The position numbers were made by a program, and so were the translations under genes. Source: Deltaproteobacteria bacterium (lineage in GTDB: Bacteria > Desulfobacterota > Binatia > UBA12015). From it: a stretch of DNA of 36,227 nt. Location of the stretch: the NCBI GenBank assembly GCA_016874795.1, contig VGTG01000047.1, forward strand, positions 1-36,227, written 5' to 3'. Position 1 is the stretch's first letter, and each line of letters opens with the position of its first letter. This document shows positions 1 to 36,227 of this stretch, in pieces. The notes below the pieces were generated by a model, which saw nothing but the letters and a program-made list of their open reading frames with translations, had not been told where the DNA came from and did no database searches.

Positions 1-1312
1 TCAGGAAGTCGGGCGACTTCGCGTACACCGGCGTGATCTTCGCCAGCGTCTCCGCGAGCTCCTTGTGCGGGTGCTTCAGGATCGACTCGTGGTGGTACCC
101 CGAGATCCCCTGCCGCACCTTCTCCTCGCCCTCCGCATCGAGATAGCCGAGCTTCACCGACTGCTCGTACATCTTCGTTCTCGGGAAGGGATAGAACACG
201 TACGCCGACGACTGCGTCGGCTTGATCTCGTCGATCATCTGCAGCGTCTTGAACATCTGCTCGGGCTGCTCGCCGGGATTCCCGTAGATGCACGACGCCT
301 GCAGCCCGATCCCCGCCTCGAGGATCGTCTGCGCCGACTTCTTGATGAGGTCGTCCGTCATCGGACGCTCCATCATGTGCCGGCGGATCTCCTCCGAGCC
401 CGAGTCCACGCCCATGAAGATCGTGTGGCAGTTCGCCGCCTTCATCGCCTGGACGAGCTTCGGCCGGATCGTCGTCGGATAGCCGAAGCAGTACCACGGA
501 AGGTTGATCTCCTTCCGGTACGCCTCGCAGAACTCCTCGACCCACTTCGGATTCGTCGTGAAATTGTCGTCGTGCACCGAGACGTACTTCGGATCGTACT
601 TCTCGAGGTTCTGCTTCAGCTCCGCCATCACGTTCGGGATCGAGCGCTTCCGCAGGAAGTCGCCCTGACCTTTGAAGATCTCCCGCTGGTAGTGGATGTT
701 GCAGAACGTGCACTTGAACGGGCAGCCGCGGCCCGTGAAGACCTCGAGGTTGTCCTTGAAGCAGCCGTACTCGAACCAGAGCTGCTTCTCGGGGAACGGG
801 AACTCGTCGAGCTCGTTCTGGAGCGGCCCCATCGCGTTGCGATGGATGATCCCGTCCTTCTTCACCCACATCGTCGGGATGTCCGAGTAGTCCTCGCCCC
901 GGTCCATCCGGTTCGCGAGCTCGAGGAGGGCGATCTCGCCCTCGCCGATGCACGCCATGTCGAAGATCGGGTTCGACAGGATGTAGTCGGGAAGCGCCTG
1001 CGCGTGGTGCCCGCCCATCAGGATCGGGACGTCGGGCATCCGCTCCTTCAGCTTCTCGGCCATCTTCGTCGCGAAGGGGTAGAGGTTCGTCAAGCAACCC
1101 ATCGCGATCAGGCCGGGCTTGAACCCGACGGCGCGCTCGAGGAGCTCCTCGTGGCGGTTCATCCACGCGAGGTGGGGGAACTTGACGAAGAGGTTGTCGT
1201 CGAGCCCCGGATCGAAGATCAGGTCGACGTCGTGCCCGTGCGCCCGCAGCATCGACATGCAGTAGCCCACGCCGAGGTTCTCGATGCCGCGATAGTAGAA
1301 GAGAACGCGCAT
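1..1312 (-). CDS. B12-binding-domain radical SAM protein (C-terminus cut by window edge)
   Basis: Radical SAM enzyme with an N-terminal cobalamin-binding-like Rossmann domain (about residues 1-150, including an LMGGHHAQALPD loop) followed by the radical SAM core. The cluster-binding CxxxCxxC motif is GRGCPFKCTFC, with Cys197, Cys201 and Cys204. Family members use cobalamin and a 4Fe-4S cluster to methylate or rearrange unactivated carbons; the substrate cannot be read from sequence. The start is the ATG at 1312; the frame stays open to base 1, so the protein exceeds 436 residues and its end lies outside the window. It lies 33 bases downstream of a GT2 glycosyltransferase on the same strand, as last visible gene of an envelope-glycan block, so sugar or lipid modification is a plausible but unproven role. 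Confidence 0.9.
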   Translation of the reverse strand, partial: MRVLFYYRGIENLGVGYCMSMLRAHGHDVDLIFDPGLDDNLFVKFPHLAWMNRHEELLERAVGFKPGLIAMGCLTNLYPFATKMAEKLKERMPDVPILMGGHHAQALPDYILSNPIFDMACIGEGEIALLELANRMDRGEDYSDIPTMWVKKDGIIHRNAMGPLQNELDEFPFPEKQLWFEYGCFKDNLEVFTGRGCPFKCTFCNIHYQREIFKGQGDFLRKRSIPNVMAELKQNLEKYDPKYVSVHDDNFTTNPKWVEEFCEAYRKEINLPWYCFGYPTTIRPKLVQAMKAANCHTIFMGVDSGSEEIRRHMMERPMTDDLIKKSAQTILEAGIGLQASCIYGNPGEQPEQMFKTLQMIDEIKPTQSSAYVFYPFPRTKMYEQSVKLGYLDAEGEEKVRQGISGYHHESILKHPHKELAETLAKITPVYAKSPDFL

Positions 1313-1345
1313 AGACTCTGACGATCCTTCAGTGTGATCGGGCTG

Positions 1346-2119
1346 TCAAGAACCTTTGGCCGATCGGCCCGTGTCCACGCCGCCCGCGAGGCTCGCGGAA
1401 GCATCCGTCGTGCCTCGCTCCCACAGGCCGAGACGCATTTTCCAGGGCGTGACCATCGATCGCAGGATCTCCGCTTTGGAAATCTTGGAAACCCCGGCGC
1501 GGCGCTGCGTGAAAACGATCGGTACCTCGACGCCGCGGAGGCCCGCGCTCACCACGCGGTACTTCAGCTCGATCAGGAACGAGTACCCGCTGGTCCGGAT
1601 GGCCGCAAGACCTGCGGACTCGAGGGCGCGGCGCGTCAGGCACTGGAACCCGCTCGTGCAGTCGCGGAACGGCATTCCGGTGACGAGCCGAGCATACTCG
1701 TTGGCGACCGCGCTCATGATGAGGCGCGAAAGCGCCCAGTTGACCACGCTGATGCCGTGGAGATAGCGTGAGCCGATGACGAGGTCGGACGTCTCCGCCG
1801 CGCGGATCAGATCCGGCAGATACTGCGGATCGTGCGACCAGTCGCCGTCCATCGAGACGACGGCGTCGTAGCCCTGCGCGAGCGCGCGCGTGAAGGCCTC
1901 GCGATACGCGGAGCCGAGGCCGAGCTTCCCGGCGCGATGGATGACGTGGAAGCGCGGGTTCCGGCGTGCGATCTCGTCCGCGAGCTCGCCCGTGCCGTCC
2001 GGCGAGTTGTCGTCGACGATCAGGTAGTCGAGCTGGTCCGACGTGGCGAGGACCGCCTCGACGAGCGCCTCGATGTTGTCGCGCTCGTTGTAGGTGGGAG
2101 TGACGACAAGCGTACGCAT
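1346..2119 (-). CDS. Polyprenyl-phosphate mannosyltransferase-like GT2 (DPM1 type)
   Basis: A 257-residue GT-A-fold family 2 glycosyltransferase resembling dolichol-phosphate mannose synthase, which moves a sugar from a GDP- or UDP-donor to polyprenyl phosphate at the cytoplasmic membrane face. Visible motifs are the N-terminal TPTYNERDNI, the nucleotide-binding VDDNSPDGT (about 35-43), the metal-binding MDGDWSHDP (about 90-98, family consensus MDADFSHDP) and the late QRRAGVSKIS segment. It has no C-terminal membrane helices, like the short soluble DPM1 class. It follows the methyltransferase by 18 bases and precedes the radical SAM gene. It could supply lipid-linked sugar to the divergent membrane glycosyltransferase at 5445. 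The sugar identity is unknown. Confidence 0.9.
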   Translation of the reverse strand: MRTLVVTPTYNERDNIEALVEAVLATSDQLDYLIVDDNSPDGTGELADEIARRNPRFHVIHRAGKLGLGSAYREAFTRALAQGYDAVVSMDGDWSHDPQYLPDLIRAAETSDLVIGSRYLHGISVVNWALSRLIMSAVANEYARLVTGMPFRDCTSGFQCLTRRALESAGLAAIRTSGYSFLIELKYRVVSAGLRGVEVPIVFTQRRAGVSKISKAEILRSMVTPWKMRLGLWERGTTDASASLAGGVDTGRSAKGS

Positions 2120-2137
2120 GAGGAGGAAAGGGACCGC

Positions 2138-2935
2138 TCAGCGTCGCATACCGCCTGCGATGTCGCCAGACGCGCTGCGGGTCGCGCGGCCGATCCAGTA
2201 CGACCAGCGCGGCGCTCCGAGGACCCGGCCGACGGCCGATTCGGTGACGTCGAGGAGGCGCCGCGTGAGCGGAATGCGCCCGAGGCGCGGCAATCCGAAG
2301 ATCGGGTGCAGGAGCGCTCGGTAGATCGGAAACGGCGCCGCCGTGGTGAAGTGCAGCCCGTCGAGCGGCAGCCCCGCGAGGAGCTCGCGGAGCCAGGTCT
2401 CGCTCGATCGCGAAGCGCCCCGCTCCGCGGGCACGAGCGCCATCTGCAAGCGGATCAGCGGATTGCGCGCATTCGGCTCCGCGAGCACGAACCGGCCGCC
2501 GGGCTGGAGCACGCGGCAAGCCTCCTCGAGCGTGCCGCGCGGCTCGGGAAGATGGTGCAGGACGTCGCGGATCAGCACCGTCGCGACCGAAGCCGTACGA
2601 AAGGGAAGGGCGCCGCCGTCCGCGCACACGAAGCGCGCCGCCGGGATCTCGCGCGCGGCGAAGCGGAGCTTCCCGAGCGAGCGATCCATCCCCGTCGGAG
2701 CGAGCGACCGGGGCGTCGCGTCCGGAGCCGTGACGTGGAAGAGGTTCCCGCCCTCGCCGCAGCCGATCTCGAGGAGCGGATCCGGAGTGCCGTCGACGAG
2801 GTCGTGCAGGAAGCGCGCCTCGCGCGCCGCGAAGCCCGCGCCGCGCGTCTGCGAAGCGAAGTGCGCGACGTCGGCGTGGGCGAAGTGCTCGTCCTGGCGT
2901 GCCAGGAACTCGTCGTGCGATTGCGGCTCCCCCAT
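2138..2935 (-). CDS. Class I SAM-dependent methyltransferase
   Basis: A 265-residue Rossmann-fold methyltransferase. The SAM-binding motif I is LLEIGCGEGGN near residue 57, followed by an acidic loop, the region VLIRDVLHHLPEPRGTLEE typical of the methyltransferase 11/25 families, and a post-motif AxRVLQPGGRFVLAEPN. The C-terminal half carries a helical extension of unknown role. The ATG at 2935 gives the natural N-terminus MGEPQSHDEF. It sits between an MBOAT gene (22 bases upstream) and the DPM1-like GT2 (18 bases downstream) on the same strand, which suggests methylation of a sugar, lipid carrier or related small molecule of the same pathway. The substrate cannot be deduced. Confidence 0.87.
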   Translation of the reverse strand: MGEPQSHDEFLARQDEHFAHADVAHFASQTRGAGFAAREARFLHDLVDGTPDPLLEIGCGEGGNLFHVTAPDATPRSLAPTGMDRSLGKLRFAAREIPAARFVCADGGALPFRTASVATVLIRDVLHHLPEPRGTLEEACRVLQPGGRFVLAEPNARNPLIRLQMALVPAERGASRSSETWLRELLAGLPLDGLHFTTAAPFPIYRALLHPIFGLPRLGRIPLTRRLLDVTESAVGRVLGAPRWSYWIGRATRSASGDIAGGMRR

Positions 2936-2956
2936 CCGTGCGAACGTCCCCGGCGC

Positions 2957-4270
2957 TCAAGCGAGGTAGAGCATCCTCTGGAGGATCCGCCAGCACGCGT
3001 CGAAGCCGACCCACGGTGGCAGGAAGAACGGGATCCACGCGATCGCGACGAAGCCGAAGGCCATCGCCTGGTTCGCGCGGTCGCGCACGAGCGCGGGCAA
3101 TCGCTCGCGGACGAGAGCGCGTACCGGCTCGACGCCTTCCGCCTCGCTCCACCACCGCGCCGCCACCACCGCACCTCCGTTCATCAAGCCCCACACGACG
3201 AAGCCGGACCACGCCGCCGGCGGATACGCCTCGAAGCCGAGCACCTTGAGCGCGCCCCAGACGTGCCAGAGGCCGCTCGCGAGGAACGTCGCGAGCACGT
3301 TCCGCACGGTATGGCGGCGGTTTCCTCCGAGCGGGATGTACACATAGTTGCGCAGCCAGACGCCGAACGAGATGTGCCAGCGCCGCCAGAACTCCGCGAC
3401 CGAGCGCGCGCGCCACGGCGCGTCGAAGTTCTCCTGCACCTCGTAGCCGACGAGGCGTCCCAGGGCGACCGCGACGTCCGTCCAGCCGGAGAAGATGACG
3501 TAGAAGCTCGCGTAGAGCTCGACGGCCCAGAGCCAGAGCCGCACGTGGCCGACGCTCGTCCCGCCCGTCGCGAAGATCGTCTCGTTCGACTGTCCGAGAT
3601 AGAAGGTCGCGAGCAGCACCTTCGTGGCTCCGAAGGCGAAGCGGAGTGCCATCCCGGGAAGGCGCGCGAGATACGCACGGAGCTCGTCCCACCCGTCGAC
3701 CGCGGGCCCCTTGCGACGGTGCGCCGCGAGCTGCTCTGTCGTTTCGATCGGGCCGTTGACGAACGTCGGGAAGAAGAGCGTCGCGAGCAGGTACTCGCGG
3801 AGCGGCCGTCGCGGGATCCCGCGCGAACGGCGGTCGACGAGGTAGGCGATGCACCGGAGCCACCAGACGTTCGTCGCGAAGGCCCAGAACTCGCGCATGT
3901 CCTCCGCGTTTCCGACGAGCGCCGTCTCGGGAAGGAGCGCGGGATACGCCGCGAGCGCGCCGATCAGCAGCCAGCCGAGCGCGGTGCCAGCGCGACCCGG
4001 CACGTGCTCGACGACGACGTAGAGAGCGAGCGCGTACGCGAGCGCCGCTGCCGCCATCCCGGGCGAGCCGAGGAGCGCCAAGCTCGCGATCGAGGCCGCG
4101 ACGAGGACGCGGATCCGTCCGCGATCGCCGAGCGGGCTCGCGACGATGCCGAGGCACGCGAGGATCGCGCCGTAGAGCGCGAAGTGGATGAAGAGGCTGT
4201 GACGCGCCTCCCAGCAACCGATCGCGAGGTCCAGCGCTTCCCAGCGGACCCATTCCAAGGCTTCGCTCAC
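2957..4270 (-). CDS. MBOAT-family membrane O-acyltransferase (AlgI/PatA/DltB-like)
   Basis: A 437-residue multi-pass membrane protein of the MBOAT superfamily, which moves acyl groups across the inner membrane for O-acylation of exported polysaccharides or wall polymers. It carries the hallmark FFPTFVNGPIE segment (about 166-176), the FWRRWHISFGVWLRNYVYIPLGGN block (His299) and the catalytic-type GLWHVWGA (His336). About ten hydrophobic segments are present. The start is GTG at 4270, because the upstream SGNH-like gene ends in TGA at 4267-4269 and the two share GTGA; the open frame extends further upstream but reads as an antisense-type Arg-rich sequence there. MBOAT proteins of this class usually work with an SGNH-fold partner, and that is the coupled gene immediately upstream. 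Confidence 0.9.
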   Translation of the reverse strand: MSEALEWVRWEALDLAIGCWEARHSLFIHFALYGAILACLGIVASPLGDRGRIRVLVAASIASLALLGSPGMAAAALAYALALYVVVEHVPGRAGTALGWLLIGALAAYPALLPETALVGNAEDMREFWAFATNVWWLRCIAYLVDRRSRGIPRRPLREYLLATLFFPTFVNGPIETTEQLAAHRRKGPAVDGWDELRAYLARLPGMALRFAFGATKVLLATFYLGQSNETIFATGGTSVGHVRLWLWAVELYASFYVIFSGWTDVAVALGRLVGYEVQENFDAPWRARSVAEFWRRWHISFGVWLRNYVYIPLGGNRRHTVRNVLATFLASGLWHVWGALKVLGFEAYPPAAWSGFVVWGLMNGGAVVAARWWSEAEGVEPVRALVRERLPALVRDRANQAMAFGFVAIAWIPFFLPPWVGFDACWRILQRMLYLA

Positions 4271-5340
4271 AGACGATACCCGCGCACGACCGTCTCGGGC
4301 CAAAGCTTCGCTTGCGCGAGGAGATCCCAGAGCGCGTGGCTCGCGAGGAAATGCCCGTCGCGGCCCCAGCGGCCGAGCGGATCGATGCAGAGCTCGAGGG
4401 GACGCTTCGCGTCGCGGCGAAGACCGTCGAACGTGGCGCCGAGATCGGTGCACGGCACGTCGCCCGCGAGCGCGGCGCAGAGGTCCGGCTCGTACGCAAC
4501 GGAAGGGCACGGTGGCGCGATCAGGACGGCGAAGCCCGCTCCGGCGCGCTGCGCGGTCTCGGCGAGCGACGCGATCTCGCGCTGCGTGCGCGCGTGGGCG
4601 GTCGCTCGTCCGCTCGCGTCCGCTTGGCCCCGACCCACGGCTCGCGTCGCGGGCGGGACGAAGGCGACCGGATGCCGGGGCATCACGCCCGGTCGTCCCG
4701 CGACCCACTGTGCGATCGCGGAGAGAGGGACGAGACCGCTCGCGGGCGCGATGTCGGCGTCGAGCGTGCGTATGCTTCCGCGCTGCGGCTCGGCATCGCG
4801 GCTCGGATCGAGCACGAGAACGACGACGTCGGGCTCGTAGCGAAGGCCTCGTCGCTCGAGCCAGCGGAGCGCCTCCGGAGGTCCGTAGCCCGGGACGAGG
4901 GCGTTCACGACGGAGAGGCGAGCGCCGCGCGTCTGGTCGGCGAGGTGCGCGAGCCGCACGGAAAGGCGATCGCGTCGCGCGACGCCGAGCCCGTCCGCGA
5001 GCTGCCCGCCGAGAAGGAGCACGCGCACGCTGCCGGGACGCTTCTCGAAAGGCCGGGGCTGATCCGCGAGCCCCTCGTGGTTGATCGTCACGGGTGCGCT
5101 CCACGCTCTTCCCCGACAGTCGGTCACGCGAAACGTCTGCCCCGGCGTGAACGTCCAGCCGACCTCCTCGTCCGACTCGAGGAAGACGCCCTGCGCGTCG
5201 CCGCACACGGGGACGCCTTCGAGTCGCGCCGCGACTTCGAGGAGCACAGTCGCGAGCACGAGACCGACGGCCGAGACCGCCCAGCGGGGCGCCCGGCGCC
5301 GCGGACCGACGAGGCCCGTCTCGCTCTCGGATTCGCGCAC
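4267..5340 (-). CDS. Membrane-anchored SGNH-fold protein lacking the catalytic Ser (probable MBOAT partner)
   Basis: A 357-residue protein with a basic N-terminus, one membrane helix (about 21-39) and an extracytoplasmic SGNH/GDSL-hydrolase-like domain. The fold is supported by VTINHEG (85-90), the beta-strand RVLLLGGQLADGLG, the block II-like NALVPGYG, VVVLVLDPSRD and a terminal DGHFLASHALWDLL. Where active members have GDS, this one reads GGQ (111-113), and the block III Asn is also missing, whereas the Asp/His pair near 328-330 is kept. It is therefore probably not a normal esterase. Its stop overlaps the MBOAT GTG by four bases, arguing for translational coupling and a joint complex. A paralogue with intact GDS lies at 20822-22027. 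Confidence 0.82.
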   Translation of the reverse strand: MRESESETGLVGPRRRAPRWAVSAVGLVLATVLLEVAARLEGVPVCGDAQGVFLESDEEVGWTFTPGQTFRVTDCRGRAWSAPVTINHEGLADQPRPFEKRPGSVRVLLLGGQLADGLGVARRDRLSVRLAHLADQTRGARLSVVNALVPGYGPPEALRWLERRGLRYEPDVVVLVLDPSRDAEPQRGSIRTLDADIAPASGLVPLSAIAQWVAGRPGVMPRHPVAFVPPATRAVGRGQADASGRATAHARTQREIASLAETAQRAGAGFAVLIAPPCPSVAYEPDLCAALAGDVPCTDLGATFDGLRRDAKRPLELCIDPLGRWGRDGHFLASHALWDLLAQAKLWPETVVRGYRL

Positions 5341-5380
5341 GCGCCGACACTAGGAACCCCGTCGCGGAGCCGCAAGGCGG

Positions 5381-5409
5381 TTGCGTCGCCTCGCGGCACT
5401 TTCTACAAC
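5381..5409 (+). promoter_or_regulatory. Possible sigma-70-like promoter for the gene at 5445
   Basis: In the 104-base divergent gap, TTGCGT (5381-5386) and TACAAC (5404-5409) are separated by 17 bases and match the sigma-70 -35 and -10 consensus at 3/6 and 4/6 positions. The -10 lies 35 bases before the ATG. The gap must also hold the promoter for the minus-strand operon starting at 5340, for which I see no clear candidate. This is a match by eye in GC-rich DNA and could be chance. Confidence 0.28.
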
Positions 5410-5444
5410 GGCCGCGCGCCCGGGTCCGTCGCCGGCGCCGCGCC

Positions 5445-7082
5445 ATGCGAAGCCGATCCCGTCGCTCGCTGCTGCTCGTCGCCGCCTTTCTGGCGATCGT
5501 CGCCGTGGGGGCAGGCCTCCGCTTCTGGGCGCTCGATTTCGGGCTTCCGCATCTGATGACGCGGCCGGACGAGGAGGTGATCCTCGTCGAGACGAAGGCG
5601 CCGGCAAGCGGAAACTTCGACTTCGGTTATGGCGTCTACCCGACGGCGTACGTCGTGCTGACGTGGCTGTGGGGCGCCGTCGGCCTGAATCTGCTGCAGC
5701 TCCTCGGCGCGGCCCCGCCGGGAAGCTACCTCCAGGTGATCGACGCTTCGCCGGCGGACGTGCTGCTTCTCGAGCGAAGCCTTTCGGGCGTCGCGGGCGT
5801 GCTCGCGGTCGTGCTCCTCGCGTACTTCGCCCGCCGCGAGCTCGGGACGTGTGCGGGCCTCCTCGCGGCCGCGTTCCTCGCGACGTGCTTCCTCCACGTG
5901 CGCGACAGCCACTCGGCGAAGCCCGACGTCCTGATGAGCCTCGGCGTCGTCGCGGCGCTCGGTTGCATGGCGCCGCTCGCGCGAGCCGCCGAGACGGGAC
6001 GAGCGGTCGCGACCGGCGTCGTGATCGGGCTCGCGATGGGAACGAAGTACCCGGCGGTCCTCCTGTGCGTGCCGCTCTGGGTCGCCTGCTTCGCCGGCAC
6101 GAAAGGCACGATCGTACAGCGGCTCGTGCCGCGCGCGGCGATCTTCGGGGGAATCGCCGCCGCCGTCACGTTCGTCGTGACGTCGCCGGACCTGCTTCTG
6201 AACCCCGCGACGCGGAGCAAGGTACTCGGCTTCGTGCCGCTCGTGTTCCCGCAGTGGTTCCCCGAGGTCGCGCCCGGCGGACCCGCGCCGGGAGCCGTCG
6301 ACGTCGCACCGGTGGGCGAGGGCGACGGGTTCGCGTACTACGCGGGCTTCGCCCTGCGGTACGGGATCGGGCTTCCCGCTCTCGTGCTGCTGCCCTTCGC
6401 GACGCTCTGGGGCTTCTTCTCGGGAAACGGTCTTCCGCTCGTCGCGGCGGTCTTCGCCGTCGTGTCGTACGTCGTGCTGAGCGCTTCACCGGCTCTCCTC
6501 TCGCGCTACATGACGCCCGTGACGCCGGCGATCGCGATCCTGCTCGCGGGAGCGGTGGTCGCGGCTCTGCGGAGGTTCGTCCCGGAGCGGGGTCTCGCCG
6601 TGACACTCGCGGTCGCGGCGCTCGTCCTCGTCGCGGAGCCGCTCGCGCGCTCGGTCGCGCACGACCGCATCGCCTCGCGCGAGGACACGCGCGTTCTCGC
6701 CTCGCGCTGGCTCGAGGAGCACGTGCCGCCGGATGCGCGCGTCGCCGTCGCCGGCACGGTCTTCTGGGGCTGGGGCGAGCCCTGGATCCCGCCGCCGCGC
6801 GAGATGGTCCGGACGCGCCTCGACGCCGCGGAGATCGACGCCTCGGGGGCTTCGTTCCTCCTGACGCACGATCACGTCCTCTTCGCGTCCCGCGTGGATC
6901 CGGCGGCGCTCGCGGCGCTCTCGGGCCGTCTCGAGCTCCGCGCGGAGTTCGAGCCGTTCGTCGCAGCGCGCGACGAGGCGCGGTTCGACCTGCAGGACGC
7001 CTTCTACATCCCGATGGCGGGCTTCGGCGCCGTCGAGCGGCCCGGTCCGCAGGTCCGGATCTACGCCTGGAGGAAGCCCTGA
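5445..7082 (+). CDS. PMT/ArnT-like membrane glycosyltransferase (GT-C, GT39/GT83 type)
   Basis: A 545-residue protein with about 11-12 membrane helices and a C-terminal extracytoplasmic region from about residue 420. The first extracytoplasmic loop after TM1 carries RPDEEVI (Asp42-Glu43), the acidic pair conserved in dolichol-phosphate-mannose protein mannosyltransferase and ArnT relatives; a second loop has HVRDSHSAKPDV, another motif of the family. Such enzymes use polyprenyl-phosphate sugars on the outer membrane face. The start is ATG 5445, giving MRSRSRRSLLLVAAFLAIVA, a typical positive-inside first helix. It is divergent from the minus-strand block whose DPM1-like GT2 (1346-2119) could make its donor. 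The acceptor (lipid A, glycan or protein) is not identifiable. It ends 13 bases from the convergent rhomboid stub. Confidence 0.85.
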   Translation: MRSRSRRSLLLVAAFLAIVAVGAGLRFWALDFGLPHLMTRPDEEVILVETKAPASGNFDFGYGVYPTAYVVLTWLWGAVGLNLLQLLGAAPPGSYLQVIDASPADVLLLERSLSGVAGVLAVVLLAYFARRELGTCAGLLAAAFLATCFLHVRDSHSAKPDVLMSLGVVAALGCMAPLARAAETGRAVATGVVIGLAMGTKYPAVLLCVPLWVACFAGTKGTIVQRLVPRAAIFGGIAAAVTFVVTSPDLLLNPATRSKVLGFVPLVFPQWFPEVAPGGPAPGAVDVAPVGEGDGFAYYAGFALRYGIGLPALVLLPFATLWGFFSGNGLPLVAAVFAVVSYVVLSASPALLSRYMTPVTPAIAILLAGAVVAALRRFVPERGLAVTLAVAALVLVAEPLARSVAHDRIASREDTRVLASRWLEEHVPPDARVAVAGTVFWGWGEPWIPPPREMVRTRLDAAEIDASGASFLLTHDHVLFASRVDPAALAALSGRLELRAEFEPFVAARDEARFDLQDAFYIPMAGFGAVERPGPQVRIYAWRKP

Positions 7083-7095
7083 GGCGACGGCGGCT

Positions 7096-7488
7096 TCAGT
7101 CCGCGTGTCGCAGCAGCATCGCGCGGTGCGCGGCGACACGTCGCGGATCGCGAAAGACGAAGATCAGCACCGCGCCCGCGACGAAGCCGCCGACGTGCGC
7201 CCAGAACGCGACGCCCCCGCCTTCGAACCGAAGCGTCGGGATGCCGCCGATCACCTGCAGGAAGAACCAGTAGAAGAGCATGAAGTACGCGGGCAGCACG
7301 ATCCGGTCGATCCAGAAGCCGAGGACGATGAGCACGTGCACGCGCGTCTGCGGGTAGAGGAGGAGCATCCCGAGGTCGTCGCGCGGCTCGAAGCCGTCGC
7401 GGAGGTCGTGCGCGCGGAGCTCGGAGACGTGCTCACGGGCCGCGTCGGCAGCGGCAACCGCCCCGAGGGCGTCGCGGAGTGACGTCAA
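7096..7488 (-). pseudogene. Rhomboid-family stub (C-terminal half only, no catalytic Ser)
   Basis: A 130-residue frame whose residues 43-130 closely resemble the last third of a rhomboid intramembrane protease: YPQTRVHVLIVLGFWIDRI, a helix with YWFFLQVIGG, then GGGVAFWAHVGGFVAGAVLIF, which contains the catalytic-type His. Everything before this in normal rhomboids is missing, namely the HLLGN-type helices and the GxSG serine motif; the first 42 residues (TSLRDALGAV onward) look unrelated. No other reading frame upstream supplies the lost half. The only plausible start is TTG at 7488, which overlaps the stop of the previous gene as TTGA, so the stub may still be translated. It is either a decayed gene or a catalytically dead remnant kept at the end of the operon. 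Confidence 0.72.
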
Positions 7489-9674
7489 GTCGGCGGTGAT
7501 GCGGCGCGCGCGGACGCCGGCGGGGCGATCTCGACCACCGCCGTCGCCGTCGCGAGGCCGAGCGGCGCCGGGCTGCCGTTCTGCACGAGCTCGACCTGGA
7601 GCGTCCACGCACCCTGTGCTCCGCCGGGCGGCATCACCATGGCCGCCGAGTCGACGACCTGACCCGGTGAGACGTCGCCGAGGAGCTGAGAGAACGGACC
7701 GGGAGGCGTCGTCTCTCCGGACGGCGAGAGCCAGCGATACCGGAGCCCCACGAGGCCGTCGGCACGCGCGCCCGCGCCGGGCCAGACGCAGTCGCTGCGG
7801 TTCGCGAAGCGCACGGGAATGCGCAGCGGCAACGGGATCGGGAGCGTGCGGGCCGGCGCCTCGATCGCGAGGATCTCGCCGCGTCGGCACGCCTCGGGAA
7901 GTGGCGCGGTCGAAGCGCCCTCGAGGCTCGTCTTCGCGGGTGGTGCGCCCGCGGCGATCACGTCGTACCAGGGACGGGTCGGTGCGACGTCGACGCGGAA
8001 GACCTCGCTCGTGCCGAACGTCGCGACCGGCGTGAGCCCCGCTGGAGCGGAGCCGCCCGGCCATCGCGCCGCTTCGCGCGGCGTGAGCGCATCGCGGTGC
8101 AGCACGAGCCAGCGCACGTGCGTCGCGTCGGCGAGCGCCGCGAGAGCGCGCGGATCGGGAAGCTCGCGGATCGCGGCGGCGAGAAGTCCCGCCGCAGGCG
8201 GCGGATACGCCGTGTACCCGTTTACGATCGCCCGCCCGTGCGCGGTGCTCGCGACCATGTAGCGCCCGTTCCGGACGTTGCCGATGACGTCGCCTTCGGG
8301 CACCGCGGCGGCCGGGATCTCGAGAACCGGCCCGTCTTCCGGCTGCGAAGCGAGCCACGCGTACACCGCGGGCAGTGCTTCGCCGAGGTTCGCCGCCATG
8401 ACGGGGCTCGGCTGCGGCGCCGCCGCGAAGACGCACGCGGTGACGAGGCCGGTCGCAACGAGACCGCGCAGCGGAGCGGACGTGGCGCTCGTCCAGCGCG
8501 CGACGGCGAGCCCCGCGAGCGGTGCGAGCATCGCAGCGACGATCAGCGAGAAGCGAAGTGGGCTCCGGATCGACGAGAAGCCGGGAACGACGGCGTGCAG
8601 CAGCTCGTACGGAAGCGGAACGTCGAGCCCGAACGGCAGCGCGAGGCGCGGGCCCGCGGAGAGGACGAGCGCCGTCGCTGCGACCGCCCAGAGCGCCGGA
8701 GCGGGACTCGGAGGAGGAGCGGGCTCGTGCACGACGCGGTCGGTCGGTCCGCTTCGTCGTGCGACGAGCCGGCCCACGCACTCGACCGCGACGATCGCGA
8801 GCGTCACCCAGCCCGCGCGGAACGCGAAGCCGGTCGACACGTACTGCCACGGCGCCCAGGAGAAATTTCGGATCCAGCTCGCGTCCCACGCCGGAATCAT
8901 TCCGCTCTCGCGGGCGCGCAGGTACGCGAGAGCGAGCGGAATCAGCACGACGGCGCCGCCGGCGAGCGCGCCGGCGATCCCGAAGAGCGTGCGCACGCGG
9001 TTGCCGCCCGTCTGCCACACGCGGACGAGCGCGTAGACGGGCGTCACGACGAAGGTGAAGAAGCCGATGTAGACGCATGCGAGTGCCTGCAGCGCGACCG
9101 AAGCGGCGATCCCGACGAGCCAGCGCTTCCTTCCGCGCTCGAGCCAGAGGTCGATGCAGAGGAGTGCGAGCGGCAGGTATTGGATGCCGAGGTACTGCGG
9201 CTGCGGGATCGTCTGCACGCGAAACGGTGTGAACGAGTAGGCGGCCCCCGCGACGAGCGCCGCGGCGAAGCTCCCGGTGTGGTGGCGCACGTACACGAAC
9301 ATCGCGAGCGCCGAGAGGGCGAAGCTCTCGAGCACGTAGCCCTTCAGCATCACGAGCGCGTTCCCCGTCAGCGCGAGAAGCGGCGCCGTGACGGGGAGGT
9401 GCGCGAGCATGTTCTCCGAGCCGAGGAGCGTGTCCGGCGCGGGGTGGAAGATGTTTCCGTCGAGGAGCGTGCCCGGGGCGGCGAGCGCCGCGTGTGCGAT
9501 CCAGCCGAGAATCCACACGTTGAGATAGAGATCGGCGTCTGCCATCGCGCCGATCGGCCCGGGCGAGTGCGGAAAGAGATCGGGCGCCAGGAACCACGGT
9601 CGCAGGACCCACGGCGTCGCGACGAGATAGACGACGAGCGCCGCGGCCGCCGCCGCCCAGGCCTTCGCGCTCAT
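7485..9674 (-). CDS. Large multi-pass membrane protein, GT-C/YfhO-like, with C-terminal Ig-like domain
   Basis: A 729-residue protein. Residues 1-490 hold about 12 hydrophobic helices with long extracytoplasmic loops, including ADADLYLNVWILGW near residue 56, which places an acidic pair after TM1 as in GT-C glycosyltransferases, and FTPFRVQTIPQPQYLGIQYLPL. Residues 490-610 form a soluble alpha/beta region as in YfhO-like proteins. The final 110 residues (PLPLRIPVRFANRSDCVWPG through QGAWTLQVELVQNG) look like an Ig-like beta-sandwich of the NBR1 four-tryptophan type. The start is ATG 9674, overlapping the sulfatase stop as ATGA; longer starts read into that gene. It probably transfers a polyprenyl-linked sugar outside the cell; the substrate is unknown. 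Confidence 0.78.
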   Translation of the reverse strand: MSAKAWAAAAAALVVYLVATPWVLRPWFLAPDLFPHSPGPIGAMADADLYLNVWILGWIAHAALAAPGTLLDGNIFHPAPDTLLGSENMLAHLPVTAPLLALTGNALVMLKGYVLESFALSALAMFVYVRHHTGSFAAALVAGAAYSFTPFRVQTIPQPQYLGIQYLPLALLCIDLWLERGRKRWLVGIAASVALQALACVYIGFFTFVVTPVYALVRVWQTGGNRVRTLFGIAGALAGGAVVLIPLALAYLRARESGMIPAWDASWIRNFSWAPWQYVSTGFAFRAGWVTLAIVAVECVGRLVARRSGPTDRVVHEPAPPPSPAPALWAVAATALVLSAGPRLALPFGLDVPLPYELLHAVVPGFSSIRSPLRFSLIVAAMLAPLAGLAVARWTSATSAPLRGLVATGLVTACVFAAAPQPSPVMAANLGEALPAVYAWLASQPEDGPVLEIPAAAVPEGDVIGNVRNGRYMVASTAHGRAIVNGYTAYPPPAAGLLAAAIRELPDPRALAALADATHVRWLVLHRDALTPREAARWPGGSAPAGLTPVATFGTSEVFRVDVAPTRPWYDVIAAGAPPAKTSLEGASTAPLPEACRRGEILAIEAPARTLPIPLPLRIPVRFANRSDCVWPGAGARADGLVGLRYRWLSPSGETTPPGPFSQLLGDVSPGQVVDSAAMVMPPGGAQGAWTLQVELVQNGSPAPLGLATATAVVEIAPPASARAASPPT

Positions 9675-11983
9675 TGCACGTAGCCGAGCGAGCGCAGCTT
9701 CTCGCGCACGGCGGGGTCGTCGATCTTGGGGATCGGCGCGAAGCCTTCGCCGGCGAAGCGCCACAGGCAGACGCGGACGCCGGCCTCGGGAGCGGGGCAC
9801 TCCGGCGCGGTCTCCGCTTCGAGCGAGCGGTTCCGGAGATCGACGTAGTCCGTCCGCGGCGCGCGACCCTCGGGGCCGAGGCGGACGGCCGAGCGCTCGA
9901 CGGGCGCTCCGTCGACCTCGAGTGTGAGCTTGACGAGGTCCTTCGCGCCGAGGTTGTGCGGATCGCCGAGCCGGTCGAAGCGGAAGCCGGATCCGGACGC
10001 GCCGACCCGCGCCTGCGCTTCGAGCTTCATCCCCTCCTTCGCGACGGCGAGGCGCGGCGGCGTACCTTCCATCCGGCGGTCGAGAGTGAGGAAGGTGCCG
10101 CTCTTCGGATGGCCTTCGAGGTCGAGCCGGACGTCGACCTCTTCCGCAGCGGGACCGACGATCCGGACCTGGTATCCGCGCTCGCGAAGGATCTCGCGCG
10201 CGTCGTCGAGCTCGCGCCCGAGCACCGCCACGTCGCCCGTGCCGGCCGCGCCGGTCGGAAGGTCGCGCTTCTCGCCGGGATCGGCCGCGACGTCGTAGAG
10301 CTCGAGCCGTCCGCTGTCGAGGCTCTCGATCAGCTTCTTGCGCGCGGTGCGGATCGCGTAGCGCGTCGGGAACTGCGCCTGCGTCGCGGTCGCGAAGAGC
10401 GGCGGCGGGTCCGCCTCCGGCGACGCGATCGCCGTCGAGAGAGGCTCACCCGTGAAGCCCTCGGGGCGCGGCAGGGCGAGCCACTCGAGGATCGACGGCG
10501 CGATGTCGATCGAGCGCACGGGGCGCTCGACCACGGTCCCCGCCTTCGCACCGCCGGGAAGCCGAACGAGGAGCGGCACGTGCAGCAGCTCGTCGTAGAG
10601 GCTCTGGCCGTGGAAGAAGCGGCCGTGCTCCCAGAACTCCTCGCCATGGTCCGCGGAGACGACGACGAGCGTGTCGTCGAGCCGGCCGCTCTTCGCGAGC
10701 GCGTCGAGGAGCCGCCCGATCTCCCCGTCGACGTAGCGGATCGAGGCGTCGTAGAGATCGACGATCCGCCGGCGGTCGGCCTCGTCGTACTTCCCGGCGT
10801 CCGCTCCGTCGGCGTCGTTGAACGTCGCGCCGATCGGGCCGTCGTACGCGGGATCGACGAACTGCCGGACGAATTCCTCCGGCGGCCGATACGGTGTGTG
10901 CGCGTCGAGGTAGTGCAGGTAGAGCGCGAAGCGCTCGCCGGGATGCGCCTCGAGCCACTCGATCGCGAGGTTCGTGATCGCCTTCGCGTCGAGCTCGCCC
11001 GAGACCATGCGATCGAACGGACCCGGCGGATCGGCGTGGCCGCCCTGGCTCAGCCAGAGCGGGATCCACGCGTTGTTGACGAAGGCCGCGCTCGGGATCC
11101 CCGCGCGCGCGATGGGATGCGTCAGCGTCTCGTGGTCGCGCGTCGGGAAGACGCGCGACGTGAAGATCTGCGGGATCGAGGGGAGCGTCATCGGCGCGTT
11201 CGAGTAAGCGTGCGCGAACCGCACGCCCTCGGCCGCGAGCGCGTCGAGCCGCGGCGTCGTCGGGCGCGGGTAGCCGTAGACGCCGAGGTGGTCCGCCCGA
11301 AGGCAGTCGACGGTGATGAAGAGGACGCTCGGCTCGTCCCCGTCCGGCGGCGCCAGGATCCGCGGCGTCGACCAGTAGATCGTCGACGCCTTCGCCTTCT
11401 CGGCGTCGCCGAGGTTCTGGACGGCGAAGGTCAAGGTGCCGCGCTTGCCGCCGAGCGGCGTCAAGTCGATGCGATCGTCGAACCAGCGGCGATCCGTCTC
11501 GTTCCGGCGCGCGTCGACGGAGCGCTCGAGGAGAACGTGCTCCTCGCCGGCGTGCTCGCGGAAGACGACGCGGAAGCGCGCCGGCTCGGCGAGGTCCGGC
11601 GTCTCGACCATGAACGGCGCCGCGGAAAGCGTGTAGCCGAGCGTCAGGCGCGCACCCTCGGGGATCTCGATTGGATAGGTCACCGCGCCGGGCAGCGGCA
11701 TCTGGACGGACGTGCGCGTCTGCTTGTGCGCGCCGCGGAGCGCCGCGAGCACGCCGGCGGGGCGCGCTTCGTCCGCGGCGACGCGCTCGACGAGATCGAA
11801 GGCGACGCGCGAAGCGGGCTTCGCAGAAGCGGGCTTCGCAGAAGAAGGCGAGGGTGCCGCCTCCGGCGCAGGCTCGGGCGTCGGCGTCGGCGTGGACGCG
11901 GCCGCGGCCGCGGAGCCGGCACCGGCGACGAGGCAGGAGGCGAGGAGCGCGATCCGTGCAAGGGCGGCGGAGCGCCGGTGCAT
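9671..11983 (-). CDS. Exported sulfatase-fold protein (alkaline phosphatase superfamily)
   Basis: A 770-residue protein with a signal peptide (MHRRSAALARIALLASCLVAG, cleavage near Ala25-Ala29), a Pro/Ala/Thr-rich linker to about residue 60, a beta-rich region to about 220, then the sulfatase domain. That domain begins with SVLFITVDCLRADHLGVYGY (first metal-binding Asp) and reads NAPMTLPSIPQIFTS at the nucleophile position. The second metal site is VVVSADHGEEFWEHG. The usual formylglycine CxPxR motif is absent; Thr in T-L-P-S is the likely nucleophile, which suggests a phosphodiesterase or phosphotransfer activity as much as sulfate removal. It ends in a beta-rich tail with paired Cys. The ATG at 11983 is chosen because a signal peptide follows. 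Its neighbours are two membrane glycosyltransferase-like genes, so it may act on the same periplasmic glycan. Confidence 0.85.
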   Translation of the reverse strand: MHRRSAALARIALLASCLVAGAGSAAAAASTPTPTPEPAPEAAPSPSSAKPASAKPASRVAFDLVERVAADEARPAGVLAALRGAHKQTRTSVQMPLPGAVTYPIEIPEGARLTLGYTLSAAPFMVETPDLAEPARFRVVFREHAGEEHVLLERSVDARRNETDRRWFDDRIDLTPLGGKRGTLTFAVQNLGDAEKAKASTIYWSTPRILAPPDGDEPSVLFITVDCLRADHLGVYGYPRPTTPRLDALAAEGVRFAHAYSNAPMTLPSIPQIFTSRVFPTRDHETLTHPIARAGIPSAAFVNNAWIPLWLSQGGHADPPGPFDRMVSGELDAKAITNLAIEWLEAHPGERFALYLHYLDAHTPYRPPEEFVRQFVDPAYDGPIGATFNDADGADAGKYDEADRRRIVDLYDASIRYVDGEIGRLLDALAKSGRLDDTLVVVSADHGEEFWEHGRFFHGQSLYDELLHVPLLVRLPGGAKAGTVVERPVRSIDIAPSILEWLALPRPEGFTGEPLSTAIASPEADPPPLFATATQAQFPTRYAIRTARKKLIESLDSGRLELYDVAADPGEKRDLPTGAAGTGDVAVLGRELDDAREILRERGYQVRIVGPAAEEVDVRLDLEGHPKSGTFLTLDRRMEGTPPRLAVAKEGMKLEAQARVGASGSGFRFDRLGDPHNLGAKDLVKLTLEVDGAPVERSAVRLGPEGRAPRTDYVDLRNRSLEAETAPECPAPEAGVRVCLWRFAGEGFAPIPKIDDPAVREKLRSLGYVQ
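11811..11840. repeat. Two tandem copies of a 15-base unit inside the sulfatase linker
   Basis: GAAGCGGGCTTCGCA occurs twice without interruption. On the coding (minus) strand it encodes SAKPA twice within the Pro/Ala linker after the signal peptide. Each unit also contains the short inverted repeat GAAGC/GCTTC. The length is in frame, so copy-number change would only alter linker length. Confidence 0.85.
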
Positions 11984-12030
11984 TCGAGCCACTCTACCGG
12001 CTCTCCTTCGAGGGGAAAAGCGCGCCCGCG

Positions 12031-14529
12031 TCAGCGCGCCGGGCGCGCTTCCTTGGCGCCCCCGGCGAAGCTCGCCGGATCCGGCGTCGCGAGCGCGGTC
12101 GCGAGGAGCTTCCGCGGCTCGTCCGCGGGTGAGACGAGGATGCCGAAGCGTCCGGCGCGCGCCGGCACCGGCACCGTGACGCGCACGAGCCGCGGATCGT
12201 CCGTGACCTCGACGGCACTGCCGTCGATCGTCGACTCCGACACGAGCTCGAGCCCGGGGGTCACCCAGCGCACGAGGAGGCGGCCTGCCGAGCGCACCTG
12301 GTCGGCGCTCTGCACGCTCGGGGCGAGCACCATGTCGACGACGTCCTCCGGCACCGAGAGCTTCGCCATGCCGCGCGGCAGGATCTCCCGGAAGACGAAG
12401 TCGCGATTCAAGCGGTTGATCTCGACGGCCGGCGAGGTGACGTCGCGCAGATGCGGAACGACGACCGTGCGTGCCGCGATCGGCCGGTCGGGCTCCTCGG
12501 CGCGCGCGAGCGTGACGCGGTACGTGCCGGGCGGAGGCGTCTCGACGTCGAAGCGGAGCGGCATCGAGTCGCCCGGGCCGAGCGCGACCGGGAGCAGCGC
12601 CTCGACCTGCTTCTCCTGGACGACGCGGCCGCCGTCGCCGAGCCACCGGAGGACGAGCGGCGCCGGGCCGAGCTCGCCCGTCAAGCGGAACGTCTCGGAC
12701 GTCGGATTCCCGACGGGAAGGACGACGGGCGACTTCGGCGGCAGGGCCTGCCCGGGCTCGTTCGCCACGGGCCCGAGAGAGGCGAGGTCGGTGCGGACGG
12801 GCACGTCGCTCGTCACGCGATAGGCGCGTACGGAGCTCGTCTCGCCGAGCGGCTGCAAGCGACCACCCGCCGCTTCCGTCGCTTTCATGTCGGCGTGAAA
12901 GCGGCGCAGGTGATCGGGGTGGATCCGCCGCTCGTGCACGAGGAGCGTCTCGAAGCCGAGCGCCGCGAGCGCGTCGGTCGCCGCCGGAGCGGGCAGCCGG
13001 CCGATCAGCTCCATCACCTGATCGTTCACCGGTGACTGGAAGGAGTTGTAGCAGCCGGCCTGCGGCCGCGGGTCGTAGCTCGCGAGAAGGAGGTGCTCCG
13101 CGACGTCGAGCCGCTTCTCGCTCCCGTCCTGCAGCCGGAGCGGATAGTCGATCGTCGGGCCGCGGCCGGTCGCGCGCAGGAGCGCGATGCTGCTCTCGGG
13201 TGGGCGCGCCTCGAAGGCGTTCAGGCGAAGCGTCCTTCCGAAGTTGGCGTGCGCGAGCGGCGTGTAGAAGCGGACACCGATGAGAACGACCGTGAGCACG
13301 AAGACGAGCGCCACCTGCGCGCGCTCGCGAAGCCGCAGCGTCGAGATCAGCGCGAGCGTTCCGTACGCGGCGAGGAACGACGTCACGATCCCGAGGCCGA
13401 TCGCCACGGAGGCGAGCGCCCGCACCGCCTTCAAGCCCGGGACGACGTCCCGCAGCATCATGAAGGGCGAGATCAGCGTGATCCCGAGCCCCGGCACGCG
13501 CGTCGGCTGGATCGTGCACCAGACGATCAGGAGACCGCCGGCGATCATCGCCCAGCGCGGATCCTCACCCTCGACGCGGCGCGGGCCGCGCAGGCGGTCC
13601 GCGATCGCGAGCAGCACGAGGATCGCGATCTCCCAGCCGGGGAAGTGCAGCTCGCCGGGCGCGTACTGTTTGACGTTCAGGAGGAACGACAGGCGCCCCG
13701 CGAGGAGCCGCCACTGCGCGGCCGTCTCGAGGTACGGACCGAGCACGAGCCACGCCGTCAACGCGACGAGGCCGAGCGCCACGGCGAGCTTCGGCAGGAC
13801 GCGCGGCAGGTTCTCGCGATGCCGGAAGAGGAGGTACAGCCCGTACACTCCTCCCACGAGACACGTCGAGATCAGCGGATAGAGGCTCTCCGCGACCTCG
13901 AGGCTCAGGAAGAGCGCGAACCCGAGAGCCCAGCTCCAGCGGGCGGTGACGAACAGGCGGTGCAGGCAGAGGAGCACCGCCGGCGCCCACAGGTCGCCGT
14001 GGACGTAGGGATGCGAGGGGTCGACGATGCGTCCCGGCACGAGCGCGAAGGCGAGCCCGGCGACGAACGCGGCGGGCACGCTCCGCGTGAAGTTCCGCGC
14101 GAGGAAGAACATCGTGATCGCGGGAATCCAGATGGTCAGGACGAGCGCCGCGTTGAAGCTCGCGATCGGATCGCCCGTCAGCGCGTAGGGCACCGCCGCC
14201 AGGAGCCCGACGCCGAACATGTGCTCGCCGAGCGTGTGCGCGCGCGGCATCGGATAGCACTGTCCCTCGTCGTCGAAGAGCGCCCATGGCCGGTTCACGA
14301 GGAGGTGCGCGTTCCGGATCACGGTCGCGACGACCATCTGCTCGTCCCAGTGGTCGATCGAGGCGAGCTGCGCGTTCGGGAGCGAGCTCTTGTCGAGGAG
14401 CGCCGGGTAGGGAAGGAGCGTCGCCGGCGCCGGCAGGACGACGCGGAAGGTGACGAGCGCGACCACGAGGTACGCGGCGATCGCGAGGCCCGCGCAGAGC
14501 CGCGACCGCTGCACCGACGGCGCGGTCAC
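12031..14529 (-). CDS. Large multi-pass membrane protein, probable GT-C-type glycosyltransferase
   Basis: An 832-residue protein with about 12 membrane helices in residues 1-440 and a long soluble C-terminal part rich in beta-strands (about 440-832). Loop sequences include SIDHWDEQMVVATVIRNAHLLV after TM1, placing an acidic pair at the usual GT-C catalytic position, and a later SHPYVHGDLWAP. The layout parallels the gene at 7485-9674, including a C-terminal region with Ig-like strands (VGNPTSETFRLTGELGPAPL), so the two may be distant relatives acting in sequence. The GTG start at 14529 shares GTGA with the methyltransferase stop. The sulfatase-fold gene follows after 47 bases. No characterised family was recognised with certainty. 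Confidence 0.75.
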   Translation of the reverse strand: MTAPSVQRSRLCAGLAIAAYLVVALVTFRVVLPAPATLLPYPALLDKSSLPNAQLASIDHWDEQMVVATVIRNAHLLVNRPWALFDDEGQCYPMPRAHTLGEHMFGVGLLAAVPYALTGDPIASFNAALVLTIWIPAITMFFLARNFTRSVPAAFVAGLAFALVPGRIVDPSHPYVHGDLWAPAVLLCLHRLFVTARWSWALGFALFLSLEVAESLYPLISTCLVGGVYGLYLLFRHRENLPRVLPKLAVALGLVALTAWLVLGPYLETAAQWRLLAGRLSFLLNVKQYAPGELHFPGWEIAILVLLAIADRLRGPRRVEGEDPRWAMIAGGLLIVWCTIQPTRVPGLGITLISPFMMLRDVVPGLKAVRALASVAIGLGIVTSFLAAYGTLALISTLRLRERAQVALVFVLTVVLIGVRFYTPLAHANFGRTLRLNAFEARPPESSIALLRATGRGPTIDYPLRLQDGSEKRLDVAEHLLLASYDPRPQAGCYNSFQSPVNDQVMELIGRLPAPAATDALAALGFETLLVHERRIHPDHLRRFHADMKATEAAGGRLQPLGETSSVRAYRVTSDVPVRTDLASLGPVANEPGQALPPKSPVVLPVGNPTSETFRLTGELGPAPLVLRWLGDGGRVVQEKQVEALLPVALGPGDSMPLRFDVETPPPGTYRVTLARAEEPDRPIAARTVVVPHLRDVTSPAVEINRLNRDFVFREILPRGMAKLSVPEDVVDMVLAPSVQSADQVRSAGRLLVRWVTPGLELVSESTIDGSAVEVTDDPRLVRVTVPVPARAGRFGILVSPADEPRKLLATALATPDPASFAGGAKEARPAR

Positions 14530-15176
14530 TCCTTCTCCAAGACCATGAGCTGCGAGATGCCGATGACCGGCATGCGGTAGGGAAGGCGCACGAAGGCGCG
14601 CGCGACGGGCAGCGGCGTCACGTTCGGGAACAGGAGCCCGCAGCGCTCGTGCAATCGAATGCGCGCGCCGCTCGGGCGCACGAGACGGCGCAGGTGGCCG
14701 GGCGTGAAGCGGAGCGACTCGCGCTCCTCCGGGCGCGTCAGGCCGAGGACGATGTGTCCCGGATGGATGCGATTCGGCTCGAAGATGATGACGCGCTCGC
14801 GCGCGACGCGCACCATCTCGGCGACGGCCGCCTTCGGGTCGGGGAGGTGGTGCAAGAGCTCCCAGCACGTGACGGCGTCGAAGCTCCCGTCCGGAAACGG
14901 CAGGCGATCGGCGGAGCAGCGCACGCGGTTCGGAGCGGGGTTCTGGCGGAGCATGCCGCCCGCGTAGTCGCAGGCGACCACGCGCACGTTGCGCGGGTAG
15001 TAGCCGCTCGAGAAGCCGCTTCCGGCGCCGACGTCGAGCAGTGTTCGCACGCCGTCCAGCGCGCCGCGCTCCTGCAGATGCTCGACGCGCTGCTGCGCGA
15101 AGAGGGCGACCACGGGGTGGTCGTTCGAGCGATAGATGCCGCCCTCTTCCCAGAAGCCCTTCTGCTCCTCGCTCAT
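14526..15176 (-). CDS. Class I SAM-dependent methyltransferase (methyltransferase 11 type)
   Basis: A 216-residue methyltransferase: SAM-binding motif I TLLDVGAGSGFSSG (about 45-58), an acidic CDYAGGML, motif II region FPDGSFDAVTCWELLHHLPDP, and motif III-like VARERVIIFEPNRIHPGH. The C-terminal third is hydrophobic to amphipathic (VARAFVRLPYRMPVIGISQL), as in enzymes that act on membrane-bound lipid substrates. It overlaps both neighbours by four bases, ATGA with the DUF2304 gene upstream and GTGA with the membrane glycosyltransferase-like gene downstream, so it belongs to the same polycistronic unit. Methylation of a lipid-linked sugar is likely but not shown. Confidence 0.88.
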   Translation of the reverse strand: MSEEQKGFWEEGGIYRSNDHPVVALFAQQRVEHLQERGALDGVRTLLDVGAGSGFSSGYYPRNVRVVACDYAGGMLRQNPAPNRVRCSADRLPFPDGSFDAVTCWELLHHLPDPKAAVAEMVRVARERVIIFEPNRIHPGHIVLGLTRPEERESLRFTPGHLRRLVRPSGARIRLHERCGLLFPNVTPLPVARAFVRLPYRMPVIGISQLMVLEKE

Positions 15177-15598
15177 CCGGCGGCGTCACCCTTGGCGCGC
15201 TCGCCTTCCGCGAGCTGCTCGCGCAGGAGAGCGACCTCTTGCGCGAGAAGACGGACCTGGGCGCTCATCCCGGAGAGCCGGACCGCGTAGTTCAGGGAGA
15301 CGATCAGGAGGAAGACGAGGCCGAAGAAGAAGAGCGTCGAGCTCGGCGTCCAGGCGCCGACCGCCCACGTCAGGAAGCGGACGGAGTCGAACCAGACGCT
15401 CGCGATCATCATCCCGACCGCGACCGCGGTCCAGATCGGCGTGAACTCCTCCCGGAGCCGGCCGCGGTGCACGAGGGTCAGGACGGCGACGAGAAACGCG
15501 CCGCAGAGCAGCAAGGAGAGGATTCTCGTGGACGCCGACTCGGGCTGCAGGATCGCGAGACGCCGCAGCGTATCGAGGTCGATCGAGGTCGTGTCCAT
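15173..15598 (-). CDS. DUF2304-family small membrane protein
   Basis: A 141-residue protein with three membrane helices (about 24-42, 52-68 and 80-98) and a C-terminal helical tail with heptad-like LLAQEVALLREQLAEG, probably a short coiled coil in the cytoplasm. This matches the DUF2304 family, which is often found beside polyprenyl-phosphate GT2 genes. Here it follows one by 20 bases and overlaps the methyltransferase by ATGA. A role in assisting or anchoring the GT2, or in moving its lipid-linked product, is inferred from this association only. The start is ATG 15598. Confidence 0.8.
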   Translation of the reverse strand: MDTTSIDLDTLRRLAILQPESASTRILSLLLCGAFLVAVLTLVHRGRLREEFTPIWTAVAVGMMIASVWFDSVRFLTWAVGAWTPSSTLFFFGLVFLLIVSLNYAVRLSGMSAQVRLLAQEVALLREQLAEGERAKGDAAG

Positions 15599-15618
15599 GG
15601 CTCCTCCTCCGTCGGCGC

Positions 15619-16359
15619 TCAGTCGGCCGCCGAAGGCGACGGCTTCGTCCGCCAGCTCCGGAACGTCGAGAGCAACATCTTGTACGGGTAGTAGATCGTT
15701 TTCAGCCCCGCGTGCATCGTCTTCCGCTCGGGCGGGCTCGGCGCCATGTGCACCGGAACCTCGCGGATGCGGAATCCCTGGCGGTGCAGCAGGAGGAGCA
15801 CGTCGATGTCGGGGAAGTCGGACGGATAGAAGTCCGAGCAGCAGAAGCGGAAGACCGGACGCGAGAGCGCCTGCAAACCGGACGTCGGATCGGCGATGTG
15901 CGGCCCGCCGAAGAAGACGAGCACGCGCTGGAAGAAGACTCTCGCAGCGGAGCGCGCCGAGCCCATCTGGTAGCCGGACTCCTCGAGGAAGCGCGAGCCG
16001 ATCACGAGGTCCGCTTCGCCGCTCCGGATCGGTGCTAGCAGGCGCGGGACGTACGCGGGATCGTGCTGCCCGTCCGCGTCCATCTGCACGACTTCCGCGT
16101 AGCCTTCGCGCACCGCGTACTTGTACCCGGTCTGGAGCGCCGCTCCGTAGCCGAGGTTGAAGGGGTGTGAGATGACGTGGGCTCCGCTCTCGCGCGCGAG
16201 GGCGGCGGTCGCGTCGCGCGATCCGTCGTCGATCACGAGGACGTCGACGTCGATGCCGGTCGCGCGCACGCCGGCGATCACCTTCGCGATCGAGCGCTCC
16301 TCGTTCAGCGCCGGAATGACGAGAACGCTCCGGCTTCGTGTTGCGGAATGGGGGGTCAT
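15619..16359 (-). CDS. Polyprenyl-phosphate glycosyltransferase, GT2 family
   Basis: A 246-residue GT-A-fold enzyme: VIPALNEERSI (14-24), LVIDDGSRDAT (41-51), MDADGQHDP (93-101) with the metal-binding DxD, and GSRFLEESGYQMGSARS preceding an amphipathic helix. It resembles enzymes that load glucose, mannose or related sugars onto undecaprenyl phosphate. The ATG at 16359 is preferred because the family motif starts 14 residues later; the frame extends to 16446 through MQSADRPCEHSP, which is unlike the family. As first gene of the seven-gene minus-strand operon running to 7096 it is the obvious donor-forming step for the two downstream membrane glycosyltransferase-like proteins. Confidence 0.9.
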   Translation of the reverse strand: MTPHSATRSRSVLVIPALNEERSIAKVIAGVRATGIDVDVLVIDDGSRDATAALARESGAHVISHPFNLGYGAALQTGYKYAVREGYAEVVQMDADGQHDPAYVPRLLAPIRSGEADLVIGSRFLEESGYQMGSARSAARVFFQRVLVFFGGPHIADPTSGLQALSRPVFRFCCSDFYPSDFPDIDVLLLLHRQGFRIREVPVHMAPSPPERKTMHAGLKTIYYPYKMLLSTFRSWRTKPSPSAAD

Positions 16360-16477
16360 GAAGTGCTCGCAGAGGATAGCGAAGGCGGGCGGGGCCGACA
16401 TCCGGCCCATCGGCGAATGCTCGCACGGCCGGTCGGCGCTTTGCAACGCCGTGCGACGGTGGGTAGCACTTGCGACG

Positions 16478-18496
16478 GTGTGGAGCGCGCGCCGCTTGGC
16501 CCTCGTCGCGTGGAGTGCGGCGGCAGCCCTGGCCGGAGCGCCCGCCTTCGCGGCACCGCCGCTCGAGTCGTCGCCTGCGGCCGTCGCGTACCGGGTAGAG
16601 CAAGTGACCGGGAGAGCGCGCGATCTCGCCGGCGTCCTGCAAATCGGAGCCGAGCGCCTCGACGCTCTCGACGTCTGCGACGGAGCGAGCCGGGCGCTCG
16701 CCGCGTGCGACGCTGCCTTCGCGCGTGCTTGCGCGGGAGCGATCGCCGGACTCTATGGCGCGCTCGAGAACGGCGACGAAGCACGCGATCCGTACGCGCG
16801 TGCCGTCGCCTGGACTCTCGCCGCCGAATCGGCGGACGGGGCGCTCCGACTCTCCTCGGCGGCGCAGGCCTTCGAAGCAGGCGAGTGCAGCCGCATCGCA
16901 CTCGCTCCGGGCATCGCGACGCAGACGCTCGTCCTGAGTGATCGGCGGACGCTGCGACTTCGCCCCGTCGTGCCGCTCCGTGCGGGACGCCGCTACGCGC
17001 TCGTCGTCGAGGGGCTCGCGCCGGAGGAGATGGCGTCGGTGCGCGACTCGGTCGTGCCGCGGCCGAGCGACGGACGGATCGAGGTGCCCTCGGAGAGCTA
17101 TGCGGGTCCGCTCGCGAGCGCGCTCGGGGAAGACGCGGGCGAGATCGACGTCGCGGCGTCGGTCGCTCTCGCGCGCCGTCTCGAGAGCGGCATCGCGCAG
17201 ATGCCCGCGATCGCCGCGACGCCCGGCGTGCAGATCCGCCTGCCGAAGTCCCTTCGCGCCGAGGACCTCGCGCGGCTCCGTGCGCGCTTCGTTCCGGCGA
17301 AGGCGGCAGCGGAAGAGAAGGGCGCGACGGTCGTCGTGCTGTCCGTCCTCGACGGACGAGCCGGCTTGCGCGAGTACCGGAAGCGTCTCTCCTCCCTCGC
17401 GTGCAACGATCGCCCCGCGCAGGCGCTCGATCGCGAGGATGTGCTCGGAGCCTACGGGGGCGGCGTCGCGCTGATCGCGCGCGGCACGTACGTCTCGCTC
17501 GACGTGCGCGGCGAGAAGGGGAGCGCGCCGCCGCTCGGCGTCACCGCGGAAGCGGCCCCGGGCGTCGAGCTCCCGTATCTCCTTGCTCTACCGGAAGGGT
17601 TCGGTCCCGAGACGCCGCTCGTCCTCGGCGTCGACGGACACACGGGGAAGGCCGTGCGCGTGCTCCGCCGCCACGCTGCGGATCTCGCGCGCCGCGGGCT
17701 CGGTCTCCTCGCGATCGACATGCCGGAGCACGGCGAGCGCGGCGACGATCCGAAGGGCTTCCTCGACGTCATGGATCCGATCGGCGTCGCGCGGAACCTC
17801 CGGCAGTCCTCCGTCGACGTGATGGCCGCGGTGCGCACGGCGCTGCACTGCGGGCTCGTCCTCCCGGACGGCGCGAAGCTGCGTCCGCGCGAGCTCCTCT
17901 ACCTCGGCTACTCGATGGGGGCGATGATCGGCATCCTGACGCGCGCGGTCGAGCCCGACCTCGGCACGATGGCGTTGTTCGCGCCGGCCGGCGACGTGCC
18001 CGGCTGGTTGATGCTGCAGGTCACGCCGGGCTTGCACGCGGTGTACGTGAGCTGCCTCGGCGGGCCGGAGCACGGGAAGAGCTGCTTCCCCGACGGCCAG
18101 TGCGAGCCGCCCGGACGCTGCGGCGTCGATCCGTATCTCGCGCAGCTCTCGACGCTCCTCGAGCAGCCGTACGGCCTCGCGGCGGGCGGCGCCGATCCGC
18201 TCGAATTCGCGCGCTCGCGCACCGGCGAGGCGAGCGACGCGCGACTCCTCCTCCTGACGGGAGCGCAGGACGCGGTCCTGTATGACGTGCTGCAGAGCCG
18301 CCTCGGCGACGCGTTCGGCATGCATCCGGCGGCGGACGGCACCTTCCGTGGGCCGCGATCGATTCGCCTCCACTGGCCGAACCTCGGACACGAGCTCGTC
18401 GATCGCGAGGAAGTGCGCGCCGCCGCATACGAATTTCTGCTCTCGCGCGGGCGCCGCACTGCGCCGATTGTGGACAACCCCCAGGCGGGCGGCTAG
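16478..18496 (+). CDS. Exported alpha/beta-hydrolase (lipase/esterase-like)
   Basis: A 672-residue protein with a signal peptide WSARRLALVAWSAAAALAGAPAFA. The N-terminal half has RTLRLRPVVPLRAGRRYALVV, similar in pattern to the N-terminal domain of Pla-1/cef-type extracellular lipases. The C-terminal half is an alpha/beta-hydrolase: an LLAIDMPEHGERG loop, nucleophile elbow GYSMG (about 476-480), acid in TGAQDAVLYD (about 597) and His in LHWPNLGHELVD (about 636). A CLGGPEHGKSCFPDGQC stretch with paired Cys suggests disulfides. No ATG gives a sensible N-terminus; GTG 16478 is chosen for the signal peptide, with GTG 16451 as alternative. It ends 14 bases before the next gene and is divergent from the GT2 operon. 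The substrate is unknown. Confidence 0.78.
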   Translation: MWSARRLALVAWSAAAALAGAPAFAAPPLESSPAAVAYRVEQVTGRARDLAGVLQIGAERLDALDVCDGASRALAACDAAFARACAGAIAGLYGALENGDEARDPYARAVAWTLAAESADGALRLSSAAQAFEAGECSRIALAPGIATQTLVLSDRRTLRLRPVVPLRAGRRYALVVEGLAPEEMASVRDSVVPRPSDGRIEVPSESYAGPLASALGEDAGEIDVAASVALARRLESGIAQMPAIAATPGVQIRLPKSLRAEDLARLRARFVPAKAAAEEKGATVVVLSVLDGRAGLREYRKRLSSLACNDRPAQALDREDVLGAYGGGVALIARGTYVSLDVRGEKGSAPPLGVTAEAAPGVELPYLLALPEGFGPETPLVLGVDGHTGKAVRVLRRHAADLARRGLGLLAIDMPEHGERGDDPKGFLDVMDPIGVARNLRQSSVDVMAAVRTALHCGLVLPDGAKLRPRELLYLGYSMGAMIGILTRAVEPDLGTMALFAPAGDVPGWLMLQVTPGLHAVYVSCLGGPEHGKSCFPDGQCEPPGRCGVDPYLAQLSTLLEQPYGLAAGGADPLEFARSRTGEASDARLLLLTGAQDAVLYDVLQSRLGDAFGMHPAADGTFRGPRSIRLHWPNLGHELVDREEVRAAAYEFLLSRGRRTAPIVDNPQAGG

Positions 18497-18510
18497 GTCC
18501 CCCATTTCCG

Positions 18511-20922
18511 ATGCGGCGCAGCTTCTACCTCGAGACCTTTCTCATTTCGCTCGCAGTGATCCTGCTCGAGGTGAGCTACACGCGGGTCTTCTCGTACAAG
18601 CTCGTCTATTACTTCACATACCTGATCATCGGGATCTCGCTGCTCGGCCTGGGCTCGGGCGGCGTCATCTTCGCGCTCTTCGAGCGGCTGCGAAGGATCG
18701 CGGCGGAGCGACTCGTCCTCGGCTGCGCAATCGTCGCCGCGGCGTTCGTCGTGCTGAGCTATTTCTTCGTCGCGTGGACGCCGCTCAACCTCTTCCGCAT
18801 GGTCACGACGCTGTCGCAGGGGCAGGTCGCGACGCCGCTCTGGGAGGCGACGAAGCTCGCCGTCGTGCTCGTCACGCTCTTCGTTCCGTTTCTCTCCGCA
18901 GGCGTCGCGCTCGCGACGATCTTCGCGACGCGCACCGAGCTCATCGGACGTCTCTACTTCGTGGACTTGATGGGCGCGGCTCTCGGCGCCGCGATCGTGA
19001 TCCCGTCGATCACGTGGATCTCGCCGCCTGGAACGGTCTTCCTTTCCGGGCTCGCGTTCGCGGTCGGCGCGCTCGCTCTCGCGCGTGCGGAGGGAGGCAT
19101 CTGGGCGAAGCTGCCGCTCGCGCTCGGCGCGGTGCTGCTCGTCGGCGTGCTCTTCCCGGGCGTTTTGCCGGATCCGATTCGCGATCGCGTCAAGGGCGGC
19201 AAGCAGACGGGAGCCGAATTCTCGCGCTGGAGCCCGGTGTTCCGCGTCGACGTCGTGCCGGTCCCGGTCTCGGATCCGGCGGCGAAGTTCCTGATCCACG
19301 ACGGGACGATCGGCTCGTCCTTGATCCAGTGGGACGGCGAGCTCTCGTCTCTCGGCCGCTACGACACGATGGACCGCGCGTACCCGTTCCGCCTTCTCGG
19401 GCCGGAGCCGAAGGTCGCGATCATCGGCTCGGCCGGCGGCAACGAGATCCTGGCCTCGCTCCACTTCGGCGCCGAGCACGTGACCGGGATCGAGCTGAAC
19501 CCGGTGACGGTCTCGCTCCTCCGGAAGGACTTCGTCGACTTCACGGGTCACCTCGCCGAGGAGGACCGCGTCACGATCGTGAACGCAGAGGGGCGCTCGT
19601 TCCTGAAGAGCTCCGACGACGACTTCGATCTGATCTGGCTCGTCGCGCCGGACAGCTACGCGGCGATGAACGCGGCGACGTCGGGCGCCTTCGTCCTCTC
19701 GGAGAGCTATCTCTACACGAAGGAGATGATCGAAGAGGCGGTCGCGAAGCTGACGCCGAACGGCATCCTCTGCGCCCAGTTCGGCGAGATCGACTTCGAC
19801 ACGAAGCCGAACCGCGTCGTCCGCTACCTCGGCACGGCGCGCGACGCGCTCGCCGAGCTCGGCATCGGCGACTTCCCGAAGCACGTCCTCGTCGCGGTGA
19901 CGCCCGGCTTCTCGCGGCTCGAGAACGCGACGATCCTGATCAAGCGCTCGCCGTTCACGCAGGCCGACATCGACACCTTCGTCGCGACGAGCGCCGCCGT
20001 CCCCGGCTCGCGCGTGATCTACACGTGGGCGAGCTCCCAGGCGGGGACGCCGATCACGACGGTCATCACGGCGAGCGACGAGGAGCGCGAGCGCTTCTAC
20101 GACGAGCACCCCTACAAGGTGCATCCGATCACGGACGATTCGCCGTTCTTCTGGCACTTCGTCCGCTTCGGCGACGCGCTCTTCGGCAGCGACGACACGG
20201 CGCACGTGAACATCGAGGAAGGAATCGGCGAGCGACTCCTCGTCGTCTTCCTCCTGATCGCGATCGCGTTCGCGGCGGTGTTCCTTCTCGTGCCGCTGCT
20301 CTTCCTGCGCCGAGTCTGGGCGACGATCCCCTACAAGTGGAACGCGGGCATTTACTTCGCCGCCCTCGGGCTCGGCTTCATGTTTCTCGAGATCTGCCTG
20401 ATCCAGCGCCTGACGCTGTTCCTCGGCTACCCGACCTACTCGCTGACCGTGACGCTGTTCGCGATCCTCGTCTCGACCGGTGTCGGGAGCCTGCTCAGCG
20501 AGCGGTACGCAGCCGACCGGAACGGCGCATACGGGCTCTTGCTGAAGGCGCTCGTCGCGCTGGTCCTGTTCTACGAGCTGCTGCTGCCGTGGATCATGTC
20601 CGTCGGCGTCGGCTGGAGCTTCGGCGTGCGCGTCGCTCTCACGGTGATCTTCCTGGCGCCGCTCGGTCTCTGCCTCGGCGCCTTCATGCCGCTCGGGCTT
20701 CGCTCCGTCTCGGCCGTGACGCCCTACGGCGAGCAGTACGTCGCGTGGTGCTGGGCGATCAACGGCTTCTTCTCGGTCATGGCGTCCGTGCTCGCAACGC
20801 TCCTCAGCATGTCGTTCGGCTTCAACGTGGTGATGCTGCTGGGTCTGGCGATCTACTTGATCGGGGTGGCGGCGTTCCGGAGCGTTCCGTCTCCTGGAGG
20901 GCCCGCGCCAGCGGCTCGCTGA
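18511..20922 (+). CDS. Membrane-integrated spermidine-synthase-like protein
   Basis: An 803-residue protein: about seven membrane helices (10-215), a central Rossmann domain (about 220-570), then about six more helices (575-790). The central domain has KVAIIGSAGGNEILASLHFG (from 301) and VTGIELNPVTV, the nucleotide-binding pattern of spermidine synthases and related methyltransferases. The usual aminopropyltransferase catalytic Asp loop is replaced by DLIWLVAPDSYAAMNAATSG, so polyamine synthesis should not be assumed. The fused membrane form is widespread among environmental bacteria and poorly characterised. The start is ATG 18511, 14 bases after the hydrolase stop. Its last 101 bases overlap, tail to tail, the minus-strand SGNH gene. 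Confidence 0.82.
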   Translation: MRRSFYLETFLISLAVILLEVSYTRVFSYKLVYYFTYLIIGISLLGLGSGGVIFALFERLRRIAAERLVLGCAIVAAAFVVLSYFFVAWTPLNLFRMVTTLSQGQVATPLWEATKLAVVLVTLFVPFLSAGVALATIFATRTELIGRLYFVDLMGAALGAAIVIPSITWISPPGTVFLSGLAFAVGALALARAEGGIWAKLPLALGAVLLVGVLFPGVLPDPIRDRVKGGKQTGAEFSRWSPVFRVDVVPVPVSDPAAKFLIHDGTIGSSLIQWDGELSSLGRYDTMDRAYPFRLLGPEPKVAIIGSAGGNEILASLHFGAEHVTGIELNPVTVSLLRKDFVDFTGHLAEEDRVTIVNAEGRSFLKSSDDDFDLIWLVAPDSYAAMNAATSGAFVLSESYLYTKEMIEEAVAKLTPNGILCAQFGEIDFDTKPNRVVRYLGTARDALAELGIGDFPKHVLVAVTPGFSRLENATILIKRSPFTQADIDTFVATSAAVPGSRVIYTWASSQAGTPITTVITASDEERERFYDEHPYKVHPITDDSPFFWHFVRFGDALFGSDDTAHVNIEEGIGERLLVVFLLIAIAFAAVFLLVPLLFLRRVWATIPYKWNAGIYFAALGLGFMFLEICLIQRLTLFLGYPTYSLTVTLFAILVSTGVGSLLSERYAADRNGAYGLLLKALVALVLFYELLLPWIMSVGVGWSFGVRVALTVIFLAPLGLCLGAFMPLGLRSVSAVTPYGEQYVAWCWAINGFFSVMASVLATLLSMSFGFNVVMLLGLAIYLIGVAAFRSVPSPGGPAPAAR

Positions 20923-22027
20923 GGGCGCGCCCGACGATCGCGTGCCCGCGCGCGTTCGGGTGCATGATGTCGAGGAAGAGCGGGCCCGAGCCCGCTTCGG
21001 CGCGGAACGCGGGCAGGAGGTCGAAGCAATCGAGCGACTCCTGCGCGCAGACTTCGGCGAGGCGCTCCTGCGGCGTCAAGTCGGGCTTCGGAACGCCGAC
21101 CTGATCGCCGTCCGGGAGGATCGCGACGAGCAGCGGAATGCCGCGCGCCTTCGCCTCGTCGCGGAGGCCGCGCAGAGACTCGATCATCGCCGGCCAGCGC
21201 TCGTCGTTCGGCTCGAGGTAGTAGCGCTTCCGCAGGACGGAGACGTACTCGTCGAACTTGTTGAAGCCGGACTTCGACGTCTCCACCGGTGCTGCGTCAC
21301 CGAAGAGCATCTGCGGACCGACGAGGGCGAGCCAGCGGAGCAGGAGGTAGAGCTCCGACTGGTTCCCGATCGAGTCCGCCTTCACGCGCTGTGAGCGATC
21401 GAGCGTCAAGACGCCGAGCGGGCCCATCACGGGCCCGTAGTCGTAGTCGTTCAGGTTGAGCGCGACGACGATCGCGTCCGGATCGAGCGGCAAGCCGAAC
21501 CGGCGGAGCCACGCGAGCTGGTTTTCCGTGTTGTAGCCTTCGACGCCGCCGTTCAGGACCTGGTGCGGCTCTCCCGTGCGCTGCTCGAGCTCCGCGGCGA
21601 GCCGCTGCGTCAGCGTGGCGTCCCACTCGAGGCGGTAGCCGAACGCGACCGAGTCGCCGAGCACGAGGATGCGCGCGGTTCCGGGCGGTGCGGGCTCGAG
21701 AGGCGGTCCGCGCATGCCGTGCTCGTTGATCGTGACGTGCACGCCGCGCGCGATCGTGTCGACACCGGGGCGGAGCAGGTAGGGCAGGTCCTCGTCGTCG
21801 GTCGCCGCGTACAGGCGGCGTGGAAAGCCGTTCAGGCGGTCGACCAGATCGAAGGTGCGCGTCAGGACCTCGCCGAGCGCCAAGAAGACCGCGAGGCACA
21901 GGACGACGAGGACGAGGATGCGACCGAGCGGACCGCGGCGGCGACGCGGAGCGCGCCGTCCGCGGTTCGGGCCGGCCTCCGGAGAGCCGGCCTCGGCCTC
22001 AGGCGGAGGCGACGACGAGGATCTCAC
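20822..22027 (-). CDS. Membrane-anchored SGNH/GDSL hydrolase (catalytic residues intact)
   Basis: A 401-residue protein: Pro/Arg-rich cytoplasmic N-terminus, one membrane helix (about 36-53), then an extracytoplasmic SGNH domain with ILVLGDSVAFGYRL (nucleophile Ser126), NGGVEGYN (block II Gly), ALNLNDYDYG (block III Asn) and LDIMHPNARGH (Asp353, His356). Such proteins add or remove acyl groups on glycans. There is no MBOAT gene next door, unlike the paralogue at 4267. GTG 22027 is chosen because it overlaps the upstream methyltransferase by only 29 bases; ATG 22075 would overlap by 77. The last 33 or so codons (GTPPPRSSRSPDPAASPR tail) are read antisense to the end of the spermidine-synthase-like gene and look non-domain. 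Confidence 0.85.
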   Translation of the reverse strand: MRSSSSPPPEAEAGSPEAGPNRGRRAPRRRRGPLGRILVLVVLCLAVFLALGEVLTRTFDLVDRLNGFPRRLYAATDDEDLPYLLRPGVDTIARGVHVTINEHGMRGPPLEPAPPGTARILVLGDSVAFGYRLEWDATLTQRLAAELEQRTGEPHQVLNGGVEGYNTENQLAWLRRFGLPLDPDAIVVALNLNDYDYGPVMGPLGVLTLDRSQRVKADSIGNQSELYLLLRWLALVGPQMLFGDAAPVETSKSGFNKFDEYVSVLRKRYYLEPNDERWPAMIESLRGLRDEAKARGIPLLVAILPDGDQVGVPKPDLTPQERLAEVCAQESLDCFDLLPAFRAEAGSGPLFLDIMHPNARGHAIVGRALSEPLARALQETERSGTPPPRSSRSPDPAASPR

Positions 22028-22892
22028 CGGTCGGAATGTGCAGCGCGCTCTGCCGCCAGCGCTCCGGGAGGGCACGCCCGAGGAGCGCCGCGGCGCGATG
22101 GACGAGAGGATTGAACGCCTCGAGCTGCGTCAGCGCGTAGTCGATCGTCATCACCTTCGGCGCGCTCGAGATCGAGATCGGCCAGTAGCGATGCCTCTCG
22201 AGGAGCCGGGTCACGGTCCCGCGGTCGAAGTAGCTGATGTGGACGGGCGGTGCGTAGTAGTACCAGTGGCGTCGCATCAGCCTCGCCTGCGGGCTCTTGA
22301 TGTCGGGCACGGTCAAGGCGATCCTGCCGCCGGGCGCGATCCAGTCGTGCGCGCGCTCGAGGAGCGAGTTGGGGTCGATCAGGTGCTCGAGGACGTCGAA
22401 CGCGACCACGCAGGCGTAGCGGCGCTGCGGCACGAAGCTCTCGGCGGTCGCCTGGACGGCGGAGAGCCCGCGCCGCTGCGCCGCATCCACGGCGACCTGC
22501 GAGAGGTCGAAGCCGTCGATGTCGACGCCGGCGCGTCCCGCCGCCTCGAGGAACGCGCCCGCGGAGCAGCCGACCTCGAGCCACGGTCCTTCGGGCGCGT
22601 GCGGCGCAACGGCCGCGACGCGCGCGTCGGCGGTCGCGCTCCGGACGTCGGAAGCGTTCGCGAACACGGCATAGAGGCCGTCTTCGTACGAGCGCTCGTA
22701 GACCTCGCGCAGCGTCGCTTCGTCGGGCACGGGATCGAGGCGGACGAGCGAGCAGCTCGCGCAGCGCACGAAGTCGTAGCCTTGCTTGTGGAAGAGGGTG
22801 TCTCGCCGGATCTCGCCGCAGAGGACGCACGGCGACGGATCGGCGGTGCGCTCTCCCGGCGCCGGACCGGCCGCGAAGGGGCTGCTCGGCAT
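21999..22892 (-). CDS. Zinc-ribbon class I methyltransferase (methyltransferase 23 type)
   Basis: A 297-residue protein. The N-terminus has a four-Cys zinc ribbon (Cys22, Cys25, Cys44, Cys47: PCVLCGE and CASCSLV), then GPWLEVGCSAGAFLEAAGR as SAM-binding motif I, DGFDLSQVAV, and VVAFDVLEHLIDPNSLLERA. The arrangement of Cys4 ribbon, linker with YERSYEDGLY and Rossmann domain is that of methyltransferases common in surface-polysaccharide and O-antigen loci, acting on nucleotide sugars, lipid-linked sugars or phosphates. It is divergent from the GT4 gene at 22964 and overlaps the downstream SGNH gene. In reverse complement an AGGAG lies about 12 bases before the ATG. Confidence 0.88.
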   Translation of the reverse strand: MPSSPFAAGPAPGERTADPSPCVLCGEIRRDTLFHKQGYDFVRCASCSLVRLDPVPDEATLREVYERSYEDGLYAVFANASDVRSATADARVAAVAPHAPEGPWLEVGCSAGAFLEAAGRAGVDIDGFDLSQVAVDAAQRRGLSAVQATAESFVPQRRYACVVAFDVLEHLIDPNSLLERAHDWIAPGGRIALTVPDIKSPQARLMRRHWYYYAPPVHISYFDRGTVTRLLERHRYWPISISSAPKVMTIDYALTQLEAFNPLVHRAAALLGRALPERWRQSALHIPTGEILVVASA

Positions 22893-22963
22893 GGCGGAAT
22901 GGAGCTCCTCTCGTGCTTTTCGCGCGTCCGTCGCGCCCGGGCAAGTGCCGGACGAGTCGAGCC

Positions 22964-24133
22964 ATGACGACCTGGGTCGACGGGCGCGGGCTGCAGAGCG
23001 GCTTCAAGGAGCACGCCGGACGCGGGATCGGCACCTACGTCGCGTCGCTCGCGCAGGCGCTCGACGAGCGCGCGGCCGAGGACGAGGTCCGCTTCTTCGT
23101 CGAGAAGGGCGCGGAGCTGATCGCTCCCGTGCCTCTGCAACGGCGCGTCCTCGCGCCGTCCGTGCCGGGCGGCGCGAGTCGCTTCGCGACGCTCCTCCGG
23201 CAGCACTCGACCCTTTCGCTATGGCTCGCGAAGAGGCGTCCCGCCGCGGTCCACTTCGCGGCGCAGACGGATGCGCCGGCGCTCTGCGCGGTACCGACGA
23301 TCGTCACGGTGCACGACGTCGTGCTCCATCGCCACGGCGAGTGGTACGAGAGCTCCGGGGAAGGATCGTCCGGGTGGCGCTTCCGCGTGTTGCGTGCGCT
23401 CGAGCGACACGCGATCCTTCGCGCTTCGCGCATCATCGTGCCGTCGCGCGTGACGGCGGACGAGCTCGCAGCGAGCCTCCAGGTCCCGCCACACCGGATC
23501 GTCGTCGTTCCGGAGGCGCCCGCGGACCGCTTTCGCGCACCGCCGAGCGCGGCGGACGCCGACGTCCGCCGGCGGCTCGGGCTTCCCCCGCGCTATCTCC
23601 TCCATCCCGGCGGCGGCGACGCGCGGAAGAGGCTTCCGGATCTCGTGCGCGTCTTCGCGGACGTCGCGCGCGAGCGACCCGAGCTCTGTCTCGTGCTGCT
23701 CGGCCGCGTGAGCCTCGGGGACGGAGCGTCCGAGCTCGCGCGCGCGGTCGAGGCGTCCGGTGTGCGCGACCGGATCCGCGTTCCGGGCATCGTCGACGCG
23801 CGCGACGTGCCGGCGGTGTACCGCGGCGCCGAGGCCGTGGTCCTCGCGACGCGGCACGAGGGCTTCGGGCTTCCCGTCGTCGAAGCGTTCGCGGCGGGCG
23901 CTCCGGTCGTCGCGACGGCCGCTTCCGCGATCGCCGAGGTCGCGGGAGATGCCGCGCGCCTCGTTCCGGTCGACCAGCCCGCGGCGCTCGGCGAAGCGAT
24001 CCGCACGGTCCTCGACGACGCGGCGCTCCGCGAAGAGCTGCGCGCGCGCGGGCGACGACGCAGTGAGCAGTTCCGCTGGGAGCTCGCTGCGGAGGAGACG
24101 CTCGCCGTCTACGCGCAGGTCGCGCGCGCCTGA
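22964..24133 (+). CDS. GT4-family (GT-B fold) glycosyltransferase
   Basis: A 389-residue retaining glycosyltransferase of the family 4 type: the N-terminal domain has GIGTYVASLAQAL (about 24-36) and an HDVVLHRHGEWY region; the C-terminal domain has YLLHPGGGDARKRLPDLV (about 211) and the nucleotide-sugar-binding EGFGLPVVEAFAAGAPVV (about 300). These enzymes extend lipid-linked or lipid A-linked saccharides on the cytoplasmic face. ATG 22964 gives MTTWVDGRGLQSG; the frame runs further up to 22913, but that stretch (MLFARPSRPGKCRTSR) is not family-like. It precedes an ABC exporter pair by 78 bases, which suggests that its product may be exported by them. Confidence 0.9.
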   Translation: MTTWVDGRGLQSGFKEHAGRGIGTYVASLAQALDERAAEDEVRFFVEKGAELIAPVPLQRRVLAPSVPGGASRFATLLRQHSTLSLWLAKRRPAAVHFAAQTDAPALCAVPTIVTVHDVVLHRHGEWYESSGEGSSGWRFRVLRALERHAILRASRIIVPSRVTADELAASLQVPPHRIVVVPEAPADRFRAPPSAADADVRRRLGLPPRYLLHPGGGDARKRLPDLVRVFADVARERPELCLVLLGRVSLGDGASELARAVEASGVRDRIRVPGIVDARDVPAVYRGAEAVVLATRHEGFGLPVVEAFAAGAPVVATAASAIAEVAGDAARLVPVDQPAALGEAIRTVLDDAALREELRARGRRRSEQFRWELAAEETLAVYAQVARA

Positions 24134-24158
24134 GAGCGTGCGAAGCCGCGCTCCGGAG

Positions 24159-24194
24159 CCTCGGCCGGGGGTGGTTTCAAACCGCGCTGCCGAG
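24159..24194 (+). promoter_or_regulatory. Nested inverted repeats before the ABC exporter genes
   Basis: Between the GT4 stop and the ABC start, CTCGGC (near 24159) and GCCGAG (near 24189) form a 6-base inverted repeat. It encloses a perfect odd palindrome GGTTT-C-AAACC at 24173-24183, unusual as an A/T-containing block in this DNA. It could be a repressor operator or an RNA hairpin; no U-run follows, so it is not a clear intrinsic terminator. A good ribosome site, GAGAAGGGG, stands directly before ATG 24212. Confidence 0.3.
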
Positions 24195-24211
24195 CCGTTA
24201 GAGAGAAGGGG

Positions 24212-26095
24212 ATGCGGCGCCTTCTCGCCTACCTCCTGCGCTACCGCCTCCGGTTCGCTCTCGGCTGCGCGTGCCTCGTCCTGACGGCGTCGATCGCGAT
24301 GGCGATCCCGCTCGTCGTGAAGTGCGCCATCGACGAGCTCGCGACCGATGCCGGGCGGGAGGGCCGTCTCGCGGACGTGGCGATGGAGAAGGCCTCGGCG
24401 GGCTCGTGCCTCGCCGTCGTCGAGCCGGACGGCGTATCCGGCTTCGCTCTTCTCATCATCGGGCTCGCGGTCGTGCAGGCGGTCGTGCGCACCTGCTCGC
24501 GGTTCCTGATCTTCAACGTCGCGCGCGACGTCGAGTTCGATCTCCGGAACGATCTCTTCGCGCACCTCGAGAGCCTGCCGCTCGAGTTCTATCACCGGCA
24601 GACGACCGGCGACCTGATGTCGCGGCTCGTGAACGACATCGGCTCCGTCCGCCTGATGCTCGGACCGGCGGTCCTGAACCTGCTGAACACGCCGGTCTAC
24701 TATGCGTACGGGATCACGATCATGGCCTCGATGGATCCGTGGCTCACGGCCGCGGCGCTCGCTCCGTATCCGCTCGCGATGCTCGCGATGAAGCGGAACG
24801 GGAAGCGGCTGATGGAGGGCACGCTCCGCGTCCAGGAGGGTCTCGCGGAGATGAGCGCGACGATCCAGGAGAACGTGAGCGGGATCCACGTCGTCAAGTC
24901 GTACACGCTCGAGGCGGTCGAGCGGGAGCGCTTCCGGAAGCGGAATCGCGAGCTCCGCGCGTCGAGCTTGCAGCTCGCGCGGGTCCGCGGAGCGATCGGG
25001 CCGATCATGCGCGTCGTGAGCGCTCTCGGGATCTTGATCGTGTTCTGGCTCGGCGGAACGCGCGTCGCGGAGGGGAAGCTCTCGATCGGTGGGCTCGTCG
25101 CCTTCATCGGCTACCTGAACGCGCTCGCCTGGCCGACGATGGCGCTCGGCTGGATGTTCGCGATGGTGCAGCGCGGCCGGGCGGGGATGGCGCGTCTCGA
25201 GGGGGTCTTCCAGGAGCGGCCGTCGATCGCGGATCCCTCCTTCGCTCCCGGCCTCGTTGCCGCGGCGAGCGAGAACGGCGGCGGAAGATCCTCGTCGGAC
25301 CACGACGGCGCGCCGCGCATCGAGCGCGGCGAGATCGAGCTCCGCGACGTCTCGTTCGCCTACCCGGACGCTCCGGATGCGCCCGTCCTCCAGGACATCG
25401 ACGTCCGCATTCCGGCGGGAGCGACCGTCGCGCTCGTCGGGCGCGCCGGCTCGGGGAAGACGACGCTCCTCCGGCTCCTGCCCCGCCTGTTCGACGCGAC
25501 GGAGGGCGAGGTGCGGATCGACGGCCGCGACGTCCGCTCGTACCCGCTCGCGGAGCTTCGCAGCGCGATCAGCGTCGTCACGCAGGAGCCGTTCCTCTTC
25601 TCGACGTCGATCGGCGCGAACATCGCGTTCGCGGCGGACGCGAGCGGCGAAGCGCCGGAGTCGGACGGCGAGCGCGTGCGCGAGGCGGCAGCCTGGGCCG
25701 CGGTCGACCAGGACGTCCAGGCCTTCCCGCGCGGATACGACACGATGGTCGGCGAGCGCGGCATCACGCTCTCCGGCGGACAGAAGCAGCGCGTGACGCT
25801 GGCGCGCGCGCTCCTGAGCGAAGCGCCGATCCTGCTCCTCGACGACGCGCTCTCGAGCGTCGACACGCACACGGAGGAGCGCATCCTCCACGCGCTCGAG
25901 TCGCGTCGTCGCGGCCGCACCTGCGTGATCGTCGCGCATCGGCTCTCGACGGTGCAGGACGCGGACCTGATCCTCGTTCTGGAGGGAGGACGCATCGTCG
26001 CTCGGGGCGATCACGCGAGCCTCCTGGCGCAGGGTGGCCTCTACGCGGACCTCTTTCGCCGCCAGCGGCTCAGCGAAGAGCTGGAGGCCATCTGA
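24212..26095 (+). CDS. ABC exporter half-transporter A (MsbA/MdlA type, degenerate Walker B)
   Basis: A 627-residue fused permease-ATPase: six membrane helices (about 10-300) with an enlarged first extracytoplasmic loop (TDAGREGRLADVAMEKASAG), then the ATPase. Motifs are Walker A GRAGSGKTT (from about 410), Q-loop VVTQEPF, signature LSGGQKQR (about 520), Walker B ILLLDDALSSVD and the switch AHRLS. Asp replaces the catalytic Glu after Walker B, typical of the degenerate half of heterodimeric exporters. ATG 24212 is preceded by GAGAAGGGG. The stop is shared with the start of half-transporter B, so the two are made together. Substrates in this family include lipids, lipid-linked glycans and drugs; the nearby glycan genes favour the former. 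Confidence 0.9.
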   Translation: MRRLLAYLLRYRLRFALGCACLVLTASIAMAIPLVVKCAIDELATDAGREGRLADVAMEKASAGSCLAVVEPDGVSGFALLIIGLAVVQAVVRTCSRFLIFNVARDVEFDLRNDLFAHLESLPLEFYHRQTTGDLMSRLVNDIGSVRLMLGPAVLNLLNTPVYYAYGITIMASMDPWLTAAALAPYPLAMLAMKRNGKRLMEGTLRVQEGLAEMSATIQENVSGIHVVKSYTLEAVERERFRKRNRELRASSLQLARVRGAIGPIMRVVSALGILIVFWLGGTRVAEGKLSIGGLVAFIGYLNALAWPTMALGWMFAMVQRGRAGMARLEGVFQERPSIADPSFAPGLVAAASENGGGRSSSDHDGAPRIERGEIELRDVSFAYPDAPDAPVLQDIDVRIPAGATVALVGRAGSGKTTLLRLLPRLFDATEGEVRIDGRDVRSYPLAELRSAISVVTQEPFLFSTSIGANIAFAADASGEAPESDGERVREAAAWAAVDQDVQAFPRGYDTMVGERGITLSGGQKQRVTLARALLSEAPILLLDDALSSVDTHTEERILHALESRRRGRTCVIVAHRLSTVQDADLILVLEGGRIVARGDHASLLAQGGLYADLFRRQRLSEELEAI

Positions 26096-27951
26096 GCCCG
26101 GAGCGAAAGCCCTCGCGCCCGGCCGCCGACACCGCCGAGGCGTACCACGCCGAGGACGAGCTCGGCCGCGCCTACGACGCAGAGCTCCTGCGGCGGCTCT
26201 GGGCGTACGTGCGTCCGTACCGCGGGACGTTCGCGCTCCTGCTCCTCGCGCTTCCCCTGTCCTCGGCGCTGATGCTCGTGCAGCCCTACCTCCTGAAGGT
26301 CGGGATCGACCGCTACGTCGACACGGGCGACGCCTCGGGGCTCTCGTACGTCGCGGCGCTCTTCTTCGCCGCCGTCGTCGGTGAGTTCGTCTCGCTCTAC
26401 CTGCAGTACTACTTGACGATGGCGGTCGCGCAGCGAAGCCTGTCGGACCTTCGCGAGGACCTCTTCGACCACCTCGAGCGCCTCCCGCAAGCATTCTTCG
26501 ACCGGAATCCGGTCGGACGGCTCGTGACCCGCGTCACGACCGACGTCGACGTGCTGAACGAGGCCTTCGCGAGCGGGGCGATGACGATCTTCATGGACGT
26601 GCTGACGCTCTGCGGGATCGTCGGCGTCCTCCTGTGGCTCGACTGGCGCCTGGCGCTCGTCACGCTGACGGTCGTCCCGGTGCTGCTCCTCGCGATCGAC
26701 TTCTTCCGCAAGCGCGCGCGCGTCACGTACCGGCTCATCCGCGACCGGATCGCCCGGATCAACAGCTTCCTTCAGGAGGCGATCTCCGGGATGACGATCA
26801 TCCAGCTCTTCGCGCACGAGCGAGCGAGCTACCGCGAGTTCCGCTCGCACAACGCCGCGCATCGGGACGCGAACCACCTCTCGAACGTCTACGAGGCCTC
26901 GCTCTTCTCGATCGTCGAGGCGGTGGCCTCGATCTCGATGGCGATCGTCGTGTGGTACGGGTCGGGGCAGATCCTCGCGGGCGTGATCGCGTTCGGCACG
27001 CTCGTCGCGTTCATCGAGTACATGCAGCGGTTCTTCATCCCGATCCGCGACTTCTCGGCGAAGTACGCGGTGCTGCAGTCGGCGATGACGTCGGCCGAGC
27101 GCATCTTCCAGCTCCTCGACAACCCAGCCGAGCCGCGGCCGGCGATTCCGCGGCGCGTCGATGCCGCCGACCGCGAGCGCGGCGCGGTGTCCTTCGACGG
27201 CGTCTGGTTCGCCTACAAGAACGAAGACTGGGTGCTGAAGGACGTGTCTCTTTCGATCACGCCGGGCGAGACGGTCGCGATCGTCGGCGCGACGGGCTCG
27301 GGCAAGACGACGCTGACGAAGCTCCTCGGGCGGAGCTTCGATGCGAGCCGCGGCGTCGCGCGCGTCTCGGGGATCGACGTCCGCGAGTGGGACCTCGAAG
27401 CGCTCCGGCAGGAGGTCGGCATCGTCCTGCAGGACGCGTTCCTCTTCACGGGGACGGTCGCCAGCAACGTCGCGCTCGGCCGCGATCACGTGACGGAGGA
27501 GGACCTCTGGCGCACCGTGCGCGCCGCGAACCTCGGCGAGTTCGTCGGCTCGCTGCGCCGCGGCTTCGCGGAGCCGATCCGCGAGCGCGGCAACAACCTC
27601 CCCGCGGGGCAGCGGCAGCTCCTCGCGATCGCGCGCGCTCTCGCCTACGATCCGCGGATCCTCGTGCTCGACGAAGCGACCTCCAGCGTGGACACGGAGA
27701 CCGAGCAGCGCATCCAGGAGGCGCTCGAGCGGCTTCTGCGGGGCCGCACCGCGATCGTGATCGCGCACCGGCTCTCGACCGTCGAGAAGGCCGATCGCAT
27801 CGTGGTCCTGCACAAGGGACGGATTCGCGAGGTCGGCACGCACGCGGAGCTCCTCGCGCGCGGCGAGATCTACGCGCGACTGTACGAGCTCCAGTACGGC
27901 GGCGGACGCGTCCGCGGCCTGGGATCGTCCGCGAGCGATGCGCCGGGCTGA
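26092..27951 (+). CDS. ABC exporter half-transporter B (MdlB type), probable CTG start
   Basis: A 619-residue fused permease-ATPase: six helices (about 45-330), Walker A GATGSGKTT (about 398), Q-loop VLQDAF, signature LPAGQRQLL (about 503), Walker B ILVLDEATSSVD with catalytic Glu, switch AHRLS. The deviant LPAGQ would face the degenerate Walker B of partner A, leaving one consensus ATP site (this Walker B with the LSGGQ of A), as in heterodimeric exporters. No ATG, GTG or TTG exists between the partner stop and GTG 26209, which would fall just before TM1 and lose a conserved-looking N-terminal helix. CTG 26092 overlaps the stop as CTGA and has GGAGG 4 bases upstream (26083-26087), so it is taken as the start. 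Confidence 0.88.
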   Translation: MSPERKPSRPAADTAEAYHAEDELGRAYDAELLRRLWAYVRPYRGTFALLLLALPLSSALMLVQPYLLKVGIDRYVDTGDASGLSYVAALFFAAVVGEFVSLYLQYYLTMAVAQRSLSDLREDLFDHLERLPQAFFDRNPVGRLVTRVTTDVDVLNEAFASGAMTIFMDVLTLCGIVGVLLWLDWRLALVTLTVVPVLLLAIDFFRKRARVTYRLIRDRIARINSFLQEAISGMTIIQLFAHERASYREFRSHNAAHRDANHLSNVYEASLFSIVEAVASISMAIVVWYGSGQILAGVIAFGTLVAFIEYMQRFFIPIRDFSAKYAVLQSAMTSAERIFQLLDNPAEPRPAIPRRVDAADRERGAVSFDGVWFAYKNEDWVLKDVSLSITPGETVAIVGATGSGKTTLTKLLGRSFDASRGVARVSGIDVREWDLEALRQEVGIVLQDAFLFTGTVASNVALGRDHVTEEDLWRTVRAANLGEFVGSLRRGFAEPIRERGNNLPAGQRQLLAIARALAYDPRILVLDEATSSVDTETEQRIQEALERLLRGRTAIVIAHRLSTVEKADRIVVLHKGRIREVGTHAELLARGEIYARLYELQYGGGRVRGLGSSASDAPG

Positions 27952-29035
27952 GCGCGCCTCGGCCGGGCGCCGGGCTCGGGAGCGGCTCCGCATCGCCGCT
28001 CTCCTCGTCGGTCTCGTCTCGACCGCCGTGGGGTGCGGCGGCTGCTCGCCGACGTACGTGCTTCGCGCGGCGTACGAGGAGAGCCGCATCCTGTGGAGCC
28101 GCGAGCCGATCGACGAGCTCCTCGGACAGGCGAACCCCGCGGAGCTCTCGGAGCGCGAGCGAAAGCAGCTCGAGCTCGTGCAGGCCGCGCGGAAGTTCGC
28201 GGAGGACGAGCTCGGTCTCTCCGTCGGCGGCGCTTACGGCTCCCTCGCCGACGTGCCGCCCGGCGCGCTCCTCTGGGTCGTGTCCGCGGCGGAGCGCCTG
28301 CACCTCCGCCCGTACTCGTGGTGGTTCCCGATCGTCGGGAGCGTCACCTACAAGGGCTTCTTCGACAGCGCGGAAGCCGAAGCCGAAGCGGATTCGCTCG
28401 AGGAGAAGGGCTACGACACCTTCGTCCGCCGCTCGGCCGCCTTCAGCACGCTCGGCTGGTTCGACGATCCCGTGCTCTCGCCGTGGCTCGAGTCGACGCC
28501 GGTCGGGCTCGTGCAGCTCGTGCTGCACGAGCTCCTGCATCGCACGACGTACCTTCCGGGGAAGACGGACTTCAACGAGTCGTTCGCTTCGTTCGTCGGC
28601 AACGAGGGCGCCGTCGCGTTCTTCGCGGTGCACGACGGTCCCGAAGCGGAGACGACGCTCGAGGCGCGGAAGTCCGTCGCCGAGGAGCTCGACCTGTCGC
28701 GGCGCTGGGGGAGCGCCGTCGATCGCCTGCGCGCGCTCTATCGCGACGGAAGCCGCGAGAAGCGGCCGGAGGCGGAGATCCTCGACGATCGCGGCGAGAT
28801 CTTCGCCGAGCTCGGACCGGCCGACCGCATCAACAACGCGGTCGTCCTCGCGCGCTACGCCTACATGGCGCACCTCGATCGATTCGGGTGCGCGCTCGAA
28901 GAGGCCGGCGGCGACCTGCGCGCCGCGATCGCGCGCGTCCGCCTCGACAGCGAGAAGGTCTCCGGAGACGACGACCCGTTCGACGTGCTGCCGGTGTGCG
29001 CGGCTCCACCCGTGGCACCGGCCGCGATTTCGTGA
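27938..29035 (+). CDS. Predicted aminopeptidase lipoprotein (COG4324 type)
   Basis: A 365-residue zinc metallopeptidase-like protein matching the predicted-aminopeptidase family: zinc motif HELLH (His197, Glu198, His201) followed by NESFASFVGNEG (Glu214), and the family segment GWFDDPVLSPWL. The N-terminus has Arg-rich start, hydrophobic ALLVGLVSTAVGC and Cys33, a likely but imperfect lipobox, so it is probably membrane-tethered in the periplasm. ATG 27938 lies inside the end of the ABC gene (14-base overlap). Linkage to an exporter suggests co-expression, but peptide cleavage by this family member is not demonstrated. Confidence 0.87.
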   Translation: MRRAERASAGRRARERLRIAALLVGLVSTAVGCGGCSPTYVLRAAYEESRILWSREPIDELLGQANPAELSERERKQLELVQAARKFAEDELGLSVGGAYGSLADVPPGALLWVVSAAERLHLRPYSWWFPIVGSVTYKGFFDSAEAEAEADSLEEKGYDTFVRRSAAFSTLGWFDDPVLSPWLESTPVGLVQLVLHELLHRTTYLPGKTDFNESFASFVGNEGAVAFFAVHDGPEAETTLEARKSVAEELDLSRRWGSAVDRLRALYRDGSREKRPEAEILDDRGEIFAELGPADRINNAVVLARYAYMAHLDRFGCALEEAGGDLRAAIARVRLDSEKVSGDDDPFDVLPVCAAPPVAPAAIS

Positions 29036-29063
29036 TCGGCTCGGGCGAGAGGCGCGACGCAGG

Positions 29064-29546
29064 ATGGAGGAGCAGCCTCGATTCGCCGCCGATCGGATGC
29101 TGGGCCGGCTCGCGCGCTGGCTCCGGCTCCTCGGCTTCGACGCTCTCCATCGCAAGGAGCTGCCGGGACGCCGCCTGCTGACGCTGGCGGCGCGGGAAGG
29201 TCGAGTCGTCTTGACGCGTGACCGCCGGCTCGCGCGCGTCGGCGCGCGTGTGCCGGTCCTCGTGATCGCTTCGGATCGGTTTCGCGATCAGCTCCGCGAG
29301 GTCGACCGCGTCTACCCGCTCGGCGGCGTGCGCGGCCGCGCGCCTCGATGCGGCGACTGCAACGTCGCGATCGAATCCCTCGATCCGGCGGCGGTACCCG
29401 CGTCGGTGCCGGAGTACGTGCGTGACACCCAGTCCGAGTTCTGGCGCTGCCCGCGGTGCCGGCGCACCTTCTGGGCGGCGACGCATCGCGAGCGCATGGC
29501 GGCCGAGGTCGCGGCCCTTTCCTTGCGCACGCCGGGAGCGCTATGA
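29064..29546 (+). CDS. Mut7-C RNase-domain protein with C-terminal zinc ribbon
   Basis: A 160-residue protein. The N-terminal part has the Mut7-C hallmark RFAADRMLGRLARWLRLLGF followed by VVLTRDRRLARV, a PIN-like nuclease fold with conserved acidic residues. The C-terminal part has two CxxC pairs (CGDCN and CPRCRRTFW) forming a zinc ribbon. The family is predicted to act on RNA. ATG 29064 is chosen because the family motif starts six residues later. It lies 28 bases after the aminopeptidase stop and 10 before the small zinc-ribbon gene, so it looks like part of the same transcript even though its role is unrelated to the glycan genes. Confidence 0.88.
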   Translation: MEEQPRFAADRMLGRLARWLRLLGFDALHRKELPGRRLLTLAAREGRVVLTRDRRLARVGARVPVLVIASDRFRDQLREVDRVYPLGGVRGRAPRCGDCNVAIESLDPAAVPASVPEYVRDTQSEFWRCPRCRRTFWAATHRERMAAEVAALSLRTPGAL

Positions 29547-29556
29547 GTCGGGCGGG

Positions 29557-29835
29557 ATGTCCGAGACGAGCCCGACGAGCCCTCACCCGGAGCTGCTCTC
29601 CGACGCGGCGAGCGTGCCGGTGGGACCGTGCCCGAGCTGCGAGCGCGAGGTCCTGGGCCACGCGGCCGAGTCGGGCGGAGGCTTCGCTTGCGTACACTGC
29701 GACGGACCGCTCCGTCACGTCGACTGGATCGGCGAGAGCGAGCTCTCGGAGCTCGGCTACGACGTCTGGGATCCGCTCGCGGGCGGCTGCGCGACGGGTT
29801 GCGCGAGCGGCGGCTGCGGCGCCAAGCGCGGCTGA
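29557..29835 (+). CDS. Small Cys-rich zinc-ribbon protein, unrecognised
   Basis: A 92-residue protein that I do not recognise. It has a four-Cys zinc ribbon (Cys25, Cys28, Cys45, Cys48: PCPSC and CVHC), an acidic middle (GESELSELGYDVWDPLAG) and a Gly/Cys-rich end GGCATGCASGGCG (Cys78, Cys82, Cys87), resembling metal-binding tails. ATG 29557 is preceded by GGGCGGG. Codon use matches the neighbours and the gene starts 10 bases after the Mut7-C stop, so I take it as real. It might bind zinc or another metal, or act with the Mut7-C protein on RNA; both are guesses. Confidence 0.68.
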   Translation: MSETSPTSPHPELLSDAASVPVGPCPSCEREVLGHAAESGGGFACVHCDGPLRHVDWIGESELSELGYDVWDPLAGGCATGCASGGCGAKRG

Positions 29836-29911
29836 GCCCGACCCGAGCTCGCGAAAGTATTGTTTGGCGCGGAGGCGCGTCTGTTCAATTCGTCCCTCCG
29901 CTGCTATCCCG

Positions 29912-29947
29912 GCGTGGGACCGAGCGCTCGCGCGACCCCGTTTTTTT
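29912..29947 (+). terminator. Possible intrinsic terminator or attenuator just before the O-antigen-ligase-like gene
   Basis: An imperfect GC-rich inverted repeat (CGTGGG paired with CCCCG, one bulge, with palindrome CGAGCGCTCG inside) is followed by seven T (29941-29947). The T-run ends four bases before ATG 29951, where a ribosome site should be. It may end the upstream transcript or attenuate the ligase gene. The stem is imperfect, so confidence is low. Confidence 0.3.
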
Positions 29948-29950
29948 CCG

Positions 29951-31315
29951 ATGATCGCCCCTCCACGAAAGACCGCTTCGAGCACCCTGGGAGCGTCGGA
30001 GCCGGGAGCGGTCGAAGCGCTGCCGCGCGTCCGGGCCGCGTCCGTCCTCGACGGCTCCGGAGCAGGGCGCCCGGCGAGTCTCGGCGTGCAGGTGTGGAAC
30101 CTCGCGCTCGAGTGGTGGCGACCCGTCGTCCTGGCGCTCCTCTGCATCGAGGCGCCGCTGATCGTCCTCAATCGCTTCGAGCTGCCGTTCGGCGTCTCGT
30201 TCGGCTTCCGCAGCTTCGCGCGGAACATCGCGCTCGTGATGATCATCGGCGTCGCGATCGGTGCGCGCGGGATGCCGCGGTTCCGCTCGAGCTTGCTCGT
30301 GCCGATGGTCGTGTTCTTCGCGATGATGGCGGTCTCCGTCGCCGCGAACGGGTGGCTCTGGAGCGACGCGCACAGCGTCGGCGTGATGGTCGGGCTCTTC
30401 GTCGGAGCCCGCTCGCTCGCCGAGTCGAAGGACGGACGCGTCTGGCTCTATCACTGGCTCGGCGCCGTGGCGGTCACCACGGTACTCGTCGAGATCGCCC
30501 TGAACCCGGCGATCCTGCAGTTCCGCGAGGCGCTGCGCGACACGATGGTGACCGCGCATCCGAACACGGTCGGTGCGTTCTTCGCGCTCGTCACGCCGGT
30601 CTTGATCGGCTCGATCGACGACGCGAGCGCGCGCCGCATGGCGCCGTTCTACGGGCTCAGCGCCGTCGTCGGGGCGGCGATGACGTTCTCGCGTCTTTCG
30701 CTCGCCGGCGTGTTCCTCGGCGTCGCCGCGATCTTCCTCGCGACGTGGCTCCGGCGGCATCCCGTGCGCTTGACCGTGCTCGGCGCCGTCTCGGTGGTCG
30801 GCGTGGTCGCGTTGCTCGGCTACCTTTCGCTCGGTCGATCGGAGGCCGACTGGCAGCGCCTCCGCATCATCCACGCCTCGCTGACGCTCTTCTCGGAGAA
30901 CTGGCTCTCCGGCGTCGGCTTCGGCGTCGCGAACCTGGAGCGCGTCTTCCCGCAGCGCTACGCCGACATCTACGGCACGCGCATCTGGCTCTATCACTCG
31001 CACAACATGTACGTGGACATCCTGACGGGTACCGGAATCCTCGGCGCGCTCGCTTCGGGATGGCTGTTCGTGCGGCTGGTGTCGATCGCCCGGCGCGCGC
31101 TCACCGCCTCGCGCGAGAACCCGCGACTCCGTAGAGCGGCCGGCGGCTTCGCCGCCGCGGTCGTCGTCTTCTTCCTGATCGGGATGGGCGACATGCCCTG
31201 GTATCACGCGCGCCTCTTGTTTCCGCTCGCGATCCTCTGGGGACTGATGGAGGGGTGGACGCGCTCGGCGGAAGCCGATCTGCAGGAGCGGGCGGCGACG
31301 GCGCCGCGGACGTGA
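29951..31315 (+). CDS. O-antigen ligase/polymerase family protein (Wzy_C type)
   Basis: A 454-residue membrane protein with about 11-12 helices. It has AHPNTVGAFFALVTPVLI in a mid helix, a basic SRLSLAG helix start, and the large extracytoplasmic loop GFGVANLERVFPQRYADIYG running into YHSHNMYVDILTGTGILGAL, the HN-x-Y-x-D pattern of WaaL/Wzy-type proteins. These join or polymerise lipid-linked glycans on the periplasmic side. ATG 29951 gives a 45-residue polar N-terminus before the first helix. There is no visible Shine-Dalgarno; a T7 tract precedes the start. The stop is shared with the GT2 gene as GTGA. Confidence 0.87.
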   Translation: MIAPPRKTASSTLGASEPGAVEALPRVRAASVLDGSGAGRPASLGVQVWNLALEWWRPVVLALLCIEAPLIVLNRFELPFGVSFGFRSFARNIALVMIIGVAIGARGMPRFRSSLLVPMVVFFAMMAVSVAANGWLWSDAHSVGVMVGLFVGARSLAESKDGRVWLYHWLGAVAVTTVLVEIALNPAILQFREALRDTMVTAHPNTVGAFFALVTPVLIGSIDDASARRMAPFYGLSAVVGAAMTFSRLSLAGVFLGVAAIFLATWLRRHPVRLTVLGAVSVVGVVALLGYLSLGRSEADWQRLRIIHASLTLFSENWLSGVGFGVANLERVFPQRYADIYGTRIWLYHSHNMYVDILTGTGILGALASGWLFVRLVSIARRALTASRENPRLRRAAGGFAAAVVVFFLIGMGDMPWYHARLLFPLAILWGLMEGWTRSAEADLQERAATAPRT

Positions 31316-32226
31316 CGCCGGGCGCTCCCTCCGTCTCGATCCTCGTCGCGTCGCGCAACCGCGCCGGGAGCCTGCGCGCGCTCCTCGACTCGCTCGAGCT
31401 TCTCGAGCCGCCGCCGATCCCGTGGGAGATCGTCGTCGCAGACAGCGCGTCGACCGACGAGACACCCGCGATGCTCGCCGCGTGGCGGGCGGCCGATCCG
31501 CGCCGCGGGGAAGGGCGGCGCATGCTCCGCCTCGACGTGCCCGGCAAGTCGCGCGCGCTGAACGCCTCGTTCGAGATCGCGCGCGGCTCGCTGTTCGCGT
31601 TCCTGGACGACGACGTGACCCCGGATCGATCGTGGCTCCGCGAGGTGGTCGCCTACTTCGCGGACAACGACTGCGCCGCGGCGCAGGGCTCGGTCCACTG
31701 GCCGCCCGAAGCGGAGGCGGACCCGGAGATCCGCCGCCGGCTCGAGTGCTACCGGACGATCGTCCGTGTCGTGCTCCCGGCGCGCTCGCGGCCGCTCGAT
31801 CTCGTCGGCGCGAACATGGCGATCCGCCGCTCGACGATCGAGCGCGTCGGCGGCTTCGACGAGCGTCTCGGCGCGGGCGCGATCGGATGCGGCGAGGACA
31901 CGGAGCTCGGGCATCGCGTCCTCCGCCTCGGCGGGTGGATCGGCTACATGGAGTCGGCCGTCGTCGTCCACGACGTCGATCCGGGCCGGCTCACCGAGGA
32001 GTACTTCCGCGACTACCACCGCCGCCTCGGGCGCAGCGACCAGCTCTATCGGCAGCGATCCCCGCTCACGTGGACGTTGCCGAAGCTCGTCAAGAGCGAG
32101 GTCCGCTTCGCAGCCTACCGCCTGACGGGCGACGCGGCGCGCGCCTACGCGGCGCGAGCGCGCTGTCTGCAGTACGCGGAGATGCTGCGCACCGCCTGGC
32201 AACGGCGCCGAGCTACACGCGGCTGA
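31312..32226 (+). CDS. GT2-family glycosyltransferase
   Basis: A 304-residue GT-A-fold enzyme: SVSILVASRNRAGSLRALL, VVADSASTDET, FLDDDVTPD (metal-binding DxD), GANMAIRRS and GCGEDTELGHRV, the E-D acceptor-binding motif. No membrane helices, but an amphipathic basic C-terminus. It probably adds a sugar to a lipid-linked chain in the cytoplasm. GTG 31312 overlaps the ligase stop as GTGA; ATG 31255 would add 19 residues of low-complexity sequence. Its final 14 bases overlap tail to tail with trmL. Confidence 0.87.
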   Translation: MTPGAPSVSILVASRNRAGSLRALLDSLELLEPPPIPWEIVVADSASTDETPAMLAAWRAADPRRGEGRRMLRLDVPGKSRALNASFEIARGSLFAFLDDDVTPDRSWLREVVAYFADNDCAAAQGSVHWPPEAEADPEIRRRLECYRTIVRVVLPARSRPLDLVGANMAIRRSTIERVGGFDERLGAGAIGCGEDTELGHRVLRLGGWIGYMESAVVVHDVDPGRLTEEYFRDYHRRLGRSDQLYRQRSPLTWTLPKLVKSEVRFAAYRLTGDAARAYAARARCLQYAEMLRTAWQRRRATRG

Positions 32227-32662
32227 GCTGGCGCAGGGCTTCGTACACGACGATCGACACCGCGTTCGAGACGTTCAGGCTCCGCACGCCGCTCCCGGGC
32301 ATCGGGATGCAGTAGAGAGGCGCGAGCTCGGCGCGGAGATCCGCGGGAAGCCCCGCGGTCTCACCACCGAAGACGAGCGCGTCGTCCGGCTCGTAGGCGA
32401 CGCGCGTGTACGACGTCTCTCCGTGGGAGCTGAAGGCGAGGCGGCGCGGAGTCGGAACGGCGGCGAGGAAGTCCGACCAGCTCGCGTGCACGTGCAGGTC
32501 GACGAAGGGCCAGTAGTCGAGGCCGGCGCGCTTCAGGTAGCGGTCCTCGAGCGAGAACCCGAGGCGACCGACGAGATGGAGCGGTGTCGACGTCGCGGCG
32601 CAGAGGCGTGCGATCGAGCCGGTGTTCTGCGGGATCTCCGGCTCGACGAGAACCACCTGCAT
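32213..32662 (-). CDS. trmL: tRNA (cytidine/uridine-2'-O-)-methyltransferase TrmL
   Basis: A 149-residue SPOUT-class methyltransferase, close to the usual TrmL length (about 155). It has VLVEPEIPQNTGSIARLCAA at the N-terminus, VFGGETAGLP in the middle and IPMPGSGVRSLNVSNAVSIV at the end, which build the SAM-binding trefoil knot. TrmL methylates the wobble 34 ribose in leucine tRNAs. ATG 32662 gives MQVVLVEPE; the longer frame to 32743 runs into the DUF1285 gene and is not family-like. It is 7 bases after the DUF1285 stop, so the two form a housekeeping pair unrelated to the glycan genes. Confidence 0.93.
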   Translation of the reverse strand: MQVVLVEPEIPQNTGSIARLCAATSTPLHLVGRLGFSLEDRYLKRAGLDYWPFVDLHVHASWSDFLAAVPTPRRLAFSSHGETSYTRVAYEPDDALVFGGETAGLPADLRAELAPLYCIPMPGSGVRSLNVSNAVSIVVYEALRQLSRV

Positions 32663-32669
32663 GCGGCGA

Positions 32670-33131
32670 TCAACCAGGCCGGAGCGGCTGCTCGGCGCCG
32701 CCGGGGAGGGGCAGGACGAAGCCGTCGCCGCGCGCGCGGGCATGGCCGAGGAGCTCCGCCTGCGCGGGGCGGAGGAAGCGCGCCGCGTGGCGGCCGTCCT
32801 TCACGTCGCAGTAGAGGACGTCGGACTCGCCGAGGCGGAGCGTCGAGACGGCGAGCGGCTCGCGCGACTCGTCGTTCAGCTCGACCCGGAACCCCGTCTC
32901 GGGCGAGCCGTCGACCCGGCGCACGACGAACGGCGTGTCGTCGACGACGATGCGCGCGCGCTCGTCGCCGATCACGAGCCACCAGCCGCCGTCGTCGCCT
33001 CGCGTGACGTGCCGGGAGAACAGCATCGCGATGCGCTCGTTCTCGATCCGCTCGTCGTCCGAGTACCACTGCCCGTCGCGTCCGAAGCGGATCGTCTTCG
33101 ATTCGATCGCCCAGAAGCCGGCGCGTGCCAT
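32670..33131 (-). CDS. DUF1285-family protein
   Basis: A 153-residue cytoplasmic protein matching the DUF1285 family: WYSDDERIENERIAMLFSRH, then DDGGWWLVIGDERARIVVDDTPFVV, and a C-terminal barrel-like half with SDVLYCDVKDGRHAARFLRPAQ. Its function is unknown. ATG 33131 gives MARAGFWAIES; an upstream GTG-type extension to 33167 is less likely. It is divergent from the Lgt-TlpA gene over a 92-base gap and precedes trmL on the same strand. Confidence 0.82.
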   Translation of the reverse strand: MARAGFWAIESKTIRFGRDGQWYSDDERIENERIAMLFSRHVTRGDDGGWWLVIGDERARIVVDDTPFVVRRVDGSPETGFRVELNDESREPLAVSTLRLGESDVLYCDVKDGRHAARFLRPAQAELLGHARARGDGFVLPLPGGAEQPLRPG

Positions 33132-33223
33132 GAACGAAATCTTCTCACCCGCCTCCGCCCGTCGCAAGGTCGAGCGCTCCGCACTTTCGGCGACGCACCG
33201 CTTCCGATAGGCTCCGCCGGACG

Positions 33224-34498
33224 ATGCATCCCGTCCTGGTCCAGCTCGGGCCGATCGCGCTCTACAGCTTCGGTGCCATGCTCGCGCTCGGGTTCCTCGC
33301 GGCGGGCGTGCTCGTCGCGCGCGGCCTCGAGGCGCGCGGTCTCGATCGCGGGCACGCCTCCTCGATCGTGTGGTGGGCTGCGGTCGGCGGCATCGTCGGC
33401 TCGCGTGTGCTCTCGCTCGCGAACGACTGGAGCGCGTTCCTCGCGTCGCCGATGAGCTACCTCGTCACGGGGGCTGGATTCGTCTGGTACGGCGGGCTCG
33501 TCGGGGGCACGGTCGGCGTCACGCTGTACGTGCTCCTGCGCGGGCTGCCGTGGCTCGCGGTCGCGGACTCGATCGCCGTCGGCCTCGTGCTCGGACAGGC
33601 GATCGGGCGCGTCGGCTGCCAGCTCGCCGGCGACGGCGACTGGGGGACGGAGTCGAGCCTGCCCTGGGCGATGGCGTACACGAAGGCGATCTTCGGCTGG
33701 CCGTATCCGCCGGGGACCCTCGTGCATCCGGCGCCCGTCTACGAGAGCCTGCTCTACAGCGGGATCTTCCTCGTGCTGCTGCAGCTCTCGCGCGAGCCCG
33801 CGCGCCACCCCGACGGAACGTTGCTCAGCCTCTACTTGATCTTGACGGGCATCGCGCGATTCTTCGTCGAGGCGGTGCGGATCGAGCCGCGTCTCTGGCT
33901 CGGTTTGACCGAGGCCCAGTGGTTCGGGATCGCGAGCGTCGCGATCGGCCTCGGGCTCTTCGCGTGGGCGCGCCGCGGGGCCGGGCTCGCCGCGGCCGCC
34001 GTGATCGTCTGGGCCGTGACGCTGACGGGCTGCACCGACGCGAAGCAGGCGCCCGACTTCGTCGCGCAGACGCTGACCGGCCAGGCGGTGAACCTCTCCG
34101 CGCAGCGCGGCAAGGTCGTCTTCCTGAATCTCTGGACGACCTGGTGCCCGCCGTGTCGCGAGGAGATGCCGGCGATGCAGGCGCTCTCGAAGAAGTTCAG
34201 CGACGAGGACTTCGTGATCCTCGCCGTCAGCGAGGACGACGGCGTGCCGGCGGTGAAGAAGTTCGTCGACGAGATGCGGCTCGACTTCCCCGTCCTGATC
34301 GACTCGACCGGCGCGGTCGGACGCCGCTACGGCATCACCGGCTATCCGGAGACGTTCCTCATCGATCGCGAGGGCAAGCAGGTGGCGCGGTTCATCGGGC
34401 CGCGCGACTGGCGCGATCCCGCCTTCGAGCGCGATCTCCGCACGCTGATCGACGAGGGCCGCTGGGTGCGCGGCCCCGACGGCAACCCGTCCAGCTGA
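33224..34498 (+). CDS. lgt: Fusion of prolipoprotein diacylglyceryl transferase (Lgt) with a TlpA-like thioredoxin, joined by a lipobox
   Basis: A 424-residue protein. Residues 1-250 are Lgt: LGPIALYSFGAMLALGF, FVWYGGLVGG, signature GRVGCQLAGDGDWG (128-141), HPAPVYESL, RFFVEAVR. Lgt moves a diacylglyceryl group onto the Cys of prolipoproteins. Residues 274-424 are a TlpA/ResA-type thioredoxin with LNLWTTWCPPCREEMP (Cys308, Cys311) and GYPETFLID with the cis-Pro, a periplasmic thiol-disulfide enzyme. The joint is ARRGAGLAAAAVIVWAVTLTGC: basic end, hydrophobic stretch and lipobox L-T-G-Cys270, a full lipoprotein signal. No ATG or plausible internal start lies there, so the two are one frame. 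It starts at ATG 33224, divergent from DUF1285. An ftsE-like gene follows after 215 bases. Confidence 0.9.
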   Translation: MHPVLVQLGPIALYSFGAMLALGFLAAGVLVARGLEARGLDRGHASSIVWWAAVGGIVGSRVLSLANDWSAFLASPMSYLVTGAGFVWYGGLVGGTVGVTLYVLLRGLPWLAVADSIAVGLVLGQAIGRVGCQLAGDGDWGTESSLPWAMAYTKAIFGWPYPPGTLVHPAPVYESLLYSGIFLVLLQLSREPARHPDGTLLSLYLILTGIARFFVEAVRIEPRLWLGLTEAQWFGIASVAIGLGLFAWARRGAGLAAAAVIVWAVTLTGCTDAKQAPDFVAQTLTGQAVNLSAQRGKVVFLNLWTTWCPPCREEMPAMQALSKKFSDEDFVILAVSEDDGVPAVKKFVDEMRLDFPVLIDSTGAVGRRYGITGYPETFLIDREGKQVARFIGPRDWRDPAFERDLRTLIDEGRWVRGPDGNPSS

Positions 34499-34713
34499 GC
34501 GCGAAACCCGCCTTGACCTGCCTCGGCACGTGGTGTCGAGTCGAGAGGCACGCGGCGTGGAGGGGGACGCGAGGGTGCCGGCGTCGCGAACGGTTGCTCT
34601 CGCCCGGGGTGAGGCGATATGAGCGCGCATCGTCGAGAGGGGTGGCCCGGGTGGCTTCCGATCGAGAGAGTCGCGTGGCTCTCCGGCGGTGAGCGCTCGT
34701 CCCGGGGCGGTCG
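34499..34713. other. Longest intergenic gap, before the ftsE-like gene
   Basis: 215 bases without a supported gene. TTGACC at 34513-34518 is a decent -35 element, but the sequence 17 bases on (TCGAGT) is a poor -10. No hairpin with a T-run follows the Lgt-TlpA stop. The small open frame beginning at 34619 is Arg/Ser-rich, overlaps the ftsE-like start and is probably not a gene. Confidence 0.5.
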
Positions 34714-35400
34714 ATGGTTCGATTCTTTCACGTGGCGCGTGCGTACGGCGGAGTGGAAGTCCTGTCGGACGTCACGCTCTCGCTCGATGGTGAGGCGGTC
34801 GTCGTCACGGGGCCGAGCGGTGCGGGGAAGACCGTGCTGATGCGTCTTCTCTGTGGCCTCGAGGCGCCGACGCGCGGGTGGATCACGGTCGACGGCGTGC
34901 CGCTCGCGGGCTCGACGTCCGAGGTCCTCGCGGCGCATCGGCGGCGGCTCGCCGTCGTCCCGCAGGAGCCGTGCCTCGTCTCGAAGAGCACCGTCATCCA
35001 GAACGTCGCTCTCGCTCTGCAGGTGCAGGGCGTCGGGCACGGCGAGGCGCACGAGCGCTCGGGCGCCGTCCTCGCGCGTCTCGAGATCGCCGCGCTCGCG
35101 GACCGGCGTGCCGACCTCCTGTCGGCGACGGAGCGGCGCTGCGTCGCGCTCGCGCGCGCTCTCGTTCGCGAGTCGGCTTCGCTCGTTCTCGCCGACGAGC
35201 CGGGCGCGGGGCTCGATCCCGCTTCGCAGCGCCGGGTCGGAGAGATGCTTGCGGAGCGTGTCGCCGCGGGCGCGACGGTCGTCGTCACGAGCCAGCAGCC
35301 GGGCTTCCCGGGCCTCGAAGCGCCGCGGATCGCATTCCTCGCGGAGGGGCGCATCACCTGGGATTCGGCCAGCGCGGCGTCGGCAGCACGGGCTTCATGA
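34714..35400 (+). CDS. ftsE: FtsE-like cell-division ABC ATPase with degenerate signature and H-loop
   Basis: A 228-residue ABC ATPase directly before ftsX, so FtsE by context. FtsE pairs with FtsX at the septum to control wall hydrolases. Walker A is GPSGAGKT (33-40), Q-loop VVPQEP (Gln84) and Walker B LVLADEPGAGLDP (Asp161, Glu162). The signature reads LSATERRCVALARAL rather than LSGGE-QQRVAIARA, and the switch region reads VVTSQQPG where FtsE normally has T-H-D, so the H-loop His is missing. ATP turnover may be weak. ATG 34714 gives MVRFFHVARAYGG, the usual FtsE N-terminus. The stop overlaps ftsX as ATGA. Confidence 0.83.
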   Translation: MVRFFHVARAYGGVEVLSDVTLSLDGEAVVVTGPSGAGKTVLMRLLCGLEAPTRGWITVDGVPLAGSTSEVLAAHRRRLAVVPQEPCLVSKSTVIQNVALALQVQGVGHGEAHERSGAVLARLEIAALADRRADLLSATERRCVALARALVRESASLVLADEPGAGLDPASQRRVGEMLAERVAAGATVVVTSQQPGFPGLEAPRIAFLAEGRITWDSASAASAARAS

Positions 35401-36227
35401 CGGTCGGGGAGGGCACGGCCTTCGGAGCGCTGCCGCTGCCGCTGCCGCTGCCGCGTCTCCGCGGAGCGCTCACGCTTCTCTTCGCGACGGCGCTTCTCGC
35501 CGGAGGGGCCGCGGCCGCGGGAGCGGGTCTGATCGTGCGTGCCGAGGATCTTCGCCGGCAGATCCCGGACGCGGCGCTCTACTCCGTCGTCGCTCGCTCG
35601 ACGGAGGTCGGCGCGACGCGCGAGCAGCTCGAGCGTCTTCCGGGTCTGCTCCTCGGAGGCGAGCGCCGCGCGCGCGACATCCTCGCGCGCGCGGGTGCGG
35701 GCGAGGCCGCGCCGGATCGACTGCGCGTCCTCGAGGTCGCGGTGCCGCTCCACGGGGAAGGGAAAGACGCGAGCGAGGCGACGCTGCGCGCGCTGACCGG
35801 AGTCGTCGACGTGATCGATCTCAACGCGCGCGAGCGCCGTGAGAGAACGACCGGACGGGTCGCGCGCCAGCTCCTCCCGGGGATCGCCCTTCTGCTCGTC
35901 GGAAGCAGCGTGTTTCTCGCCGCGATCGCCGCCACGACCGCGCTCGCGGGGCGCGAGCTTCGCGAGGAGATCGGCGTTCGCGTGCTCCTCGGGGTCGAGC
36001 CCGAGCGTCTCTGGAGCCGACTCGGGCTCCTCGTCGCGGGCGTCGCGCTCTCCGGAGTCGTCGTCGGCTTCATCCTCGCGATCGTCGCCGCGCAGCTTCT
36101 CCGGACGAGCGCGGAGTCGGAAGCCAGCGGGCTCCCGGTGATCGCGTTCGCGAGCGGGGCGGCGGCGCTGCTCGCGGGAACGCTCGCGCTCGGCCTCGCC
36201 TCGGCGCGCCGGGCGGTCGCGCGTGCG
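35397..36227 (+). CDS. ftsX: FtsX-like cell-division membrane protein (3' end beyond window)
   Basis: 277 codons are visible. FtsX is the membrane partner of FtsE. The N-terminus MTVGEGTAFGALPLPLPLPRL is followed by TM1 (about 25-45), an extracytoplasmic domain (QIPDAALYSVVARSTEV onward), TM2 (about 165-185), the cytoplasmic loop GRELREEIGVRVLLGVEPERLW, TM3 (about 210-235) and TM4 near the cut end. The extracytoplasmic domain is short and lacks the usual P-x-x-a-E-V motif that I would expect, so it may bind a different regulator. ATG 35397 is inside the ftsE stop. The four TMs and the context make FtsX likely. Confidence 0.82.
   Translation, partial: MTVGEGTAFGALPLPLPLPRLRGALTLLFATALLAGGAAAAGAGLIVRAEDLRRQIPDAALYSVVARSTEVGATREQLERLPGLLLGGERRARDILARAGAGEAAPDRLRVLEVAVPLHGEGKDASEATLRALTGVVDVIDLNARERRERTTGRVARQLLPGIALLLVGSSVFLAAIAATTALAGRELREEIGVRVLLGVEPERLWSRLGLLVAGVALSGVVVGFILAIVAAQLLRTSAESEASGLPVIAFASGAAALLAGTLALGLASARRAVARA
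35430..35453 (+). repeat. (CTGCCG)4 hexamer repeat at the ftsX N-terminus
   Basis: Four perfect tandem copies of CTGCCG, in frame and encoding Leu-Pro four times, lie in the cytoplasmic N-terminal tail before TM1. Because the unit is six bases, slippage would change length without shifting the frame. Confidence 0.9.

Follow-up and report, generated by a model that had tools for sequence, protein, structure and literature searches.

Bacterial precursors that join a polytopic membrane protein to an exported protein are exemplified by the cytochrome b/c1 precursor FbcH of Bradyrhizobium, which is cut at an internal signal sequence by signal peptidase I. The gene described here would encode a precursor of a similar kind, in which an internal signal sequence connects a polytopic membrane protein to its exported partner. 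However, while the FbcH chain contains no enzyme of the lipoprotein pathway, the cutter expected for the present chain is LspA, and the chain itself holds the type of enzyme, prolipoprotein diacylglyceryl transferase (Lgt), that licenses this cut. We know of no other cellular polyprotein that holds an enzyme type whose product signals the cutting of its own chain, and among the papers that we searched none mentions prolipoprotein diacylglyceryl transferase, thioredoxin, TlpA and fusion together.

Enzymes of the Lgt family require a free thiol on their substrate. The Escherichia coli enzyme has seven helices, with its N-end outside and its C-end in the cytoplasm (PMC8048626), and lipobox peptides have been proposed to enter it through a side cleft, where the local shape of TM7 matters (PMC4728403). 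The first part of the fusion resembles this protein (PF01790; structure 5AZB) in its seven-helix fold and in keeping the equivalents of R143, R239, E243, R246, E202 and G154, but it displays YGGL and GRxGC...GDGDWG where E. coli Lgt has HGGL and GRxGN, and it adds a lipobox and a thioredoxin behind TM7. The second part shares its fold and a CPPC-type motif with TlpA/ResA thioredoxins (3kcm, ResA), from which it differs in that its lipobox is internal, behind another protein, and not N-terminal. Its fold matches include Etrx2, a lipoprotein of pneumococcus, and as in Etrx2 a lipid anchor would be expected in the TlpA of the fusion. The adjacent lgt-tlpA pairs of other Binatia, found at 86 of 123 loci, consist of the same two proteins in the same order and on the same strand, but these are two genes, and their TlpA mostly (74 of 86) has a plain hydrophobic N-end.

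In the window, that is, the whole stretch of 36,227 nucleotides that was analysed, positions 33224-34498 of the forward strand form a single ORF of 424 aa, running from an ATG at 33224 to a stop ending at 34498 with no internal stop. The first-pass annotation had described this product as an Lgt fused to a TlpA-type thioredoxin via a basic patch, a hydrophobic stretch and Cys270, an architecture that is confirmed by the single ORF, by the Pfam domains and by a total of 19 fusions. The features of the gene are as follows.

33224..34498, + strand: lgt-tlpA fusion gene, 424 aa; a single ORF with an in-frame join common to 18 other genomes
33230..33967, + strand: Lgt domain, residues 3-248, with seven predicted membrane helices (PF01790, 5azb alignment, AlphaFold model, Foldseek)
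33488..33490, + strand: Tyr89, at the position of His103 in E. coli Lgt, giving YGGL in place of HGGL (5azb alignment)
33605..33646, + strand: Lgt signature GRVGCQLAGDGDWG, including R129 (equivalent to R143) and C132 (equivalent to N146) (5azb and fusion alignments)
33971..33976, + strand: basic patch Arg250-Arg251, n-region of the putative internal signal (positive net charge before the run in 19/19 fusions)
33977..34021, + strand: hydrophobic stretch, residues 252-266 (uncharged-run analysis; the model shows a separate helix at 255-267)
34022..34033, + strand: putative lipobox L267-T268-G269-C270 (Cys in 19/19 fusions; A or G at -1 in 19/19)
34043..34429, + strand: TlpA/ResA-type thioredoxin domain, residues 274-402 (PF08534/PF00578; 3kcm by sequence and by Foldseek)
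34142..34156, + strand: WCPPC redox motif, residues 307-311 (W307, C308, P310 and C311 invariant in 17/17 aligned fusions)

Pfam places LGT (PF01790) at residues 3-248, with an E-value of 1.6e-43 and 149.2 bits against a curated cut-off of 24.9, and AhpC-TSA (PF00578) and Redoxin (PF08534) at residues 274-385 (E 1.7e-30) and 274-402 (E 9.5e-29), respectively. The protein does not reach the NCBIfam cut-offs for an Lgt equivalog (TIGR00544, 99.5 versus 118.9; NF000778, 137.5 versus 334), nor those of the ResA (115.1 versus 170) and TlpA (91.4 versus 230) models. When solved structures were searched by sequence, the Lgt part matched E. coli Lgt (5azb), and the thioredoxin part matched 3kcm best out of 48 (E 6.1e-34), with ResA next. 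An AlphaFold model of the 424-aa protein (mean pLDDT 82, pTM 0.62) displays seven helices at the Lgt positions, a separate helix at residues 255-267, a segment of low confidence at 269-271 and then a thioredoxin fold; Foldseek, used with this predicted model, retrieved 5azb (E 3.5e-10, TMt 0.68) and 3kcm (TMt 0.92). A thioredoxin fold with a CxxC motif is present in the window protein, and C308, P310 and C311 are invariant in the 17 aligned fusions.

The Lgt-TlpA fusion is genuine, occurs repeatedly and is conserved at the sites that a lipobox requires. In the window protein, the junction reads WARRGAGLAAAAVIVWAVTLTGC270, in which R250/R251 precede a stretch of 18 uncharged residues that closes with LTG and is followed by the Cys, so that the presumed lipoprotein signal occupies residues 250-270 of the 424 and is not N-terminal. 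Whether homologues keep the junction Cys, a question raised by the first-pass annotation, can be answered clearly, since it is present in all 19 fusions, encoded by TGC in 13 and by TGT in 6. While the junction had been described as L-T-G-Cys, it is [G/A]-Cys that is conserved in 19/19, and L-T-G as such is not. Positive net charge precedes the uncharged run in every fusion, and a basic n-region, an uncharged h-region and [GAS]-Cys occur together in 19/19; the run is 15-22 residues long, with a median of 17, compared to a median of 22 in 74 separate TlpAs with plain N-ends. A PROSITE-like lipobox pattern fits 13 of the 19. The -3 site is loose, with L or V in 10/19 fusions, and it is likewise loose in separate lipobox TlpAs. 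The strict form [LV][ASTVI][GAS]C (PMC8048626) fits 3 of the 19 fusions, including the window protein (LTGC), and 3 of 12 separate lipobox TlpAs.

Of the columns lying between G242 and A276, C270 alone is invariant in the 17 aligned fusions. When the linkers of all 19 were aligned on the Cys over 53 columns (-45 to +7), parsimony gave no change at the Cys, two at -1 (where only A or G occur) and 5-11 in each of the remaining 51, counts that are partly inflated by the gap-free alignment, especially at a distance from the Cys. For comparison, the mean number of changes per domain column is 3.1 for Lgt and 2.9 for TlpA. The same pattern is seen in the window's own family (f1) alone, with no change at the Cys, one at -1 and 3-7 at the other linker columns.

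We searched for the fusion in 58 genomes, in 148 genomes of the class (Candidatus Binatia) and in 395 genomes of the phylum. Classification used one lgt locus per genome and covered 123 of the 148 class genomes, of which 19 are fused, 86 have a separate same-strand tlpA downstream and 18 have no tlpA downstream; the other 25 are genomes with matches at contig ends (G003, from the window's genus, included) or with fragmentary or weak matches, and also a few others such as G104, G138 and G143. The fusions are distributed over four families (13 in f1, two in f4, one in f6 and three in f10), counting one whose N-end is missing at a contig edge (L020) and an f10 fusion that matches the profile only from position 36 (L048). 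As for the 18 loci lacking a downstream tlpA, 17 are in f2, three of them with less than 450 bases of contig left, and one is in f15 and may be a paralogue. Among the matches listed for the phylum sample, whose 395 genomes include 16 from the class of the window, every uninterrupted full-length one comes from that class. Six of 80 named loci, kept from 582 encoding a relative, are fused (L089-L093, L098), while the Y/C-type Lgts of Ignavibacteria, Bacteroidetes and others among these 80 have no thioredoxin-like frame downstream in a motif scan. One of the six, L090 (CAMBZJ010000006.1), comes from a record titled as a Klebsiella pneumoniae MAG but is a Binatia fusion with 69% identity, and the record is most likely a mislabelled bin. 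Excluded from the counts is L151, where a run of N separates an actinobacterial Y/C-type lgt from a frame that is LysA-like by eye and creates an apparent 711-aa fusion. The full-length matches L049-L058 in family f9, tried as fusions, have a stop between lgt and tlpA and are separate genes.

The 86 separate TlpAs are of two forms. In 12 of them (four in f4, five in f6, two in f14 and one in f16) the hydrophobic stretch ends in [GAS]-Cys; this number includes L025 and L216, scored as lipobox by eye though missed by the PROSITE-like pattern, and leaves out L205 and L209 (f5), where the pattern matches with the Cys in mid-helix. The remaining 74 have a plain hydrophobic N-end, none with [GAS]-Cys, although one of them (L252) may carry a cleaved signal instead of an anchor. 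The three fusion events outside f1, a family in which none of the 13 loci offers a separate tlpA for comparison, all lie inside lipobox groups of the tree, and none lies among the plain-form lineages. Since the lipobox groups make up about 20% of the eligible branch length, finding three of three events there would have p ~0.008 if fusions fell by branch length alone, a post hoc value for three events. In f9, 16 of 39 splits are a single stop codon away from an in-frame fusion with a TlpA whose N-end is plain hydrophobic, and none is fused. The simplest account would be that a lineage can tolerate a fusion if the lipoprotein pathway is able to reverse it.

A tree built by a quick method from the Lgt and TlpA columns, with the linker left out (105 rows), has four changes of the fused state, and its starred branches force four. 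Constraining the 19 fusions to one clade cost 368 log-likelihood units (p-AU 2.9e-6), which rules out a single clade. We read the four changes as four gains, a reading that goes beyond the change counts, which alone cannot separate gain from loss; an ancient fusion re-split in several lineages, though compatible with the clade test, would need more changes than four. On the same tree the lipobox state, whether fused or separate, changes three times with only one change forced by starred branches, and its history is less firm than that of the fused state.

We consider it probable that the chain is a polyprotein that receives a lipid at Cys270 and is cleaved at this site by LspA into free Lgt and a lipoprotein TlpA. 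Two proteins would in this case arise from the one gene product. Its seven-helix Lgt part would be inserted with the C-end in the cytoplasm, and since that end is cytoplasmic, the extra helix would place the thioredoxin on the outer side of the membrane, where a lipoprotein needs to be. Judging from family topology and from its anatomy, the segment made up of the basic patch, the short hydrophobic helix and [G/A]-Cys would serve as an internal signal of the lipoprotein type and bring the thioredoxin to the outside. The thiol of Cys270 would receive diacylglycerol from an Lgt, which might be the same chain in cis, another copy or, less likely, a paralogue, and LspA would cut before Cys270, the products being a TlpA anchored by its lipid and a free Lgt that keeps a short helix at its C-end. 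Genes for the pathway are at hand: LspA and LNT_N are each found in 13 of 14 family genomes and in all 8 of these with a completeness of 90% or more and a contamination of 5% or less, and the window genome has LspA and Lnt-like genes, along with one DsbD_TM match and six weaker TlpA-like matches. In a published assay, GST placed in front blocked lipobox modification during expression (PMC4728403); however, that chain was not built for export, whereas the Lgt-TlpA chain is. The polyprotein reading had already been put forward in the first-pass annotation, and its lipidation and cleavage are supported by the conservation pattern and by the occurrence of fusion beside lipobox-type TlpA, but the fixed 1:1 supply of the two proteins that it also invoked is no general need since 86/123 loci keep the genes separate.

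Which Lgt would act on Cys270 is a separate matter. It is possible, though we favor it much less than the general scheme, that the polyprotein is processed while its own Lgt is inactive or specialised, another Lgt-like protein lipidating Cys270 in trans, a view that overlaps with our preferred explanation. When aligned to 5azb, the fused Lgt departs from the E. coli enzyme by H103Y (Y89), N146C (C132), Y26F (F16) and Y235T (T208), C132 being the single cysteine of the Lgt domain and invariant in 17/17 aligned fusions. The activity of this divergent H103Y/N146C type is not assured, since these changes affect essential sites and neither H103Y (PMC4728403) nor N146A (PMC13251419) complements in E. 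coli. According to the latter paper, a Tyr replaces H103 in Firmicutes Lgts and N146C occurs in distant Lgts; a mycobacterial N146C paralogue is presumed to have low activity, and a Leptospira Lgt with N146C restored cell shape but viability only poorly (PMC13251419). Against lipidation in trans, the equivalents of R143 (R129), R239 (R212), E243, R246, E202 and G154 are all kept in the window protein and invariant in 17/17 aligned fusions. In the Lgt signature, G128, R129, G131, C132, G136, D137, G138, D139, W140 and G141 are invariant in the same 17.

Candidates for a helper enzyme do exist, as the window genome has two further PF01790 genes, but both score lower than the fusion and both lack N146. 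These genes (L002, L003) are divergent and Lgt-like, with signatures of GCFCAGCC/GCFAAGCC type, and L002 seemingly lacks most of the head region. Moreover, among 24 non-fusion PF01790 rows in the window's family, 16 were read and none (0/16) has an Asn at the N146 site, and in G007, which is 88% complete, there is no PF01790 match besides the fusion. Should these cells make lipoproteins, the enzyme responsible is probably a Cys-type Lgt, since no Asn occurs at that site in the 16 paralogues read. By its profile score, the best in the window genome, the fusion is the likeliest candidate for the lipoprotein Lgt there, but this need not hold family-wide since another PF01790 protein in G006 outscores the fusion (175.5 versus 148.3 bits), which is also a point in favor of lipidation in trans. 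Tandem lgt pairs of this type occur in other Binatia (G038:C15:170771-172318; G057:C3:345471-346960; G112:C3:16119-17629).

Improbable, in our view, is that the product remains a permanent two-domain membrane protein in which an eighth helix tethers the thioredoxin, with Cys270 put to another use, such as redox exchange, or lipidated but left uncut. The separate helix 255-267 that the model places after TM7 would suit such a tether and, to our knowledge, nobody has seen cleavage of an Lgt-TlpA chain. Yet a tether needs neither the Cys nor a small residue at -1, and these are the only two linker sites that stand out; moreover, the plain N-ends without [GAS]-Cys found in 74/86 separate TlpAs belong to lineages in which no fusion was seen.

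Far less likely still is an internal translation start within the fused gene, which would yield a separate TlpA whose lipobox is an ordinary N-terminal one. Seven of the 19 fusions (L006, L009, L012, L013, L014, L015 and L020) do have an in-frame ATG, GTG or TTG 13-45 codons before the Cys together with a weak Shine-Dalgarno-like match of at least 4 bases, as against 9 of 12 separate lipobox TlpAs with a start and such a match in the same range. However, L010 has no start in the range examined, and the window gene offers a single one within the 33 codons examined, a TTG that lies 42 codons ahead of the Cys and lacks a Shine-Dalgarno-like match, which makes an internal start unlikely for this gene. 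Finally, an assembly or sequencing artefact, which the annotation had named as a danger and which might be feared because the window makes up one entire contig in a draft of 360, is refuted by the same in-frame join in 19 separate genomes of four families, one of them on a 963-kb contig (G005).

Returning to the polyprotein reading, a bolder version of it is that Lgt modifies its own chain first, in cis via the side cleft by TM7, which would license LspA to free both proteins, and that TlpA keeps lipobox thiols and C132 reduced, lipid transfer being tied in this way to thiol redox. We offer this version tentatively. That TlpA serves as a dedicated reductant for Lgt and lipoprotein synthesis is a reasonable guess in view of the recurrent lgt-tlpA pairing, the thiol need of Lgt and the invariant C132; against it, the same Lgt type occurs with no thioredoxin-like frame downstream in other phyla and at 17/18 f2 loci. 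The reversed order, with tlpA directly upstream of a Y/C-type lgt, was observed at L123 (from 507; a Bdellovibrionales MAG) and at L157 (from 2001; a Proteobacteria MAG). If processed, the chain would be a cellular polyprotein whose cleavage is signalled by the product of an enzyme type that it contains itself. The fusion makes it testable whether lipoprotein synthesis profits from a dedicated thiol reductant, as the recurrent pairing suggests, and whether Lgt works in cis on a tethered substrate. Such a natural enzyme-substrate pair would be useful because the acceptor peptide is absent from the Lgt structures of 2016 (PMC4728403).

As for the neighbourhood, the fusion gene is followed on the same strand by an ABC ATPase gene (34714-35400; PF00005, FtsE-like by eye) and then by a frame for an FtsX-like membrane protein (by eye), and a similar-looking ABC frame is also found downstream of the f10 fusion L048. 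On the other side, a gene for a DUF1285-like protein (32670-33167, - strand; PF06938) is divergent from the fusion gene and adjoins a SpoU-type methylase gene (32213-32743, - strand).
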